Shown here in pieces: positions 1 through 64,000 of a stretch of 64,000 nt of DNA. How positions within the stretch are numbered: the first letter of the stretch is position 1; the number at the start of each line of letters is the position of its first letter. The notes beneath the pieces were generated by a model. It saw only the letters and a program-made list of their open reading frames with translations, ran no database searches and had not been told where the DNA came from. Position numbers and translations under genes: made by a program. Origin of the DNA: Pseudemcibacter aquimaris (GTDB lineage Bacteria > Pseudomonadota > Alphaproteobacteria > Sphingomonadales > Emcibacteraceae). The stretch lies in contig NZ_CP079800.1 of assembly GCF_028869115.1 (NCBI RefSeq), forward strand, positions 2,356,001 to 2,420,000. Reading direction: 5' to 3'.

Positions 1-484
1 TATCAACACCCGCCTGTAATGAGAAACCAAATGTATCATTCAGGTTAAAATCATTAACCGGTGTACCGGCTGCTTCTTCGCTATAGAAGAATGTGTAGTT
101 CACACCTGCACCAAAATATGGCTTAAGTGTTTCAGACATTGGCATATGATACTGAAGCGATAGTGTTGGTGGTAATAACCATGCACTACCTAGTGGAACG
201 TCACCCACATCTGTGCCGATTGCTGTTGCGTTATGCTTTGTTGTCGCTGCAATCAGTTCAAGACCGATATTGTCAGCAATAAAGTATGTGAAATCAATTT
301 CCGGTACGACTTTACTGTCAATATCAGCAGTACCGCCAATTGTTGTTGTTGCGCTTGCATCCGGTGCAACATAAAGCACGCGACCACGAACAAGTAAATC
401 ACCAGCTTGCTGCGCATTTGCAACTTCACCAGCGAAAAGTGATGCAGATAAAAGACCCAATGTGGCCACTAATTTTTTTGACAT
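1..484 (-). CDS. ompW: OmpW-family outer membrane protein (3' end beyond window)
   Basis: Small eight-stranded outer-membrane beta-barrel of the OmpW family, thought to pass small hydrophobic or charged compounds. The start codon is at 482-484, preceded by a strong AGGAGG site. The protein begins MSKKLVATLGLLSASLFAG, a signal peptide ending in ANAQ at about residue 25. The mature part starts GDLLVRGRVLYVAPD and includes an 'IDFTYFIADNIGLEL' stretch and a 'LKPYFGAGVNYTFFY' stretch, both typical of OmpW. About 161 codons are present and the C-terminal strands lie outside the left edge. A FNR/CRP-like palindrome lies 60 bp upstream (544-563). Family call is confident; the substrate is unknown. 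Confidence 0.9.
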   Translation of the reverse strand, partial: MSKKLVATLGLLSASLFAGEVANAQQAGDLLVRGRVLYVAPDASATTTIGGTADIDSKVVPEIDFTYFIADNIGLELIAATTKHNATAIGTDVGDVPLGSAWLLPPTLSLQYHMPMSETLKPYFGAGVNYTFFYSEEAAGTPVNDFNLNDTFGFSLQAGVD

Positions 485-543
485 GTTTTCCTCCTGTCAA
501 TTTAATTTGATGCCCCATCCTTACACCCTGAAAGCGCCAAAAA

Positions 544-563
544 TCTTTGACCCCGGTCAAAGA
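544..563. promoter_or_regulatory. FNR/CRP-family-like palindrome between ompW and kce
   Basis: A perfect 9-bp inverted repeat, TCTTTGACC/GGTCAAAGA separated by 2 bp. Its core TTGAC-N4-GTCAA closely resembles the TTGAT-N4-ATCAA box of FNR/FixK-type regulators. It lies 60 bp upstream of the ompW start and 46 bp upstream of the divergent kce start. ompW is an FNR target in enterobacteria. Binding is inferred from the motif only. Confidence 0.55.
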
Positions 564-608
564 AGTTGCAATAATCAAACAAAATAAAAATTAACGAGAT
601 TTATTAAT

Positions 609-1415
609 TTGAACGACCATCCTTTTATTATTATGTGTGCCCCAAACGGCGCCCGTAGAGTTAAAAAAGATCATCCTGAAATCCCCATCACCCCTTCTGA
701 AATGGCGGATTGTGCTGAACTGATTCTTGAAAATGGCGCAAGCATTCTTCATCTGCATGTGCGTGATGATAATGGTGGTCATTCCCTTGATCCGGACCGG
801 TACCGCGCGTCCATAAAAACGGTCCGTGAACGAGTGGGCAAGAATATGATCATTCAGGCAACCACAGAAGCCGTCGGCATATATAACCGCGAACAACAAA
901 TGGAAATTGTCCACGATTTAAAGCCAGAGGCCGTATCACTCGCCCTTCGGGAACTATGCCCGACTGATCAAGAAATGTCAGAATTCGCAGCATTCAATGA
1001 ATGGTTAATAAAAGAACATATTTTCCCACAATATATCCTATATAACGAGGCCGATTATAAAAGGTTCATGAGTTACCAGAAACAAGGCGTTTTCCATCAA
1101 GACAATCCATTTATCCTGTTCGTCATGGGAAGCTATGCCGGGCCAACACCGGAAACTGCAAAAACATTTGAATGTGCAACATCCCATAACGGTCCATGGG
1201 CATCATGTGGCTTTGCTGACAATGAAAAAGAATGCATTGAACATAGCATCAATAATGGCGGCCATATCAGAATTGGTTTTGAAAATAACATCTGGCGCGA
1301 AGATGGCACATTGCTTGAAAACAATGGCGAAATGATCAAATATGCCGCGGATCGCTCAACAAGGTCTATTGCATCCGCAGACGATGTGCGAAATATTTTT
1401 AATTTAAGAGATTAA
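609..1415 (+). CDS. kce: beta-keto acid cleavage enzyme (BKACE/Kce family, DUF849)
   Basis: Zinc-dependent TIM-barrel enzyme of the family founded by 3-keto-5-aminohexanoate cleavage enzyme. These enzymes condense a beta-keto acid with acetyl-CoA to give acetoacetate and a new acyl-CoA. The HLHVRDD motif (H48, H50) supplies the zinc histidines, followed by '[10 protein letters not shown]' and '[13 protein letters not shown]'. At 268 aa it is at the short end for the family. It opens with a TTG codon at 609, chosen because the protein must begin just before the conserved '[11 protein letters not shown]' strand; an ACGAG-like site lies 8 bp upstream. It ends one base before a nitrilase, so the two form an operon. 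The actual keto-acid substrate cannot be read from sequence. Confidence 0.88.
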
Positions 1416-1416
1416 C

Positions 1417-2349
1417 ATGACAAAAAAAGTATCGGTCCTTCAAATCGGATCATCCCCAGAAGGTACCCAAGCAACGCTGGACAAAATATTATCCTTTGAA
1501 AATGAAATTAAAGACGCCAACCCCGACATTCTTGTGATGCCGGAAGCGACCCTCGGCGGATATCCGAAGGGCGAAAGCTTTGGAACACAATTGGGTTTTA
1601 GATTGGAAAGCGGCCGTGATACTTTTAAAAATTATTATGATGCAGCAATTGACCTTTCCGGCAAAGAAGTAAAAACACTTTGTGACCTATCCTCACGAAT
1701 TAATGCCAATATCGTTATTGGCGTGATTGAACGTGCGGGTGGTACGCTTTATTGCACAGCCATATTCATTGATCCAAAAGACGGACTTACCCATAAGCAC
1801 CGCAAATTAATGCCTACGGGTTCAGAAAGGCTGATTTGGGGTCAAGGGGATGGATCAACATTACCGATCGTTGAAACCAATGCGGGTAAGGCAGGTGCTG
1901 CCATTTGCTGGGAAAATTATATGCCGCTATTACGCACAACCATGTATTCCAAAGGTGTTGAAATTTGGTGCGCGCCAACAGTTGATGCCCGCCCCGTCTG
2001 GCAATCAACCATGCAACATATTGCATTAGAAGGCCGTTGTTTCGTCGCAAGCGCTTGCCAATATCAACCATCACCAAATGCACTCGGTGTAAATGTTGAA
2101 AATTGGGTCTCTGATGATGCGCTGATCCCCGGTGGCAGCGTGATTATCGGGCCACTTGGTGATGTCCTCGCTGGACCGCTCCATGAAAAAGAAGGGCTGA
2201 TCAGCGCTGAAATTGATCTGGATGATATTGCGCGCGGGAAATATGACCTTGATGTCATTGGTCATTATGGCAGACCCGATATTTTTGAATTACGGGTTAA
2301 TGAAACACCACGTCAAAGTGTCACGACATTTGTTGAAACAGATGATTAA
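1417..2349 (+). CDS. nitrilase / carbon-nitrogen hydrolase
   Basis: Nitrilase-superfamily hydrolase converting a nitrile (or amide) to the acid and ammonia. The catalytic triad is visible: E43 in '[13 protein letters not shown]', K130 in '[12 protein letters not shown]' and C164 in '[10 protein letters not shown]'. The 'WENYMPL' and 'GYPKG' signatures are those of branch 1 true nitrilases rather than omega-amidases. Length 310 aa is normal and there is no signal peptide, so it is cytoplasmic. It follows kce with a 1-bp gap, so it is co-transcribed; the pair may process a nitrile-containing compound to a keto acid, which is inference. The closest alternative is a cyanide hydratase, but those are longer. 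Confidence 0.9.
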
Positions 2350-2510
2350 TCATCACATTTAGGCATTAATCAAATATCACGTAAATTATCATTTTAAAAA
2401 TTGTATATTATATACTACCATGCACATGCATATTGGATTCTAAAGCAGAATTTTTCTGCTAAATATCCAAAAAATATAGGGACAATAAATCTGAAGAAGG
2501 AGAGGAAATC

Positions 2511-4151
2511 ATGGCATTCAGATTAAAGCAGGTCATGACCAATGTTCTGCTTGCGGCAACAGGATTATCATTATTCATGTTTGCAACAGCAAGTTCTGCG
2601 CTTTCGCAGGACGGTCTGGTCATTGAACCAAGAAAAGAAGGACAAGGCCCATATAACCGCCTGATCTTACGCGGGGCGTATTTGATTGATGGAACTGGCG
2701 CGCCAACACGCGGCCCAGTGGACATTGTTGTTGAGAACGACCGGATCACGGAAATTAAAACGGTTGGTTATCCATTACTTCCGATTAAACCGGAAAACCG
2801 TCCACCGCTAAATGGTGGAACAGAAATTGATCTGACAGGCATGTATATTATGCCGGGTTTTGTTGATTCACATCTTCATTTACATACACCGGCATCCGGT
2901 CAAAATGTCCCACCGGAATATGTTCTAAAATTGTGGTTATCACATGGCATCACAAGCGGCCGTACACTTGGCGGCGAAGGTATGATGTGGGAACTGGAAC
3001 AGAAGAAAAGATTGGAAAACAATGAAATTACCGGACCTCGTATTCTGGTTTATCCTGTTTTTGATTCAAGTGAAGCTGGTCCAATTAACACGCCAGAACA
3101 AGCACGTGCACGTATCCGCGAAATTAAAAAGGCGGGCGGTTCAGGTATTAAGTTCTTTGGTGCCCCTGCCGAAATTATGTGGGCAGCACTTGACGAGGCC
3201 GATAAACAAAGCCTTTCAAGCACCATGCACCATGCCCAGCTTGACGTAAACCATGCAAACGTACTGACAACTTCAGAACACGGTCTTAAATCCATGGAAC
3301 ATTGGTATGGCCTTCCGGAAGCGATGTTTGAAGACAAACAAATTCAACGCTATCCTAACGATTACATTTATCACGATGAACAGGATCGTTTCAGCGAAGC
3401 AGGTCGTCTTTGGAAACAGGCTGCAAAACCAGGCAGTGCCAAATGGAACGAAGTCATGCAAACTCTGCTTGATCGTGATTTCGTTCTATCACCAACATTC
3501 ACCGCTTACCAAACAAGCCGTGACTTTATGCGCATGAGCCGCGCCAAATGGCACGAAGAGTACACCATGCCAAATCTTTGGGAATTTTACCGCCCTAACA
3601 GAAACGCGCATGGTTCATACTGGTTTGACTGGACACTTGAAGATGAGATCGAGTGGAAAAACAATTACCGTCTGTGGATGACATTCGTCAATGAATATAA
3701 AAACCGTGGCGGCAAGGTAATCGTCGGTGCTGATGCCGGTTATATTTATAACCTTTACGGTTTTGGTTATATTCAGGAAATGGAACTGCTTCAGGAAGCT
3801 GGTTTCTCATCACTTGAAGTACTGCATGCAGCGACACTTGTTGGCGCAAAAGCACTCGGCATTGATGACGAGGTTGGTTCCATACAAGTTGGAAAAAAAG
3901 CCGACTTTGTTGTGACAAAGGAAAATCCGCTTGCCAACCTTCATGTGTTACTTGGTACAGGACACATCAGGTTGAATGACGAAACCCGCGAAGTTGAGCG
4001 TGTTGGCGGCATTAAATATACCATCAAAGATGGCATCATTTATGACACAACAAAAATGCTGGCTGATATTCGCGCAATGGTTAAAGCAGAAAAAGACAAA
4101 CTTGGTATTCCACCAGGACCAATGCCAATTATTACAACTGGCGAAGAATAA
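2511..4151 (+). CDS. exported metal-dependent amidohydrolase
   Basis: Amidohydrolase-superfamily enzyme (imidazolonepropionase/prolidase-like branch) with an N-terminal signal peptide (residues 1-32, hydrophobic LLAATGLSLFMFATA), so it is periplasmic. Metal ligands are recognisable: HLHLH at 121-125, K214 in 'SGIKFFG' (candidate carbamylated lysine), H240/H241 and H257/H264, and D408 in 'VIVGADAG'. The 546-aa length fits the family. It starts at ATG 2511 behind GAAGGAGAGG. A short hairpin (AGCAGAA/TTCTGCT, 2444-2460) lies in the leader. A strong terminator follows at 4175. It is separated by 161 bp from the nitrilase gene and probably has its own promoter. Substrate unknown; cyclic imides or dipeptides are usual for relatives. 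Confidence 0.85.
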   Translation: MAFRLKQVMTNVLLAATGLSLFMFATASSALSQDGLVIEPRKEGQGPYNRLILRGAYLIDGTGAPTRGPVDIVVENDRITEIKTVGYPLLPIKPENRPPLNGGTEIDLTGMYIMPGFVDSHLHLHTPASGQNVPPEYVLKLWLSHGITSGRTLGGEGMMWELEQKKRLENNEITGPRILVYPVFDSSEAGPINTPEQARARIREIKKAGGSGIKFFGAPAEIMWAALDEADKQSLSSTMHHAQLDVNHANVLTTSEHGLKSMEHWYGLPEAMFEDKQIQRYPNDYIYHDEQDRFSEAGRLWKQAAKPGSAKWNEVMQTLLDRDFVLSPTFTAYQTSRDFMRMSRAKWHEEYTMPNLWEFYRPNRNAHGSYWFDWTLEDEIEWKNNYRLWMTFVNEYKNRGGKVIVGADAGYIYNLYGFGYIQEMELLQEAGFSSLEVLHAATLVGAKALGIDDEVGSIQVGKKADFVVTKENPLANLHVLLGTGHIRLNDETREVERVGGIKYTIKDGIIYDTTKMLADIRAMVKAEKDKLGIPPGPMPIITTGEE

Positions 4152-4174
4152 TTCTGTTTAGATGAACTAAAAAG

Positions 4175-4204
4175 AAAAGGCCCGGTAAATCCGGGCCTTT
4201 TTTA
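4175..4204 (+). terminator. Rho-independent terminator after amidohydrolase
   Basis: Stem GGCCCGG/CCGGGCC with a 5-nt loop (TAAAT), extended by flanking A and T runs, ending in six T. Because both A and T tracts are present it can serve the convergent GMC operon too. Confidence 0.9.
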
Positions 4205-4223
4205 TTCCTAATATCGATTACCC

Positions 4224-4937
4224 TCAAGCCGGAAGATTTGCAATGACCTCATTCAAATGGGCCATGGCTTCTTCTGTCGGGCCAGGGTAATCGCCAATGA
4301 TTGGTTCGTTACCGATATAGCCAATATCCTCTATGCCTTCCGGACTACTGAAATAAGCACCAAATACCAATGAACGAAGTCTTGCAAAGAACATAACCGC
4401 ATGTTCAAATTCAGCGATTTCTGCCTGTTTTTCATAAGCAATATCATCAATGATTGCTATTTGCTGATCACTGCTGCTGTTCATAAATGAACTACCATTT
4501 CGCATATTCGCTTCATCATCAAGCCATTGAAGGCCGTTTAAGATTAAAACACGGTCATTTTGCTGTGCTTCATATGGGGCACTTACCCATTCATCAATCA
4601 CATCCGGAACACCAACTACTGTGGCTGATGGCCCACCCTCGTCCGCAGGGCAGATGATATCGGATAGATGCGCAATCAAGTTTAATTGGTCCTGCGTAAG
4701 CGTTCTTGCCCACGGTGTTGTCGGATTGGTCATATCTGGATCCTGACCATATTTTGGTCCCATTATCGGATCAAAGGTTAAATTCGGCCAGTGACTGGTT
4801 CCCTTAACTTCCGGCATTGGTTGATCAGCCGTATCACAGGCAACAACGACGCCACCAATTAGCACAGTCGTGCTCATTTTCCCGATCCATTTTAAACTGT
4901 CGCGGCGGCTGACTTTTGGTGAATAACTCTTATGCAT
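4224..4937 (-). CDS. gluconate 2-dehydrogenase subunit 3 family protein (GMC small subunit)
   Basis: Small Tat-exported subunit that partners membrane-bound or periplasmic GMC dehydrogenases; it carries the large subunit through the Tat pathway. The N-terminus has the twin-arginine motif SRRDSLKW followed by a hydrophobic stretch ending in 'VVVACDTAD'. The 'LIAHLSDIICPADEGGPSA' segment is the family core. The start is placed at 4937 (MHKSYSPKVS) because a GAGGAGA site lies just upstream; a 10-residue N-terminal extension to 4967 would run back into the upstream gene. The start overlaps the stop of the GMC oxidoreductase by 8 bp, implying translational coupling. About 237 aa. The Tat cysteine may also be a lipid anchor. 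Confidence 0.87.
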   Translation of the reverse strand: MHKSYSPKVSRRDSLKWIGKMSTTVLIGGVVVACDTADQPMPEVKGTSHWPNLTFDPIMGPKYGQDPDMTNPTTPWARTLTQDQLNLIAHLSDIICPADEGGPSATVVGVPDVIDEWVSAPYEAQQNDRVLILNGLQWLDDEANMRNGSSFMNSSSDQQIAIIDDIAYEKQAEIAEFEHAVMFFARLRSLVFGAYFSSPEGIEDIGYIGNEPIIGDYPGPTEEAMAHLNEVIANLPA

Positions 4938-6615
4938 TTTTAATCTCCTCAGCCAGTTTTGTCGCATTCTTCATCGCAAGGGTCAGAATTGTAATCGTAC
5001 AGTTTTTATGCGGGTTCGATGCAAACACGCCACCATCCATAATGTATAAATTATCAACGTCCCATGTCTGGCCCCATTTATTGGTAACCGATGTTGCCGG
5101 ATCATCACCCATTCTTGTGGTGCCGACTTCATGAATGATTAATCCACCGGGTAAAAGCGCCTCTTCTGGTGTGCGTTTTGGTGATGTGACATAACCACCC
5201 ATGGCCTTGATCAGTTTTTCCGTCCATTCCATGCCGTGGGCAACTTGATTATATTCTTCATCCGACCATTTCCAATGGAATTTCAGCACCGGAATTCCCC
5301 ATTTGTCCTTAACGTCCGGATCAATTTCGCAGTAACAATTTTCATTCACGACCATTTCACCACGAAGGGCAAAATAAATACCACTTCCGTATTTTTTACG
5401 GATTTGGTCCTTGGCTGATTTGCCGTACCCATCGGCACCATTTCCGGTTCCCATACCCGGTTCACCAAAACCACCACCAATTTCAAGATGATAACCACGC
5501 TTAAATTTAACGCTTCCATCATCCTGTCCTTCGTAATCCCACCACGGGATATAAAGGTGATTTCCAGCAAGGCCGTCTTCGTTATATTTCGGTCGCCCTT
5601 CCAGCGCAGGGATATATCCGGTAAAATCCGCCCCTGTACTATCCATAAGATTTCGACCAACTTGCCCACTGGAATTAGCAAGGCCGTTCGGGAATTTTTC
5701 ACTGGTTGAGTTTAGCATCAAACGCGCCGTTTCACAGGCACTCGCCGCGAGGATGACATAATCCGCATCCACGCGCACGTCTTGCATATTTTTACGGTTC
5801 ACGAATGTGACGCCGGATGCTTTTCCATCATCACTCAGATGTACTTCTTTCACCATGGCGTCAGTCACGACCTTAAGGTTCCCGGTGTCTTTCGCCCACG
5901 GAATAACAGATGTCGTTGTTTGAAACGCCGCCCCAATGGAACAGCCACGCCCACAATCGGTCGCGTTAAAACATGCCTCACGGGTATCTTGCGCACGCGT
6001 TAAAACGGCCCGGCGCATCGGCACAATAGGAAGACCCAGTTTTTTACAGGCGGCCTCCACAAGCAATTCATAAACACGTGGTTTTGCATGTGGCTGCAAT
6101 ACCCCTTCACCGCTATCCGGCACATCATAAACGCCCGGATTATTTCCGGAAACGCCAACTAACTTTTCTGTTTTATCATACCACGGCTGCATTTCATCGT
6201 AATCAAGCGGCCAATCAACACCCAAACCATCATGCGTGAATGGCTTAAAATCACGATCATTAAAACGCGGCACATAACGGCCGAAATGGTTTGTTCTACC
6301 GCCAAGCATACGGGCGCGCCACCATCTGAATGTGGTGCCTTCTGCATTTGTATATGGCTCACCCGGCACTTCCCAGCCGCCATCAACGGTGGCATCGAAA
6401 TATCCGAAATTTTTATCTGATGTGCTTTCGCCGCGAAGTGGTGCTTCGTGGTTCATTTGAAACATCGGGGTTTCTTCAACGGGGTCATAATCGCGACCCG
6501 CTTCCAGCATTAATACTTTAATTCCTGCTTCCGTCAGGATATGTGCGGCCATGCCGCCCCCTGCCCCCGAACCGACGATCAATACGTCATATTCAAAACC
6601 ATCAAATGATGCCAT
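4930..6615 (-). CDS. GMC family oxidoreductase (FAD-dependent sugar/alcohol dehydrogenase)
   Basis: FAD-dependent dehydrogenase of the glucose-methanol-choline family. The dinucleotide-binding motif VGSGAGGGMAA lies at about residues 14-24, with the ribose-binding glutamate in 'LMLEAGRDY'. The C-terminal GMC motif 'NLYIMDGGVFASNPHKN' carries the substrate-proximal histidine. There are 561 residues and no own signal, so export would be with the Tat subunit encoded immediately downstream (8-bp overlap). Relatives with this partner oxidise sugars or glycosides, often at C3, and pass electrons to cytochrome c. The adjacent divergent DUF1080 protein fits that reading. Exact substrate not determinable. 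Confidence 0.9.
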   Translation of the reverse strand: MASFDGFEYDVLIVGSGAGGGMAAHILTEAGIKVLMLEAGRDYDPVEETPMFQMNHEAPLRGESTSDKNFGYFDATVDGGWEVPGEPYTNAEGTTFRWWRARMLGGRTNHFGRYVPRFNDRDFKPFTHDGLGVDWPLDYDEMQPWYDKTEKLVGVSGNNPGVYDVPDSGEGVLQPHAKPRVYELLVEAACKKLGLPIVPMRRAVLTRAQDTREACFNATDCGRGCSIGAAFQTTTSVIPWAKDTGNLKVVTDAMVKEVHLSDDGKASGVTFVNRKNMQDVRVDADYVILAASACETARLMLNSTSEKFPNGLANSSGQVGRNLMDSTGADFTGYIPALEGRPKYNEDGLAGNHLYIPWWDYEGQDDGSVKFKRGYHLEIGGGFGEPGMGTGNGADGYGKSAKDQIRKKYGSGIYFALRGEMVVNENCYCEIDPDVKDKWGIPVLKFHWKWSDEEYNQVAHGMEWTEKLIKAMGGYVTSPKRTPEEALLPGGLIIHEVGTTRMGDDPATSVTNKWGQTWDVDNLYIMDGGVFASNPHKNCTITILTLAMKNATKLAEEIKNA

Positions 6616-6729
6616 TATTTACTTCCCTTATTCTAAATTTTTAAAAACTATAACTGATCTTAACTTAATTGACAGCCCTATTTTGAAACTTTACTGTTCT
6701 TCAAAACCAAATCATTCTGGAGCATTAAA

Positions 6730-7458
6730 TTGATCAGATCCGCCATCACCATCACCGCTATTCTGTCCACTAGCTTGTCATTAACTTTCGCCCAAATGGT
6801 CCCTGAACCAAAGGCCACAGAAGTTTGGGGAAAAGAACCGGTAAAAGTAACACCAGGTGAACAAGGTGCTGCCCCATCGGATGCAATTAAACTTAATCAT
6901 GCTGAATGGGAAAGTGTTTTGGGCGGGGATAACCCATGGACCAATGAAAATGGTGTTATGACCGTAAAACCGGGAACAAAAGATATCCGCACCAAAAGGT
7001 CATTTGGTGATGTGCAGCTTCATGTGGAATGGCGCATTCCTGAACTGGACGCAAAATTTGTTGATCAGGACCGCGGCAACAGCGGCGTATTCTTGCAGCA
7101 ATTTTATGAAGTGCAGGTTTTGGATAGTTATGAAAATAAAACTTATAATAACGGACAGGCAGGATCCCTTTATAAACAACATATCCCGCTTGTTAACGCC
7201 ACCAAACCAGCAATGCAGTGGCAGACATACGATATTATTTACACAGCACCACGTTTTGGTAAAAACGGCAACGTGATTTCACAAGCCCGCATGACCGTTA
7301 TTCATAATGGTGTACTTATCCAAAATAATGTCTCATTAACCGGACCAACCGTTTATATCGGCGCACCATCATATGAGCCACATGGCGAATTACCAATTTA
7401 CCTTCAAGATCATGATCATGAGGTAAGCTACAGAAATATCTGGATCAGAGAACTTTAA
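6730..7458 (+). CDS. DUF1080 (3-keto-disaccharide hydrolase-like) secreted protein
   Basis: Secreted beta-sandwich protein of the DUF1080 family, some members of which cleave 3-keto-glycosides. A signal peptide (RSAITITAILSTSLSLTFAQ) occupies the first 22 residues. This forces a TTG start at 6730, because the first in-frame ATG lies after the signal; TGGAG precedes it by about 7 bp. Family landmarks are 'DVQLHVEWRIPE', 'DRGNSGVFLQQFYEVQVLDSY' (split here across two strands) and the C-terminal 'VSYRNIWIREL'. It is transcribed divergently from the GMC operon, with which it may form a 3-keto-sugar pathway (inference). Its 3' end overlaps the convergent nucleotidyltransferase by 14 bp. Confidence 0.85.
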   Translation: MIRSAITITAILSTSLSLTFAQMVPEPKATEVWGKEPVKVTPGEQGAAPSDAIKLNHAEWESVLGGDNPWTNENGVMTVKPGTKDIRTKRSFGDVQLHVEWRIPELDAKFVDQDRGNSGVFLQQFYEVQVLDSYENKTYNNGQAGSLYKQHIPLVNATKPAMQWQTYDIIYTAPRFGKNGNVISQARMTVIHNGVLIQNNVSLTGPTVYIGAPSYEPHGELPIYLQDHDHEVSYRNIWIREL

Positions 7459-7987
7459 GCTTCGGCCATATTTCAAGCCATCCCTTGCTTTTTAGACGGC
7501 TATCAAAATCATCCGGCTTTGGTCGTTTGGTGTTTATGGTAACCGTATTTTGAAAAAGTGCCGCTATCCCAAATGGTGCGATTATGTCGCATTCACCGTT
7601 CCGTACGGTTGCCCCAACTGCCGTTTCAACCTCGACCCAATAACTCATGGCGTCACTGGTTGATTTGTATGGTTGATCACCATTTCGAATGTGCATGCGC
7701 GCCTGATTTTTCACGGACCATGGCAAACCCAATACTGACTTTAATTGATCCTCTATCTCTGTTTCAGAATGCTTAAAATCAGGATCAAAATAAATCAGAT
7801 CAATATCATTTAGTGGCGTTGCTTCCGCATATTCATGCAGCTTATCCCAGACAAGATTTCTAACGAACCCTGCTGCCAAACACCAATCCGGTAAAGAAAG
7901 ACGCGAGGCAACGTCTAATGCCTCGCGTCTTAAGGGATCTTCATTGATCCATTTTATGATTTGTAGCTTACCTTGTTGGTCTTGCAT
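7445..7987 (-). CDS. nucleotidyltransferase-like protein (COG3575/DUF925)
   Basis: Cytoplasmic protein of about 180 aa matching the COG3575 nucleotidyltransferase-like family. Visible landmarks are 'AAGFVRNLVWD' near residue 42 and the acidic pair 'NDIDLIYFD', which resemble the G-(S/R)-R...DxD arrangement of polymerase-beta-like transferases. C-terminal 'FNTVTINTKRPKP'-like residues are conserved in the family. ATG 7987 is taken as start; a GTG at 7999 is also possible and neither has a clear ribosome site. The reading frame overlaps the end of the upstream M14 peptidase by 20 bp, so it is probably read through from that operon. Cellular role unknown. Confidence 0.75.
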   Translation of the reverse strand: MQDQQGKLQIIKWINEDPLRREALDVASRLSLPDWCLAAGFVRNLVWDKLHEYAEATPLNDIDLIYFDPDFKHSETEIEDQLKSVLGLPWSVKNQARMHIRNGDQPYKSTSDAMSYWVEVETAVGATVRNGECDIIAPFGIAALFQNTVTINTKRPKPDDFDSRLKSKGWLEIWPKLKVL

Positions 7988-10631
7988 GCGCAGATCCACG
8001 GAAAATCGCGTTCATTAGCATCACGTTCAAACCATCAAGAAATGCTCTATTTGTTGGGTTTGCTGTAAAGCCGATAACCTGACCGCGGCCACGTGGCTGT
8101 GATATTACAAACGGCTTATTGGCAAGCTGAAGACGGTTTTCTTCCCAGATATACCCCCCCATCAACAATTCATCGGCGTCCGCATAATTAACAACATTAC
8201 GCCCCTTATCAATGGTGACAGGTGTATAAATATCCGTTCCGCTATAAAGCGGGAATAATTCCGGTTCAATACCAGCCGTCAGCCAATGTTCCAGATCAAC
8301 ATTTGCCCGCACAATAACACCCGCGACGCTGTCCGGGTTGGCGTCTTGCTCTTGAATGGCTGCGTTATAATCATCCGCATTCATCAGCGTGCCATCGACG
8401 CGTGCCGTATCTTCCTTTTCATCTTTTTTATTTTCCTGATACGCATATTCGCGGCGCACTGAAATTAGATCAACATCAGGATCACTGACAAATCGCATCG
8501 CAGTATCAAGGGCAATTAAAGTACCGCCTTCTGATACCCATTCTTTAAGATTTTCTGCACCAGACGTACCAAGAACAGATTTATAATTGCCACCTTGCGG
8601 CATAATAATAACCTGAAACGGGCTAAGGTCTGCTGAGCTAACATTACGTGTACGAATTGCCGATACTGGATAATCAAATTGGCGTTCAATTACGAAACGA
8701 GCATTGCCCGCCCCATAATTACGGGTTGGACTATCCCAAAGGATCGCCACTTTCGGCGCATGAATTTGCACTGTATTGCCGCTGCCGAAACTTGGGCCTT
8801 CACTGACCCAACTGTCATTAACACCGTAAGCATCCGCACCGGTATCAGCCGCAATTTTTTGTAATTTTGCCGCTAGTCCCGCATCATTACGTGCAACTTC
8901 GATAATCAGGCTGCCTGCCGGATATTTAACACCAAGGTTCGTGAAACCCTGATCCGCGCTTTTCACCGTGATGCCTGCTCTTAATGAATGCGTTAGGAAA
9001 CGTGCGGCTGTTGCCTGTCCCCACGGCACAATAAACGCCACTGTTGCATCCGGATTATGAACCGTACCAGCCGTAAAATATTCAGTACCGGCCATGCGTG
9101 TATCGGCACCTGAAATACTGTTACAGCGTTCCACCTTAAAATTATACATAAGCGGAAGCGACCATGCGGTTACATCATAAATCTGGTCACTCAGATTATT
9201 ATCCCTACGTCTTTCTTGTTCTTCAGCAAAAGTGGAATCAAGTTCGACATTTTCTTCCATCATATTGCTGACGAAACGGCCCATTGGCTGCGCAGCATCA
9301 AGAATATAGGTGCCCGCATTATAACTGGTTCCGCAGGCTCTAAAGCTATCTTCAGCGACCGATACTTCAACGCCGTGTCTGCGCATTAATCCCGCAAGCT
9401 TATCTGCGCCCGCCTGATTGCTTTGGGTTGGGACGATATAATATCTGCCGTCCAGATTTTCACCATATTCGATACCAGTGACGCGGTAATCATAAAAATT
9501 CTTTAAGAATAACGCGCGGTTATCGGCGACCGCCTCAGCGGTTGAAAGGGCCGCGATCATATGATGCTGGGTTGCCTGACGGTAATGAAGTTCGTTTCCA
9601 TCGTTTCGGTGATAAACAAGTCCACCTGCGGCCGCCTGCTCATATGTTGATGCCAAGCCACCGTAATGAAGCGACCATTGATCGCCATACCCTGGGTAAA
9701 AGGCATCGAAAATTTCTCGCGTGAAATAATCATATCCCTGATTATCGAAATGACGCGCATTATTGCGCCCTACAATTTCAAGGCCGTCGCGTTGTTCCTG
9801 TGTGATATGCGGGTTAAATGGTTCCGCTGATGGTGAAAAGAAATAAGAACTGTTGCCACCCATTTCATGAAGATCAATGTAAATTAGCGGGAAAAATTCC
9901 TGCATTGCTTTAATCCGACCTTGCGTTTCCGGCTGTGTTAATGCGAACCAATCACGGTTCATATCAAACATATAATGATTAACACGACCACCTGGCCATG
10001 GTTGATTATGTTCTGCTGAAACGCCACTGTTGTCTGGAAGCAATCCTTTATTTTCATGATAGGTGTTCACAGCCCGTGCGCGACCATCCGGATTAATCAA
10101 TGGATCAATAAACACCACTGAATTTTGCATGATATTATCAATCCACGGCTGATTATTGGCAGCCAATAAATGATATGCCGTTTGCAGTGATGATTCCGCG
10201 GCGGAAAGTTCATCACCATGCACACTATGACCAAGCCAGGTGATACCCACCATATTTTCAATCATGGCATTTGCTTCTGCTTCTGATGTGTTTCTCACAT
10301 CCGCAAGCTTTTTCATCTCCGCACTGATTTGATCAAGGCGTGATATATTTTCCGCACTTGAAATCGCCACGTAAATAAGTTTGCGATTCTGCCACGTACG
10401 ACCATATTCACGGATCACAACGCGGTCCGGGGCTGCAGCCTCTAGGGCTTCGAAATATTTAATGATATTTTCCGGTGTTGTCATATCATCACCGGCTCTA
10501 TAACCCAGAACCTGTTCCACCGTTGGGATGGACGGATCAAATGTCGCACCCGGTAGATATTCGAAATCCTGTGCCACCGCAATATTAGCGAAAATGGCAC
10601 AGGCAACGACTATAAATATTTTCTTCATCAT
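7968..10631 (-). CDS. M14 family zinc carboxypeptidase, secreted
   Basis: Large secreted metallo-carboxypeptidase-like protein (887 aa) with a signal peptide MMKKIFIVVACAIFANIAVAQ. The M14 domain (about residues 35-360) shows the zinc His/Glu pair in 'WLGHSVHGDELSAAES', the arginine/asparagine motif 'NPDGRARAVN' and 'FDMNRDWFALTQPE', and the third ligand region 'YIDLHEMGGNSSYFF'. The rest holds a glutamine-amidotransferase-like fold often attached to these peptidases ('VIIMPQGGNYKS', 'WVSEGGTLIALD'). ATG 10631 is chosen because it follows AAGGAT and begins the signal; an extension to 10682 would overlap the upstream gene. Only 7 bp separate it from the stop of a paralogous peptidase: a tandem duplication, with the downstream copy intact. 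Confidence 0.9.
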   Translation of the reverse strand: MMKKIFIVVACAIFANIAVAQDFEYLPGATFDPSIPTVEQVLGYRAGDDMTTPENIIKYFEALEAAAPDRVVIREYGRTWQNRKLIYVAISSAENISRLDQISAEMKKLADVRNTSEAEANAMIENMVGITWLGHSVHGDELSAAESSLQTAYHLLAANNQPWIDNIMQNSVVFIDPLINPDGRARAVNTYHENKGLLPDNSGVSAEHNQPWPGGRVNHYMFDMNRDWFALTQPETQGRIKAMQEFFPLIYIDLHEMGGNSSYFFSPSAEPFNPHITQEQRDGLEIVGRNNARHFDNQGYDYFTREIFDAFYPGYGDQWSLHYGGLASTYEQAAAGGLVYHRNDGNELHYRQATQHHMIAALSTAEAVADNRALFLKNFYDYRVTGIEYGENLDGRYYIVPTQSNQAGADKLAGLMRRHGVEVSVAEDSFRACGTSYNAGTYILDAAQPMGRFVSNMMEENVELDSTFAEEQERRRDNNLSDQIYDVTAWSLPLMYNFKVERCNSISGADTRMAGTEYFTAGTVHNPDATVAFIVPWGQATAARFLTHSLRAGITVKSADQGFTNLGVKYPAGSLIIEVARNDAGLAAKLQKIAADTGADAYGVNDSWVSEGPSFGSGNTVQIHAPKVAILWDSPTRNYGAGNARFVIERQFDYPVSAIRTRNVSSADLSPFQVIIMPQGGNYKSVLGTSGAENLKEWVSEGGTLIALDTAMRFVSDPDVDLISVRREYAYQENKKDEKEDTARVDGTLMNADDYNAAIQEQDANPDSVAGVIVRANVDLEHWLTAGIEPELFPLYSGTDIYTPVTIDKGRNVVNYADADELLMGGYIWEENRLQLANKPFVISQPRGRGQVIGFTANPTNRAFLDGLNVMLMNAIFRGSAHARPTR

Positions 10632-10638
10632 TTTATCC

Positions 10639-13310
10639 TTATCTCGTTGGGCGGGAATGGGCCGCACCACGGAAAATTGCATTGATCAACATTAAATTAA
10701 GTCCGTCCAAATAGGCACGTACCGTTGGATCAGCTGTAAACCCAATAACCTGCCCGCGTCCGCGTGGTTCTGAAATCACAAACGGTTTATGCGCGAGTTG
10801 CACGCGATTTTCTTCCCACAAATATCCACTGGTAAGAATTTCATCTGCCCCCGCATAATTAATGACATTACGGCCATTATCAATGGTCACCGGCGTATAA
10901 ATGTCTGAACCACGATAAAGCACATTTAATGTTTCCGCGGAACCCGCCGTTAACCAATGTTCCAGATCGACATCCGCCTTAAGCATCACGCCCGGTACAG
11001 GATCCGGATTGGCATTGTGATCTTCGATCGCATCCATGAAATCGTCTTTACTTTCATAAAGAACGCCGTCCACGCGTGCAGTGTCATCGCCCTCTTCTTT
11101 TGTTTCTTCACGGTACGCATATTCACGGCGTGTCGAAATCAAATCCACATCAGGGTCAGCGATATAACGCATTCCGGTACCAAGGGCAATTAACGTTCCC
11201 CCTTCATTAACCCAGTCTTTCAGCGTTTCCGCCCCGCGGTCACCGAATGTGGATTTATAGCCACTGCGACTTTCCGGAATAATCAACACGTGAAACGGAC
11301 TAAGATCAGCACCAGCGATATCAGCCGCACGAATTGGTGTTACCGGATAATCAAATTGTCGTTCAATAACAAATCGTGTGTTACCCGCGCTGTAATTTGC
11401 TGTCGGCGTATCCCAAAGGATCGCCACATTAATTGGGTGAACACGTTTTGTGTTCCCTGATCCAAAGCTTGGACCGTCTGTCACCCAACTGCTATCCACA
11501 CCAACGACCTCTGCCCCTGTCGTTTTCGCGATATTCTGAACTTTTTCTGATAGGTCCGCATCATTTGCTTTTACCTCAATCACAAGTGATCCTGCGGGAT
11601 AACGGCGCTCACCTGTCACAAATGACATATCAGCTGACTTAACAACAATCCCCTGACGAAGCGCATTGGTTAGAAAACGGCTGGCGGTCGATTGTCCCCA
11701 CGGCACGATATACGCAACCGTTGCATCCGGATTTGAAACCGTTCCGGCAGCGTAATATTCTGTCCCGGATTTCACACGTTCAACATTCGGCAAGTTATTA
11801 CAGCGATTAACATCCACATTAAACATGTGTGGCAGTGACCATGCGGTAACATCATAAATTTGATCGCTTAAATTATTATCACGGCGGCGTTCCTGTTCCG
11901 CAAGAAACGCTTCATCCATTGGTACATTTTCATCCATAATCGTACGAAGAAAACGTTTCATTGGTTGCGCACTATCAATCACATAACTGCCCGCATCATA
12001 TTCAGCACCACATGAACGGAAATTTTCCGTGGTTTTAAAAACATCAACACCTTGTTTGTGAGAAGTCCTGCAATTTTATCCGCGGCCGCTTGGTCATTCT
12101 GTGTTGGGATAATGTAATAACGGTTATCTTCGCGTTCACCTTCATCAATGGCGCTTTTACGGTAATTATAAAAATCCCTTAACAGCTTTTCACGGTTTGT
12201 CGCGACAACCTCTGCTGTCGATAGACTTGCCAATAAATGTTGTTGAACTGTTTCACGGAAATGAAGAATTTCGCCGTCATTTCTTTTAAACATCATTGCA
12301 TTTGCCGATGCCTGTTCATAAGTTCCTGATGCCGCCCCAAGATATGCCGGCCAGCTGGCGCCATACCCCGGATAAAAGGCATCAAAAACCTCGCGTGTAT
12401 AATAAGGAAATCCGTGACTATCAAAATGACGGGCATTGTTCCTACCAATCATTTCAAGGGCCGCCCATTGGTTCGTTGCAATATTTGGGTTATTTGGCGG
12501 CGCAGGCGGTGAAAAGAAATAAGTCGAATTACCGCCCATTTCATGAAGATCGATATAGGCAAGCGGGTAATATTCTAATAGTGATGCGACCTTACCCTGA
12601 CTTTCCGGCTGCGTCAGTGCGAACCAGTCACGGTTAAGATCAAATAAATAATGGTTCACACGACCACTTGGCCATGGTTCACTTAATTCAGCACTTAACG
12701 GGCTACTGTCATGAACAAGTCCGCGTGCTTCACGGAATTTATTGACAAAACGGTCACGCCCATCCGGGTTTTGTTGTGGATCAATGATGGTGACACTATT
12801 CGTCATTACATTATCCACCAATTCCATATTGGTCGCGGCAAGCAGGAAATATGCCGTTTGCATGGCTGCGTCCATTGGCGAAATTTCATTACCGTGAACA
12901 CCATACCCCAACCATGTAATGCCAAGTTGATCTGCAATAATGGTTTCCGCTTCATCAGCATTTGTCACACGCGGATCGGCAAGGCGTTGCATATTCGTCT
13001 TAACATCATCGAGTTTTGCAATATTTTCAGCATTCGAAATCGCCACATACATCAACGGACGATTTTCCCATGTTTTTCCGTAGCTGAAAATTTTCACCCG
13101 GTCCGGTGCCGCATTACGCAGCGCATCGAAATATCTGACCATATCCCCGTGGGCGGTAATATCATCACCGGATTTATACCCCAGTACTTGTTCCACCGTG
13201 GGTATCGATGGATCAAATTTTGTCCCCGGAATATATTCAAATTCTTGTGCAAAACTGCTTAATGTAAGTGATGTAAATATGATCACTAATTTCTGAAGAA
13301 ATCTGGTCAT
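10639..13310 (-). pseudogene. M14 zinc carboxypeptidase paralogue disrupted by one frameshift
   Basis: Upstream copy of the tandem M14 pair. An N-terminal frame (13310 down to 11979; signal peptide ending SFAQ, zinc motif 'YGVHGNEISPMDA', 'YIDLHEMGGNSTYFF') and a C-terminal frame (11982 down to 10639) together match the intact neighbour end to end. The frame is lost near 12056-12066, where the neighbour reads 'AGLMRRHGVEV'. Reading the alternative frame there gives KQGVDVFKTTENFRSCG and then continues into 'YVIDSAQPM', so a single missing base explains the break. No other lesion is seen, so a recent mutation or a sequencing error are both possible. AGGGAA precedes the start. If corrected it would be a secreted peptidase of about 890 aa. 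Confidence 0.85.
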
Positions 13311-13401
13311 GATTTTCCCTATTATCCCATTATTTTCTTTTGATTTACCTTAGTCAAAGTCTTGGTTAATATCAAACGCAAATAGCCTTAGGAAATGAAG
13401 T

Positions 13402-14058
13402 ATGTCCAAAAAAATATTGATCACAGGTGCCACAGGAATGGTCGGGCATTTCGTCCTTCAGGAATTACTTGACCACGACGACGTATCAACCATCATTTCC
13501 ATCACAAGGCGCAATACCGAAATCACCCACAGCAAATTGATTGAAATCATCCATGATGATTTTCTGGATTTTTCATCGCTTGATGAACAATTATCAAATA
13601 TCGATGTCTGTATTTATTGCCTTGGCGTTTATCAGGGACAGGTTCCAAAGGATAAATTTTACGAAATCACCTGCGATTATCAAAAAGCACTCGTTGAAAG
13701 ATTGGAACAGACAAGCCCAAACCTGACCTTTGTGTTGTTCGGTGCAAATGGCGCCAAGCAAGAAGGATCAAAGGTCCTTTTCGCGGATGCAAAAGGAAAA
13801 GCGGAAAAACAATTGATGCAGAGCTGTTTTCCAAAAAAATATATCTTAAGAGCAGCCTATATCCATCCCACAGGAAACCGCAGACCAGCAGGACTGGTTT
13901 ATGATATTTTTATTCCGATTATGAATTTCATCTTTCCGCTTATGCCCTTTATTGGCACAACGGATCATGATTTGGCCCGGGCGCTCGTTAACATCGGTCT
14001 TGACGGCACATCACCGTCAAGAGTTCTCGAAATTTCAGAAATAAAAGAATACGTCTGA
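13402..14058 (+). CDS. NAD(P)-binding atypical SDR / epimerase-like protein
   Basis: Rossmann-fold protein of the atypical short-chain dehydrogenase (NAD(P)H-binding, NmrA/YwnB-like) class, 218 aa. The N-terminal 'KILITGATGMVGHFVLQELL' carries the GxxGxxG dinucleotide loop. No canonical YxxxK pair stands out; 'YQKAL' at about residue 92 is the nearest, and 'VLFGANGAKQEGS' takes the place of the usual 'SS' strand, as in electron-carrier or sensor members. AGGAAATG precedes the ATG. It runs convergently into the agmatinase gene, with adjoining stop codons. Substrate unknown. Confidence 0.8.
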   Translation: MSKKILITGATGMVGHFVLQELLDHDDVSTIISITRRNTEITHSKLIEIIHDDFLDFSSLDEQLSNIDVCIYCLGVYQGQVPKDKFYEITCDYQKALVERLEQTSPNLTFVLFGANGAKQEGSKVLFADAKGKAEKQLMQSCFPKKYILRAAYIHPTGNRRPAGLVYDIFIPIMNFIFPLMPFIGTTDHDLARALVNIGLDGTSPSRVLEISEIKEYV

Positions 14059-14985
14059 TCAACGTCTTAATGCTTCGGATAGGAGATATAAAATATCACC
14101 ACCTAATGTCGCGCCCGCAACAGCAGTCACATTGCCGATCGGGTCATAAGCCGGTGCAATTTCAACGAGATCACCACCAACGAAATTAAGCCCCGCCAAC
14201 CCTTTTAATATTTTACGGCCCATCATCACGGTTGGCCCACCCGATACAGGTGTTCCCGTACCCGGCGCATAGGCAGGATCAAGAAAATCAATATCAAATG
14301 TCAGGTAAGTTTTTGCATCGCCAACACGATTTCTGATGCGTTCGGAAACCTCGGATGCCTTCATTTCATCAAGTTCATCGGCAAAGATAATTTCAATGCC
14401 ATGATTTTCCGGATTTGGTGTTCTTAGCCCCACGTGAATGGAATGCTCTATATCAAGAAGCCCTTCTTTAATCGCATGATAAAACATGGTGCCGTGGTTA
14501 TAATCTTCGTCGACCCACGTATCGGAATGGGCATCAAAATGCACGAGTGCCACCGGGCCATGCTTTTTCACATGGGCGCGTAATAGCGGCAATGAAATAA
14601 AATGATCACCACCCATGGCAAAACAAACCGTATCGCTATCGATGATCTTGCTGGTTGTTTTTTCTAAAACCTCAACCATTCTTTCGGGGTATCCGACAAA
14701 TTCACAGATATCACCATAATCAATCACCGTATGATGTTCGGCGATATGATAATCCCATGGCCACAAACCATATTCAAATTCACCCGTCAGTGTGGATTGT
14801 TCACGCATGGCACGCGGGCCAAAACGCGCGCCCGGTCTGTTGGTTGTACCAAGATCATATGGAACCCCTAATACGGCAATATCGGCCTTATCCAAATCCT
14901 GCGAAAATTTAAATCGCATAAAGCTCATTGGCCCTGAATAGGCCTCATCCCACCAATTATCCAAGAGTTCATTATCACGTGGCAT
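14059..14985 (-). CDS. speB: agmatinase-type ureohydrolase
   Basis: Binuclear manganese ureohydrolase (arginase/agmatinase family), releasing urea from a guanidino substrate; agmatine to putrescine is the usual assignment. All metal ligands are present: H128 in 'MGGDHFISLP', D151/H153/D155 in 'HFDAHSDTW', and D231/D233 in 'TFDIDFLDPAYAPGTGTP'. Length 308 aa is standard. It starts at ATG 14985 behind GAGGAGA. The trimmed 'GTGTPVSGG' loop is agmatinase-like rather than arginase-like, but guanidinobutyrase or other guanidino hydrolases share it, so the substrate is not certain. It stands alone between unrelated genes. Confidence 0.88.
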   Translation of the reverse strand: MPRDNELLDNWWDEAYSGPMSFMRFKFSQDLDKADIAVLGVPYDLGTTNRPGARFGPRAMREQSTLTGEFEYGLWPWDYHIAEHHTVIDYGDICEFVGYPERMVEVLEKTTSKIIDSDTVCFAMGGDHFISLPLLRAHVKKHGPVALVHFDAHSDTWVDEDYNHGTMFYHAIKEGLLDIEHSIHVGLRTPNPENHGIEIIFADELDEMKASEVSERIRNRVGDAKTYLTFDIDFLDPAYAPGTGTPVSGGPTVMMGRKILKGLAGLNFVGGDLVEIAPAYDPIGNVTAVAGATLGGDILYLLSEALRR

Positions 14986-15107
14986 TTATATCTCCTCTAA
15001 TTTTGCATCTGTAACCTTAGAGAAACTCACATGTCAGATCAATAAAATTACTCTTCTTGATATTCTTTTAATGCGTGATACATTATCCCGAAAAAAGGGA
15101 GGAACAA

Positions 15108-16193
15108 ATGACAACAACAATCACAAGACGAGATTTCGCAATCACTGGCGCCGCAACAATCGGCGCATTAGCCGCAGCAGGCACGAGCGCATCGGCACAA
15201 GAAAATAAGAAAACATATGCCCCGTTTGATGTACCATCCGGCACCAAACAATTTACCTATGAAAATATCATCAATAATGATGCCCTGCGTATGGATATGC
15301 CACTTGGCATTATTAACGGCGAAAACGACGGGCCAACCATGATCGTCACGGGCGGGTTATTCGCCACCGAATATTGTGGTGTTGAGGCAGCATCGCGTCT
15401 TTACCGTGATACTGATCCATCCAAATTATCCGGCCGTCTGATCATTATTCCAGTGATTACATATGATGCCTTTCAATTCAGAACACCAATGTTCAACCTA
15501 TCATCGGGCGTAAGCCCACGCGACGGTAAAAGCTTGAATTCAGTATTCCCAGGCAATAAAGACGGCAGCCCGACAGAGGTCCTCGCCCATTATGTCTTTA
15601 ACGACCTGATTTTAAAATCCGATTATCATATCGACTTACGGGGTGGTGATCTGGCGGAATCCCATGTGGTTCATTCAATTCATCCAAATAACGCATCTGA
15701 TAAGGTCAACCGGATTTCGGAAGAAATGTCGCGCATGTGCGGTTACGAGTATTTCCAAGCCCGTGATGTTGACGAAAGAAGCCTTGTTTATGAAGCATCA
15801 CAAGCAGGCGTGCCATCAATCATTACCCAATGCGGCCTTGGATATAAAACCCAACCGGAAGAAGAATTTATCAATTTCCACATTCAAGCGGTCGTCAATA
15901 ACATGAAACATTTCGGCATGCTTGTGGGCGATCCGGTCATTCATCCGAAACAGCGTGAATTCACCGTCGAATTCGACCGCGTCCGCGCCACAACCAGCGG
16001 CATATTCCAAGGATACGCGGACCAAGGCGATATATTAAAGAAAGGCCAATTAATCGGAAAGGTCACCGCGCTCGACGGATCAGTGTTAGAAGAACTTCAT
16101 TCCCCCATCGACGGCGTCGTCCATGAACTTCTCGTCCGTCGTGTGGTATTCCAAGGGGATCTGTTATATAATTTGGTTCAGCTTAAAGATTAA
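15108..16193 (+). CDS. aspartoacylase/succinylglutamate desuccinylase-like Tat-exported protein, zinc histidines replaced
   Basis: Member of the AstE/AspA deacylase fold with a Tat signal (TTITRRDFAITGAATIGAL). The start ATG at 15108 follows GGGAGGAACAA and beats an upstream ATG at 15075. In active relatives the zinc site is GxHGxE followed by a second histidine in 'DLH'. Here the first motif reads 'TGGLFATEYCG' (F85 where His is expected, E88 kept) and the second reads 'HIDLRGGD' (R178 instead of His). The C-terminal lipoyl-like beta domain 'ADQGDILKKGQLIGKV...HSPIDGVVHELL' is normal. It may use a different metal arrangement, or be a binding protein rather than a hydrolase. A second copy of its 3' end exists at 19315-19533. 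Confidence 0.8.
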   Translation: MTTTITRRDFAITGAATIGALAAAGTSASAQENKKTYAPFDVPSGTKQFTYENIINNDALRMDMPLGIINGENDGPTMIVTGGLFATEYCGVEAASRLYRDTDPSKLSGRLIIIPVITYDAFQFRTPMFNLSSGVSPRDGKSLNSVFPGNKDGSPTEVLAHYVFNDLILKSDYHIDLRGGDLAESHVVHSIHPNNASDKVNRISEEMSRMCGYEYFQARDVDERSLVYEASQAGVPSIITQCGLGYKTQPEEEFINFHIQAVVNNMKHFGMLVGDPVIHPKQREFTVEFDRVRATTSGIFQGYADQGDILKKGQLIGKVTALDGSVLEELHSPIDGVVHELLVRRVVFQGDLLYNLVQLKD

Positions 16194-16208
16194 ATTTTGC
16201 AATTTTTC

Positions 16209-16240
16209 AACGTCCGCTTCGACACACAGCGGACGTTTAT
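16209..16240 (+). terminator. probable terminator after aspartoacylase-like gene
   Basis: Perfect 10-bp inverted repeat AACGTCCGCT/AGCGGACGTT with a 9-nt loop, followed by TTTATT. The T tract is short, so efficiency is uncertain. A degenerate copy of the same hairpin follows the duplicated gene end at about 19550-19576. Confidence 0.6.
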
Positions 16241-16328
16241 TGCCCCCTCGAACACGCCTAATCCGAACACCCTGAATTACTTTAACATACACTAAATTGA
16301 AAGTAATTATCAGAAAAGAAGGTAAGCT

Positions 16329-16943
16329 TCATTCTTTTGTTAACGTCGTCAGTTTCAGGGAATAAAAATTATCTGCCCCTAAATTTTCAATTATTCTAAC
16401 CAGCTTTTTACTACTGTCACCAACAACGGGTGATAATTGAGCAGGATTATTGTCATTAGCAACATCAATAAGGGTCAAATCACCATCTGTAGTCACATCA
16501 TCCAACATTGACACGTCTGAACGATATAAATTTAAAGAAGTATCGCCGGAAAAATCGTATCTTAAAATGAACCATACTTGATCATCCGTATCGAATTCCA
16601 TTTCCATAGAACCATCCGTAACGGATCTTAATTGAAGATTTATAAAGGTCGCCCCATCGACCATGGTAGAAAAACCCCTTAAAAACATATTTTTCGAACT
16701 TTGCCCAGATTCATCAATACGTATATGCAGATTCATCCAATGTTTGCGATGAGCATTAAAGGTCATGGTTGTTGTTGTTGTTTCTTCCACAGCAACCCAG
16801 CTTCCTGCTAATTTTTTATGAAAACCACCATCTTTTTCTGGCGAGAGCGGATTTTTGCTACCATGGGTCACACAAGAAATGAGGGAAAAAGTCATTATCA
16901 TTAAGACAAAGGATTTTAATAAATTCAAATTATGTAGTTTCAA
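16329..16943 (-). CDS. putative lipoprotein, unknown function
   Basis: About 204 aa with a lipoprotein signal: a hydrophobic stretch 'FVLMIMTFSLISC' ends in a lipobox cysteine, so the protein is probably anchored in the periplasm. The mature part is beta-rich ('MTFNAHRKHWMNLHIRID', 'DQVWFILRYDFSGD') and resembles small lipocalin-like or DUF-type periplasmic proteins, but I recognise no family. A TTG start at 16943 is preferred because GGGAGG lies 5 bp upstream; a GTG at 16949 would touch that site. It opens an AT-rich block of unknown proteins. Confidence 0.6.
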   Translation of the reverse strand: MKLHNLNLLKSFVLMIMTFSLISCVTHGSKNPLSPEKDGGFHKKLAGSWVAVEETTTTTMTFNAHRKHWMNLHIRIDESGQSSKNMFLRGFSTMVDGATFINLQLRSVTDGSMEMEFDTDDQVWFILRYDFSGDTSLNLYRSDVSMLDDVTTDGDLTLIDVANDNNPAQLSPVVGDSSKKLVRIIENLGADNFYSLKLTTLTKE

Positions 16944-17072
16944 GAGCACCTCCCAATGTAAATTGAACTAACTCTAAAAATAGACACAAGCATATATGTT
17001 ATTTGTGTTATTCAGAAAATACAACTAGAATGTGGTAAATGAATCACAAATAAGGGGCATAACCGAAAGGGA

Positions 17073-18191
17073 ATGGTTAAATTTCGTTCTATAATTGCAT
17101 GGACTTTATTAGTTTTTACAGTTCAATTATTTTATATAGGAAGTTCCGTTATTGCAGACGAAATATCCGTGACTATCAAAAACGATCAGCTTTATATCAC
17201 TGGGCCTTTCAGCGCAGTAAACAAGCATGATACAATTCGCGTAAATGCAGTTTTTCTAAATGGTGATGATGAAAAGTTTGATGGTGAAGCATTATCATTA
17301 GGTTCATTTTATACTGAATGGAATGATGACATTATATATTCCGATATCACGGAAGAAGACCCAGATTTCAAGCTTGATATTTCATCAGACCAAAGAATTT
17401 CATTGGAAAGTGATGATGCTTTTATTCCTTATGAGATAAACAATTTCCTTGGAACATGTCTTCGCGGCGAAACCAAGTTGATGGCAATAAAATTTTCAGG
17501 GAATTATTTGGGGAATATCTTTGGCGCTCGTCCGGATGATATCATTTTTGTTTTTTATGACCCTGTAGAAAAAAATGTCAAAAGGGAAAGCTTTAACGGT
17601 TATGAATTAAATAGAATGGGGTGTTTGGATGAAGCAAGGCAAGATAGGCAATATTCACAAAAAGTATTGTTAGAAGAAAAAGCACTAATATCACGTTACC
17701 TTGATAAAACCTCTACTGATCCTGTTGAAATATTTGCAAAAAACAAAGTAAATATCCGCACATTAGACAAAAACCCTCTGATTGAATTTGGTGCTCATTT
17801 CGATAAATTCAATCAATATTATAACCCCGCAACATGTACTGATAAATCGGAAGATGACCTGGCGTTTTTCCCAGAATGCCAGAAAAACAATAGCAATATT
17901 TCGCTCGTTTACGAAAATGATAAAATTGAAATTCATAGAGTAAAGTTCATATATAACTGTGATAGTAGCGGTTTTGACTTTCTTAAAGATAAAGACAGTG
18001 GTGAATGGACCTTGTTATATTCAATACCCGGCGGATGTTCGAAATATTTCCTTTTTGCCCCGAAATATCAAAGCCAACAAAGTAATGAATTAAATATAAC
18101 CTTTTGTGACGCATGCAGCCATTGGGGCACATGGAAGCGATATACGGTTAACACGAAAACATATGAAATTATATCAGCCAGGGACGAATAA
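17073..18191 (+). CDS. secreted protein of unknown function
   Basis: 372 aa with a clear signal peptide (IIAWTLLVFTVQLFYIGSSVIAD). I do not recognise the family. The mature chain is acidic, rich in Asp, Asn and Tyr, and contains six or more cysteines (for example 'NFLGTCLRGE', 'FPECQKNN', 'FCDACSHWGTW'), suggesting a disulfide-bonded periplasmic or extracellular protein. The start follows AAAGGG. It is the first of three closely spaced plus-strand genes (2 bp and then 1 bp gaps), two of them exported. Base composition is noticeably more AT-rich than the flanking metabolic genes, suggesting acquisition. Confidence 0.7.
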   Translation: MVKFRSIIAWTLLVFTVQLFYIGSSVIADEISVTIKNDQLYITGPFSAVNKHDTIRVNAVFLNGDDEKFDGEALSLGSFYTEWNDDIIYSDITEEDPDFKLDISSDQRISLESDDAFIPYEINNFLGTCLRGETKLMAIKFSGNYLGNIFGARPDDIIFVFYDPVEKNVKRESFNGYELNRMGCLDEARQDRQYSQKVLLEEKALISRYLDKTSTDPVEIFAKNKVNIRTLDKNPLIEFGAHFDKFNQYYNPATCTDKSEDDLAFFPECQKNNSNISLVYENDKIEIHRVKFIYNCDSSGFDFLKDKDSGEWTLLYSIPGGCSKYFLFAPKYQSQQSNELNITFCDACSHWGTWKRYTVNTKTYEIISARDE

Positions 18192-18193
18192 CC

Positions 18194-18508
18194 GTGGAAC
18201 AGATTTTTAACCTACAGCAAAACCCTTTAAAGCATCGCATTGAAGAAGGTTTGGGTGAAATTTCTGCTTATATCATGACGTTGAATGACGATGATCAAAC
18301 TGCCGCTGAAAATGCATTTTATCTAGCCGTTAAGAAAAGAATGAATGCTAGAGCCTATGAAAATGATAATAATCAATATTTATCTGGCTTGCTCGAAGAC
18401 GTCCTAGAAGGACAAAGAGAATTTTCACAAACTTGCTATGCGAATTGCCACGCAGACAATGTTTTTATGTTTTTAAAAACCTTATTAACCAGTCTTTATG
18501 GAGAATAA
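18194..18508 (+). CDS. small hypothetical protein
   Basis: 104-aa cytoplasmic-looking protein beginning at GTG 18194, two bases after the preceding stop, so translation is likely coupled. It is mostly helical by eye ('HRIEEGLGEISAYIMTLND', 'AAENAFYLAVKKRMNARAY') and has two nearby cysteines in 'SQTCYANCHAD' that could bind metal or heme (C-x3-C-H rather than a classic CxxCH). No family recognised. Confidence 0.55.
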   Translation: MEQIFNLQQNPLKHRIEEGLGEISAYIMTLNDDDQTAAENAFYLAVKKRMNARAYENDNNQYLSGLLEDVLEGQREFSQTCYANCHADNVFMFLKTLLTSLYGE

Positions 18509-18509
18509 A

Positions 18510-19202
18510 ATGAATATCTTTTGCCGCTTAATAACGATTTTAAAGGTTATTATTCTTGCCACCTTAATGACGCAACCTACTTTTTCGCAAGAAAACAGCA
18601 CTGATACGGTCGCCCGTGATAAAAAGTTACTGGAAGAATTATACGAAGAAATGAGTTCGAAAAATTCCTATTATAAATTTCATTCATCAATGCTGTATAG
18701 TTTTGCGGGATTGCATACGACAATGGATAATGAATTAAAGAATGATGGGGCGATAAGTTTTCTCGGCGATTATAATTGTAATGCTCTTATAACCCCGTCG
18801 CTTTATATGAGTGTTCATATAGATATTTATTCTCAAATTAAGTTATCACCACCAGTAAGTGACCTTAAAGAGAATTACCCACAATTAGCGGAATTAATGG
18901 ATGACTACATAATGCAGGAAGGTCTTACCAACGAAAAACTAAACCTAGAATATGATCGTTTAATTGTGATGCATGAAAAATATCCCGATATTTTCCAGTT
19001 TAATCACCTACATGAAAAAGACCCTTTTTCGTCTCGTGATAATCAATGCAATCTTGATTTATTAAACCAAAGCGACACTTTCCCTGCAGACCTTAGGCAG
19101 AATAAATTGTCACTTGAAAATATTATCATGATGCTTAACGCCCATGTTAAAGAGTTAGAGCATCTAATGGAGGCAATTAAGGTCAATTTGGAAAAGAATT
19201 AA
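18510..19202 (+). CDS. secreted protein of unknown function
   Basis: 230 aa starting at ATG 18510 (GGAG 7 bp upstream), directly after the preceding stop. A signal peptide (NIFCRLITILKVIILATLMTQPTFSQ) is followed by a Glu/Asn/Leu-rich, probably helical chain with two cysteines ('DYNCNALIT', 'DNQCNLDLL'). No family recognised. With the two upstream genes it forms a compact unit whose products are two exported proteins and one small protein. Confidence 0.65.
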   Translation: MNIFCRLITILKVIILATLMTQPTFSQENSTDTVARDKKLLEELYEEMSSKNSYYKFHSSMLYSFAGLHTTMDNELKNDGAISFLGDYNCNALITPSLYMSVHIDIYSQIKLSPPVSDLKENYPQLAELMDDYIMQEGLTNEKLNLEYDRLIVMHEKYPDIFQFNHLHEKDPFSSRDNQCNLDLLNQSDTFPADLRQNKLSLENIIMMLNAHVKELEHLMEAIKVNLEKN

Positions 19203-19216
19203 AACTACAATTGCAT

Positions 19217-19311
19217 AAGAGGCAAATGCGCTTAAAACATTTGCCTCTTCATAAAATCTAAAATTAATCGCGTTCAAAAACCACTTTGCCGTTCACGAGG
19301 GTCATCATGAC
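19217..19311. repeat. copy of the 3' end and terminator of the 20126-21871 amidohydrolase gene
   Basis: These 95 bp match 20079-20173 with two mismatches. They include the AAGAGGCAAATG/CATTTGCCTCTT terminator stem (19217-19249) and the last 16 or so codons of the amidohydrolase, read on the minus strand. The copy ends abruptly at GTCATCATGAC, where it is joined to a copy of another gene's end. Confidence 0.9.
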
Positions 19312-19314
19312 ATC

Positions 19315-19533
19315 GACCGAGTCCGCGCCACAACCGGCGGCATATTCCAAGGTTTCGCGGACCAAGGCGATATATTAAAGAAAGGCCAATTAATCGGAAA
19401 AGTCACCGCGCTCGACGGATCAGTGTTAGAAGAACTTCATTCCCCCATCGACGGCGTCGTCCATGAACTTCTCGTCCGCCGCGTCGTATTCCAAGGGGAT
19501 TTGCTTTATAATTTGGTTCAGTTTAAGGGTTGA
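19315..19533 (+). pseudogene. orphan 3' fragment of the aspartoacylase-like gene
   Basis: In-frame remnant of 72 codons (DRVRATTGGIFQGFADQGDI... to a TGA stop) nearly identical to residues 290-361 of the gene at 15108-16193. Homology begins at 19313 (matching 15973), keeps a constant 3340-bp offset through the stop, and continues, more weakly, into the terminator hairpin. There is no start codon or ribosome site. It is fused on its left to the copied amidohydrolase 3' end, so it is the right half of a recombination scar. Confidence 0.9.
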
Positions 19534-19605
19534 ATTTAGCGAAATTCTAATGTCCACCTTGACACAAAGCGGACATAGGATAACTTCTTTTTTTGCGTCA
19601 CTGTG

Positions 19606-19962
19606 TTATTTTCGAAGCGTGTAAAACCGCGAACGAGCTTTAAATATCAAGCTACCGTAGATGGTCCAAAACAGCGATACCAGAAGTATGTGTACGCTGT
19701 TGTTACCATAATTGATGTACATTGCATTGATGAAGAAAAACAGTAAACTCAAAATCATAAAAATCACAATAGCGAGTACTTTGAATTGCTTTACATACCA
19801 AAGAGATACAGCCGCTAGTAATTGTAAAACAATCTGAACTACAACCCATGCCCGATAGGTTTCGCTATCAGATGAGAAGAGTAGAATATGAAGTAATGTG
19901 CTGATTATGATGCCAAAAATCAACGTAGATGTAACTAACTGAAAAAATCTCTCGATCCACAT
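19606..19962 (-). CDS. small four-helix membrane protein
   Basis: 118 aa with four predicted transmembrane segments ('LVTSTLIFGIIISTLLHILLF', 'WVVVQIVLQLLAAVSLWYV', 'VLAIVIFMILSLLFFFINAMY', 'VHILLVSLFWTIYGSLIF'; quoted in part). No family recognised. The start MWIERFF is preferred because GGGGAG lies 9 bp upstream; earlier ATG or TTG codons overlap that site. It lies alone between the duplicated gene fragments and the amidohydrolase. Confidence 0.6.
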   Translation of the reverse strand: MWIERFFQLVTSTLIFGIIISTLLHILLFSSDSETYRAWVVVQIVLQLLAAVSLWYVKQFKVLAIVIFMILSLLFFFINAMYINYGNNSVHILLVSLFWTIYGSLIFKARSRFYTLRK

Positions 19963-20078
19963 ATTCGCCATCTCCCCAATAAATAACAATAAAGTTAAGT
20001 AAATTTAAAAGAACTGTCAAACATGTATAATTTTCAACGTCCTAATTGGGTAGATTGCAAACACCAATAAGAAATAAA

Positions 20079-20112
20079 AAGAGGCAAATGCACTTAACAC
20101 ATTTGCCTCTTC
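20079..20112 (-). terminator. terminator of the amidohydrolase gene
   Basis: Stem AAGAGGCAAATG/CATTTGCCTCTT with a 9-nt loop, flanked by A and T tracts, 14 bp beyond the amidohydrolase stop. Nearly identical to the copy at 19217-19249. Confidence 0.8.
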
Positions 20113-20125
20113 ATAAAATCTAAAA

Positions 20126-21871
20126 TTAATCGCGTTCAAAAACCACTTTGCCGTTCACGAGGGTCATCATGACCTCGCCATTCAGCAGGTCAGATGGGTT
20201 TGTTGTGCCGACGTTCAGGATGTCTTTATCAACGACCGCGATATCTGCCCACATGCCCGGTTTTAATTGACCGACGTTGTTTTCCACATGGGCACTGTAT
20301 GCCGCCCAATTGGTGTAACCGCGCACGGCTTCTTCCGCTGTTAATTTTTCCTCTGGCAGGAACCCTTCAACAGGATAGCCTTCTTTATTGGCGCGGGTAA
20401 TCGCACCATAAATGCCATAGAAAATGTTATGGTCATATGAACTTAAATCAGAACCAAACGCAAGACGAATGCCATAACGGCGCATTTTACGCCATGCATA
20501 CATGTCTTTTGCGCGTTCTTCACCGATGCGGCTTAATGCCCATGGTGGATCTTCTGATACATAGGGTGGTTGTGCGGATGCAATCACGTTTAATTCCACC
20601 CAACGTGGATAATCATCCGGATGAACCACGGATGCATGTTCACTACGGTGTCTTAAGTTTCTAAGTTCCGGATTAATGGCATAATTTCTTTCCAGGAATT
20701 CCAGAATTTCACGGTTTGCCTTATCCCCAATCGCATGGGTGTTAATTTGGAATCCAGCCTGGATCATTTGATCCATTTGCCCAATTTGCTTGGTCCAGTT
20801 TTCATCAAGACCGGAATGTTCCGGCGCATCTGAATATGGTTCAAGAAAACGTGCGCTTCTGACGCCCAACGTGCCATCAAGGCCCGATTTCATTGAACGA
20901 ACGAACAGCATATTGCCCGGGAATGTTTTTGGCCCCTTGGCGGTCCATTCATCCACAAGCTTTGAATCCGCGCGGTCCACCATCGCATAAATTCTGATCG
21001 GCATATTTTTTTCAGCATCCAAGCTTTCAAACGCCGCCATGCTTAATGATGCGGTACCCGCGTCATGGGTCATAGTGAAACCGTCACTGGCCATAACATT
21101 CATGGCTTTATGAAGTGTATCTTTACGTTCTTCAACTGTTTCCGGTGGTAACGTACGGCGCCAGATACGGCCCGCTTCATCGAGTGCCACACCGGAAAGT
21201 TCGCCGTCCTCATAACGGGTGAATGTTCCTTTATCCGGGTCTTCGGTGTTTCTGTCAAATCCGGCCGCTACAAGTGCCGCCCTATTGCCCCAAACACCGA
21301 AACCAGTTTCACCGCCCATAAGAACAGGGTTATCAGGGAATAGTTCGCTTAAGCGTTTTTCAGTTGGCAGGATGTTCATCCATTCGCCCTCATCCCAGCC
21401 GCCACCTAAAATCCATTCACCGGGGGCAAGTTCTCTGTCCTTGGTGGCCTCGATGATCATTTGGATCGCTTCGTCTTCGTTGGCGGCACCAGTGATGCTT
21501 ACGTATTTTTCATTGGCGATCAGTCCCCTGATATGGCTGTGCGCATCAACAAAACCCGGATATACATGACCGCCCTTGGCGTCAATCATCTGGGTATTTT
21601 CACCTTGATAGGCGCTCATTTCCGCCATTGAACCGATGGCAAGGATGTTACCGTCTTTTATGGCAATGGCTTCACCATCCGGTGACCATGTGCCGTTACT
21701 ATAAGGAGCGTCACTTGCCGGAACACCTTCGGCGTCCGGATCCCCCCATGAAAATGAATAAACCTTGCCGTTATGCAATATGCTATCGGCGGTGATTTGA
21801 TTTTGTGGTGGTTGCTCCTCTGCGCAGGCCACAAGCAATAATGCCATTAGTATTGAAGATATTTTCTTCAT
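20126..21871 (-). CDS. amidohydrolase family lipoprotein (YtcJ/COG1574-like)
   Basis: 581-aa metal-dependent hydrolase of the COG1574 group, which acts on amides or urethane-like bonds. A lipobox (MALLLVACAEEQ) makes it a periplasmic lipoprotein. Metal-site motifs: 'GFVDAHSHIRGL', 'INTHAIGDKANREIL', 'RHRSEHASVVHPDD' and 'LAFGSDLSSYD'. The start follows GGGGAG. It lies 39 bp downstream of a sodium:solute symporter on the same strand and is probably co-transcribed with it, suggesting uptake of the hydrolysis product (inference). The last 16 codons plus terminator are duplicated at 19217-19311. Confidence 0.87.
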   Translation of the reverse strand: MKKISSILMALLLVACAEEQPPQNQITADSILHNGKVYSFSWGDPDAEGVPASDAPYSNGTWSPDGEAIAIKDGNILAIGSMAEMSAYQGENTQMIDAKGGHVYPGFVDAHSHIRGLIANEKYVSITGAANEDEAIQMIIEATKDRELAPGEWILGGGWDEGEWMNILPTEKRLSELFPDNPVLMGGETGFGVWGNRAALVAAGFDRNTEDPDKGTFTRYEDGELSGVALDEAGRIWRRTLPPETVEERKDTLHKAMNVMASDGFTMTHDAGTASLSMAAFESLDAEKNMPIRIYAMVDRADSKLVDEWTAKGPKTFPGNMLFVRSMKSGLDGTLGVRSARFLEPYSDAPEHSGLDENWTKQIGQMDQMIQAGFQINTHAIGDKANREILEFLERNYAINPELRNLRHRSEHASVVHPDDYPRWVELNVIASAQPPYVSEDPPWALSRIGEERAKDMYAWRKMRRYGIRLAFGSDLSSYDHNIFYGIYGAITRANKEGYPVEGFLPEEKLTAEEAVRGYTNWAAYSAHVENNVGQLKPGMWADIAVVDKDILNVGTTNPSDLLNGEVMMTLVNGKVVFERD

Positions 21872-21910
21872 TGTTCTCCCCTTTTTTTGATGTCCCTAAT
21901 TTGTAACCTT

Positions 21911-23362
21911 TTATTTGTAAAAAGTTTCTAAGTCCTCTTCATGACTATGTTTTGTATTTAATGAAATGATAATCAGTACTGGTAACGATACAACCCAACC
22001 GACATAGGATGCCGCAAATCCGTAAGGTTCGTCAAGAACTGTCCATATCACGGCGCAGGCTCCACCGCTTACGATGCTCCAAAATGCGCCGCTGGCCGTT
22101 GTCCGTTTCCAGAAAAGCAAACCCAGCATCGGGAAAAACAGCCCCGCAGCGGCGAATGTGTAAGCATATAAAATTAAATCCAGCACCCGCGGCACAAGAA
22201 ATGCCGATCCGATCGTCAACACACCAAGCACGATTGTGGTAATACGTGCCACACGAAGCATGTCACCACTATCCGCATCGGGCTTAAGATATTTTTTATA
22301 AATGTCATTGGTAAAAATCGCCACCGGGCCGATAAGACAGCTATCCGCCGTCGACATTACCGTCGCGATATAAGCCGCAATAACGAGACCACCAATACCC
22401 ACCGGTAATAAGGTCATAATCATGGTCGGTGTCGCGAGTTCCGGATCAGCCAAATCTGGCATTAAAATACGTGCGATCAGGCCAACCAACGTTGTCCCCA
22501 CCGCAAATAATGGCCATTCAATTGGAACACCGGTATAGAAAAACGCGCGCTGCGCCGTTTTAACATCACGGGCAGCCACAATACGCTGTAATCCCACAAT
22601 CGATACGAACCAAATCGGAATTACGGCAAAAAACCATCCAATTATTTGTTTCCATCCCGCCGCCGTCCAGTCAAGCAAGGACGCCGTTTCCGGATTGGAC
22701 GAAAGCGTATCAACCATTCCACCAATACCACCGACTTGCATTAAACCAACAGGAACCAGAATAAAAATAATGCCGATCATTAATATGACCATTTGAAAGA
22801 CATCCGTATAAATCACGGCTTTTAATCCGCCCATCGCCGTATAACCGACAATAATCGCGCCAATGATTAATGTGGCACTGGTCAGGTCCCAACCCATGGA
22901 CACCTGTAACAATTTACCACCCGCGATAATTTGCCCGCCAACAAACGCCGACCACGCCAGCCCCACCACAATGGCGGCGACAGTGCCGGTTCGTTGATCA
23001 AATCTGGCTTCGAATAAATCGCCAGTGGTTAACCCTTTCATTTTATCGGCCCAGTGTTTGACCTTTGGCACCATAAAAAAGGAAACAAGAACGATACTTA
23101 ACCCCGATACGGCAATGATCCATGACCCAGACAGCCCAAGCGTAAACCCAAGCCCGCCCATGGCGATACTAAATCCGCCGCCCATGTCGGTTGCGGTCGT
23201 GGAACAGGTAATTTGAAAGGTATTCATATTGCGGTCAGCCGCAAGAAAGCTTTCTGTTTCTTTTCCTTTTTCCTTGGTACGCATGGTGTAAACACCCACC
23301 AAAAACAGAAACAGAAAATATCCCCCAATCGCAATTAAATCTAATATATGTAAATCCCGCAT
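21911..23362 (-). CDS. sodium:solute symporter (SSS family)
   Basis: Integral membrane symporter of the SSS family (483 aa, about 13 transmembrane helices). Landmarks are the N-terminal 'FLAADRNMNTFQITCSTTATDMGGG', seen in pieces at residues 39-62 where sodium-site residues lie, and 'VIAAYIATVMSTADSCLIGPVAIFTNDIYKKY', the TM8 motif with the Ser/Thr sodium ligands (quoted only in part as a landmark). The start follows GGGATGAGGA. Its substrate is not evident; the downstream periplasmic amidohydrolase suggests an organic acid or amino-acid-like product. Confidence 0.88.
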   Translation of the reverse strand: MRDLHILDLIAIGGYFLFLFLVGVYTMRTKEKGKETESFLAADRNMNTFQITCSTTATDMGGGFSIAMGGLGFTLGLSGSWIIAVSGLSIVLVSFFMVPKVKHWADKMKGLTTGDLFEARFDQRTGTVAAIVVGLAWSAFVGGQIIAGGKLLQVSMGWDLTSATLIIGAIIVGYTAMGGLKAVIYTDVFQMVILMIGIIFILVPVGLMQVGGIGGMVDTLSSNPETASLLDWTAAGWKQIIGWFFAVIPIWFVSIVGLQRIVAARDVKTAQRAFFYTGVPIEWPLFAVGTTLVGLIARILMPDLADPELATPTMIMTLLPVGIGGLVIAAYIATVMSTADSCLIGPVAIFTNDIYKKYLKPDADSGDMLRVARITTIVLGVLTIGSAFLVPRVLDLILYAYTFAAAGLFFPMLGLLFWKRTTASGAFWSIVSGGACAVIWTVLDEPYGFAASYVGWVVSLPVLIIISLNTKHSHEEDLETFYK

Positions 23363-23418
23363 TCCTCATCCCTTTTTATTTTAAGGGCATCTTAAAGGAT
23401 GAAATGCAGCATTACAAT

Positions 23419-23730
23419 TTACTTTATAAGGTCACAAATTTCCGGCTGACCATCACAACAATCATTGATCAGATAACCGATAAAATCTTTCGTCAGGTCA
23501 ATTGACACCGAATAATAAAGAAACCGGCCATCCCGCCTTGATGAAATGACACCCGCATTGGAAAGAATATTTAAATGGGATGACAGGCTATTATCCGCGA
23601 CCCCAAGTTCCTTGGCAATACTGCCCGCTGCCATTTCGCTGTTGCCGCATTTCATCAGCAGGCGAAAGACCGCAAAACGTGTTTCCTGCGCCAGTGCGCT
23701 TAAAATCACCACAGCATTTTCATTATTCAT
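23419..23730 (-). CDS. arsR: ArsR family transcriptional regulator (arsenic-type)
   Basis: 103-aa winged-helix repressor. The HTH is 'AAGSIAKELGVADNSLSSHL' (about residues 35-54), followed by the wing 'RRDGRFLYYSV'. The C-terminal 'CCDGQPEIC' is a cysteine cluster like that of arsenite-sensing ArsR proteins with C-terminal thiol sites, so As(III) sensing is likely. Its start overlaps the end of arsJ by 8 bp. As the last gene of the GAPDH-arsJ-arsR operon it should repress its own promoter, where a palindrome is seen at 25924-25943. Confidence 0.92.
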   Translation of the reverse strand: MNNENAVVILSALAQETRFAVFRLLMKCGNSEMAAGSIAKELGVADNSLSSHLNILSNAGVISSRRDGRFLYYSVSIDLTKDFIGYLINDCCDGQPEICDLIK

Positions 23731-24910
23731 TGTTTATTCTCCTGACCAATAAAACGGACATTAAAATCATTCCGCTTGATACCGCAAGACACGCTTCAAG
23801 CCCATAATATTGATATACAAGTCCCGAAAGCAATGTTCCTAAAAAACGTCCTATAGCATTTGCCATATAATAAAACCCGACATTTAAGGACACTTTTTCG
23901 TGATCGGATAAGGCAACAATCAAATATGAATGAAGCGATGAATTAAAGGCAAAAACAACACCAAAAACCATTAACCCCGCAAGCATCAATGCGACATTAT
24001 CCCCAACGAACATAATTAAAATGGTGATAAGCACCAATATCCAACCCCAATTGGCCGCCGATGAAATGGCCGTGACGCTGTCATTGGTGTTTTTTAAGAA
24101 CTTTGGCACCAATGCCTGAATGATACCGTAACCAATAACCCAGATAGCCATAAAGCCCCCCGTTTGATCAAAGCTCCAACCCGCAACACTGCTTAAAAAA
24201 ACGGGCAAACCCACCACAAACCAGACATCACGGCTCGCGAATAAAAATATCCGCGCGGCCGATAGCAAATTGATCGGCCGTGATTTAAAAACCAGTTCCC
24301 GTTTTTTGATTTTTACTTTTGATTTCCCAAGTTCCTGTGTCAGGCAACAAATGCACAGCACCAGTATCATCAATAAAACCACCGCCATAATGATAAGCGC
24401 ATAAAAGAAACCGGTTACAGTTAATAAAAAACCACCAACAAAAAAACCAAATCCTTTAAGTGCATTTTTCGATCCAGTTAACAGCGATACCCATTTAAAC
24501 AACAAGCTATCACCACCTTCGGGTACCACCAACTTAACGGCGGATTTGGAACTCATTTTCGTAAGATCCTTGGCGCATCCCGACATGGCTTGCGTGATCA
24601 TTATGTATATAACCGCGCTCGCCATATTCAGGCTTTCCGGTAGGAATGCCAGCATGGTAAGGGCTGCGATCTGTAACGCTAACCCCATATAAAGTGTAAG
24701 ACGCAAACCAAACCGCGCCCCGATCCAGCCACCAACGAAATTAGTCATAATGCCCATGGCTTCATATAAAAGAAATAAAAACGCCAGCTCAAGCGGCTGA
24801 TAACCCATCGCATGGAAATTCAGCAACACGAGCATACGCAACGCCCCATCGGTGATGGTAAAGCCCCAATAAGCCATCGTGACAATGGCATAGCTTTTAC
24901 CGTCAGCCAT
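23723..24910 (-). CDS. arsJ: ArsJ organoarsenical efflux MFS transporter
   Basis: 395-aa major facilitator protein (about 11-12 transmembrane segments) matching ArsJ, which exports 1-arseno-3-phosphoglycerate. Recognisable stretches include '[18 protein letters not shown]', '[18 protein letters not shown]' and '[19 protein letters not shown]'. Its start overlaps the upstream GAPDH gene by 8 bp and its end overlaps arsR by 8 bp, so the three genes are translationally coupled. With the GAPDH it forms the arsenate-detoxification pair: the enzyme arsenylates glyceraldehyde-3-phosphate and ArsJ expels the labile product. Confidence 0.92.
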
Positions 24911-25907
24911 TTGCGATCATCTCGGTTAGTTCAACCATGCGGTTCACATAACCCCATTCATTGTCATACCAGACATAAAGCTTTAATTGGGTTCCGTTCA
25001 CGACCATGGTCGATGGCCCATCCACAATTGATGAACGCGGGTCATTGACAAAATCGGTCGATACAAGCGGTCGGTCTTCGATGCCCAAAATATCTTTTAA
25101 ATATGTGTTTTCTGCTTCACGGAATAATGAGTTTACCGTTTTCGCATCCGTTTCAGTTTCCAGTTCAAACACGCAATCGGTCAGGGACGTATTTAAAAGC
25201 GGCACACGCACCGCATGACCGTTCAGTTTTCCTTTTAATTCTGGGTAAATGATCGTGATCGCTGTTGCTGACCCTGTAGTGGTCGGGATTAAACTGTTAA
25301 GGCATGACCTTGACCGTCTTAAATCCTTATGCGGCATATCAACGATCACTTGGGTGTTGGTAACATCGTGAATAGTTGTCATTGAACCATGTTTGATACC
25401 AAGCTTTTCATGGATCACCTTCACCACCGGTGCAAGACAATTTGTTGTGCATGATGCCGCCGTAATCAGATCATGCTTTTCAGCATCATAAAGATCGTCA
25501 TTAACCCCCATCACAAGGTTCAATGCCCCCTCTTCCTTCACAGGGGCGGACACCAGAACTTTCTGAATGTTCCGGTCATAATAGGGCTGCAGCGTTTCGC
25601 GTGATTTAAATTTTCCGGAACATTCAATTACAATATCAACATCGTCACCCGTCCATGAAATTTCTGACGGTGACATATGTTCGGTGAAGACAATTTCCTG
25701 ACCATTGACGGTTAAGACGTTCCCATTAATGTTAATATCACCATCCCAACGACCATGAACCGTATCAAATTCCAATAGATGCGCTGCGGCCTCTATCCCG
25801 CCAAAAGGTTCATTAATCGCCACAACGTCAATGTCGGTTCTATCCAGCAACGCCCGCAAATATAGCTTCCCCATCCGGCCAAAACCATTAATCGCAATTT
25901 TTGTCAT
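24903..25907 (-). CDS. ArsJ-associated glyceraldehyde-3-phosphate dehydrogenase
   Basis: 334-aa type I GAPDH. The NAD-binding loop 'INGFGRMGK' is at residues 7-15 and the active-site cysteine lies in '[13 protein letters not shown]'; '[12 protein letters not shown]' is the usual C-terminal signature. GRMGK in place of the glycolytic GRIGR and the direct coupling to arsJ place it in the arsenic-specific clade, which uses arsenate to make 1-arseno-3-phosphoglycerate. It is the first gene of the operon; a promoter-proximal palindrome lies 17 bp upstream. Confidence 0.92.
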
Positions 25908-25923
25908 TCTTCACCTGCTTAAC

Positions 25924-25943
25924 ATTTCAATAATCGTTGAAAT
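25924..25943. promoter_or_regulatory. candidate ArsR operator
   Basis: Perfect inverted repeat ATTTCAA-N6-TTGAAAT 17-36 bp upstream of the first gene of the ars operon. TCAA-N6-TTGA is a common ArsR/SmtB half-site arrangement, and the operon encodes its own ArsR. Binding is inferred. Confidence 0.55.
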
Positions 25944-25985
25944 AACGAATTGTTAGACAAAAGTAAAGCGATTCATGAAAACTTC

Positions 25986-26020
25986 ATAAAAAAAGCCGCC
26001 CTGAAAAGAGCGACTTTTTA
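25986..26020 (-). terminator. Rho-independent terminator after osmC-like gene
   Basis: On the minus strand AAAAAGTCGCTC pairs with GGGCGGCTTTTT (two G-U pairs, 6-nt loop), ending in a T run. It lies about 82 bp beyond the OsmC stop and before the ars promoter. Confidence 0.75.
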
Positions 26021-26101
26021 AACGCAGTTGTCATGCCCGACCCCGCAAGGGATACTATAATATTAACAGTCAGCGAAGCCGGGCAGACATGCTGATGAAA
26101 C

Positions 26102-26698
26102 TTAATTTCCGCTTCTGCTGACGGCTTCTTCGCCGTTATAGACAAGACGTGTTGACCATGGAATTGGGTTACGCAGTGCATAATGCGCCATGCAGCCGCC
26201 TTCTGCCTCTTGCAATAGATCCATGATGCGTTCTTTTGATTCCGGGCTGTCGATGATCACATGGGTTTCAACCATGTCACAACCGCCCTCTGTCATGTAA
26301 CCATGATCACGCATATGACCTAGGTTGGTTCTGAATTTAATGCGCTGTTCTAATTTCAAGCTGTCTACCTGAATTTTACGGGCTGTCAGAATGTCCGTTA
26401 AATGCGTCATCAGGCAAAAACCGATACCCGCAGCGAAAAACGCTAGTGGTGGTGGCGCTGTGTCTTCGCCGACTGGTGGCTGTTCATCACAGTAGAGTTT
26501 CACTGGGCTAAATCCCGGGATATTCACAGAAACCACACCCTGCTTTGATTGCATTTTGCCGGCCTCGGCAACAAGGTTTACATCAAATGTATATGGTTCC
26601 GGATGGCGTGCCTTTGTAAAAGGGCCGACTTCGAATTGTGTCGGGGCGATCGCGCCCGGGTTTCTTTCACCAACGTGGAAAAACTTTTCTTCTGACAT
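26102..26698 (-). CDS. OsmC family protein
   Basis: 198-aa OsmC/Ohr-fold protein, likely a thiol-dependent peroxidase or related detoxifying enzyme. The helix 'FFAAGIGFCLMTHLTDILTARKI' holds one conserved cysteine and 'EAEGGCMAHYALRNP' the second, spaced as in OsmC proteins. ATG 26698 is chosen because AGGAG lies just upstream; an upstream ATG at 26743 has no site. It is divergent from an Lrp-type regulator with a shared 135-bp control region, so the regulator may control it. Confidence 0.85.
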   Translation of the reverse strand: MSEEKFFHVGERNPGAIAPTQFEVGPFTKARHPEPYTFDVNLVAEAGKMQSKQGVVSVNIPGFSPVKLYCDEQPPVGEDTAPPPLAFFAAGIGFCLMTHLTDILTARKIQVDSLKLEQRIKFRTNLGHMRDHGYMTEGGCDMVETHVIIDSPESKERIMDLLQEAEGGCMAHYALRNPIPWSTRLVYNGEEAVSRSGN

Positions 26699-26775
26699 TT
26701 TATTCTCCTGAATGACTGATTTGATGCAATCAAAATACATCAAAACGCCTGCAGAAATTCGTCAAAATCAGCCTT

Positions 26776-26803
26776 GAATGACATAATTTTGATGATATCA
26801 TTC
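26776..26803. promoter_or_regulatory. palindromic candidate operator between osmC and lrp
   Basis: Inverted repeat GAATGA-N16-TCATTC that encloses a perfect 10-bp palindrome ATGATATCAT. It lies 31-58 bp upstream of the Lrp-type start in the shared divergent promoter region. It fits autoregulation by the Lrp protein but no consensus can be checked here. Confidence 0.35.
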
Positions 26804-26833
26804 ATAATTATTTACTTTTTGAAGGAATTCACC

Positions 26834-27298
26834 ATGATCACTGATCAGGATAAAAAGATATTAGGCACACTGCAAAATAATGGCCGCATGTCGATGGTTG
26901 ACTTGGCGCATGAAGCCAATATGTCAGAATCAACCTGCCTACGCCGCACCAAAAGTCTTGAGGAAGTTGGCGTGATCAAGGGATATTCCGCCAACCTTGA
27001 TTATGAAAAGGCGGGCTTTGATGTGATGGCTTTTGTGCAGGTTAATATTAATCAGAATAGCGAGGCCGAATTTGACAATTTCAAAAATGCGGTTCGCGCG
27101 TCACCCTATATCCTTGAATGTTATTCCCTATCCGGCCCATACGACCATTTGATGAAAGTGGTCGCACGCAACAATAAGGAACTATCGCATTTTATCTTAA
27201 AAACCTTAAAAACATTTCCAGAAATTCGTGATGCGCAGACGCTTTTTGTGTTACATGAGGTCAAACACACAAACGCACTGCCATTGGATCTGCCATAA
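26834..27298 (+). CDS. Lrp/AsnC family transcriptional regulator
   Basis: 154-aa regulator: N-terminal HTH ('MVDLAHEANMSESTCLRRTKSL', residues about 20-41) and a C-terminal RAM ligand-binding domain ('VMAFVQVNI', 'CYSLSGPYDHLMKVVARN'). ATG 26834 follows GAAGGA; an ATG at 26774 would add a hydrophobic tail with no ribosome site. It overlaps the next gene (TAATG) by one base and is divergent from the OsmC gene. The 'GPYDHLMKV' turn matches the effector loop of Lrp members. Effector unknown. Confidence 0.9.
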   Translation: MITDQDKKILGTLQNNGRMSMVDLAHEANMSESTCLRRTKSLEEVGVIKGYSANLDYEKAGFDVMAFVQVNINQNSEAEFDNFKNAVRASPYILECYSLSGPYDHLMKVVARNNKELSHFILKTLKTFPEIRDAQTLFVLHEVKHTNALPLDLP

Positions 27299-28464
27299 TG
27301 GAAATTAAAAACAAAGATATTCGCAATTTATGGATATCAACAACGGGACTATCGGTAAGCCCAGCGGGGCAACTTGATTTAATGGAACTGATCAAACAGA
27401 TCGGTTTTGTTCAGCTTGATACCATTCAAAATGTCAGCCGCGCCCACCATCATATCATCTGGAGCCGTAATCAAAATTATCAGGAACATATGCTTGATGA
27501 CCTGCTTAAGGAAAAGGGTAACATATTCGAACATTTCACCCATGACGCATCCGTCATCCCGGTTGAATATTACCCCATGTGGACCCGTCAGTTTGGACGC
27601 ATGAAGGCCTATTATGATAAATCAAAACGATATCAGGAAATGTTAAAACTTGCAGATTTTGATGACATAATCGGCCGCATTACAAATGAAGGGGCACTTT
27701 CCACAGAGGCTTTCAATACTACGAAGCAAACTGACAAAATGTGGTCCAGGCCACCGCATAAACTGGCGCTTGATTATATGTGGTATGCGGGTGAACTTGC
27801 CACATCACACCGCGAAAAGTTTAAAAAGTTCTATGATCTATCCGAACGGGTCATTCCAGAACAACATTTAAATCATGACAATGATGATCAGGCGCAAATC
27901 AATTGGTTATGTGAAAATGCGCTTGATAAATTAAGCTTTGCAAACGCAAAAGAAATAAAGGAATTCTGGGACGCAACCGATAGATCAGAAGTGAATAATT
28001 GGATTAAATATCAAAAGCTAACCCCCATAAAATGGCAATCTGCAGAAGGAACCTGGATAGACGCCTTTGCACCCGCTGATATTGCGTTGCGTCTTGAAAA
28101 GGCCAAGAACCCAACATCAAAATTAAGAATATTAAACCCGTTTGATCCGGCCATCCGTGACCGTGAACGGCTTTTAAAGCTGTTCGGGTTTGATTATAAA
28201 ATTGAAATATTCGTCCCCGCCGCCAAACGAAAATGGGGATATTACGTTTATCCGATCCTTGAAGGGAACCGTTTCATTGGGCGTATTGACCTTAAGGGCG
28301 ACAGAAAGAAAAAACTGCTGAATGTGATAAATTTTTGGTCGGAACCAAATGTGAAATGGACAACAAATCGTCAGGAAAAACTAGAGACGGAATTATCACG
28401 CCTTGGAAAGCTCGCGGACCTCGAAACTGTAAATTGGATGATTAAACCAGATTTTCCGCAATAA
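27298..28464 (+). CDS. YcaQ/AlkX-type crosslink-repair DNA glycosylase (winged-helix)
   Basis: 388-aa protein of the HTH_42 family that unhooks DNA interstrand crosslinks and excises alkylated bases. The catalytic Q-hydrophobic-D motif is visible as Q39-L40-D41 in 'FVQLDTIQNVSRAHH'. Other landmarks are 'HFTHDASVIPVEYYPMW' and 'LNPFDPAIRDRERL', together with 'KRKWGYYVYPIL' near the C-terminus. It is cytoplasmic and coupled to the Lrp gene by a TAATG overlap. Its last 23 bp overlap the convergent recQ gene, so two DNA-repair genes meet tail to tail. Confidence 0.88.
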   Translation: MEIKNKDIRNLWISTTGLSVSPAGQLDLMELIKQIGFVQLDTIQNVSRAHHHIIWSRNQNYQEHMLDDLLKEKGNIFEHFTHDASVIPVEYYPMWTRQFGRMKAYYDKSKRYQEMLKLADFDDIIGRITNEGALSTEAFNTTKQTDKMWSRPPHKLALDYMWYAGELATSHREKFKKFYDLSERVIPEQHLNHDNDDQAQINWLCENALDKLSFANAKEIKEFWDATDRSEVNNWIKYQKLTPIKWQSAEGTWIDAFAPADIALRLEKAKNPTSKLRILNPFDPAIRDRERLLKLFGFDYKIEIFVPAAKRKWGYYVYPILEGNRFIGRIDLKGDRKKKLLNVINFWSEPNVKWTTNRQEKLETELSRLGKLADLETVNWMIKPDFPQ

Positions 28465-30268
28465 ATTCAGTAAACTGTTTCGCGAATTTTTTCTGTTTTT
28501 CAGCACCAACACCATATACGCCGCCAAAATCATCATATGATGTCGGCTTTTGCACGGCCATGTCGATAAGGCTTTTATCTGAAAAAATAATGTAAGCAGG
28601 CACCGACCGTTCTGCGGCAATTTCCTTACGCAGTGATTTTAATTTCAAATATAAATCCTGATCCTCACTTGGCAGTTCTTGAACCACTTGCGCGGATTTT
28701 TTATTACTTGAGGTCGCGGATTTTTTATAGCTAACGTCAGGTCGATATCTAAATTCGCCATTTCCCCTTAATAAATCAAATCCTTCGTCCGTGATTTTAA
28801 GCGATCCATACTCCATATCCGATACAATAAAACCGCGTGCCATTAATTGGCGGGCAATCACTTTCCACTCATTAATCGAATATTCTTTACCGACGCCAAA
28901 TGTCGGCAACATATCATGATTAAGCTGACTGATTTTATCCGTCATTTTTCCGGTAACGATATTAACAATATGAGCAACACCAAAACTTTGCCCCGTGCGG
29001 TAAATGGCTGAAATGAATTTTTGCCCTGCTTCCACCGCATCAACCGTTTCACGCGGGTTTTGGCATAAATCACAATTACCGCATTTTTCATATTCCGGAT
29101 CATCGCCAAAATACCGCAGCAATGTTACCCGGCGACATTCCGGTGCTTCTGCATAAGACAGCAGTGCGTTTAAACGTTGATGACCGCGTCTTTTATGCCC
29201 GTCATCGGACTGTTCATTATCAATGAACATACGCCGCATCCGAATATCATCAAGGCCGTATAACATATGCGCTATCGATGCATCACCGTCCCGTCCTGCC
29301 CGGCCGATTTCCTGATAGTATGCTTCGGGTGAGCTGGGCAAATCCGTATGGAACACAAAACGAATATCCGGTTTATCAATGCCCATCCCAAATGCGATGG
29401 TCGCGACCATGATCAAATCCGGTTCAGTCATAAATTTATTTAAATTTCGTTCACGGTCATTGCCCGTCATACCCGCATGGTACGGAAGCGCGTTATACCC
29501 GCTTTCCATTAATATGGCTGTGGCCTCTTCCGTCTTTTTACGGGACAGGCAATAGACAATCCCGTTTTCATTACCGGGGCGATCTTTCATAAATTTTAAA
29601 AGTTGTTTTTTCCAGCCCGCCTTTATTTCCACATTAAGCGCAATGTTAGGACGGTCAAACCCGGTCAGATAGGTTTTCACATTATCTGAAAATATCTTTT
29701 CACAAATTTGCTCGCGCGTTCCCTTATCCGCCGTCGCGGTTAGCGCAATAATGGGAATATTCGGGTAACGGCGATGTAATAAGGCAAGGTCTTCATATTC
29801 CGGACGAAAGGCTGCGCCCCACTGCGAAATACAATGCGCTTCATCAATTGCAAATAACGACACATTCAATTCATCAACGCGGTCCAGCATTTGTTCAGTC
29901 ATTAATTTTTCCGGCGATACATAAAGGAACTTCAATGTCCCATCATTGATTTTTCGCCAAATTTCCCGTCCCTCATCCGGACCCGTATTTGAATTAATGG
30001 TTTCTGCGGCGACGCCCGCGATTTTTAAGGCTTCCACCTGATTTTGCATTAATGAAATTAAGGGTGAAACAACAATTGTTAATCCATCCATCATTAAGCC
30101 CGGCAATTGAAAACAGAGCGATTTACCCGCCCCCGTAGGCATCACCGCAAGGACATTTTCACCAGAAATAATATGTTCGATAATTTGTTTTTGTTTGCCG
30201 CGAAAGGCGTCAAAGCCGAAGACATCCTTTAAGACCTCTTCGGCAGATGAATTATTCATATTGTCCAC
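28442..30268 (-). CDS. recQ: ATP-dependent DNA helicase RecQ
   Basis: 608-aa 3'-5' helicase with the full RecQ layout: DEAD/DEAH helicase domain (Walker A GAGKS at 46-50, DEAH at 142-145), helicase C domain with 'QEIGRAGRDGDAS', a zinc-binding region with cysteines in 'ECRRVTLLRYFGDD' and 'KCGNCDLCQNP', an RQC winged helix, and an HRDC domain at the C-terminus ('QDLYLKLKSLRKEIAAE', 'YIIFSDKSLIDMA'). It lies 3 bp downstream of an MBL-fold hydrolase and so is probably in one operon. Length and motifs are all normal. Confidence 0.95.
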   Translation of the reverse strand: MDNMNNSSAEEVLKDVFGFDAFRGKQKQIIEHIISGENVLAVMPTGAGKSLCFQLPGLMMDGLTIVVSPLISLMQNQVEALKIAGVAAETINSNTGPDEGREIWRKINDGTLKFLYVSPEKLMTEQMLDRVDELNVSLFAIDEAHCISQWGAAFRPEYEDLALLHRRYPNIPIIALTATADKGTREQICEKIFSDNVKTYLTGFDRPNIALNVEIKAGWKKQLLKFMKDRPGNENGIVYCLSRKKTEEATAILMESGYNALPYHAGMTGNDRERNLNKFMTEPDLIMVATIAFGMGIDKPDIRFVFHTDLPSSPEAYYQEIGRAGRDGDASIAHMLYGLDDIRMRRMFIDNEQSDDGHKRRGHQRLNALLSYAEAPECRRVTLLRYFGDDPEYEKCGNCDLCQNPRETVDAVEAGQKFISAIYRTGQSFGVAHIVNIVTGKMTDKISQLNHDMLPTFGVGKEYSINEWKVIARQLMARGFIVSDMEYGSLKITDEGFDLLRGNGEFRYRPDVSYKKSATSSNKKSAQVVQELPSEDQDLYLKLKSLRKEIAAERSVPAYIIFSDKSLIDMAVQKPTSYDDFGGVYGVGAEKQKKFAKQFTEFIAENLV

Positions 30269-30271
30269 AGA

Positions 30272-31297
30272 TTACTTATCCAGTACTTTTGAATCCTCGA
30301 ACTTTCCATCACTTTGGCGTTCACGTTCACCAATAATGATATCATCACCTGTTAATGTGATTTCCATCATATCATGGGCAACCGTTAACGGCCCGTCATA
30401 ATATGGGGCCGTATCACGGCGCAGGTCCGCTTCTGTTGTTCCCGGTGGAATAATATGGGAATAAACGGCCATCTTTGGCTTGGTTCTGGCAAATACATGA
30501 CCAACCTGTTCCGGTGTTGAATGAACGGTCAAGCTGACATTGGCAAGGTTAGCTTCCGGTGTTGCGCCCGGTGATGGCACCTGTACTTCATGAATTAACA
30601 GATCAACGCCCTCACCCACTTTATTAATTTCTGATTTTTCCGTTGATCTTGTATCACCGGAAAATAGAACGGAATGCCCTTTATAATCAATTCTGAAACC
30701 AAGTGTTTCACCACGTAATCCCAAAAGATCGCCAGTTGAAATATCAATCGGCATATGTTCCACTTGGAACGCAGTAATTTTAAGACCGTCTTCATCAAAA
30801 ATAACGCCGTCGGATACTTCGTCCACGATCAATTCAGTGCCCGCTTTCGGTACACCAACCATAACACGGTAATCAATATCCCACTGATATGCTTTTTCGA
30901 TATGATCCATCATATTTTTAATGCCTTTTGGTCCCTGCACCCTTAACGGTACACGGCGTCCAAACAGCCAACCGCTTAACCACGCACTTGAAATGCTAAC
31001 GGTATGATCAAAATGAAGGTGGGTAACAATCACATGATCAACACCCGAAATGGCATCAAACCCGCCGGCTTCAAATAATCTCTCACGCATGCCTGGGCCC
31101 GCATCAACAAGAATTTTATGATCGCCTGCTTCCACATAAATGCTTGGGCCATATCTTTCTGTGGATGGTCTTGGTGCGCCAGTTCCCAGAAACGTCAATT
31201 TCATCACATCGTTATCCGGGGATACCTGATAATCCGCAGCCAATGTCGGCAATGAAAAACTAAACGCAATAAAACTTAAAAATATTTTTTTAATCAT
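30272..31297 (-). CDS. exported MBL-fold metallo-hydrolase
   Basis: 341-aa metallo-beta-lactamase-fold enzyme with a signal peptide (KIFLSFIAFSFSLPTLAA). The zinc motif HLHFDH is at residues 93-98, with further ligands in 'HSVLFSGDTRSTEK' and 'VYSHIIPPG'. The layout resembles arylsulfatase or RNase-Z-like members ('GTGAPRPSTERYGPS'), but export rules out tRNA processing, so it probably acts on a small ester. ATG 31297 is preferred (GAGGG 5 bp upstream) over an ATG at 31309. The gene is followed after 3 bp by recQ and is divergent from a DUF1080 gene. Confidence 0.85.
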   Translation of the reverse strand: MIKKIFLSFIAFSFSLPTLAADYQVSPDNDVMKLTFLGTGAPRPSTERYGPSIYVEAGDHKILVDAGPGMRERLFEAGGFDAISGVDHVIVTHLHFDHTVSISSAWLSGWLFGRRVPLRVQGPKGIKNMMDHIEKAYQWDIDYRVMVGVPKAGTELIVDEVSDGVIFDEDGLKITAFQVEHMPIDISTGDLLGLRGETLGFRIDYKGHSVLFSGDTRSTEKSEINKVGEGVDLLIHEVQVPSPGATPEANLANVSLTVHSTPEQVGHVFARTKPKMAVYSHIIPPGTTEADLRRDTAPYYDGPLTVAHDMMEITLTGDDIIIGERERQSDGKFEDSKVLDK

Positions 31298-31382
31298 TTC
31301 GACCCTCATTTCCTATATTTGCGTTTACCTTACGCACTTGGATCATTAAGATCAAATCCAAACTTATAAAGGGGAAATAATC

Positions 31383-32150
31383 ATGATTAAAAAACTGGCC
31401 GCAATTGGCCTTATGCTTTCCGCGTCTTTCGCACAGGCACAAGAAGGGGAATGGGAACAAATATTTAACGGTGAAAATCTTGATGGTTGGACGATAAAAT
31501 TTTCCGGTCAAGATCTTGGCGTTAATTACCGCGACACATTTCGGGTAGAAGACGGCATGATGCGTGTGGTTTACGATAACTATGAAACATTCGATGATGC
31601 CTATGCCCATATTTATTATAAAGAAAAACTATCCCATTACCGTCTTAAGCTGGAATATCGTTTCACTGGCCTTCAGGTGCCGGAATCCGAAGTATGGAAT
31701 AACCGCAACAGCGGCGTCATGTTCCATAGTCAGTCACCAGAAAGCATGTATTTTGATCAGGATTTCCCAGCTAGCGTAGAAGCACAATTCTTAGGCGGCC
31801 TTGAAGATGGGAAAGAGCGTCAAACAGCCAACATCTGTACACCGGGCACCGATTTCCATATTGACGGCGAACTTTATAGCGAACATTGTTACCGCTCAAC
31901 ATCCAAGACATATTTCGGTGATCAATGGGTCAGCATTGAATTAGAAGTCCGCGGTGACGAAGTTATCCGCCATTTTGTAAATGGCGAACTTGTATTTGAA
32001 TATGAAAAAACGCGCATCATTCCAAATGAAGAAGACAGCGCCCATTTCATCAAGGAAGCCTTGCCATTGAAAGAAGGCTACATTGCATTACAAGCCGAAA
32101 GCCATCCAATTGATTTCAGGAATGTGTATATAATGCGTCTTATCGATTAA
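31383..32150 (+). CDS. DUF1080 (3-keto-glycoside hydrolase-like) secreted protein
   Basis: 255-aa secreted concanavalin-like beta-sandwich protein. Signal peptide [18 protein letters not shown]; the family signature appears as '[14 protein letters not shown]', '[11 protein letters not shown]', '[13 protein letters not shown]' and the C-terminal '[13 protein letters not shown]'. AAGGGGAAA precedes the ATG. This is the second DUF1080 member in the window (compare 6730-7458); the two are distant from each other. The gene stands alone, divergent from the MBL hydrolase, and its end overlaps the convergent kinase gene by 4 bp. Confidence 0.87.
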
Positions 32151-33361
32151 ACCTCGTTACTTGCTTTCATAGACGGGAATTGTCTGACGGTACGTTTTGC
32201 CGGGAAATAAATCTTGGCAATCGTACCTGTTGGTACGGCATTATATAAATTAAATTTACCGTTATGGGCTTCCACATATGATTTCACAAGCGGAAGTCCA
32301 AGACCTGTTCCTTCATGATTTCTAACGAATGCGCCATCAAGCTGCGAGAACGGTTTTAAGATATCATCCATTTTATTGATCGGAATGCCTGGTCCTTGAT
32401 CCTCAACATCAATGGTAAAGGCACCACGTTCATCTTGCTTAATCGAAACATAAATCTCGGTATGTTCCGGCGAAAATTTAACCGCATTGGATAACAGGTT
32501 AATTACTACCTGCCTGATTAGCTGTTCATCAAGTCTGATATAATCAACACAGTTATGCGGACGTTTGATGATGGTAATATTTTTGGATAGTGCCTTTGGC
32601 GCCATAATCCTGATGGCTTCATCAACGATATCTTCTGGAAATTCATCACTTTCCATCAGATCAAAATTACCAGATTCAATGCGCGATAAATCAAGAATAC
32701 TATTAATAAGCCCCAACAAATGACGTCCACTTGAATGAATATCACCAATGTAACCCAGCACAGCCTGTGAACTGACCTCTTTTGACATATGCTGTAAAAT
32801 CAAATCCGAAAAACCGATTACAGCATTAAGTGGCGTTCTTAATTCATGGGACATGTTAGCGAGGAAATCTGATTTTGCTTTACTGGCTTCTTCGGCGTGT
32901 TGACGCGCTTTTTTAAGTTCGCCCATCTTGCGTTCCGAAATATGCATATTTGCCTGCAGTAACGTTAACGCGGAACCAATCCCCTTGTATTCGCCATTAT
33001 CAACAATGATAAAACCTTCCTGAAGCGCATGTTTGCTTTCACTCGCAAATCTTGCGTTCATTTCATCGACCTTGGTATTACTGTTTACAATCACTGGATT
33101 GCTATCCATCAAAACGGAAACGGGTTGTTTACTGTAAAGTGGTCGACCGTATCTGTCCGCAAGCCTAACAAGGAAATCCATTCTTTTTAAAATACCAATT
33201 GGCTTATCCCCATCCAGAACCGGAATAGCCAGCAAATCCGAATCGTTTCTAAAGCGTTCAAAAATTTCTGCACAACAGTCTGTTTCCAGCGCGGGTTCTA
33301 TATATTCCGTGATTAAATCAACGGTTTCCATACAGTCTCTTTTATTATTTTTATACCTCAT
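32147..33361 (-). CDS. CBS-domain sensor histidine kinase
   Basis: 404-aa cytoplasmic kinase. The N-terminal 130 residues resemble a CBS pair ('[22 protein letters not shown]', seen around 43-64; '[22 protein letters not shown]' around 114-135; quoted as landmarks). A coiled linker leads to the phospho-acceptor H172 in '[18 protein letters not shown]'. The ATPase domain has the N box '[15 protein letters not shown]', G1 'VEDQGPGIP' and G2 '[16 protein letters not shown]'. There is no receiver domain and no adjacent response regulator. GGAAG lies 6 bp upstream of the chosen ATG; an internal ATG at 33331 is possible. The absence of transmembrane segments implies an intracellular signal, perhaps adenylates through the CBS part. 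Confidence 0.88.
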
Positions 33362-33565
33362 ATCCCACTTCCAACTTGGTCAAAATATAAGGCATACTGA
33401 TTCACAAAAATGAAATGCACGTAACCAAAAAATGAATATTTTATGACATTTAGTTCCCCACATTTTAGAGGTTAAACAATTCATAAAAGTAGCATTTAAC
33501 TGCAACGTGTCTGTAACAAACGAACTCCATTAAGGGTTGAAATTAACCTGGTACAGGAGTTAGAA

Positions 33566-34381
33566 ATGACGCCACTAAAGTTTAATAGCCTTGAAGTAAA
33601 GCTTGCTGAAACTTCACAAGAGATCGAAGCAGCTCAAGCATTAAGATACCGCATCTTTTATGATGAAATGGGTGCTAAACCATCTACACGGTGCAAGGCA
33701 TTAAAACGTGACATTGATACCTATGACATCGTTTGCGATCATTTAATTGTGGTCGATACCGACCTGGGTACGGATGATGAACCAGCCGTTGTTGGCACAT
33801 ACCGCCTTCTTCGTGGGAATGTGGCCGAGGCAACAACAGGTTTTTATTCCGAAAATGAATTCGAATTTGACAATCTTGCCTACGCACCGGAAGAAGTTCT
33901 TGAACTTGGCAGATCATGCATCGACAGCAAATACCGTAGACGCGGTGCCATGCAGTTATTATGGCGTGGCATAAGTGATTATCTTGATCTTTACAACATC
34001 AAGATCATGATCGGTTGCGGTAGCATTCATGGTACAGATGTAAAAGAAACCGAACGCGTTCTTTCTTATCTGCATCACTATCATCTTGCGCCAAGCTCAT
34101 TACGTCCGGTTGCGCTTGCTGATCGTTATCAGGAAATGAACCTGATTGATGAAGATTATCTTGATGCGGGTCTTATTCAGGCGGAATTACCACCACTATT
34201 AAAAGGATACCTTCGTGTTGGTGCCTATGTCGGTGATGGCGCCGTAATCGATAGACAGTTTAATACCATTGACGTTTGTATTGTTGTGGAAACGGAAAAT
34301 ATTACGGGCAAATATAAATCCCACTTCAAACGTGATAAAGCCCGTACGGAAACAACAGAACATGCAGTACAGGCCAGCTAA
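33566..34381 (+). CDS. olsB: L-ornithine N-acyltransferase (ornithine lipid synthesis)
   Basis: 271-aa GNAT-related acyltransferase of the OlsB group, which attaches a 3-hydroxy fatty acid from ACP to the alpha-amino group of ornithine to make lyso-ornithine lipid. Diagnostic stretches are 'AQALRYRIFYDEMGAKPS', 'LELGRSCIDSKYRRRGAMQLLW', seen around residue 115-135 (quoted as a landmark), and 'IMIGCGSIHGTD'. It is followed by an overlapping olsA homologue, confirming the assignment. GTACAGGAGTTAG provides the ribosome site. Confidence 0.92.
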   Translation: MTPLKFNSLEVKLAETSQEIEAAQALRYRIFYDEMGAKPSTRCKALKRDIDTYDIVCDHLIVVDTDLGTDDEPAVVGTYRLLRGNVAEATTGFYSENEFEFDNLAYAPEEVLELGRSCIDSKYRRRGAMQLLWRGISDYLDLYNIKIMIGCGSIHGTDVKETERVLSYLHHYHLAPSSLRPVALADRYQEMNLIDEDYLDAGLIQAELPPLLKGYLRVGAYVGDGAVIDRQFNTIDVCIVVETENITGKYKSHFKRDKARTETTEHAVQAS

Positions 34382-35150
34382 CAATAATTCTACGCATTCC
34401 AACATAAGAGCCAGCGTCAAATTGCTGATCATTTTTTCAGTGACGCTGGCTCTTCTCCCCCCATATTTGATTACATTTCCATTTGGCAAACGGTTCAGAA
34501 GGTTTTTTTCCTATCCATTTTATCGCACCCTTGTCCACACTGCCGGGTTAAAACTAACCGTTGTTGGTAACCCCAAAAATAGTGATGCCAATTTCCTGAT
34601 ATCAAATCATGTTTCTTATCTTGATATACCAGTACTTGCCAGCATGACAGATGGTATTTTTGTGGCCAAAGCCGATGTCGCAAAATGGCCAGTGATTGGG
34701 TTTCTCGCAAAAATTGGACGTACTCAATTTGTCAGCAGAAAAGCAACCAAAGCGATAGCAGAACGCGATCAGATCGCATCACGTCTAAAATCCGGTGAAA
34801 GAATTTTCCTGTTCCCGGAAGGAAGTAGCGGAAACGGTCGTGATATCCTTCCTTTTAAACCCGGACTTTTATCTACGGCTCTCTTACCGTTTGATGGTGT
34901 TGATATATCTATTCAACCTGTATCACTTGTCTATGGTGACTTTGATACACAAGAAGAACGCGATTTATACGCTTGGTACGGTGATATGGACCTAGCGCCG
35001 CATGTTTGGCGTCTTCTTGGTCAAAAGCAGAAAACAACGGCCAAAATTATTTTCCATAATGAAAAGAAACCTGATGAATTTAAGTGCCGCAAGGAACTTG
35101 CAAAGTGGGCAGAGCTTGAAATCAGACAGCAAATGGAACTTTGTGCTTAA
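34362..35150 (+). CDS. olsA: lyso-ornithine lipid O-acyltransferase (PlsC family)
   Basis: 262-aa membrane-associated acyltransferase that adds the second acyl chain to lyso-ornithine lipid. PlsC motifs: 'SNHVSYLDIP' (NHx4D), 'GRTQFVSRK' and 'FLFPEGSSGNG'. An N-terminal hydrophobic helix ('LLIIFSVTLALLPPYLITF') anchors it. The start is set at ATG 34362, which overlaps the end of olsB by 20 bp; an ATG at 34269 would extend over 113 bp of olsB without need. Together with olsB it makes the phosphate-free ornithine lipids used by many alphaproteobacteria under phosphate limitation. Confidence 0.9.
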   Translation: MQYRPANNNSTHSNIRASVKLLIIFSVTLALLPPYLITFPFGKRFRRFFSYPFYRTLVHTAGLKLTVVGNPKNSDANFLISNHVSYLDIPVLASMTDGIFVAKADVAKWPVIGFLAKIGRTQFVSRKATKAIAERDQIASRLKSGERIFLFPEGSSGNGRDILPFKPGLLSTALLPFDGVDISIQPVSLVYGDFDTQEERDLYAWYGDMDLAPHVWRLLGQKQKTTAKIIFHNEKKPDEFKCRKELAKWAELEIRQQMELCA

Positions 35151-35165
35151 AGGCATAAAATGAAA

Positions 35166-35208
35166 ATGGGCCCGTCTTTCTATTAAGACAGGCCCATCAT
35201 TATTTTTT
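35166..35208 (+). terminator. Rho-independent terminator after olsA
   Basis: 13-bp stem ATGGGCC-C-GTCTT/AAGAC-A-GGCCCAT with one C-A mismatch and a 6-nt loop, followed by TCATTATTTTTT. It separates olsBA from the convergent sulP gene. Confidence 0.8.
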
Positions 35209-35234
35209 AATCAGAAGATATTATTTTATGTGCT

Positions 35235-36890
35235 TCACGCGTATGCCGCTTCGCCTTCTGGAGCACTAGTTTCCTTTCCCTCATCTTGCCCAATCTCAAC
35301 AACCGCTTGGGCAAGGGCATCATGACGGTTATCAAACCAATGATCATCTGTGATAAGTGGCGCAACATCCAAACCGTGAAGTACGTCGCTCACTGCTTTG
35401 TTAATTCCGGCGATATATACTGACTTACCGGATGCAGCAGCATCTTCAACGATTGTCTCAACCGCTTTTACAGCTGATAGATCAAGAAACGGCACACGGG
35501 CGAAATCAAGCACTAGAATTTTAACATGACCGTTTGCTTTCTCTCTTACATGGTGACCTAGGTCAGCAGCAGCACCAAAGCTTAATGGCCCACCGAAATC
35601 AAATAGTGTCACTGCACCATCCGCACGTGTTAATAGCTCACGCTCCTGTGGATTTTCAATTTCGGCTTCAGAAAGGTTTAGGTTTTTAAGCTGAATTTCT
35701 GAAAGCTGTTTGATGAATGCAAGCGCAGCAAGAACAACCCCCACAGCAACCGCAGTAATCAAGTCAACAAACACAGTCAAACCAAGAACAATCGCCATCA
35801 ACACCAGATCCCAGCGTGGACCTCTATGGGCACGTGCAAGATATCTCCAGTCAATGATATCGTAACCAACTTTGATCAAGATACCGGCAAGGGCTGCGTG
35901 TGGGATCATTGATGCTAATGGAGCAAGCACCAATGCAATCGCAAGCAACACCAAACCATGGATCATACCTGATATTTTAAACTGCCCTCCTGAGCGAATA
36001 TTCACAACCGTACGCATTGTTGCGCCAGCACCCGGTACACCACCGAAAAGACCAGCAACCGTATTACCAATACCCTGACCAATCAGTTCCTGATTTGAAT
36101 TATGGCGTGTACGGGTCATATTGTCCGCAACAAGTGATGTCAGCAAACTATCGATAGCACCCAATAGTGCAAGTAAGAATGCAGCTTCAATCACGATCAG
36201 GAATGATTCTTGTTCAAAAGCCGGCATTACGAATGATGGTAGACCCGATGGCACATCACCAAGGATCGGCGCACCTGCAATCGCTGCACTAAATACAGTT
36301 GCAACAACCAATGCAGCAAGCGGCGCAGGAATATATTTCCCAAGCTTTTTAGGCCAGTAGAACACAATCGCAAGTGTCATTAAACCAATGGCAAGCGCAA
36401 TCCAGTTCGGGTCAATAATCGCACCCGGCACGGATGTTAAAGCAGGAATGGTACCGCTTCCTGATGGTTCATGGCCAAAAAGGCGTGATAGTTGCAACGC
36501 AATGATAATTACGCCAATCCCGCTCATAAATCCGGAAACAACCGGATATGGCACAAGACGAATTAATTGACCGACTTTTAAGAAACCAAAGGCAATTTGC
36601 AGTAACCCGGCAAGCACAACTGCAGAAAAGACAAGCTCTGGACTACCGCCGAGGCTAGTGTAAACACCAGCGAAAACAACAACCATTGGCCCCGTTGGAC
36701 CGGAAATATTACTTCCGGTTCCGCCAAACAAAGACGCAAGGAAACCAACAATAATAGCACCATAAAGGCCAGCCATTGGCCCTGCACCTGATGCTTCACC
36801 AAAGGCCAAAGCCAATGGTAGCGCAACGATACCGGTGGTTAAACCACCCATAATGTCGCCGCGTAGATTAGAAGTATTTAAGAAACTCAT
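35235..36890 (-). CDS. SulP family anion transporter with STAS domain (probable bicarbonate)
   Basis: 551-aa integral membrane transporter of the SLC26/SulP family: about 12-14 helices with the N-terminal 'GGLTTGIVALPLALAFG' and 'NISGPTGPMVVVFAG' signatures, then a C-terminal STAS domain (about 425-535; 'KILVLDFARVPFLDLSAVKAVE'). SulP proteins carry sulfate, bicarbonate or dicarboxylates. Here the context argues for bicarbonate: the gene shares a 53-bp upstream element with an iota-type carbonic anhydrase, and both flank a LysR gene. No sulfate-assimilation genes are nearby. AAGG lies about 8 bp upstream of the ATG. Confidence 0.9.
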   Translation of the reverse strand: MSFLNTSNLRGDIMGGLTTGIVALPLALAFGEASGAGPMAGLYGAIIVGFLASLFGGTGSNISGPTGPMVVVFAGVYTSLGGSPELVFSAVVLAGLLQIAFGFLKVGQLIRLVPYPVVSGFMSGIGVIIIALQLSRLFGHEPSGSGTIPALTSVPGAIIDPNWIALAIGLMTLAIVFYWPKKLGKYIPAPLAALVVATVFSAAIAGAPILGDVPSGLPSFVMPAFEQESFLIVIEAAFLLALLGAIDSLLTSLVADNMTRTRHNSNQELIGQGIGNTVAGLFGGVPGAGATMRTVVNIRSGGQFKISGMIHGLVLLAIALVLAPLASMIPHAALAGILIKVGYDIIDWRYLARAHRGPRWDLVLMAIVLGLTVFVDLITAVAVGVVLAALAFIKQLSEIQLKNLNLSEAEIENPQERELLTRADGAVTLFDFGGPLSFGAAADLGHHVREKANGHVKILVLDFARVPFLDLSAVKAVETIVEDAAASGKSVYIAGINKAVSDVLHGLDVAPLITDDHWFDNRHDALAQAVVEIGQDEGKETSAPEGEAAYA

Positions 36891-37036
36891 TATAGTTACC
36901 TTTATGAACAGTCGTTAAAAAATAAAATTTTTCGCATTTCCTTATGCCGTACTAAAGCATCCCCAGAAATTTATTTGCCTACAATTGATGATTGCTAAAC
37001 AATTTACTTATGATCGTTATATAATAACAAATCGCT

Positions 37037-37091
37037 GATAATACAATTTGCTATTTTTCCGAATTTACGATAGATTTTATCTATCACCTAT
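37037..37091 (-). promoter_or_regulatory. LysR operator/promoter element, copy facing sulP
   Basis: Read on the minus strand, the 53 bp from AGGTGATAG to TTATC match the element at 38057-38109 at 48 of 53 positions. It holds GATAGAT-TTT-ATCTATC (37069-37085), which fits ATAG-N7-CTAT, the half-site of OxyR-type LysR regulators, and a second degenerate ATAG-N7-TATT 15 bp further on. It sits about 150 bp upstream of the sulP start and just upstream of the lysR start. Confidence 0.8.
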
Positions 37092-37115
37092 AAAAAATGC
37101 AGGAAAACAGCCATT

Positions 37116-38051
37116 ATGCAAGTTGGACATCCAACAATTAAACAGCTCAAATATCTTCAAACGGTTATTGAATTAAAAAGTTTTCGTCAGGCGGCGCTTT
37201 CATTAAATGTGTCACAACCGACCGTAACAGCACAAATTGCGGCACTCGAAGAAAATCTTGGCCTAACTTTACTTGAACGTTCAAGAACGGGCGCGCTTCC
37301 GACGGCTGCGGCGCGTTCCATGCTGCCACACATTGAATTAATGCTAGATGAAGTTAAAGCAATTCGGGATGTTGCCAGATTTTCACTTGATAGCGGTGCC
37401 GGCATTCACCGACTTGGTGTTCCACCAACGCTCGGGCCATATATATTGCCAGATATTATTCCAGGTATTCACAAAACATATCCGGATCTTCGTCTTTTTG
37501 TCCGTGAAGATTCGCCAAGGGAAATTGAAAATGGGTTACTAGATGGCCAATTCGATCTTATTTTTACAACCTTGCCATTGGATGTGACCGGGTTAACTGT
37601 TGAGCCGCTTTTTGGTGAACCCTTTAGATTATGTGTTGCACCCGACCATGAATTGGCAAAACAAAGCACCGTAAATGCAAACGACATTACCGATCAACGG
37701 CTGCTCGCCATTGAAGAACGTCATAGGCTATTTGAACAGATGCAGGGCCTAGCGAATAAATACGGTGCCCGTATCTTACGAGATTACGAAGGAACCAGCC
37801 TTGATACCGTAAGACAAATGGTTGGAACCGGAATTGGTATTGCATTTTTGCCTTCACTTTATGTGCGTTCGGAAATTGAACCAAGAAAAGACGTAGCCGT
37901 ACTTGAACTTGAAGATACACCAACAGACAGAGAAGTCGTTCTCGCTTGGCGCCCAAGTGCCCCGCAACGTCATCTCTATAAAGAGCTCGCTGCCTTCATT
38001 CGGTCATTATGCGCCAAGAGATTGAAAAATTATTTACATGTAGATTTATGA
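37116..38051 (+). CDS. LysR family regulator, OxyR-like without redox cysteines
   Basis: 311-aa LysR-type activator. The HTH is 'SFRQAALSLNVSQPTVTAQIAALE' (about residues 22-45), followed by the linker 'LLERSRTGALPTAAARSMLPH'. The effector domain resembles OxyR ('GVPPTLGPYILPDIIPGIHKTYPDL', quoted in part). In OxyR the peroxide-sensing cysteines fall in the stretch aligned with 'LLAIEERHRLFEQMQGLANKYGA'; here they are arginine and alanine, so thiol sensing is ruled out and a small-molecule ligand is likely. It lies between the divergent sulP and the carbonic anhydrase gene, each preceded by the same operator-like element. Confidence 0.9.
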   Translation: MQVGHPTIKQLKYLQTVIELKSFRQAALSLNVSQPTVTAQIAALEENLGLTLLERSRTGALPTAAARSMLPHIELMLDEVKAIRDVARFSLDSGAGIHRLGVPPTLGPYILPDIIPGIHKTYPDLRLFVREDSPREIENGLLDGQFDLIFTTLPLDVTGLTVEPLFGEPFRLCVAPDHELAKQSTVNANDITDQRLLAIEERHRLFEQMQGLANKYGARILRDYEGTSLDTVRQMVGTGIGIAFLPSLYVRSEIEPRKDVAVLELEDTPTDREVVLAWRPSAPQRHLYKELAAFIRSLCAKRLKNYLHVDL

Positions 38052-38054
38052 GAA

Positions 38055-38109
38055 TAAGGTGATAGATAAAAACTATTGCAAATTCGGAAAAATATCAAAT
38101 TGTTTTATC
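38055..38109 (+). promoter_or_regulatory. LysR operator/promoter element, copy facing carbonic anhydrase
   Basis: The second copy of the 53-bp element (48/53 identity to the inverted copy at 37037-37091), about 65 bp upstream of the carbonic anhydrase ATG and starting 4 bp after the lysR stop. ATAG-ATAAAAA-CTAT is conserved, as is the AAATTCGGAAAAATA block between the half-sites. The first ATAG-N7-CTAT is intact; the distal half-site is weaker than in the sulP copy. Confidence 0.8.
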
Positions 38110-38175
38110 ATATCGATGCACCTATATACATATTGAATTCATTAAAAACATTCATTTGTAACGAAAGGAAACGCA

Positions 38176-38649
38176 ATGGCGATTACAGAAACTGAATTAG
38201 AACAAGCACGTGTCGCATGGGGTGATGCGCTTGTTGCAATCTCAAAAGCTTATGAAAACGGTGGCATTGACGAAGCACGCGGTGTTGCTGAAAATGTACT
38301 TGATACAGCATATGGCTACAACATGGGTCCGGTACTATTTAAACCAACACTTGCAAGCGGTGACAAAACATTCCGTCCAACTAAAGAAGGCGCACTTGCC
38401 TATTTCGTTGGTCACGATGACAATTTCCCACTTGATGGCGGTTTCGGTCTTAAAGGCTGGCGCGAATGTGAATCAGTCACATCAGCAAGCTTCATCGAAG
38501 GCGATGTTGCCATGTGGATGGGCTGGATTTCATTAACGGATAAAGACGGCAATGTAACCACAGTTGATAAAAGCTGGGGTTATAAAAAAGATGAAAACGG
38601 AACACTACGCATCGTACATCACCATTCATCACTACCATATCAGCCATAA
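38176..38649 (+). CDS. iota-class carbonic anhydrase-like protein (COG4337, CaMKII-AD/NTF2 fold)
   Basis: 157-aa protein with the NTF2-like fold of the iota carbonic anhydrases, which interconvert CO2 and bicarbonate. The C-terminal HHHSS motif of this class is at residues 148-152 ('RIVHHHSSLPYQP'). Other family landmarks are 'VLDTAYGYNMGPVLFKPTL', 'GALAYFVGHD', 'DGGFGLKGW' and 'TVDKSWGYKKDENG'. There is no signal peptide, so it is cytoplasmic, whereas several described bacterial forms are secreted. AAAGGAAACGC precedes the ATG and a strong terminator follows. Pairing with a SulP transporter and a shared operator suggests conversion of imported bicarbonate. The enzyme class is recognised from motifs, so activity is an inference. 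Confidence 0.8.
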   Translation: MAITETELEQARVAWGDALVAISKAYENGGIDEARGVAENVLDTAYGYNMGPVLFKPTLASGDKTFRPTKEGALAYFVGHDDNFPLDGGFGLKGWRECESVTSASFIEGDVAMWMGWISLTDKDGNVTTVDKSWGYKKDENGTLRIVHHHSSLPYQP

Positions 38650-38674
38650 TTTATATTATTTTATAATTACAATC

Positions 38675-38703
38675 AAAGGCCCCATTCTGGGGCCTTTTTT
38701 ATT
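38675..38703 (+). terminator. Rho-independent terminator after carbonic anhydrase
   Basis: Perfect stem AAAGGCCCCA/TGGGGCCTTT with a 3-nt loop, ending in a T run. It can act in both directions and also ends the convergent serine hydrolase transcript. Confidence 0.92.
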
Positions 38704-38709
38704 TATCCT

Positions 38710-39807
38710 TCATTCTGTGTAAAATTCTTCAACAATACTCAATGCAGTACCGATTAATTTCTCATATGACATACCATTATTACTAAGCAGAATTATTGTT
38801 CGTTTACCTTTTGGAATTCTGACCATCAAAGATGCATAGCCTTCTACTTCGCCGTGAGCAATCATCAACTCAACGACTTTTTTTTGCGAAATAGAAATTT
38901 CGGCTACATCCCAAACAGCACGGGTATTACTATTAAATAAAAAAGCTTTGCTTTCCTTGCTCAATATATTGTTACCATATAAAGCCTGATCCCATTTTAA
39001 TAGATCACTTACATTAGAATACATAGAGCCACTGGCCCTGAATAATGCAAGATTAACATTACCACCTAAACAATATTCCCCATTAATGGGGGGACAGAAC
39101 GAATATCGACCCTTAACAGGTTTATATGCATGGGCAAGCATAGATAAGACTTGGCCAGGATAATATATATCGCTATTTATCATATTTAATGGCTGTAAAA
39201 TCCTTTCATTCAATGCCTCTCCAAATTCTTGCCCTGTTATTGCTTCGATAATAGCGCCTAAAATATAATAATTTGCGCTTGAGTAATGCCTCCCACTATC
39301 AGTTTTTATTTCAAGCGGCATGGCTGCAATTAATGATAAAAATTCACTTTTACTAATTGATGCTCTCGATTTTTCCTTAGACCATCCAGGAATTTTAAAT
39401 TGCCGTGATATACCGGATCTGTGGGTCAAGAGTTGCTTGATAGTAACTGTTTTTGCATACGGCGCTGAGTATTCTGGAAGGTATGTACTAATAACATCAT
39501 CTAAATCTATTCGTTCTTCTTCTACAAGCATCATAATTAATGCAGCAGTAAAAGTTTTAGATAACGTAGCTATATGATAACGCGTATCTATATCGTTTGG
39601 CACTCCCCACTCAATAACAGCAAATCCGTATCCCTTTTGATGCACTAGTTGGCCGTTATCTGATACAAGAGCAGTTCCTTTAAACCCATTTTCTTTAAAT
39701 ATTTGATCCAACTCTTGTACTATTGCTGTTTCCTGTGCCTTAGCCCCAAGTGACATCAAAGATAGAACACAAGAACCCATAATCATTAAAAACCTTGATA
39801 TTTTCAT
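38710..39807 (-). CDS. exported beta-lactamase-like serine hydrolase with altered catalytic motif
   Basis: 365-aa member of the class C beta-lactamase/penicillin-binding esterase fold, exported by a signal peptide (LMIMGSCVLSLMSLGAKAQ). In active relatives the nucleophile serine starts an SxxK motif. Here the aligned residues read T81-L-S-K84 in 'YHIATLSKTFTA', so the nucleophile position is threonine. The second motif, normally YxN, reads Y175-S-S. 'LLTHRSGIS' and a C-terminal 'HGEVEGYASL' are retained. It may be a weak hydrolase or a binding protein. AAGGAGAG precedes the start. It is divergent from an AraC-type membrane regulator that may control it. Confidence 0.83.
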   Translation of the reverse strand: MKISRFLMIMGSCVLSLMSLGAKAQETAIVQELDQIFKENGFKGTALVSDNGQLVHQKGYGFAVIEWGVPNDIDTRYHIATLSKTFTAALIMMLVEEERIDLDDVISTYLPEYSAPYAKTVTIKQLLTHRSGISRQFKIPGWSKEKSRASISKSEFLSLIAAMPLEIKTDSGRHYSSANYYILGAIIEAITGQEFGEALNERILQPLNMINSDIYYPGQVLSMLAHAYKPVKGRYSFCPPINGEYCLGGNVNLALFRASGSMYSNVSDLLKWDQALYGNNILSKESKAFLFNSNTRAVWDVAEISISQKKVVELMIAHGEVEGYASLMVRIPKGKRTIILLSNNGMSYEKLIGTALSIVEEFYTE

Positions 39808-39929
39808 AAAACTCTCCTTTTGGTTCTCCTCCTAAGAGAGTTCGTAAATAAAGTCGTCCGAAAACGCGTTTTTGGTCGCTTTTTATTTCTTTCTGGTAGA
39901 AAACAGCACGTTAAATTATAATTTTTCTT

Positions 39930-40985
39930 ATGAATAACATGCTATTAAATTTTAATATGATCGTCTCCTTCCTGTGCTTGTTAATGTCGATACATTTAAT
40001 TTTATTACGATCTATTTATAGGCTCCCAGTACTTTTATTAGCAGGATGCTTTTTGACCATGGCATTACAAGCCTTGTTTTTGGATCTATCCGTTTCAAAA
40101 GGACACGAAAGTTTTTCGGCAACACTTAAACCAGTAATGCCATTATTGTTTGCACCTCTATCATTTTTATTGTTTCAATGTGCTAGAAAAGTACATTTTA
40201 AATTAAGCCCCATTCATATTTTACACGCGCTTCCTGCTATTACAGTTTTCACGCTAATGCTGACACGGTACTTTATCAATATTATCGATATTGTTATTTT
40301 AGCAACGTTAATGGGGTATGCTGTTGCGCTTTCGTTTTTAACCTTTAACGGAAAAATTCAATTCCACTTTAATTTTAAGAATAACAATAATCAAAACGCC
40401 ATTTTTACATGGCTTATCATATTTACTGGATATGCATGGTTCAGCTTTGCGAGTGACGTATTAATTTACATTGAAATCAGTAACGGCGCGGGCATAGTTC
40501 ACTCCACCTCACTATTTATCACAATTATTTTTAAACTAGCATTGGTTAGCTTTGCCTTTATATTCGCTCTTCAAAAATCGCCCTATTTTGATTGGCTTTA
40601 TGAGACTAGAGAGTCAAAGCAAACTCATGAGCTCCCATATGATAAAAAACGCGAGTATGCGTTCATCATTAATGAGTTTGAAGCCATATTGAAAAACCCC
40701 AAAATTTATACTGATGAGGTATTTTCTCTGAAAGCAATGGCAGATAAGATCGGCGTACCAGCACGTCTCTTTTCTAACGCTATCAATCATAAATTTAGTG
40801 AGAGTTATTCCAAACACATGAACCACAGGCGAGTCTGCTTTGCAGAAACCCTCTTGAAAGAAAATCCAGAATTAAACATGACTAATATCATGTTTGATGC
40901 TGGTTTTCGCACTAAATCCAGTTTTAATAAAGAATTCAAAGCAATAACAGGTATGACGCCCACAGAGTACCGAAACTCGCTATAG
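39930..40985 (+). CDS. membrane-anchored AraC family regulator
   Basis: 351-aa protein: about seven hydrophobic segments in residues 1-225 (such as 'MIVSFLCLLMSIHLILL', 'LLLAGCFLTMALQALFL' and 'IIFTGYAWFSFASDVLIY') and a C-terminal AraC DNA-binding domain with two HTHs ('SLKAMADKIGVPARLFSNAIN' in part, and 'MTNIMFDAGFRTKSSFNKEFK' in part) ending 'ITGMTPTEYRNSL'. Membrane-bound AraC regulators usually sense an outside signal. It is divergent from the serine hydrolase gene. The ribosome site is weak; another Met at residue 4 or 10 is possible. It is more AT-rich than the core genes. Confidence 0.85.
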   Translation: MNNMLLNFNMIVSFLCLLMSIHLILLRSIYRLPVLLLAGCFLTMALQALFLDLSVSKGHESFSATLKPVMPLLFAPLSFLLFQCARKVHFKLSPIHILHALPAITVFTLMLTRYFINIIDIVILATLMGYAVALSFLTFNGKIQFHFNFKNNNNQNAIFTWLIIFTGYAWFSFASDVLIYIEISNGAGIVHSTSLFITIIFKLALVSFAFIFALQKSPYFDWLYETRESKQTHELPYDKKREYAFIINEFEAILKNPKIYTDEVFSLKAMADKIGVPARLFSNAINHKFSESYSKHMNHRRVCFAETLLKENPELNMTNIMFDAGFRTKSSFNKEFKAITGMTPTEYRNSL

Positions 40986-41051
40986 ATTACTTAATCTTTT
41001 ATCGTAATACTGATTTTAATTTTCTGTCGCATTTTTCCGAAAATTGGTCAG

Positions 41052-42635
41052 CTAAAATTCTCTATGTTTTGGTTTATTTCTCTTTTCATCATCAACCGCA
41101 CTCACACTGCATACCCAGATACAACACAAAACTATCACTACTCCTAATCCTTGTAACAAGGATAAAGTCTCACCGAGAACAATCCACCCCAGAAAAACAG
41201 CTGTTATAGGACTAAGAAAACCAAAGCTCGTAACAGTTGATGGGCCAAGACGTTCAATACCCCGGAACCACAAATAATAAGTCAATGCGGCACCGATCAA
41301 TCCTAACCACACAATTCCAATTATATTAACCATGGATAATTCAGGAAGTGGCGGTTCAAATATCATCGATAATGGTACGAGTAAAATACCACCAGCTGTT
41401 AACTGCCAGGCTGTGAAAGTAAATGTTGAAACAGGTGGTTTCCACTTACGCGTCAACACGACCCCACCTGCCATGGAAAAAGCACCAATAAGTGCCGCAA
41501 AAATACCTACAACATCTAACTTAGCATTCGGACTAATTACCAGTAATGCGATCCCGCCTATTCCCGTTACAGCAGATAAAACAGCTGATAATTTCAGTTT
41601 GCTCTCTAATACAAAATAAGAAAGCACCAAAACGATAAGCGGTTGCACGGCCCCTAAAGTTGCCGCAATACCGCCTGGCAACCGATAGGCAGCAATAAAT
41701 AATGCGGCCCAAAATAAAGAGAAATTCAATAGCCCAAGTAACAATATTTTCCCTATCCATGGTGTATTAGGCAACTCTCTGGATATTAAAATTAATAATA
41801 ATCCCGCCGGTAAAGCACGAAGCATAGATATTGTTAACGGATAGGCGTCGTCAGTTGAGAGCATTTCGTACGCTTTTGTTAAACGATCTGTGATACTCAT
41901 GCTGGCAATAATGTCACCACCACGGCGATTTTGATCGCTTTCCAAAGATTGATGAGCGCAACTAATAAATTGCTTTTTATCGCTCCAGATAGTTTCCTTG
42001 AGTGCCGCCAAATCGTGAAGGTGGCGGATCATTGTGGGATCATCTTTATCTGAAGACCTGTCTCGAACAACTACTCGCCATGTTAATGCGCTCACTTTGT
42101 CAGAGGCTGTTTCAATAGGTGAGATGCAAGTTATTTGTGTTTCTGGATCGTCACCCGATAATTCGGACACGATAGATCGTACATCCCGCTTTACAAGTGG
42201 TAACCTATGTTCAGAAAATGTCATTTCTAGTTGTAGGTACGGGCGCAAGAACTCTTGTTCAAAACTCATGTCATATTGGACTGGAGCTTTGAAGAAACGA
42301 TGGCTGTCACCACGCTGAACCTGCCCATCTTCAATTCTAAAGCGTGGGTCAGATATGATATGCGAGATGACAGATTTTCTAAACGAACGCCTGCCACCAA
42401 CAGATACTTGATCCGGTGAGTATAAAATGAAGTCCAAGTCTTCTGAGAAGCGTTTTATTAAACCAAAACCTTTTGACAGACTGGTTCCGCCAGAGAAAAT
42501 GGTGCCAACGCCACGATCATTTTCAAAACTGCCAATCGATTTAAGTAGCTGTACAGCATACCAATCTTTTTCAATGAACGCAGGATCGATACCTGTTTCA
42601 GCAGCAGCTTCAAGAATAAGGTCACGATTAAGCAT
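41052..42635 (-). CDS. abiEii: fusion: C-truncated AbiEii nucleotidyltransferase toxin joined to N-truncated EamA transporter
   Basis: One open frame of 527 aa made from two unrelated genes. Residues 1 to about 262 are an AbiEii-type nucleotidyltransferase ('IFSGGTSLSKGFGLIKRFSEDLDFIL', in part, with the GGTSL and SEDLDF catalytic motifs). From 'YPLTISMLRALPAGLLLILISREL' onward (about residue 265; DNA about 41845) it is an EamA drug/metabolite transporter with nine helices; the usual first helix is missing. The toxin also lacks its last 40 or so residues. The start at 42635 overlaps the antitoxin stop by 8 bp (ATGCTTAA), which fixes it against an ATG at 42671. The junction marks the left edge of the mobile region. 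The fusion is probably a deletion product; whether the toxin half still works is unknown. Confidence 0.85.
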   Translation of the reverse strand: MLNRDLILEAAAETGIDPAFIEKDWYAVQLLKSIGSFENDRGVGTIFSGGTSLSKGFGLIKRFSEDLDFILYSPDQVSVGGRRSFRKSVISHIISDPRFRIEDGQVQRGDSHRFFKAPVQYDMSFEQEFLRPYLQLEMTFSEHRLPLVKRDVRSIVSELSGDDPETQITCISPIETASDKVSALTWRVVVRDRSSDKDDPTMIRHLHDLAALKETIWSDKKQFISCAHQSLESDQNRRGGDIIASMSITDRLTKAYEMLSTDDAYPLTISMLRALPAGLLLILISRELPNTPWIGKILLLGLLNFSLFWAALFIAAYRLPGGIAATLGAVQPLIVLVLSYFVLESKLKLSAVLSAVTGIGGIALLVISPNAKLDVVGIFAALIGAFSMAGGVVLTRKWKPPVSTFTFTAWQLTAGGILLVPLSMIFEPPLPELSMVNIIGIVWLGLIGAALTYYLWFRGIERLGPSTVTSFGFLSPITAVFLGWIVLGETLSLLQGLGVVIVLCCIWVCSVSAVDDEKRNKPKHREF

Positions 42636-43041
42636 ATTGTTCAAAGGATACGTACTTTCCATTATAACCAATCTTACGAGAAATACGCCCTTTAACTCCG
42701 ATCACACGCCCCGTTGGAACTTGCGTTGATTTTCCTTCATTGTAAAACTTTTGTGCCTTTGACGGCATAATCTTAATGCCCAGTTTATTCAGGGCTTCTT
42801 GAGCTAACTCTGGCAAAGGCTTTTCAGGTATTGTTGCCCCGCTGAGTGCAGATTGTTTAGCACGTGCATATACGCCATAGCCAATATTAATCAATAAGCC
42901 TTTTTGTACCAACTGTCGTAGAATACGACCAACTTGGTCATAGCCCCCAATGTCTTCAAAATCTTGGCGCACAAACACGCTTAACGCACTACGTTTAACG
43001 CGATAAGTGATTTTTCCTTCTAATGTGTTTTTAATCGCCAT
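42628..43041 (-). CDS. abiEi: AbiEi-type antitoxin (DUF6088)
   Basis: 137-aa antitoxin and autorepressor of the AbiE type IV toxin-antitoxin class. An N-terminal winged helix ('FVRQDFEDIGGYDQVGRILRQLVQKGLL', quoted in part) binds promoter repeats; the C-terminal part ('IKIMPSKAQKFYNEGKSTQVPTG', in part) antagonises the toxin. AAGGATTAGCT precedes the start. It is translationally coupled to the toxin fusion by an 8-bp overlap. Two identical 17-bp repeats lie directly upstream (43051-43090). Confidence 0.87.
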   Translation of the reverse strand: MAIKNTLEGKITYRVKRSALSVFVRQDFEDIGGYDQVGRILRQLVQKGLLINIGYGVYARAKQSALSGATIPEKPLPELAQEALNKLGIKIMPSKAQKFYNEGKSTQVPTGRVIGVKGRISRKIGYNGKYVSFEQYA

Positions 43042-43050
43042 AGCTAATCC

Positions 43051-43090
43051 TTACAAATATACGACATCTATAATTACAAATATACGACAT
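43051..43090 (-). promoter_or_regulatory. direct repeats in the abiE promoter
   Basis: TTACAAATATACGACAT occurs twice exactly (43051-43067 and 43074-43090), period 23 bp. The proximal copy is 10 bp upstream of the abiEi start. AbiEi proteins repress by binding paired repeats of about this spacing, so these are candidate autoregulatory operators. Confidence 0.7.
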
Positions 43091-43207
43091 TTTCATTTAA
43101 TTTTCAAGCCCTTTAATCATTGTATCATAGTAACTTATATATATGATTAATAATATTTGAGTGCAAGTAACTGACATTTATGAGTTTAGTTTCCGAGAGT
43201 AATTTCA

Positions 43208-43272
43208 TGAAATACACTTACAATCCATGAAAAACACTTATATTTCAGCCATTTTGTGAAAAACGCTTACAA
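43208..43272. repeat. three imperfect direct repeats, TGAAAxACxCTTAyA
   Basis: Copies at 43208-43223, 43228-43243 and 43257-43272 differ at two or three positions. They lie in a roughly 300-bp gene-free stretch (43042-43340) between the AbiE unit and the XRE gene, next to an AT-rich segment with several AACGCAT/GCGCA words. They could be regulator sites or iteron-like repeats; the function is unknown. No gene is seen in this stretch. Confidence 0.5.
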
Positions 43273-43340
43273 ATATGCATTATAACGCATTTATTGGCGC
43301 AATTTATGCGCTTTAACGCATGTCAGGGTTTGAACCCAGA

Positions 43341-43658
43341 TTACTGTTTCTTTGCCACCCGCTTCTTGGGAACGGTAAGGCCTATATCCTGTAATTTTCG
43401 TCCCAGCGTATCATCCTTAGCCAAAAGCAATAGATCATCTTCTAAGTTGAGGCAAAACAATACACTGGCATACGCGCCAAATGTCACACCGCTGTCACCA
43501 TTTTCAATTTTACGCAGCGTTGTGCGCGTCATTCCAGCGCGCTCCGCCAACATACTTGCTGTGATTTTGCGGCGCAGGCGGGCCAGCTTAATATTTTCAC
43601 CAACGCGCGGTAATAACGCTTCAAGTGTTGGTGATAACACTGCCGTTCTTCTGCCCAT
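43341..43658 (-). CDS. XRE family (HipB-like) regulator without a HipA partner
   Basis: 105-aa helix-turn-helix protein of the XRE group ('NIKLARLRRKITASMLAERAGMTRTTLRKIENGDSGVTF', domain around residues 20-57, given here as a landmark in parts: ITASMLAERAG and TTLRKIENGD). The C-terminal 'TLGRKLQDIGLTVPKKR' is typical of the HipB proteins that pair with HipA kinases in alphaproteobacteria, but no hipA follows; the DNA downstream is the AbiE unit. GAGGG lies 7 bp upstream of the chosen ATG 43658, better than the ATG at 43691. Probably an orphan left after rearrangement. Confidence 0.8.
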   Translation of the reverse strand: MGRRTAVLSPTLEALLPRVGENIKLARLRRKITASMLAERAGMTRTTLRKIENGDSGVTFGAYASVLFCLNLEDDLLLLAKDDTLGRKLQDIGLTVPKKRVAKKQ

Positions 43659-43753
43659 CAGCTTGCCCTCAATAGTCATTAAAATGTCCAAATATACCGC
43701 TTAATGTAAACTATTATATACATTAACCCGCTTAACGATAAAAATAAGATACG

Positions 43754-43936
43754 TTATCTTTTGGCATTGAAGCCTGCCTCATACGCCTCCTGCAAAGCCT
43801 CTTTCAAAGACCAGACGGCCACATCGTGAAAATCAAGGCTGTCGCTGTTGCGGGCTTCCAGCGTTTCAAGGCTCAAATGCTTCTTGGCGATTTCCGTTAA
43901 AAGCTGATCGATTTGTTGTTGGGTGGCTTTAGGCAT
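43754..43936 (-). CDS. DUF6900 family small protein
   Basis: 60-aa protein of the DUF6900 family ('QQIDQLLTEIAKKHL', 'LETLEARNSDSLDFHDVAVW', 'LKEALQEAYEAGF'), common on alphaproteobacterial plasmids and integrated elements; function unknown. ATG 43936 follows AAGGAGGGTG; an in-frame upstream Met at 43987 would be inside the preceding gene. The start overlaps the end of that gene by 8 bp, so the two are coupled. Confidence 0.82.
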   Translation of the reverse strand: MPKATQQQIDQLLTEIAKKHLSLETLEARNSDSLDFHDVAVWSLKEALQEAYEAGFNAKR

Positions 43937-44147
43937 ATTCACCCTCCTTGAAAACACGGTCGGTGATATGTTGTAGGTCTCTGGCAATGTCTGCTAAAAA
44001 CCCTGCGTCGCCCCAGCGTATGTCATCAGGGTTGGTTTCAAAATGATCGGCGCTTGCCGCTTGCAGGCGCTCCAGCATCTCGTCAATGTGGGCTTTGTGT
44101 TCGATAAAGGCGTCCAGCGCGGTTCTTTTTTCCTGTGTGTTTGTCAT
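43929..44147 (-). CDS. small hypothetical protein upstream of DUF6900
   Basis: 72-aa acidic, helical protein ('RTALDAFIEHKAHIDEMLERL', in part; 'DDIRWGDAGFLADIARDLQHI'). It is translated from ATG 44147 behind GGAGACAAACC and overlaps the DUF6900 gene by 8 bp. No family recognised. A 36-bp motif immediately upstream (44171-44206) recurs before a prophage gene at 60 kb. Confidence 0.7.
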   Translation of the reverse strand: MTNTQEKRTALDAFIEHKAHIDEMLERLQAASADHFETNPDDIRWGDAGFLADIARDLQHITDRVFKEGEYA

Positions 44148-44170
44148 TGGTTTGTCTCCTTTGTTGGTAG

Positions 44171-44206
44171 CAGTAACGCTTCATTCTCGGAAGCTATCAA
44201 GTCAAT
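44171..44206 (-). promoter_or_regulatory. promoter-like motif shared with 60077-60112
   Basis: On the minus strand: TTGACTTGATA, about 11 bp, then GAATGAAGCGTTACTG, ending 23 bp before the start of the 72-aa gene. It matches the element upstream of the gene starting at 60038 at 29 of 36 positions, with the 16-nt block CAGTAACGCTTCATTC identical. A -35-like TTGACT is present, but no clear -10. Confidence 0.6.
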
Positions 44207-44219
44207 TGATGATCTTTCC

Positions 44220-44666
44220 TCATCGCGGCATGCGCATGTTACGCACAACCCCAGCTGTTATCTTTTCTATTTCTTTTTTAAGGTGTTCTTTTCTTCCTTT
44301 ATATGGTGTGGACGGATCTGTCGTGTCTGGAGTGGACGAATCTGTCCGGTTTAGAGTGGACAGATTTGTCGTGGTAAGTTTTGAGCTGTGGATAAGTATC
44401 GACTTATCCACATGGTAGATATTCGATTGCCCACGGCCACGTTGCTGTATTGTCAGCAGCTTGTGATCTTCTAATTCGGCAATGAAACGCTGCACATTCC
44501 TGGGGGAACAGCCAAGCTCTTCGCCCAGCGTTTTAAGCTTGGGAAAAGCCTGGCCATCCTTGTTGGCATATTGAATTAACCGCGCACAGCAGAGCTTTGC
44601 GCCGTGACTTAAATCCGTACGGCGCAAGATATCATTGGGGATTGGGGCAAACGTCAATTGGCTCAT
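44220..44666 (-). CDS. helix-turn-helix (HTH_36, replication/conjugation-type) protein
   Basis: 148-aa protein: an N-terminal winged helix ('HGAKLCCARLIQYANKDGQAFPKLKTLGEELGCSPRNVQRFIAELE' region, residues 20-66, with GAKLCCARL and SPRNVQRFI as landmarks), then a Ser/Thr-rich, probably unstructured tail. The family is found in replication or mobilisation regions of integrated elements. ATG 44666 overlaps the upstream DUF6362 gene by 4 bp (ATGA). Last gene of a three-gene unit. Confidence 0.78.
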   Translation of the reverse strand: MSQLTFAPIPNDILRRTDLSHGAKLCCARLIQYANKDGQAFPKLKTLGEELGCSPRNVQRFIAELEDHKLLTIQQRGRGQSNIYHVDKSILIHSSKLTTTNLSTLNRTDSSTPDTTDPSTPYKGRKEHLKKEIEKITAGVVRNMRMPR

Positions 44667-45043
44667 ATTCGTGCGGCAATTTTACCCAGCGCACATTTAT
44701 ACATCTCCCACGCCTTTGTGCGCCCGACACCGAGCTGGTTACAAATCAGCTTCCAGCGCACACGTTCGGCACGTTGCCAGACAAGTTTGCGCTCATCCAC
44801 ATCCAACCAGCGCAGCCATACAAACAGCACTTCTTCCATTTCGGTGATGTCATTGGAGGTCGGCCTGATCCGCATGGGCTGTTTTTCCATCTGCAGGATT
44901 TCCATTTCATCGCGTTTGATGGCAGGCCACGCGCTGAAATAGCCTTGCACTCGTTCTTCAGGCAGGCGATGCAATGTTCGTGCAGCTTCGCGGATGCGAT
45001 CTTCAACGTATTTTTGTTTTACGGTAACGGTCTTTTCGTTCAT
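44663..45043 (-). CDS. DUF6362 family protein
   Basis: 126-aa protein of the DUF6362 family ('YVEDRIREAARTLHRLPEER', 'ITEMEEVLFVWLRWLDVDER', 'NQLGVGRTKAWEMYKCAL'). The C-terminal 'LVWQRAERVRWKLICNQLGVGRTKAWE' looks like a sigma-region-4 or HTH-type fold, so it may contact DNA. Overlaps of 4 bp at both ends couple it to its neighbours. Found in phage- and plasmid-like elements; no known function. Confidence 0.8.
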   Translation of the reverse strand: MNEKTVTVKQKYVEDRIREAARTLHRLPEERVQGYFSAWPAIKRDEMEILQMEKQPMRIRPTSNDITEMEEVLFVWLRWLDVDERKLVWQRAERVRWKLICNQLGVGRTKAWEMYKCALGKIAARI

Positions 45044-45282
45044 GAGCGCACCTCCACGATAGGATTGGAAGGTTGCTGTTCACGCTCAATAGATTTGAGT
45101 TTGATAATCCCATCGATCCAATGCAAAGCTCGTCCGACTTCACGCACCTCTTTGATCAGATGCTGTCGTATCATCTCCAGCTCATCATCATCCAAATTTT
45201 TCAGATGCCCCACTGGTGTGTGCTGCACCCATTTAAAAACGGCATCGCCAATATTGATTTTTTCTTCTACGGACAGTGTCAT
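45040..45282 (-). CDS. hypothetical protein, first gene of the DUF6362 unit
   Basis: 80-aa helical, charged protein ('DDELEMIRQHLIKEVREVGRALHWIDGII', in part). AAAGGAG precedes the ATG and the 3' end overlaps the next start (ATGA). The 30-bp motif at 45318-45347 lies 35 bp upstream. No family recognised. Confidence 0.7.
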   Translation of the reverse strand: MTLSVEEKINIGDAVFKWVQHTPVGHLKNLDDDELEMIRQHLIKEVREVGRALHWIDGIIKLKSIEREQQPSNPIVEVRS

Positions 45283-45317
45283 GTTTTCTCCTTTTAGGTT
45301 TTGTTGGTCCTAAAAGG

Positions 45318-45347
45318 CAGGTACCCGGTTGGTTAAAAAAACGACGA
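45318..45347 (-). promoter_or_regulatory. 30-bp shared upstream motif, copy A
   Basis: On the minus strand TCGTCGTTTTTTT followed by CCAACCGGGTACCTG, 35 bp before the ATG of the 80-aa gene. It matches copy C (48679-48708) at 26 of 30 positions and shares the invariant TCGTC, TTTTTT and CGGnTACC with copy B. It begins 21 bp beyond the stop of the sigma-like gene. Candidate promoter of the encoded sigma factor. Confidence 0.65.
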
Positions 45348-45368
45348 CGACCAGGGACGTTTTTTTTA

Positions 45369-45956
45369 TTATTTTTTCATTAACTCTTTAGCACCTGATT
45401 TTTCTAAATATTTTCGCAGCTTTTTTGCTTTGCTCGACAGGGTTGTCCGAGGTATTTTTAAAATATCTGCTATTTCCGAAATAGTGTGTTCTTGCATTAA
45501 GGAATATAAATCTTGCAATTCCTTAGGCATGTCTTGAGATATTTTTTTCATATCAATGTTAATCTCAATTTCTCGATACTGTTCCAAGGAACTTGGATTG
45601 TTCCATATGTTTTGATCACTTGAAATTTTATCGATTAGCGCATCATTATTTGCTTCATCTGATTGAAAAGGCATTGAAAGAGAAACATTTTTTGTTCCAG
45701 TCCAGCGCTTTTGTGTTTCTGCATCCCTTATGATCTTATGAGCTTTGTTATTGATTGAGGTCTTTATAAAGCTTCTCCTGTCACCCTGATTTTTATCAAA
45801 CTTTGGCCATGCCAAAAGATACGCAAGCATTAACTCTTGCTGTAGATCTTCATAATCATCGTATGTAAAAAATGGACTTCTAATCAGCTGTTTCACTTTA
45901 TAACCAATAAAAAAAGCGGCGTAGGAATCCACGCCGCCGTAACGATTGTTCGACAT
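45369..45956 (-). CDS. sigma-70-like RNA polymerase factor of mobile elements
   Basis: 195-aa protein with a region-2-like segment ('YDDYEDLQQELMLAYLLAWPKFDKNQG', residues about 31-57, landmark 'DLQQELMLAYLLAW') and a C-terminal region-4-like HTH ('HTISEIADILKIPRTTLSSKAKKL', in part), joined by a longer linker. This is the layout of phage or integrative-element sigma factors. AGAGGAA precedes the ATG. It may be the factor that recognises the motif repeated in front of three nearby transcription units. Alternatively it is an anti-termination or regulator homologue. Confidence 0.75.
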   Translation of the reverse strand: MSNNRYGGVDSYAAFFIGYKVKQLIRSPFFTYDDYEDLQQELMLAYLLAWPKFDKNQGDRRSFIKTSINNKAHKIIRDAETQKRWTGTKNVSLSMPFQSDEANNDALIDKISSDQNIWNNPSSLEQYREIEINIDMKKISQDMPKELQDLYSLMQEHTISEIADILKIPRTTLSSKAKKLRKYLEKSGAKELMKK

Positions 45957-46168
45957 CCTTCATTCCTCTGTTTTGGATGCGGAGGGATTTCCGCACAGAG
46001 GGAAGGATGCAAAAAATACAGCGGGTTACAGCTCTTGGTTGAAGCAATGAGCGCATTGCAACATTGCCAAATACCTAAAACCCTTGTGTTAACTGAAATT
46101 GCAATTATTTTTTGAGCACATAAAGCGCTTCAACTACATTTTTGTCATACAAAGGAATGCTTTAACCG

Positions 46169-46279
46169 TCATATGTTTCGTTTCTTTTTGGCAATAATCG
46201 CCAGCGCAATGATTTTTGATATTTCTTCAATGCGCTCTGAAGCAGTCATATTCTGAGCCGGTTTGGGTTTATCTTGCAT
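46169..46279 (-). CDS. very small protein (36 aa) with strong ribosome site
   Basis: Encodes MQDKPKPAQNMTASERIEE... ending KKKRNI. Evidence for translation is AAAGGAGATCC 5 bp upstream of ATG 46279 and the 30-bp motif (copy B) 31 bp upstream. An in-frame ATG at 46366 would start before the motif and is less likely. A helix with a basic tail; function unknown. Confidence 0.55.
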   Translation of the reverse strand: MQDKPKPAQNMTASERIEEISKIIALAIIAKKKRNI

Positions 46280-46310
46280 GATAGGATCTCCTTTTTTGTT
46301 CCTATTCACG

Positions 46311-46340
46311 CTGGTAACCGAAAGATCTAAAAAATGACGA
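46311..46340 (-). promoter_or_regulatory. 30-bp shared upstream motif, copy B
   Basis: On the minus strand TCGTCATTTTTTAGATC followed by TTTCGGTTACCAG, 31 bp before the start of the 36-aa gene. It matches copy C at 24 of 30 positions; TCGTC, TTTTTT and CGGnTACC are conserved in all three copies. Confidence 0.65.
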
Positions 46341-46403
46341 TCTGAATGCATAAAAAAGCGCCTCAAAAGAGACGCCAGTTACGCAAAAGCTATGTGTTAT
46401 AAA

Positions 46404-46829
46404 TTACACAGGATCATCAAATCCAAACATTGTCCTTTGTTCTCGCCATGATACTGGGAAGCCGCGCACCACATTCTGTAGCGTTAAAGCCCGTGGCTGC
46501 TGCCCATCCATAATCGCTTGAATGATATCAGGTGCAAGCAGTGTTAAACGCATCAGCCGATACATATGCGTAATTTCTGTTTTCTCTTTTTCAGCCAGCT
46601 CTTTTGGGGATGCGTATTTGCCTGAATCTAGCTTCTCTTGCCAACCAAATGCTTTCACCAGCGCTGATACAAATGTCATATCCTGTTTCGGCCCTTCAGC
46701 TTCTACAATGGCTTTGATATTTTTACCGTTGGGTGAGACGATTGTTTTACGGCTTTTACGCCGTTTAAAACTCACTGGCACGGTAATACTTAAAATCTTG
46801 GTTTCATCATCATAGGCTTGCATGCTCAT
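46404..46829 (-). CDS. conserved recombinase-associated hypothetical protein
   Basis: 141-aa protein lying directly downstream of the serine recombinase (20-bp overlap). The C-terminal part ('ITHMYRLMRLTLLAPDIIQAI', 'QQPRALTLQNVVRGFPVSW') resembles the HTH-like ParB/KorB fragment found with such recombinases in alphaproteobacteria. The N-terminal half is basic. AGGGA lies 8 bp upstream of ATG 46829; M3 could also start. A recombination-directionality role is possible but not shown. Confidence 0.65.
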   Translation of the reverse strand: MSMQAYDDETKILSITVPVSFKRRKSRKTIVSPNGKNIKAIVEAEGPKQDMTFVSALVKAFGWQEKLDSGKYASPKELAEKEKTEITHMYRLMRLTLLAPDIIQAIMDGQQPRALTLQNVVRGFPVSWREQRTMFGFDDPV

Positions 46830-48162
46830 CTGTTTTTCCCTTTAGCTTATTCGTTATTGTTGAAAATCCATCCATGCGCAGATTGATCTTTACCGCATCC
46901 GTATTGACGGCGACGCTCTCAACCAGCAGCTCGGCAATACGCTGTTGCTGCTCCAGTCCCAGCGCCTTCCAAAACACATCGAAATCTTTGATCTCTTTGC
47001 GAAGCTCTTCTAAGCCAAACCCTGTCGGCGCATCTTCATGCGCCTGAATAATGCCGTGTGTTTTGCTTAGAATTTCAGGTGAAGTGATCAGTTGCTTTAA
47101 ATGCCCGACCACCAGCGCATCAATCTCACCTGCGGGCAAAGGACCAACCTCGCAAGCCTTATAGTGCTGGTGAATGGCCTTTGTAGGCGTGTAGTAACGG
47201 TATGTCCGGCGACCTTTAACTGTGAAGCTTGGTGTCATAGCGCAATCACAACATTCGCATGTGATGAGACCTCGCAATAATGCAGGATGACGGTTGCGCG
47301 TATAATTACCGCGTGCCACCCGATCTTCTTTAAAAACATCATTGGCTTTATCGAACAATTCTTGAGAAATTATGGCTTCATGCAATCCTTCATAGACTTG
47401 GTCTTTGTGAACGATTTTCCCAATGTAGATCTTGTTTTTCAAAAGGCGATATAGATACTGTCTGTTCGCAACTTTACCACCGCGCTCTTTTCCTGTGCCG
47501 CTGACATAGCGCTTGGTGCGAAAGCCATCTTTTTCAAGCTCAACCAGAAGCTTCTTCATAGATTTTAGCGTGGCAAAGCGCTGGAAAATATGGCGCACCC
47601 ATTTGGCTTCATCCTTATCAATATAAAGCTCTCTGTTTTTCACTTGGTAACCCAGCGGGATAGCACCGCCCATGAAGATGCCTTTTTTCTTGGAGGCGGC
47701 GAATTTATCGCGGATACGTTCGCCAATGACCTCACGTTCAAACTGTGCAAAGCTAAAGAGAATGTTCAGCGTCAGTCTGCCCATTGAGTCCTTTGTATTG
47801 AAATGCTGCGTGACGGATACAAAGCTCACATCATGTTCATCAAAAACCTGTACCATCTGGGCAAAGTCAGCCAACGACCGCGAAAGACGGTCAATTTTAT
47901 AAACCACCACCACATCGATCTTACCCGCTTTAATATCTTCCATCAGTTGCTTGAGTGCGGGGCGATCCATATTCCCACCCGTAAAACCGCCATCGTCATA
48001 ACGTGTGGGCAGTATTTCCCATCCTTCATGTTGCTGTGATTTGATATAATTTTCTCCAGCATCGCGCTGAGCGTCCAACGTGTTATAATTCTGATCCAAA
48101 CCTTCTTCAGTAGATTTACGCGTGTAAACTGCGCAGCGTATTGTGTCTTTCTTTGCTCTCAT
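46810..48162 (-). CDS. large serine recombinase
   Basis: 450-aa site-specific recombinase. The resolvase domain (residues 9-155) has the nucleophile S17 in 'CAVYTRKSTEEG' and 'VVYKIDRLSRSLADF'; the Recombinase domain follows (about 170-275; 'NRQYLYRLLKNKIYIGKIVH', landmark), then a zinc-ribbon region ('CECCDCAMTPSF') and a short C-terminal coil. It belongs to the group used by phages and integrated elements of alphaproteobacteria. It is coupled to the upstream DUF2924 gene by a 4-bp overlap, the usual pair. This is the second recombinase in the region, next to the tyrosine integrase at 49.4 kb. Confidence 0.93.
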   Translation of the reverse strand: MRAKKDTIRCAVYTRKSTEEGLDQNYNTLDAQRDAGENYIKSQQHEGWEILPTRYDDGGFTGGNMDRPALKQLMEDIKAGKIDVVVVYKIDRLSRSLADFAQMVQVFDEHDVSFVSVTQHFNTKDSMGRLTLNILFSFAQFEREVIGERIRDKFAASKKKGIFMGGAIPLGYQVKNRELYIDKDEAKWVRHIFQRFATLKSMKKLLVELEKDGFRTKRYVSGTGKERGGKVANRQYLYRLLKNKIYIGKIVHKDQVYEGLHEAIISQELFDKANDVFKEDRVARGNYTRNRHPALLRGLITCECCDCAMTPSFTVKGRRTYRYYTPTKAIHQHYKACEVGPLPAGEIDALVVGHLKQLITSPEILSKTHGIIQAHEDAPTGFGLEELRKEIKDFDVFWKALGLEQQQRIAELLVESVAVNTDAVKINLRMDGFSTITNKLKGKTDEHASL

Positions 48163-48599
48163 GCTACGCGCTCCTTTACGGATCTGGTCAGACCAAAGAA
48201 GGCATTGCCGTTCCAGTTTGTGCCAGTGATTTTGCGGGCGATACCGCTCAGGCTCCTGTAAACAACGCCCTGATATTCGTATCCATCCACCAGAACCGTA
48301 ACGTGATGCTCGATATCATCATGTTCGCGAATTAACTTTGTGCCAGCGACTGGTTTATCAACAATCTGTTTACGCTTTGGCGTTTTGCCATGAACAGCAT
48401 CATAAATGCGGTCTTTTATATCTTGGGGCAGGCCGCCATATTCCATTTCTTGCATGCGATAAGCCAGCCTGTTTACCAAAGTGGATTTATTAAATTTAGG
48501 CGGCGGGCAATCAAAATAGCTTTGCCATAGGTCACGTAAATACTCTGTCTTCTGATAAGGCAGAAGCGCAATGTCCTTTTCTATATCATTGTTATACAT
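48159..48599 (-). CDS. DUF2924 family protein
   Basis: 146-aa DUF2924 protein ('YLRDLWQSYFDCPPPKFNKS', 'LVNRLAYRMQEMEYGGL', 'DGYEYQGVVYRSLSGIARKITGTNWNG', in part), which nearly always precedes a serine recombinase in alphaproteobacteria; it probably binds DNA or assists recombination. GGAAGGGA lies before the ATG. The 30-bp motif copy C lies 79 bp upstream. Confidence 0.88.
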   Translation of the reverse strand: MYNNDIEKDIALLPYQKTEYLRDLWQSYFDCPPPKFNKSTLVNRLAYRMQEMEYGGLPQDIKDRIYDAVHGKTPKRKQIVDKPVAGTKLIREHDDIEHHVTVLVDGYEYQGVVYRSLSGIARKITGTNWNGNAFFGLTRSVKERVA

Positions 48600-48678
48600 C
48601 GGTTTTCCCTTCCGTTTTTATGTTAGACATGAATGCTTCGCTTTGGCACTTAGTCCAGCGGAAACTCTCACTTCTAGT

Positions 48679-48708
48679 CAGGTATCCGGTTGATCTAAAA
48701 AACGACGA
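48679..48708 (-). promoter_or_regulatory. 30-bp shared upstream motif, copy C
   Basis: On the minus strand TCGTCGTTTTTTAGATC followed by AACCGGATACCTG, 79 bp before the DUF2924 start, the head of the DUF2924-recombinase-HTH transcription unit. 26/30 identity to copy A and 24/30 to copy B. Confidence 0.65.
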
Positions 48709-48811
48709 TAAAACATAGATTTTTTTCTAACTTTTTTTCGGAGATGCGGTTTGAGATTACGAACTTTGAAAAATGGCATTGAAGAAAATACAGTAAAAAC
48801 AAAGGGTAAAT

Positions 48812-48844
48812 AGCTGTCGGTCGAATACCATCCAGCCGACAGCT
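48812..48844. repeat. 9-bp inverted repeat in gene-free stretch 48600-49007
   Basis: AGCTGTCGG and CCGACAGCT separated by 15 bp. It lies in a 408-bp stretch between the DUF2924 gene and the tRNA fragment, which otherwise holds motif copy C and the tRNA terminator and has no convincing gene. It may be a processed RNA stem or a recombinase site. Confidence 0.45.
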
Positions 48845-48959
48845 TTCTGAGAGAATGGCGTGATTTTTTGAAAAAGATGGTGTTTTTGGGGGAGCGTGTT
48901 GCCTGAGCTTGTGAACAGCTATGGTCTGAAAACCGCGCAGAAACTGGGGTTTTAGGCAC

Positions 48960-48993
48960 AAAAAAACCGTCCCTAACTAGCGTTAGAACGGTT
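48960..48993 (-). terminator. terminator of the disrupted tRNA-fMet gene
   Basis: On the minus strand AACCGT-T-CTAAC-GCTA-GTTAG-GG-ACGGTT followed by seven T, 14 bp beyond the CCA of the tRNA fragment. Structure and position match a tRNA gene's own terminator. Confidence 0.85.
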
Positions 48994-49007
48994 CGTAAGT
49001 AGTAAAT

Positions 49008-49053
49008 TGGTTGCGGGGGTTGGATTTGAACCAACGACCTTCAGGTTATGAGC
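49008..49053 (-). other. 3' fragment of tRNA-Met(CAU, initiator type): attachment site
   Basis: 46 bp corresponding to the anticodon loop through CCA of an initiator-type tRNA-Met: 'GCTCATAACC' anticodon loop, 'GGTTCAAATCC' T-loop and 'CCCCGCAACCA' 3' end. The 5' half is absent; on the 5' side the match stops inside the anticodon stem. With the native terminator on the left and a tyrosine integrase 306 bp to the right, this is best read as an att site formed by integration into the tRNA 3' end. The element then lies to the right, and the intact tRNA should be at its far end outside the window. Confidence 0.8.
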
Positions 49054-49358
49054 GGATGCTAAATTACTGTTTTGATTGTGCTTTTTGACCATTAGAATTG
49101 CGAAATAGCACTCTAACCTTTTGATATGTGGCACTTAGTTTTCTGAGTCGAGGCTAAATCATTTTCGCCCCGCTTCTTCCCGATTATCAGAAACCTTTGC
49201 TCCCATTAGTGCACTTTTAGTGCACGTTTTTAAGGGCCATACGCAGCAATTCTCTGGGCTAATTTTGTTTTCGCGCTGATTTATTATCCTATTGATATAA
49301 CTTGATAATAACGCCGTTCCAAGCATCCTTATACGCATAGAAATTCAAATTTGTGTAG
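49054..49358. other. gene-free stretch between att site and integrase
   Basis: 305 bp with no supported gene. TTAGTGCAC occurs twice with an 11-bp period (49206-49214 and 49217-49225), one helical turn apart, in a position suitable for integrase or excisionase arm sites. Nothing else was recognised. Confidence 0.5.
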
Positions 49359-50768
49359 ATGCTTATGCCAAAACTAACCAAAACATATGTCGAAAGAGCC
49401 CAACCAAAAGACAAGCCCTACTTCCTGTTTGACGACAGCTTGAGCGGTTTCTGCCTGCGTATTACGCCCAATGGCAAGAAAACCTATTACGTTCAGTATA
49501 TGGTGAACAAGAAGATCAAGCGTGTGATCATCGGGCGGCATGGAATCTTCACCACTGAGCGCGCACGTAATCAGGCAATTGTTTTGCTCGGTGAAATTAA
49601 GGCTGGCGCAGACCCCCAGAAAGAAAAGTCTCAACGCCGCCAAGAACTATACGTCACTCAGCTTGCAGAGCGGTACATGGAGGAACATGTTACTCCACAT
49701 TGTAAGCCTTCGACCCGAGATGGCTACCGTCGTTACCTGGACAAACACATCCTGCCTTTCTTTGGCGACATGAAGATCCGTGACGTCCAACGTTCTGATG
49801 TGGCAGAGTTCCATCACTCGCTAAGGCACATTCCTTATGAGGCTAATCGCTGCCTTGAGGTCATTTCCAAAATGTTCAACCTCGCAGAGATGTGGGGTCT
49901 ACGTGATGACCACACGAACCCAAGACGTCACATTAAGAAGTACCCATCAAAGGCGCGTGAGCGGTACCTGAGCGAGGCAGAAGTAAAACGCCTGAGCGCA
50001 GTTCTTGATGAAGTGAAACGCTACCCAGACGAAAATCTGGCTGCAGCTTATTGTATTCAATTGCTTCTATTGACCGGCTGCCGTCTGGGTGAAATCCGCT
50101 CCCTTAAGTGGGACTATGTTGACCGTAAGCTACAGGTGCTCAAACTGCCAGATTCAAAGACTGGGGCCAAATACGTTTATGTCGGCAATACGGTCTTCAA
50201 CCTTCTGGACGAGATATACGATCACCCAGCGCGCCCTGCAGACAACCCATATGTTATCTGGGGGCTGAATGAGGGCTGCCACCTAGATAATGTCCAGAAG
50301 CCATGGCGGCGGTTCCGTAAGATGGCTGGTATTGAAGATGTTCGCATTCACGACCTACGCCACAGTTTTGCATCTTTTGCCGTCAGCAAGGGCATGAGCC
50401 TTGCGATGATTGGACGACTTCTTGGACATACTCAAGTTCAGACCACTGCACGCTACGCCCACCTTATGGCTGCACCTATGACAGAGGCAGCCAGTCAAGT
50501 GACAGACGTTCTGGGTGAATTGATGAACTTGGACACTGAGATGAAGAAACAAAAACCACGGCGCAGCAAGCCAAAAGGCGTTATCGCTGGCACAAACATT
50601 AAAGCCCCGACTTTCCTATCTTCAGATCAAGCCGCTAAATATCTCAATGTCGCCCCTCGCCTAATGGAAAACTGGCGATGGCGCAAGGTTGGCCCTAAAT
50701 ACGTCAAGGTAGGCAATCGGGTCCGGTATGAACTGAATGACCTAAAATCATTCATTTCTAATAATTAG
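49359..50768 (+). CDS. tyrosine integrase with extra C-terminal excisionase-like HTH
   Basis: 469-aa integrase of the P4/DUF4102 group. N-terminal arm-binding domain ('FDDSLSGFCLRITPNGKK', residues 24-41), core-binding domain (95-190), catalytic domain (about 200-380) with R242 ('TGCRLGEIRSL'), H331/R334 ('HDLRHSFASF'), H357 and Y366 ('ARYAHLM'). After a basic linker, residues 418-467 add a MerR/excisionase-type HTH ('FLSSDQAAKYLNVAPRLMENWRWRKVGP', landmarks 'DQAAKYLNVAPR' and 'VGNRVRYELNDLKSFI'). That domain is normally a separate protein. No strong ribosome site; ATG at 49365 is an alternative. It lies next to the tRNA att site and probably drives insertion there. Confidence 0.93.
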   Translation: MLMPKLTKTYVERAQPKDKPYFLFDDSLSGFCLRITPNGKKTYYVQYMVNKKIKRVIIGRHGIFTTERARNQAIVLLGEIKAGADPQKEKSQRRQELYVTQLAERYMEEHVTPHCKPSTRDGYRRYLDKHILPFFGDMKIRDVQRSDVAEFHHSLRHIPYEANRCLEVISKMFNLAEMWGLRDDHTNPRRHIKKYPSKARERYLSEAEVKRLSAVLDEVKRYPDENLAAAYCIQLLLLTGCRLGEIRSLKWDYVDRKLQVLKLPDSKTGAKYVYVGNTVFNLLDEIYDHPARPADNPYVIWGLNEGCHLDNVQKPWRRFRKMAGIEDVRIHDLRHSFASFAVSKGMSLAMIGRLLGHTQVQTTARYAHLMAAPMTEAASQVTDVLGELMNLDTEMKKQKPRRSKPKGVIAGTNIKAPTFLSSDQAAKYLNVAPRLMENWRWRKVGPKYVKVGNRVRYELNDLKSFISNN

Positions 50769-50805
50769 GCGCAACTCCATACCAAAATAGAGCTATTACA
50801 GGAAT

Positions 50806-50930
50806 TATTGATAGACACTGGATCATATTCTGAACTCTTCCAAAAGACCCCGCCAGGGTGATCCGGTCCTAGCCATCTAAAAAATGCCGTCGAGAATGAG
50901 ACGGTGATTGGCAGCAGGACGACCACCATG
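50806..50930 (-). pseudogene. IS5-family transposase remnant
   Basis: On the minus strand the frame reads GRPAANHRLILDGIF-stop-MARTGSPWRGLLEEFRI-stop-SSVYQ. This is the N-terminal motif of IS5/IS427-type transposases with two tryptophan codons mutated to stops. No ends or start codon found; long inactive. The rest of 50769-51035 has no supported gene. Confidence 0.75.
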
Positions 50931-51035
50931 GCCACAAACTGCAGATAAAAAGGTTCAAAAAATGCCTATTTGGCATCGTCCATTAACAACCCCACCAGTG
51001 TATTCTAAGTAAAAACTATCTGGCTCTTCGATGTT

Positions 51036-52108
51036 TCACTTGGATTTGAATATATCGCCGAGTGGGTCTGAGATTAAGTAGATCATGGTGATGAATATCC
51101 CGGTGTTGCGATCTCCTCTGGCTCGCGCCCTGCGGCTTAGAACAGTCCGTTCATTGCTTCCATACGAGTGTTGCTGTGGGTTGACGCCCAACGTTGGAGA
51201 ATGCGTTTTTGATGTTTTTTGACAGTATCAAAAGCATTGCGGATGGCTTCGAACAATGGTCCATCTGGGATTCTCGCACGACGCAGCCAATGCAACTTCT
51301 CCTTGATCCGCCAAGCGACGGCGGTCAGGAAATCACAGGTTTCCTGTTCGGCCAATGCCATCGCCTGCTTGTCCGTCAACTTGCCGTCAGCAGCCTTCAG
51401 GACCGCCCATCGAGTGGCTGCGGGCATTTTCACCAGCTTGTATTCTGCCTTGCGCACGTCGTCCACTGCCCTGGTGAACAACTGCACTACATGGAACCAG
51501 TCCACGGTGACAGCGGCGGCGGGAAATTCCTTACCGATGGCGGCGAGGAACGCAGATGAGATGTCGCAAACCAACTCCTTGATGCGCTCTGGCTTACCAC
51601 CGCGCCGCTTCAGAAACATCTTGAATTCATTGACTGTTTTCTTGCCCTTGCCCGGCATGGCGAAGATCACGGGCTCGCTCTTGCGGTCCGCGTCGATGAA
51701 TATGGTGACGTAGTTATGGCCCCGCTTCGATGCCGTTTCGTCGAAGGCAAGTGCCGTCAGGCCGGAAAGATCAAGGTGTTCCAGCGCCTTGGCGACGTAG
51801 TGCTCGACGACCCGCCACAGCCGCTTGTCGGTGATGTTCATGAACCGGGCAGCAGCAAGCACCGGCATCTCCCGGACCAAGATCATTGCCGCCTGCTCGA
51901 ACAGTAGCGTAAAGCCGTTGCCCTCGCGGGCCCACGGAACGTTGGCCTGCTTCACGCCATGCTTCGGGCAGGAAAACTCCGTCCCACGTTCCGACTCCAG
52001 CAAGATCTCCAGAACTTGGGGCTGTTTGTTCGTGTTGAGGCGTTGTTCGACCAGCCGCCACGGCGGCGTAACCCCAAGGCCTAGAGCCAAGACATCCTGC
52101 GCATCCAT
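51036..52108 (-). pseudogene. ISL3 family transposase, degraded at the 3' end
   Basis: ISL3-type transposase beginning at ATG 52108 (CGGAGGTG site). The zinc-ribbon region and the DDE core are recognisable ('TALAFDETASKRGHNYVTIFID' in part, 'VTVDWFHVVQLF'). The frame stops at TAA 51137-51139, just after 'MEAMNGLF' where glutamine is expected (CAA to TAA). A one-base loss within the next dozen bases shifts the frame, after which 'ARARGDRNTGIFITMIYLI' continues to a TGA at 51036. Much more GC-rich than its surroundings, so recently acquired from another genome. I could not identify terminal inverted repeats. Confidence 0.85.
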
Positions 52109-52369
52109 CGCTTACACCTCCGTTGTCGTCAATGACGACCAAGGGTAGCTGATTACGCACTACATAACTTCTTGAATTCCACTTCAAACTTCGAGCACCC
52201 AGCTTGTTAAAAGTGCATTGATTTTTGAAAAAGTTCATTTGAAATCAGGGCAAACTACCGAAATTTAGATATACATTTCAAATTAAAAACACTAAAGTTT
52301 CTATGCGGAGATTAATTTAGCAGAATTTAAAAATTAAATAAAAAACTATTGAAATAGTGAAAGTATAAA

Positions 52370-53368
52370 ATGGATAATAATTTACAGGACTTTTTTGATC
52401 TATATAACGACATCCAGTTTCGTGAAGAATCGTTCAACTTTTTAACTTGTATCGTAGAAGAACAGGTAGAAAAAAATGGAACAAATAACTTAAATGCCGA
52501 TGAAGCAATCGTCACTTTAAAAAAGAAAATATCAAATTGGGAAGATATTAAATTTGCATTCTTGCTATGTCATTCTTGTTATATACCTGACCATTATCCG
52601 GAAACAGGAAGTGAGGAAACACTTTTTTCGAAACTAATCGAATATTTAATATATGAATGGGGAGTAAGGCTTGGTTACACTTCTATATTGCAAAAAGAAA
52701 AATCCACGAAAGAAGATGTGACGTTTTTTAACAACAATGATGTTATTGTATGTGATGCTAAGAGTAATCGTCTGGGGCGAAGTCAGAAATCGCCCAACGT
52801 AAAGGACGTAATGAAAACTTCTGAGTATCAGACATGGATAAATCAATATGAAAGTAAAAATAAAGTAGGTGGGTTTGCTACATTCCCATCACTCTTGGAG
52901 TGGTCAAAAGGCAGCGAAGTCCACACATATTTAACTGATAAGTCAAACCCCATAATGTTGCTTTACAATGAATACATTGCATTTATGTTACTTAAGAAAA
53001 AACAAAATAGCACTTTAATATTCGATATACTCAAAAAGTATCCATCATTATTTCCTGTGAAAATCACTGATAAAAAAGAAGCAAAAGAAAAATATCAGTC
53101 TATGGTAGTTCAACAACTTAAATCAATTGATAATGAAAATCAATTCGAACAGTATCTTGCGGTCGTTAAAAAAATCCAAACACAGTTTGTTCAGTTTTCA
53201 GTCATGCGGCTAGAAAACATTATAAGAAAAAATATGACAGCTGCGGAGGAAAAAATTAATTCATTATCTAATAATGAATTAATTGAGATGGCAAAAAAAT
53301 TAGAAGTAGATAAAGCCAATAAAGAATATATTAGGATATTAAAAAATATTCGAAAATTCAGATTGTAA
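52370..53368 (+). CDS. HindIII-family type II restriction endonuclease
   Basis: 332-aa protein that I match to the HindIII restriction-endonuclease family. The shared blocks are 'ETLFSKLIEYLIYEWGVRLG' and the active-site strand 'VIVCDAKSNRLGRSQKSPNVKD' (landmark D129-A-K131, the D-x-K of a PD-(D/E)XK nuclease), followed by 'MKTSEYQTWINQY' and 'YNEYIAFMLLKKK'. HindIII itself has 'VADAKSFRLSRTAKNQKDF' at this point. It carries an extra N-terminal 75 residues. Strongly AT-rich. No dedicated modification methylase is adjacent; a DNA methylase gene lies 1.5 kb downstream on the other strand, across two IS insertions. Sequence specificity is not predictable. Confidence 0.75.
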   Translation: MDNNLQDFFDLYNDIQFREESFNFLTCIVEEQVEKNGTNNLNADEAIVTLKKKISNWEDIKFAFLLCHSCYIPDHYPETGSEETLFSKLIEYLIYEWGVRLGYTSILQKEKSTKEDVTFFNNNDVIVCDAKSNRLGRSQKSPNVKDVMKTSEYQTWINQYESKNKVGGFATFPSLLEWSKGSEVHTYLTDKSNPIMLLYNEYIAFMLLKKKQNSTLIFDILKKYPSLFPVKITDKKEAKEKYQSMVVQQLKSIDNENQFEQYLAVVKKIQTQFVQFSVMRLENIIRKNMTAAEEKINSLSNNELIEMAKKLEVDKANKEYIRILKNIRKFRL

Positions 53369-53498
53369 ACAACGTGTATTAAATGAGCTAGTTGAGATGC
53401 GGTAGTCTCCGATATTCCATGTAATACCAGTTCTGAAAAATAAAGACTCTCTGGGCCTGGTTTGGCTGCCGAAAGTGTGATTCATAGAAGGAAACAAT

Positions 53499-53789
53499 TT
53501 GGAGGTTTCCTTGGGCCAGCCATTACCCTTGCGTCAGGATTATGACGCGTCCAGTCTTCGCCGCCTTGCCCGGCAGTCAGAAGATTCGAATCAAACGCGC
53601 CGTTTGCTTGCCCTTGCCGTCATATATGAGGGTGGTAGCCGGAGTGAAGCTGCACAGGTTGGCGGCGTTGGTCGTCAAATCGTTCGCGACTGGGTTTTGC
53701 GCTTCAATGCAGAAGGTCCTATCGGGTTGCTGGCGCGGACACGAAGCGGGCGACCGGCAAATCTTGATGCTGCACAGGTTGCGGCTAGT
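53499..53789 (+). pseudogene. IS630 family transposase, 5' part cut by IS30
   Basis: About 97 codons of an IS630-type transposase N-terminus: 'SSLRRLARQSEDSNQTRRLLALAVIYEGGSRSEAA' (in part, landmarks RRLLALA and SEAAQVGGVGRQIVRDWVLRF) and 'LLARTRSGRP'. It begins at TTG 53499 behind GGAGG or at a nearby codon. It ends where the left end of an IS30 element begins (53790). The remaining two thirds are not found on the other side. Confidence 0.85.
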
Positions 53790-53833
53790 TTCAAAAACCA
53801 AGTGCAACGCTCGTCCGTTAGGATGGGTCCGCA

Positions 53834-54805
53834 ATGGGAACGAATTATTCACATCTCGGGCTGACCGAGAGATGTGAGATTTACCGTCTGCATGCAGACG
53901 GTAAATCTCAACAGCAGATCGCCAATCATATTGGTCGGTCTAAATCCACAATCAGCAGGGAGTTGCGGCGCAATGTTTTATCCCCAGGGGGAAGCTATAA
54001 GCCGGGTTTTGCGGATCGCATGAGCTGGGCAAGGAAATTACGTGGCAGTAAACTGGAGCGCCTGACCCCGCTGCGCGACCATGTGCTGGAGAGCCTTGCA
54101 ATGGGACATTCCCCCGAACAAATCTGCGGCAGGGCCAGACGGACAGGATCAGAGCATAGTCTGACGCCAGAAACAATCTACGCCTGGATTTATAGCCCGG
54201 TGGGCCGAAAATGCGGCCTGCATAAACTGCTACCCAAGGGCAAAGCCCGCCGTGGCAGGCGTGTCCGGAAGAAAGGCAAAGAACCGCCAATTCATGGGCG
54301 TATGCCTATTCACTTGCGCCCGACCAAAGCACATACACGCGCAGAACCGGGTCATTGGGAAGCCGATCTGGTTCATTTCTCCGGGCAGCGTGCATCACTA
54401 TTAACCTGTATTGATCGGAAAAGCCGGTTTCTAATGACCCAAAAACTGCCAAACAAAACAGCGGAAACCACCAGCGACGCTCTAACCGACATGTTCGACA
54501 GTTTGCCCCGGCGGCTGGTGAAAACGATGACGGTCGATAATGGGGGTGAGTTTTATCAACATCAGCGCCTGCCAATCCGAACGTTCTTCTGCGACCCGCA
54601 TGCGCCGTGGCAACGGGGATCAATTGAAAATGCCAACGGTGTGTTGCGGCGTATGCTGCCAAGAAAAACCAATATCAATCACTTCACCGACAGCGATATC
54701 AACGACATCATGTGGACATACAACACAACGCCGAGGAAATGCCTCGACTATCTCACCCCGCTTGAAGCGCTTGCAAAATCAATGGGCGTTGCACTTGAAA
54801 TTTGA
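53834..54805 (+). CDS. IS30 family transposase
   Basis: 323-aa DDE transposase, apparently complete. N-terminal HTH ('HADGKSQQQIANHIGRSKSTISREL', landmarks SQQQIANHIGRSKSTIS) and catalytic residues D178 ('GHWEADLVHF'), D235 ('MTVDNGGEF') and E265 ('RGSIENANGV'). Its stop is inside the right inverted repeat. Codons 15-26 coincide with a perfect 36-bp palindrome (53875-53910) that could fold the mRNA near the start. Confidence 0.95.
   Translation: MGTNYSHLGLTERCEIYRLHADGKSQQQIANHIGRSKSTISRELRRNVLSPGGSYKPGFADRMSWARKLRGSKLERLTPLRDHVLESLAMGHSPEQICGRARRTGSEHSLTPETIYAWIYSPVGRKCGLHKLLPKGKARRGRRVRKKGKEPPIHGRMPIHLRPTKAHTRAEPGHWEADLVHFSGQRASLLTCIDRKSRFLMTQKLPNKTAETTSDALTDMFDSLPRRLVKTMTVDNGGEFYQHQRLPIRTFFCDPHAPWQRGSIENANGVLRRMLPRKTNINHFTDSDINDIMWTYNTTPRKCLDYLTPLEALAKSMGVALEI
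53875..53910. repeat. 36-bp perfect palindrome inside the IS30 transposase gene
   Basis: From TGAGATTTACCGTCTGCA to its exact complement, with no spacer, 41 bp after the start codon. Read as RNA it would form an 18-bp hairpin over codons 15-26. Protein sequence in this stretch looks normal for the family. Confidence 0.9.
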
Positions 54806-54837
54806 ATCCAGCTCCCCTTCAATTAAATACAGTTCAC

Positions 54838-56973
54838 CTACAATGGCCTACGTTTGCTTAATTTAAACTTTTCAAATTTACGTCTAATCATTTTTTCAAT
54901 ATTCAATAATGCTGATGCCGTATCCTGATTCAAAACGCTAGCAGAATTCGCTATTAAAGCCACGCCGTGTGCAATCAGGCCAATAGATATATCTTCATCA
55001 CACCAGCCAGAATTTGTAAGAGCGTCAGAGAACCCACTGGAAAGAATCTCTTCAAAGCGCTTTTCTAGCATCTCACTAGAAATTGCCTCTTTAGGTTTCT
55101 CAGAAATTCTTGCAACAAAGGTCACACAAGTGTTAACAGCATCTGATGTAACTGCCCTAGGGCGACTTTTTCTCTCAATAGATAGTGGCTGCACACTAGT
55201 AATTATCATTGGTGAATTCCTGAAGGATTCGATCAGTGCCGCCCAACCAAGTATAGAGTTATGCGAATAGACAAATGATAGTAAACCATCTTTCTTCAAT
55301 ACCCTAGATACTTCGTTAATAGCTAATGTCAAATCGCGACAGTATTTACTGTGGGCCTCCTCGCCGAATCTTTTACTTGATGCAACCAGTTCATTATCAA
55401 AACTTGTTAATTCCTTGCTAAAAAGTTCATTATCGACATGTTTTAGCAACAACCTCTTCCAAGCATAAAAATTATCCGCCAATATGGAATAAAAAATATT
55501 ATCATAATAAGGTGGGTCCGTTACAACGGCATCAAACATATTATCTGAGTATGGAAGTGACTGAGCAGTTCCATGCCTTACGTCACATTCTCTATCTTCT
55601 ATCCGTAAGGCTGCTGCTCCAGCAATAATTCGTTTTAACTTGCTCCTTAAATTAGATGGGCCATTAGATGCAGGGTCTGTCTCACAATAATCCCAATACA
55701 TTGAAATCCCAGGGCCACAAAAAGCCCTTCCAACTTGCTCATTCTGAGAAATCCACATCGACATTCTGCAATTCCAGTCCACAAGTTGATCTACAAGACT
55801 TGATAAAATTGAAATGACATAAGTTGCAATATCTTTTCCATACTTATCAGATAAAATAAAGTACTCATCCTTAAGAAAACTCAAAAGTATAACACATACT
55901 GCTCTCTGCCTAGGGTTAAATATATCGGAATGAGTTTCTATACCGTACAGTGCTGGATTTACAATCCCAGACCACTTGGGGAGCTTCGATGAAGGAAGAA
56001 CAGAACCTAATCTAACAAGATGTTTTTCCTCTATGTCATGAATTCGTTTCAAAACATCATCATCCATAGATTTCGCGACGATAAATTTTTTACCCCGATC
56101 TTTTTTAACAACTTCTGAAATTATCACTTCTTTTGCATTCTTTACCGATATGTTATCCATCTCGCTAGAGCAATGAGGGCAACTAATTTTGTTTGTTCTT
56201 CCGATCCAATTTGTGCTAAGATTAGTTGTGTCTAGATCATTTATTTCATATTTAGGTCCACTTTTTTCTTCTGTGACTACAACACCTAATTTTTGCCCTT
56301 TCTTTTTTGATAGCCATTTACGTTTGCTGAGAGAAAAATAAGATTTACATTTTACACATTTGTATTCGTATCCCCATATGTAATTAGTTGTACGGCCTAA
56401 AACATTAGAATTTCTATTGGGATACATCTCCTCTGTTTCTACTTCTAACTTATCTAATATATGATCGCCGGAATTCTTTATAATTGACAAAACGTCAACA
56501 CCTCTAAACTTCCGGCTCAAATTTAAATTCGTCTTTTGAATAAAAACTGACATTTCATTGGCATCCATAGAATAAGAATCTAAACCAAGTGCTGAAATCT
56601 CAAAAGGAATTGTTCCTCCTCCACCAAACATGTCTAAAACTTTAGGTCTGTAGCTATAACCTTTTGATAAAAAACTCTTGGCTTCATCAAGAACCTCCTC
56701 TGACTCATAATTAAGAGCTAATTTAGCCATTAAATTTTCCGAACTTCGAGAAGTATCTTTGCACACACTAGAAAAAGTTAAGGCCCTCATCGCGCTATGT
56801 GGACGTCTTGCCCACCAAACATGTATAGTATGAGAATGCTTTCCACTTGTATAACGCTCAGAGTTACCCGCAACTGAGGCTTCTACATGTAGCAAGCCTG
56901 TATCAATAAGTCGTTGTTTGCTTGCTTTAACTCGAGCCAGATTTGGGTACTTCAAACTTTCTCTTTTAACCAT
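54838..56973 (-). CDS. COG1743/DUF1156-type DNA methylase
   Basis: 711-aa adenine-type DNA methyltransferase of the zinc-ribbon COG1743 group. The N-terminal DUF1156 block includes 'HVWWARRPHSAMRAL' (51-65). AdoMet motif I is 'VLDMFGGGGTIPFEISALG' (112-130) and catalytic motif IV is DPPY at 486-489 ('AVVTDPPYYDNIFYS'). Two CxxC pairs (206/209 and 265/268) form the zinc ribbon. Some relatives belong to anti-phage gene sets. It starts one base inside the stop of an 86-aa gene (TAATG). It could modify DNA against the HindIII-like nuclease across the IS elements, but I cannot show a matching specificity. Confidence 0.85.
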   Translation of the reverse strand: MVKRESLKYPNLARVKASKQRLIDTGLLHVEASVAGNSERYTSGKHSHTIHVWWARRPHSAMRALTFSSVCKDTSRSSENLMAKLALNYESEEVLDEAKSFLSKGYSYRPKVLDMFGGGGTIPFEISALGLDSYSMDANEMSVFIQKTNLNLSRKFRGVDVLSIIKNSGDHILDKLEVETEEMYPNRNSNVLGRTTNYIWGYEYKCVKCKSYFSLSKRKWLSKKKGQKLGVVVTEEKSGPKYEINDLDTTNLSTNWIGRTNKISCPHCSSEMDNISVKNAKEVIISEVVKKDRGKKFIVAKSMDDDVLKRIHDIEEKHLVRLGSVLPSSKLPKWSGIVNPALYGIETHSDIFNPRQRAVCVILLSFLKDEYFILSDKYGKDIATYVISILSSLVDQLVDWNCRMSMWISQNEQVGRAFCGPGISMYWDYCETDPASNGPSNLRSKLKRIIAGAAALRIEDRECDVRHGTAQSLPYSDNMFDAVVTDPPYYDNIFYSILADNFYAWKRLLLKHVDNELFSKELTSFDNELVASSKRFGEEAHSKYCRDLTLAINEVSRVLKKDGLLSFVYSHNSILGWAALIESFRNSPMIITSVQPLSIERKSRPRAVTSDAVNTCVTFVARISEKPKEAISSEMLEKRFEEILSSGFSDALTNSGWCDEDISIGLIAHGVALIANSASVLNQDTASALLNIEKMIRRKFEKFKLSKRRPL

Positions 56974-57233
56974 TACACATCAACTATCAATTTTGAATTT
57001 TTTTTACTTATTCTAAAATAAGAACCGCTTTTAAAGGCTCCTGCAATTCTGACCCCTATAGATATTCGCCTGTATCTGTAATCAATTTTTTTTACACCTA
57101 ATGAAATGCCATTTACCAAAACCTCAGCTTCCTTAACCGCATCAAATTCTGCAGTAACTTTGTCATCATCTTTCTTAGTCCAATAAATGTACCCATATTT
57201 AATGGCTCTTTCTGCAATCCTAATTTCAATCAA
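56973..57233 (-). CDS. small hypothetical protein upstream of the DNA methylase
   Basis: 86-aa basic, beta-rich protein ('RAIKYGYIYWTKKDDDKV', 'YRYRRISIGVRIAGAFKSGSYFRI', in part). It is translationally coupled to the methylase (TAATG overlap), suggesting a partner or regulator. No family recognised and no strong ribosome site for ATG 57233. Confidence 0.65.
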   Translation of the reverse strand: MIEIRIAERAIKYGYIYWTKKDDDKVTAEFDAVKEAEVLVNGISLGVKKIDYRYRRISIGVRIAGAFKSGSYFRISKKNSKLIVDV

Positions 57234-57369
57234 CTTTAGCTCCCATCTTTTTTACTTATTCGAAATACATAAATCATAACAATAATGACAATAAAGCTTT
57301 AATCAAGCTTTTTAGATGTGGGTTAGGTCCAATTGACAAAGTACTTCACTAGCCTCTCAAATATTGTTA

Positions 57370-57760
57370 CCGACGCAGAGGTGGTCGTCCGCCACATGAT
57401 CAGGTGATGATGTTCAAAATCCTGATTCAGCAGGCAATGTATGATTTATTGGATGACAAAGCAGAATTCATGATCCGTGACCGGTTGAGCTTCATGAGTT
57501 TCCTGGGGCTCTTGGTATTGGCGATGTGGAGCCAGATGCCAAAACGATCTGGCTGTTCCGCGAACTCCTAAAAGAAAAGGCTTTCATTAAAAATAAGTTT
57601 GAACGTTTTGAACGACATCTTGAGGATCAGGGCTTGCTGACGCTTGACGGAAAAGGCATGGATGCCAACATTGTCGAAGCCTCGCGCCAGCACAATAATG
57701 ACAAAGAGAAAGAGGCGATCAAATCGGGGTTCTTCGAGGTGTCCAATTACAGAAAATAGA
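57370..57760 (+). pseudogene. IS5-family transposase remnant (DUF772 type)
   Basis: Translates as RRRGGRPPHDQVMMFKILIQQ then 'YDLLDDKAEFMIRDRLSFMSFLGL', the N-terminus of IS5-type transposases. A two-base insertion near 57510 shifts the frame, after which 'DVEPDAKTIWLFRELLKEK' and 'LTLDGKGMDANIVEASRQ' continue. The 3' part is absent. No start codon survives. Confidence 0.85.
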
Positions 57761-57797
57761 ACCTTTCTTTCCGTTGTGACACAAGGTGCGGCATAAT

Positions 57798-58262
57798 GAA
57801 GACCGATGGGTTGTTACTGGTATTATTCACATGATCCGCAATGGTTTGCGTCAGTGAGAATCTACTCCGTAATATAGGCTCCATAAGACGCTTTATATCC
57901 GTTTTGTTTGTTAGCACAAACTGGGCGCCTTTGATCAAATATTTTTCTGTTTGTAAGCTGCAAACACCTGAAAACCCATGGCGAGGCATCGAGCCTTTTA
58001 AGGGCAGGACTTACCCGTCACATCACCGGGACAAAAAGCGGGCTAAATTCCAAATTGCTCGCGGTATGTGATGAGCATGGCCGCGCAGCAAAAACCGAAA
58101 AATTACCGGTGGAGTGATGCAAAGCAAAATACAAGAAACGTCACAAGTTGGAGAACATGTTCGCCAAATTCAAAGATTGGCACGGGATTAACATGCGATA
58201 TGATCAATGCGTGCATCCATTCTTCTCAGCCATTTGTCTCGAAGCAATCGGCATATTGTGAC
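57798..58262 (+). pseudogene. IS5-family (IS427-type) transposase remnant
   Basis: A degraded but collinear transposase: 'DRWVVTGIIHMIRNGLR', 'HKTLYIRFVC', 'GAFDQIF', then 'TGTKSGLNSKLLAVCDEHGR', and the C-terminus 'KAKYKKRHKLENMFAKFKDW' through 'FFSAICLEAIGIL' to a TGA near 58262. Several stops, frameshifts and an internal deletion. Together with the preceding remnant it fills the 57.3-58.3 kb stretch, which has no intact gene. Confidence 0.8.
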
Positions 58263-58282
58263 TGAATTAACGTGTCCTGAGC

Positions 58283-58729
58283 CTAATTGTTATTATTCTC
58301 TTGATAAAAACCAGCCTCTGCAACCCTTCGCCGAACCAGCCCTTTCAGTTTGCGGCCACCGGCCCAGATCCAGCGTATAAACTGCTCTGGCACTTCGGCG
58401 TGTTCCTCGCGGTTGATCTTACGGCGCAGTGTTGAGCGTTGGAGCGCCCCGCCGCCCAGATTATAGGTAAATGACACCAGCGCATCGAACTGACCGTCTG
58501 TTAGTGGCACATTAATCAGGCGCAGGACAGCACGTTCTGCGATCTGGGCATCTTGATGCAATAATTCCTCGGCTTGTGCTTCATCAATGCCTGATGAAAA
58601 GTCCTCATCATCTTTAACGACATGACCATATCCGATTGTGGGATAGCCAGCCGGGCAAAAATAAACAGTCCGAGAGAAGCCCTCAAACCGTTTGATCAAG
58701 TCCACCCCATTTTGTGTTATCTTCCTCAT
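58283..58729 (-). CDS. phage lysozyme / endolysin (GH24)
   Basis: 148-aa T4-lysozyme-type muramidase that cleaves peptidoglycan at phage release. The catalytic triad E-x8-C-x5-T is seen in 'FEGFSRTVYFCPAGYPTIGYGHV'-like order (Glu of FEGF, Cys replacing the usual Asp, then Thr of TIGYGH; the Cys variant is common). 'FDALVSFTYNLGGGAL' follows. ATG 58729 is preferred; an upstream ATG at 58756 adds nine charged residues. No export signal seen; release would need the holin encoded at 60.1 kb. Last of the minus-strand prophage late genes in the window. Confidence 0.92.
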   Translation of the reverse strand: MRKITQNGVDLIKRFEGFSRTVYFCPAGYPTIGYGHVVKDDEDFSSGIDEAQAEELLHQDAQIAERAVLRLINVPLTDGQFDALVSFTYNLGGGALQRSTLRRKINREEHAEVPEQFIRWIWAGGRKLKGLVRRRVAEAGFYQENNNN

Positions 58730-58803
58730 ATTTCTTCTCTTTTCTTGTAATTTCACCCATTACTGATAGGATATTTGGGTACGAAAACTAGAGGGATCGA
58801 AGC

Positions 58804-59745
58804 ATGGCGCTAAACTTGGCGAATACCGTTGTTGAATTTTTACAGCAAAATCCGGAGCAAAAATTTACTGCTCGGGAGGTCGCCAATTGGATATTTGAAA
58901 CCTATCCAGATGAATGCCAACAGAAACTGGAACGAAGTTCTAAGGTCAAGAACGACGATGATCTGGTAAAGCAAATAACGGGTGAGATTTATGCAGTCAC
59001 GTTTAAAGACAGATTGCAAAAACACGGCATTAAAATGATGGAAGACAGACCGCGACGGTTCTATTTCACCCATGCTACTGATGATGAAGAAATAGCCAAG
59101 GCCGAAAGTCATAAGCCTTCACCCGACACAAAAGCGAAAGGGTCTGTGGTAAAAGAGCATGACCTTTACCCCATCCTGTCAGAATTTCTCTGGTCAGAGC
59201 TTGAGCTGTACAGCAAACGAATTGATGAAAAGCGATCCCGTAATTCCAGAGGCGCAGGCGGTAATAAGTGGCTCTACCCTGATCTTGTCGGTATGGAAGA
59301 TCTCAGTTCTGATTGGCACCGTGAAATCAAAGACTGCGTGCAGCAATATGCTAATAAGAAAACCAAACTATGGTCGTTCGAAGTAAAGATACTCATTAAC
59401 CGCTCAAACGTACGTGAAGTCTTTTTCCAAGCCGTAAGCAACTCATCATGGGCAAACTTCGGCTATTTGGTTGCCAGCGAAATCGAAGGTGCTGATACCT
59501 TGAAAGAGCTTCGCATGCTTTCCAGCCTTCATGGCATTGGATTTATACGGCTGGATGCCGAGAACCCATCTGAAAGCCAAATCATGATTCCTGCCAAGGA
59601 GCGCATTGAAATTGATTGGGATACGGCGAACAGGTTGACGGAAGAAAACAAAGACTTTCTGCAATATATCAAGTTAATCCGTCAGTTTTATCAAACAGGT
59701 GAGATACGCCAGTCTGATTGGGATATGAATACAGAGCAGGATTAA
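58804..59745 (+). CDS. HrgA-like (COG2958) winged-helix + PD-(D/E)XK nuclease-like protein
   Basis: 313-aa protein: an N-terminal HARE-HTH-like winged helix ('FTAREVANWIFETYPDEC', residues 21-38) and a C-terminal restriction-nuclease-like domain with D160 in 'WLYPDLVG' and E193-V-K195 in 'LWSFEVKIL', the PD...ExK arrangement; 'VFFQAVSNSSWANFGYLV' follows. This matches the COG2958/HrgA family, linked to restriction loci in Helicobacter. It is the only plus-strand gene among the minus-strand prophage late genes, placed between endolysin and a small gene, so it looks like a moron with its own promoter. GAGGGATCGAAGC precedes the ATG. Probable role in defence or superinfection exclusion (inference). 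Confidence 0.78.
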   Translation: MALNLANTVVEFLQQNPEQKFTAREVANWIFETYPDECQQKLERSSKVKNDDDLVKQITGEIYAVTFKDRLQKHGIKMMEDRPRRFYFTHATDDEEIAKAESHKPSPDTKAKGSVVKEHDLYPILSEFLWSELELYSKRIDEKRSRNSRGAGGNKWLYPDLVGMEDLSSDWHREIKDCVQQYANKKTKLWSFEVKILINRSNVREVFFQAVSNSSWANFGYLVASEIEGADTLKELRMLSSLHGIGFIRLDAENPSESQIMIPAKERIEIDWDTANRLTEENKDFLQYIKLIRQFYQTGEIRQSDWDMNTEQD

Positions 59746-60038
59746 TCCTTTTCCAGTGTTCCTATAACTTTCAGGTTCTTGCTACCATATTCAAAAACGC
59801 CATGCCATTGCTCTTGCCCGAGGACATCTTTGCGCTCGATCATCAACGTAAAGCGATCAATGCCGTATTGTTTGGCTGTGGCGTAATCTTCCAGCGCGTA
59901 CCAAGCTTTACGGGCCAGCGTGGTGGCCATTTTCTTGACCGTGTATTCAAAAGCATTCAGTAGCGCTTCCAGCTCGGTATCAGTGCATTTTTCGTTTTGA
60001 ACATCTTCAATCATGGCCTTGTAAAATAGTTTACTCAT
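59742..60038 (-). CDS. small phage protein of unknown function
   Basis: 98-aa protein ('ELEALLNAFEYTVKKMATTL', 'AWYALEDYATAKQYGIDRF', 'HGVFEYGSKNLKVIGTLEKD'), overlapping the convergent HrgA-like gene by 4 bp. AAGGAGATAAC precedes the start. A 36-bp motif shared with 44171-44206 lies 38 bp upstream. No family recognised. Confidence 0.7.
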   Translation of the reverse strand: MSKLFYKAMIEDVQNEKCTDTELEALLNAFEYTVKKMATTLARKAWYALEDYATAKQYGIDRFTLMIERKDVLGQEQWHGVFEYGSKNLKVIGTLEKD

Positions 60039-60076
60039 ACTGTTATCTCCTTGTTTTCAATTGCTTTTTACACTTA

Positions 60077-60112
60077 CAGTAACGCTTCATTCCGGGCGCT
60101 TATCAAGTGAAT
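60077..60112 (-). promoter_or_regulatory. promoter-like motif shared with 44171-44206
   Basis: On the minus strand TTCACTTGATAAGCG, then CCCGGAATGAAGCG and TTACTG, 38 bp before the 98-aa gene. 29/36 identical to the element upstream of the 72-aa gene at 44.1 kb, 16 km... of sequence apart in the same orientation (about 16 kb). Confidence 0.6.
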
Positions 60113-60125
60113 AAGATCATGTTTT

Positions 60126-60584
60126 TCAAGGATTTGAGCGGAACTTGGCCAAGGCGCGTTGCCCAAACCAGAAGGACATGACAGCGGCAAACAAGGCTTG
60201 CGTTTCAGCGTCCCACACCGCAATCAATCCGGAGGTCAAATCGACACCCTGATCCAACAGCTTGAACAATGCAGCGGTTTTGACGGTGGCGAACAGAATG
60301 AAAAACGCGTAGGTAATAATCGGGCGCACCGATGCCCGCAGCGCCTCAACCCATTTCACGCCACTGGGCTGGCTGGCATGGGCATAGAGCGCCTTGCTTT
60401 CAGCTACATCAGCTTCCACCTGAATTTCTTCAAGGCGCTGAGTGTGGCCTTGACGCTGTGCCTCCAGCTGTCTGTCAAGAATGGCAAGTTCATGCTTACG
60501 GTCCGAATGGTCTCGCCAAAGTTTCAGAAAGTCCGGGAACGCGGATGAGAAAAAGCCAAGCAGGCTTCCAAGTAATGTCAACAT
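60126..60584 (-). CDS. 3TM holin (GTA-type)
   Basis: 152-aa protein of the GTA_holin_3TM type that forms membrane lesions for endolysin release. An N-terminal segment 'LTLLGSLLGFFSSAFPDFLKLW', a charged coiled region ('LAILDRQLEAQRQGHTQRLEEIQ', in part) and two C-terminal helices ('PIITYAFFILFATVKTAALF', 'AETQALFAAVMSFWFGQRAL') match the family. Its ATG overlaps the stop of the DUF6127 gene by one base, with GAGGAGG just upstream. Part of the lysis cassette. Confidence 0.87.
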   Translation of the reverse strand: MLTLLGSLLGFFSSAFPDFLKLWRDHSDRKHELAILDRQLEAQRQGHTQRLEEIQVEADVAESKALYAHASQPSGVKWVEALRASVRPIITYAFFILFATVKTAALFKLLDQGVDLTSGLIAVWDAETQALFAAVMSFWFGQRALAKFRSNP

Positions 60585-60874
60585 TATGAACCTCCTCCAA
60601 AGAGCTTAAATTTGATGGCCACCCCTGCCATCAGGGCGAGCAGAAGCCCGGTGGTGATAAGTCTGACCGCCGTTGCCCATGCCGTGCGTTTGGCAAGACG
60701 CAGGGCGCTTAAGAGCGAACGAAGTTCATGGATGTCGTCGGCTGCATCTTCGCCGTCGAGCCCAACATTCTTGAGGGCCTGCAGGGCTCCCTTGCGGGCT
60801 GCACGCTCAAGCAATGCTTCAAAATCTTCTTCGGGCATGACAATGCGCCCGCCCTCATGATCAGGTGGTGTCAT
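60584..60874 (-). CDS. DUF6127 family phage protein
   Basis: 96-aa protein with an acidic N-terminal half ('MPEEDFEALLERAARKGALQAL') and one C-terminal transmembrane helix ('AVRLITTGLLLALMAGVAIKF', in part). It matches DUF6127, which precedes GTA-type holins in alphaproteobacterial prophages; probably a holin partner. The 3' end overlaps the holin start by one base. Confidence 0.85.
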   Translation of the reverse strand: MTPPDHEGGRIVMPEEDFEALLERAARKGALQALKNVGLDGEDAADDIHELRSLLSALRLAKRTAWATAVRLITTGLLLALMAGVAIKFKLFGGGS

Positions 60875-60903
60875 GGTCTTTTCCTTTATTGGTATTTTGA
60901 GTT

Positions 60904-62199
60904 TTAGCTGCCGAGCGTCGCGCTCATGGCAATGGTCAGATCAGCCAGCGTGGCATCTGCCGGGTTGGGGGCAATCACACTGAGCCTGTCACCGGCAGCA
61001 AAGCTCACTTCACTGACATTTGTGAAGCCCCCCACATTGCTGCCAATGGCAAAGTCGATACTCCCAAAGGAAACACCGTTCTTTTGAAGGTCCAGAGAGG
61101 TTGCTGCCGTGGCTGTGACATCAGCGTAAGCCTGAGATCCCGTCAGACCAACTGGCAAGACTGCAGCACGGGTGAATATCTGACTGTGCAGTGTTTCACC
61201 GGCGGAGGGCGTGCTAGTTTTGGTAAAGCCAATATCAAGCGATGGTGCCTGCTGGTCTGTGGTTTCGACAACCTCAAGGCAGATCCAAGTGCGGTCCAAG
61301 TTTTTCACTTCCGCAGACGATCCCACATAGACCATCAGCTCAAAATAGTCCCCTGCTGCCACCTCCATCACCGCGCTTGTGATATTGCGCATCTGATTGC
61401 TGTAGCCACTGTCCCCGCGCACAATGAAAGAACCGCCGCCAAGGACAGACGCGCCATTCTTTCTGATCTCAATCAGCTGATTGGTCGGCGAGGTTTGCCA
61501 TTCCAAATTTGCCATCAACCGCACTCGGGTCACACCTGCAGGCACCGTTAAACGGCTTGGGGAACCTCCATCCCAAAAGCTATCGGTATCATAGGACGCA
61601 GTCTCCCATGGGATCGCTGTATAAGCCCCAGAGCTTGGGATCACATAATTGGTGCTGCGTCTTAGTAATACCCCTTTAAACGGCAACAAGGTGCGGCTGT
61701 AGATGCCCGCTGACTGGTTTGCCCAGTTTGTCCCATCAAAGCGCAGAAAGTCACCATTCACCAGGGACGGCGCAGACACATCGGTGAGATCCGCAAGCGC
61801 AGAAGCCGCGTCTCCCGTTTGCCCCACCGCATAAAGCGTGTTCTGCCCCGTGGCATAGATTAAAGCGTGATCACCTGGGGCAAGCGTTACGGTTTCAGTG
61901 CCACTGCCCGTGGTCACCAGCATATTGAAACTTGTGGCATTGCGGCAGAGGAACGGCGCTCGCACTGCCGGGATACTGAGCGTTATATCCCCGTCCGGGG
62001 TGCCATCCGCAAAGAAGCGGGCATTGCTCTGGAACTCAGCTGTGGTCAATGTCCAGGTGAGCCCGTCACCAGTCTGCCAGCTTTTACCAAGCGTGGACGT
62101 GATGCGTCCATCGATCTTGTTGAAGGCATCATTGGCTGTCACCTCTTTCTGGTTTTGACCAGCTGCAATATGAGGAATAGCAAGATTAGGGGATGACAT
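60904..62199 (-). CDS. DUF2793 phage tail protein
   Basis: 431-aa structural protein. The N-terminal DUF2793 block ('NLAIPHIAAGQNQKEVTANDAFNKID', in part) is the tail-tip domain seen in GTAs and related phages; the rest is beta-rich and likely forms a receptor-binding fibre ('DFLRFDGTNWANQSAGIYS', 'GDYFELMVYVGSSAEV'). GCGGAGGTG lies before the ATG, which is adjacent to the stop of the upstream baseplate gene. GC-richer than the chromosomal part of the window. Confidence 0.88.
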   Translation of the reverse strand: MSSPNLAIPHIAAGQNQKEVTANDAFNKIDGRITSTLGKSWQTGDGLTWTLTTAEFQSNARFFADGTPDGDITLSIPAVRAPFLCRNATSFNMLVTTGSGTETVTLAPGDHALIYATGQNTLYAVGQTGDAASALADLTDVSAPSLVNGDFLRFDGTNWANQSAGIYSRTLLPFKGVLLRRSTNYVIPSSGAYTAIPWETASYDTDSFWDGGSPSRLTVPAGVTRVRLMANLEWQTSPTNQLIEIRKNGASVLGGGSFIVRGDSGYSNQMRNITSAVMEVAAGDYFELMVYVGSSAEVKNLDRTWICLEVVETTDQQAPSLDIGFTKTSTPSAGETLHSQIFTRAAVLPVGLTGSQAYADVTATAATSLDLQKNGVSFGSIDFAIGSNVGGFTNVSEVSFAAGDRLSVIAPNPADATLADLTIAMSATLGS

Positions 62200-64000
62200 T
62201 TACACCTCCGCTTTGGCAGGAAAACCCCGCCCGATTGTTTCTGAAAGTTGATAGACTCGGATTTGAAGACTGGCTTGCGCTGACCCAAAATCCGCTATTT
62301 GATCACTGGCTGAATAGCTGGCGGCCTCGCTTGTGAGCCCATACAGAGTGCGAAGGACCGACAGGCCATCAGCGGATAAAATATCCACCTCATAGCTTTC
62401 AGACGTTTCTCCCAAAGGAACCACGCCCGTGCCATCACGCCAGTCACCGCCAAGGCGTGTTCGACGCTGCCAGTTGATAGCAAGATTGCCACTGCCATCC
62501 CGACTGCCTGTCACATGAACCGGGGCATAGGGCTTGAGATCATTGCCCGCTGCACTAAAACGGTGCAGCTCTGTTTCGTCAAAAAGTGCTCCAAAACCAG
62601 CAGCCCGCCATGAGCGGGACACGCCCACTTCTCCAAGGGCAAGGCTGAGAGCCTGAATGCTTTCTTTATTCAGCAGCACAAACTTGCTGCCCACCGCATG
62701 GGTGGCAATGTCAGCGTCCGTTCCGCGCCTACCACGCAGCAAGCCTGTCAGCAGATAAGAGCCATCACCCTGCAGGGCCACGTCCCTGAACTGGATAATC
62801 TCAGCGCTGCCGCTCTCTGGGATGATGACAGCCCCATTTGCTCCGCTCAGCATCTCTATTTGGGTGACACTTTCAAGGCGGTCCGCGCCGCTTGTCATAT
62901 AGACCTTGAGACTGTTCACCTCATCGGTCGCAAAAGCAGATGTCGGCACATCAAGGGGCGCTGCGAGCACACCGTAGGCCATTTCATAGAGACTACGTCC
63001 CACCTGATCCCAGGTCAGCTCATCAGCACTTTTATAAAGGCTGCCACCCGTCCATGGGTTCTCAAGAGGACTGCCCATCAAATAATAAAGGCGGGAACCT
63101 GTCCCGCCTAAATCATCCGTATCCTGCAACAAAGGTATATTGAGGAGGATAAGCTCTGTGAAGCGATTGCTGGCAATCTGTTGAGCTATGATCTGGCCGC
63201 TATCGGCAATCACATCTGAGACATAAGTGGCAGGCTCAGAGGCAATCAGTTTTACCTTCATACTATAATCCCCACCAATATCGAGCCGCTCAATACGACT
63301 TGGAAAGCGCGAGCCGTTTGCCAGTTCAATGGTGATCACGTCAGCTGGATCAAGACCCAGATATTTCTGGTCGAAGGCCGCCTCATAGCGAGACCGCTCC
63401 ACCCAATTAGCATAAAGTGTTTTCTCAGCCACTTGCTTGGCGCTACCTGCTTCCAAAACCATGGGCAGATCAAGGCTCACCTGATTGTCAGAGCTTGTGG
63501 TCGCCACCGGATTTTGAATGCGTTTTGCAGCTGCTGTCCCTTGCACATAGTCCCGCGCCTTATCCATATAAAGAACCGAGACCCGGCCCGGCATTTCAAT
63601 GGCCTGAATACGGGTTTCAGAAAGACGCAGTGCAGGTTCTTCCTCGACAGCACCCAGTTCATCAACGGATACTGTAAGCGCGGAAGGGTTCCCTCTTGGA
63701 ATAAACTTGAGAAGATTATCGCTTTCCACCACATCAAAGAAGAAGGTGCTGGCAAGCGGCTCGAGCGCCCCTCTGATGGTGGTTTGGCGACCAAGGACAT
63801 ATCCCGGCACATTCCCTGTGAGTGCAGTGGTTTCAATATCAGCCAGACCAAAGCCTGCCTTCAAGCATAAGTCCTCCACGATGGAAGCAAGCGGATCACC
63901 GTCACCACCGCCGCGCCCCAGATAAAGCTTCGCCCAGCCGGAGGTGGAGCGCACAAGAATGGTTTCATTGGCTCCGTCAAAATACTGCGCCCCGCTTTCG
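62200..64000 (-). CDS. GTA-type baseplate/tail hub protein, C-terminal part (5' end beyond window)
   Basis: C-terminal 600 residues of a large phage tail protein of the GTA 'rcc01698/gp15' type (baseplate protein with a TIM-barrel N-terminus in full-length relatives). Landmarks are 'YFDGANETILVRSTSGWAKLYL' at the edge (in part), 'LEPLASTFFFDVVESDNLLKF', 'TYVSDVIADSGQIIAQQIASN' and 'FRDVALQGDGSYLLTGLLRGRRGT' (in part). The frame stays open to position 63999, so the start lies to the right. It is followed immediately by the DUF2793 gene, the usual order in GTA-like tails. Confidence 0.87.
   Translation of the reverse strand, partial: ESGAQYFDGANETILVRSTSGWAKLYLGRGGGDGDPLASIVEDLCLKAGFGLADIETTALTGNVPGYVLGRQTTIRGALEPLASTFFFDVVESDNLLKFIPRGNPSALTVSVDELGAVEEEPALRLSETRIQAIEMPGRVSVLYMDKARDYVQGTAAAKRIQNPVATTSSDNQVSLDLPMVLEAGSAKQVAEKTLYANWVERSRYEAAFDQKYLGLDPADVITIELANGSRFPSRIERLDIGGDYSMKVKLIASEPATYVSDVIADSGQIIAQQIASNRFTELILLNIPLLQDTDDLGGTGSRLYYLMGSPLENPWTGGSLYKSADELTWDQVGRSLYEMAYGVLAAPLDVPTSAFATDEVNSLKVYMTSGADRLESVTQIEMLSGANGAVIIPESGSAEIIQFRDVALQGDGSYLLTGLLRGRRGTDADIATHAVGSKFVLLNKESIQALSLALGEVGVSRSWRAAGFGALFDETELHRFSAAGNDLKPYAPVHVTGSRDGSGNLAINWQRRTRLGGDWRDGTGVVPLGETSESYEVDILSADGLSVLRTLYGLTSEAASYSASDQIADFGSAQASLQIRVYQLSETIGRGFPAKAEV

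Follow-up and report, generated by a model that had tools for sequence, protein, structure and literature searches.

A candidate inorganic-carbon supply regulon with an iota-class carbonic anhydrase in the place of the beta-class enzyme in Pseudemcibacter aquimaris

Introduction

To our knowledge, little is known about the cellular job of iota-class carbonic anhydrases (CAs) in bacteria. A locus of Pseudemcibacter aquimaris raises the question of what such an enzyme does beside an anion transporter and a LysR-type regulator. The locus lies in a 64,000-nt stretch of genomic DNA that was analyzed as a whole (the window). The original prediction, made from the letters of this DNA, had placed three genes here in the order sulP(-) lysR(+) CA(+), and the open reading frames were found where it had placed them.

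The iota-class carbonic anhydrase

The gene at 38176..38649 on the plus strand encodes a protein of 157 aa. This protein had no Pfam match, and matched the NCBIfam family NF047901 ('metal-independent carbonic anhydrase') with an E-value of 5.3e-64 and 215 bits, below the curated cut-off of 350; residues 2-156 aligned with model positions 50-204 of 205. It matched the solved iota-CA chains 7c5x (E 6.5e-69) and 7c5v (E 2.6e-53), and its AlphaFold model (pLDDT 90, pTM 0.86) superimposed on 7c5v with a TM-score of 0.96 and an rmsd of 1.1 Å. The residues T58, Y76, H149 and S151 were invariant in all 27 aligned rows and correspond to the catalytic T106, Y124, H197 and S199 of all2909, when the offset of the NF047901 alignment is applied and the model numbering is taken as that of all2909. 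The protein had been named an iota-CA from its HHHSS motif, which is present, and a comparison of the predicted structure with iota-CA structures had been proposed as a check; the two solved-chain matches, the retained catalytic residues and the superposition bore this assignment out, so that the identity of the protein is well supported by its sequence and modeled fold. As it has no N-terminal extension, the enzyme is predicted to be cytosolic. Cyanobacterial all2909 and Bn86287 of Bigelowiella, with which it shares family, fold and catalytic residues, are metal-free iota-CAs (PMC8132391). In the available text of that paper the terms SulP, operon and bicarbonate transporter did not occur, and no link to a gene neighborhood or a transporter was discussed.

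The SulP transporter

The gene at 35235..36890 on the minus strand encodes a SulP/SLC26 anion transporter of 551 aa with the Pfam domains Sulfate_transp (E 4e-89) and STAS. It matched the NCBIfam BicA model with an E-value of 4.6e-156 and 520 bits, short of the equivalog cut-off of 880. The nearest solved chain was by far that of BicA (6ki1, 346.6 bits, against 176.4 bits for the second-best chain). The HCO3-/Na+ residues reported for cyanobacterial BicA are T69, D258, T262, G300, A301 and T302 (PMC13249358), and all six are conserved in the alignment as T66, D247, T251, G289, A290 and T291. BicA belongs to the carbon-concentrating mechanism of cyanobacteria, whereas no Rubisco was found in the genome studied here.

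Carbonic anhydrase classes in the genome and its relatives

One iota-CA was found in the genome of the window, and no beta-CA, alpha-CA or Rubisco; the absence of Rubisco fits a heterotroph and is no proof of heterotrophy. No remnant of a beta-CA between sulP and lysR was detected by tblastn in the window or in the loci L050 and L164, and over the whole window the beta-CA search gave only hits with E-values of 0.2 or worse.

Pairs and fusions of beta-CA with SulP were reportedly described by Felce and Saier in 2004. In relatives, a beta-CA–sulP operon lies opposite the orthologue of this lysR: a beta-CA adjoined SulP in 20 of the 21 close SulP loci examined, and lysR was visible beside the pair in 15 of these 20 (at L163, where a larger overlapping open reading frame hid that of SulP, the beta-CA was counted from match coordinates). 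Because of this conserved arrangement, the unit is, on the evidence of gene order, the known CA–SulP pairing with the class of the CA swapped. The original prediction, which mentioned known SulP–beta-CA pairs, had seen a possibly undescribed CO2-supply module; the pairing as such is already described and has its lysR-linked beta-CA counterpart in relatives, and it is the class of the CA that differs here. The SulP–LysR–iota-CA synteny on which that prediction depended was found in other genomes.

The broad range of the SulP family, the score below the BicA cut-off and the 71 of 79 iota-CA loci with no SulP match in view all leave room for a transporter of sulfate or another anion, next to a CA with an unrelated role. 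Yet close SulP orthologues adjoin a CA gene of either class, the CA and sulP have a copied control region in common (see below), and BicA is the nearest solved relative with its ion-binding residues kept. We therefore judged a sulfate permease unlikely, and hold the same of any other anion carrier that has the CA as a chance companion.

The scan of named genomes covered the best 80 of 431 relatives. A beta-CA was missing from all nine examined genomes with an iota-CA beside a clear SulP and present in all four gammaproteobacterial relatives with the beta unit. Within the genus of the window, beta-CA is absent from the two genomes that carry an iota-CA, and the remaining 11 carry a beta-CA and no iota-CA. 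Both classes were kept in G004 and G018. These losses also bear on an alternative in which the SulP and the CA buffer the cytosol in pH homeostasis or a pH-stress response rather than supply carbon. Such a role has been proposed for the can2–sulP pair of A. ferrooxidans (PMC6458275), and the same genes would suit both roles. The loss of beta-CA wherever an iota-CA stands beside SulP nevertheless suggests a basic CA function, and we regard a pH role as improbable, to about the same degree as sulfate transport.

A copied control region on both sides of lysR

A 54-nt inverted repeat, overlooked in the original prediction, flanks lysR (37116..38051, plus strand, 311 aa). Its first arm (37036..37089, minus strand) lies in the control region common to sulP and lysR and its second (38057..38110, plus strand) ahead of the CA gene; the arms are 91% identical, and their 31-nt core occurs nowhere else in the 3.37-Mb genome. 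Each arm holds a motif match to a putative LysR operator of the form ATAG-N7-CTAT, ATAGATTTTATCTAT at 37070..37084 and ATAGATAAAAACTAT at 38062..38076. In a second genome (L050) the repeat is kept at 87%, together with the gene order. The palindrome recurs ahead of lysR in alpha- and gammaproteobacteria, being found upstream of lysR in 21 of 26 loci against 0.14 expected, and it also precedes an unlinked iota-CA in G052 (the same as L127), a Kordiimonadaceae genome without beta-CA. Ahead of unlinked iota-CAs the exact motif was present in only 3 of 70 cases, namely L127 and two loci with no SulP or LysR in view (L082 and L096, the contig of the latter ending 431 nt before the iota-CA gene). 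The strict motif ATAGNTNNNANCTAT was not enriched in the genome of the window, where 6 sites were counted and the control gave 7.

From this arrangement, the iota-CA appears to be wired to the LysR switch of sulP through copied control DNA. The repeat could instead be the mere scar of a local duplication, with the CA outside LysR control; recombination can yield inverted duplications of this kind and the two copies differ at some positions. Its conservation in the second genome and the recurrence of the palindrome, both ahead of lysR and ahead of the unlinked iota-CA gene in G052, make this very unlikely. A chance neighborhood of the three genes was likewise judged unlikely, in view of the repeat, its unique core, the synteny in other genomes and the recurrent operator motif.

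The LysR regulator

The regulator carries the Pfam domains LysR_substrate and HTH_1. Its best family match was OxyR (202 bits, below the cut-off of 329), its best solved chain was also an OxyR, and the form of its putative operator is one that we take to resemble OxyR sites. A peroxide regulator governing an oxidative-stress response would agree with these likenesses. The position of the peroxidatic cysteine, presumably C199 of E. coli OxyR, was taken from alignments to solved chains; in all 21 aligned orthologues it is R, H, Y or L and never C, with R in the regulator of the window. At the second OxyR cysteine position, a cysteine was present only in the 8 gammaproteobacterial rows. Peroxide sensing is unlikely because the regulator is without the peroxidatic cysteine, and an oxidative-stress regulon is the least credible of the readings weighed here, being hardly to be expected. 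Thus, the earlier description of the regulator as OxyR-like applies to the family in which its sequence falls and to the pattern of its putative operator, and fails for peroxide sensing.

A probable regulon for inorganic-carbon supply

What can be read directly from the sequences are the gene identities, the conservation of residues for catalysis and ion binding, the copy of the control region, the failure to find a beta- or alpha-CA, the homologous beta-CA units and the repeated changes of CA class. We consider it probable that the whole is an inorganic-carbon supply regulon of SulP, iota-CA and LysR, in which the iota-CA has taken the place of a beta-CA. SulP would import bicarbonate, probably with Na+, and within the cytosol the iota-CA would convert bicarbonate to CO2 and back, to serve carboxylating enzymes. 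LysR would bind the ATAG-N7-CTAT sites and control sulP and the CA gene, probably switching both on at low inorganic carbon. The regulon is homologous to the unit of lysR and beta-CA–sulP in relatives; the beta-CA may have been lost, an iota-CA gene located across lysR from sulP may have taken over, and the copied control region would have brought it under the same LysR control. The bicarbonate regulon put forward in the original prediction is well supported.

Iota-CAs of Thiomicrospira carboxysome loci were reportedly described by Wieschollek in 2024. According to the available text on these loci, an iota-CA takes a position that a different CA class fills in related bacteria, and a nearby SulP gene rescued a CA-null E. 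coli (PMC12628692). The likeness to the present unit is an iota-CA in place of another class with SulP nearby; unlike it, Thiomicrospira is an autotroph with carboxysomes and its iota-CA stands in place of CsoSCA (PMC12628692). LysR is not mentioned in the available text of that paper. The can2–SulP pairs, such as that of A. ferrooxidans, share the genomic coupling of SulP to a CA, and transcripts of sulP and can2 are described there as dropping when CO2 rises (PMC6458275). Their CA is of the beta class, whereas that of the window is of the iota class, and a lysR gene together with the copied control DNA links it to the transporter. In the available text of PMC10219603 and PMC13098186, the terms sought matched in the reference lists only. 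No description of SulP and an iota-CA under a LysR was recognized among the literature matches listed, judged by title and start of abstract, with preprints and most subscription journals outside the search.

Repeated changes of the enzyme class

Three separate changes of CA class were forced on the LysR tree. The iota-CA tree (61 of 82 rows, the other 21 having been dropped where a larger overlapping frame was picked instead) needed 4 changes for the lysR-linked label; it is poorly resolved and its evidence weaker than that of the LysR tree. Among the 11 other genomes of the genus, no close SulP (>50% identity) was found, and because of this the swap may not have occurred in place in the lineage of the window; the unit may have reached the genus horizontally. 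The order of events, including whether horizontal arrival came before or after the swap, is one that we infer.

A job for bacterial iota-CAs is suggested by this genome context, namely that of a stand-in for beta-CA within a bicarbonate regulon, adopted at least three times on the LysR tree. With its readable putative operator, the conserved LysR is a candidate for the sensing of inorganic carbon by a bacterium in which no Rubisco was found. More tentatively, and leaning slightly against it, we propose that Pseudomonadota have a LysR regulon dedicated to carbon sensing, with a slot in which the enzyme can be exchanged. In this slot, metal-free iota-CA would repeatedly and independently have ousted the zinc enzyme of the beta class, with no change of pump, regulator or operator. 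If so, short iota-CAs would be a general replacement for housekeeping beta-CA in many bacteria, perhaps favored where zinc is scarce. The unit is also a natural setting in which to ask why zinc catalysis would be abandoned, and class-swap complementation under one regulator becomes possible as a clean test.

Transcription signals

No convincing shared promoter was found, with 4 promoter-like sites observed against 5.6 expected. A terminator-like hairpin with a T tail follows the CA gene on the plus strand (38675..38697); terminator-like sites numbered 4 in the whole window, against 1.8 expected.

Identity of the three genes

Open reading frames were found where the original prediction had placed sulP (35235-36890, minus strand), lysR (37116-38051, plus strand) and the carbonic anhydrase (CA) gene (38176-38649, plus strand). 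The iota-CA assignment of the 157-aa protein was confirmed by the family model NF047901 (E 5.3e-64) and by the solved iota-CA 7c5v (E 2.6e-53), and the structure prediction suggested with it agreed: the AlphaFold model (pLDDT 90) superposed on 7c5v with a TM of 0.96. Residues T58, Y76, H149 and S151, the equivalents of the four catalytic residues (T, Y, H, S) in the cyanobacterial all2909 enzyme (PMC8132391, partial text), were unchanged in all 27 aligned rows. The protein has no N-terminal extension, as its start aligns with position 50 of the NF047901 model, and it is probably cytosolic. The window genome carries one iota-CA copy, and searches of it found no beta-CA, alpha-CA or Rubisco large subunit.

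The window SulP contains Sulfate_transp and STAS domains (Pfam). Its closest solved chain was the cyanobacterial bicarbonate transporter BicA (6ki1, 346.6 bits; second-best chain 176.4), and it scored 520 bits against the BicA family model, under the cut-off of 880. The BicA residues that bind HCO3- and Na+ (T69, D258, T262, G300, A301 and T302; PMC13249358, partial text) align with T66, D247, T251, G289, A290 and T291. The predicted OxyR-like regulator held at the level of the family in which its sequence places it, but the OxyR peroxidatic position lacked a cysteine in 21 of 21 aligned LysR orthologues. Because this cysteine is missing, the regulator more likely responds to a small-molecule signal of carbon status. 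Transcripts of sulP/can2 decrease with rising CO2 in A. ferrooxidans (PMC6458275, partial text), which suggests that the window unit would be induced at low carbon.

The homologous beta-CA unit of relatives

SulP was searched in 296 genomes of the order and 32 loci were fetched. In 20 of the 21 loci with a SulP identity of at least 61% (L159-L179), a beta-CA immediately adjoined SulP (taken from coordinates for L161 and L163, from gene labels elsewhere); eight of these proteins were checked, each matching Pfam Pro_CA with an E-value of 1.9e-48 or lower. Fifteen of the 20 loci have an orthologous lysR (50-79% identity), oriented away from beta-CA and sulP; no lysR was next to the pair in L171, L172, L173 and L177, and L163 was left unlabelled. 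The adjacent beta-CA and the diverging lysR thus identify lysR | beta-CA-sulP as the unit homologous to the window's. The exception, L164 (genome G052), has sulP adjoining lysR with no CA between; this genome lacks beta-CA, and its iota-CA sits on a different contig. Among the neighbouring ORFs shown for the remaining 11 SulPs (identity at most 54%), two of them near contig ends, there was no CA.

In L171, an ArsR-type HTH gene (Pfam; 3954-4295, plus strand) precedes the pair where other relatives carry LysR, a possible regulator swap; L172 has a similar frame. L246 and L248 contain two tandem beta-CA-SulP pairs, with SulP types ~30% and 63-65% identical to the window SulP. The G052 SulP (L136, L164) has one in-frame TGA inside the match.

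Probable replacement of beta-CA by iota-CA

A scan of named genomes for iota-CA covered the best 80 of 431 relatives and gave 79 loci. The predicted sulP(-) lysR(+) iota-CA(+) synteny recurred in L050, L078 (Endozoicomonas sp. G2_1) and L088 (Alteromonadaceae M269). In the gammaproteobacterial MAGs L105 and L112 the order was lysR(-) iota-CA(+) sulP(+), the iota-CA sitting in the beta-CA slot, while in L055 (Parvularcula) and L107 (Parvularculaceae MAG) iota-CA was followed by sulP without lysR. L057 had a distant SulP neighbour (30%), and 71 of the 79 loci, some on short contigs, had no SulP match in view. G002 (L038), also of the order, has iota-CA and two sulP genes. Four relatives of L078 from its gammaproteobacterial family (f45), found by LysR query, have lysR with beta-CA-sulP, two of them with an extra beta-CA-sulP pair.

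No beta-CA was found in any of the nine genomes in which iota-CA adjoins a clear SulP (the window, G002, L050, L078, L088, L105, L112, L055 and L107), several being MAGs without a given completeness; it was present in all four relatives of L078 carrying the beta unit. Beta-CA occurs in 280 of the 296 genomes of the order. Iota-CA was present in 7/16 genomes without beta-CA versus 34/280 with it (Fisher p 0.0026), and at completeness of at least 90% in 7/10 versus 34/263 (p 9e-5); genomes with a close iota-CA (at least 68% identity) lacked beta-CA in 5/7 cases versus 11/289 others (p 4.7e-6), all p values exaggerating independence because the genomes share ancestry. Of 50 more named iota-CA genomes (the first 50 of the remaining 72), 38 had no beta-CA match and 12 did (7 full-length, 5 weak and partial).

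The LysR tree (31 rows, some outgroup branches long) required three iota/beta partner changes, by starred branches: in the window and L050, nested among beta-CA loci; in L078 and L088, adjoining gammaproteobacterial beta-CA loci; and in L105 and L112. G052 is an additional instance of beta-CA loss. The iota-CA tree, of low resolution (61 of 82 rows), also set these recruits apart, with four forced changes.

Origin in the genus

Among 12 other same-genus genomes sampled, iota-CA was present in one, Kordiimonadaceae bacterium UBA4441 (L050). The CA class has been exchanged at the organism level within the genus: beta-CA without iota-CA was seen in 11 genomes, and the reverse in two. The 11 without iota-CA had no close SulP (best 42%), the window LysR groups with the Kordiimonas-type loci L159/L160, which have a different family code, and the acyltransferase genes flanking the window sulP were not seen beside sulP in L050. 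On these grounds the genus may have acquired the whole unit horizontally, with the swap earlier or later. The flanking genes (33566-35150, plus strand) are consecutive Acetyltransf_5 and Acyltransferase genes, presumably an olsB/olsA-like ornithine-lipid synthesis pair.

Control region and putative operator

A 54-nt inverted repeat, absent from the original prediction, lies either side of lysR with arms 91% matched: arm 1 (37036-37089) in the sulP/lysR control region and arm 2 (38057-38110) upstream of the CA gene. A 31-nt pattern from both copies (up to 3 mismatches) had two sites in the 3.37-Mb genome, both at this locus, and its reversed control had none. L050 has the window's gene order and an equivalent inverted repeat (53 nt, 87%).

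Both arms contain the palindrome ATAG-N7-CTAT, a putative LysR operator. It was present at lysR of 21 of 26 CA-linked loci versus 0.14 expected (up to 300 nt upstream of the reading frame or 60 nt inside; upstream part only for the window), and the 15-nt palindrome is identical in the window and L105. In G052, the stricter ATAGNTNNNANCTAT has a single site in 4.0 Mb, upstream of the unlinked iota-CA, which links this CA with the regulon although the genes do not adjoin. In the window genome the strict pattern had 6 sites versus 7 for the control, so that the short motif by itself is insufficient to define the regulon. Immediately upstream of CA, L078 and L088 have imperfect sites only. Exact sites were found upstream of 3 of 70 unlinked iota-CAs, and none before those of G004, G018 and G033. 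The three include the iota-CA genes of L082 and L096, with neither SulP nor LysR in view, and the regulon may extend further. Two sites precede the second beta-CA-SulP pair of L248.

Relation to known systems

Coupling of SulP to beta-CA is already known (A. ferrooxidans can2; PMC6458275), whereas the window unit couples iota-CA. In Thiomicrospira carboxysome loci iota-CA replaces another CA class, and a nearby SulP rescued CA-null E. coli (PMC12628692, partial text); as in the window, the substituting iota-CA has a SulP close by. Our literature search found no account of three parts: a LysR regulon with a putative operator common to its genes, a recurrent beta-to-iota swap inside it, and a copied control region that appears to wire in the new enzyme.

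Neighbouring genes

Close beyond the CA gene are a Beta-lactamase-family protein (PF00144; 38710-39807, minus strand) and an AraC-type regulator (39930-40985, plus strand). An AbiEii-type nucleotidyltransferase stretch (PF08843) and an EamA transporter (PF00892) share a single 539-aa frame (41052-42671, minus strand), apparently through a gene fusion or at the junction of a deletion; a DUF6088 gene (42628-43041) lies directly upstream of this frame.
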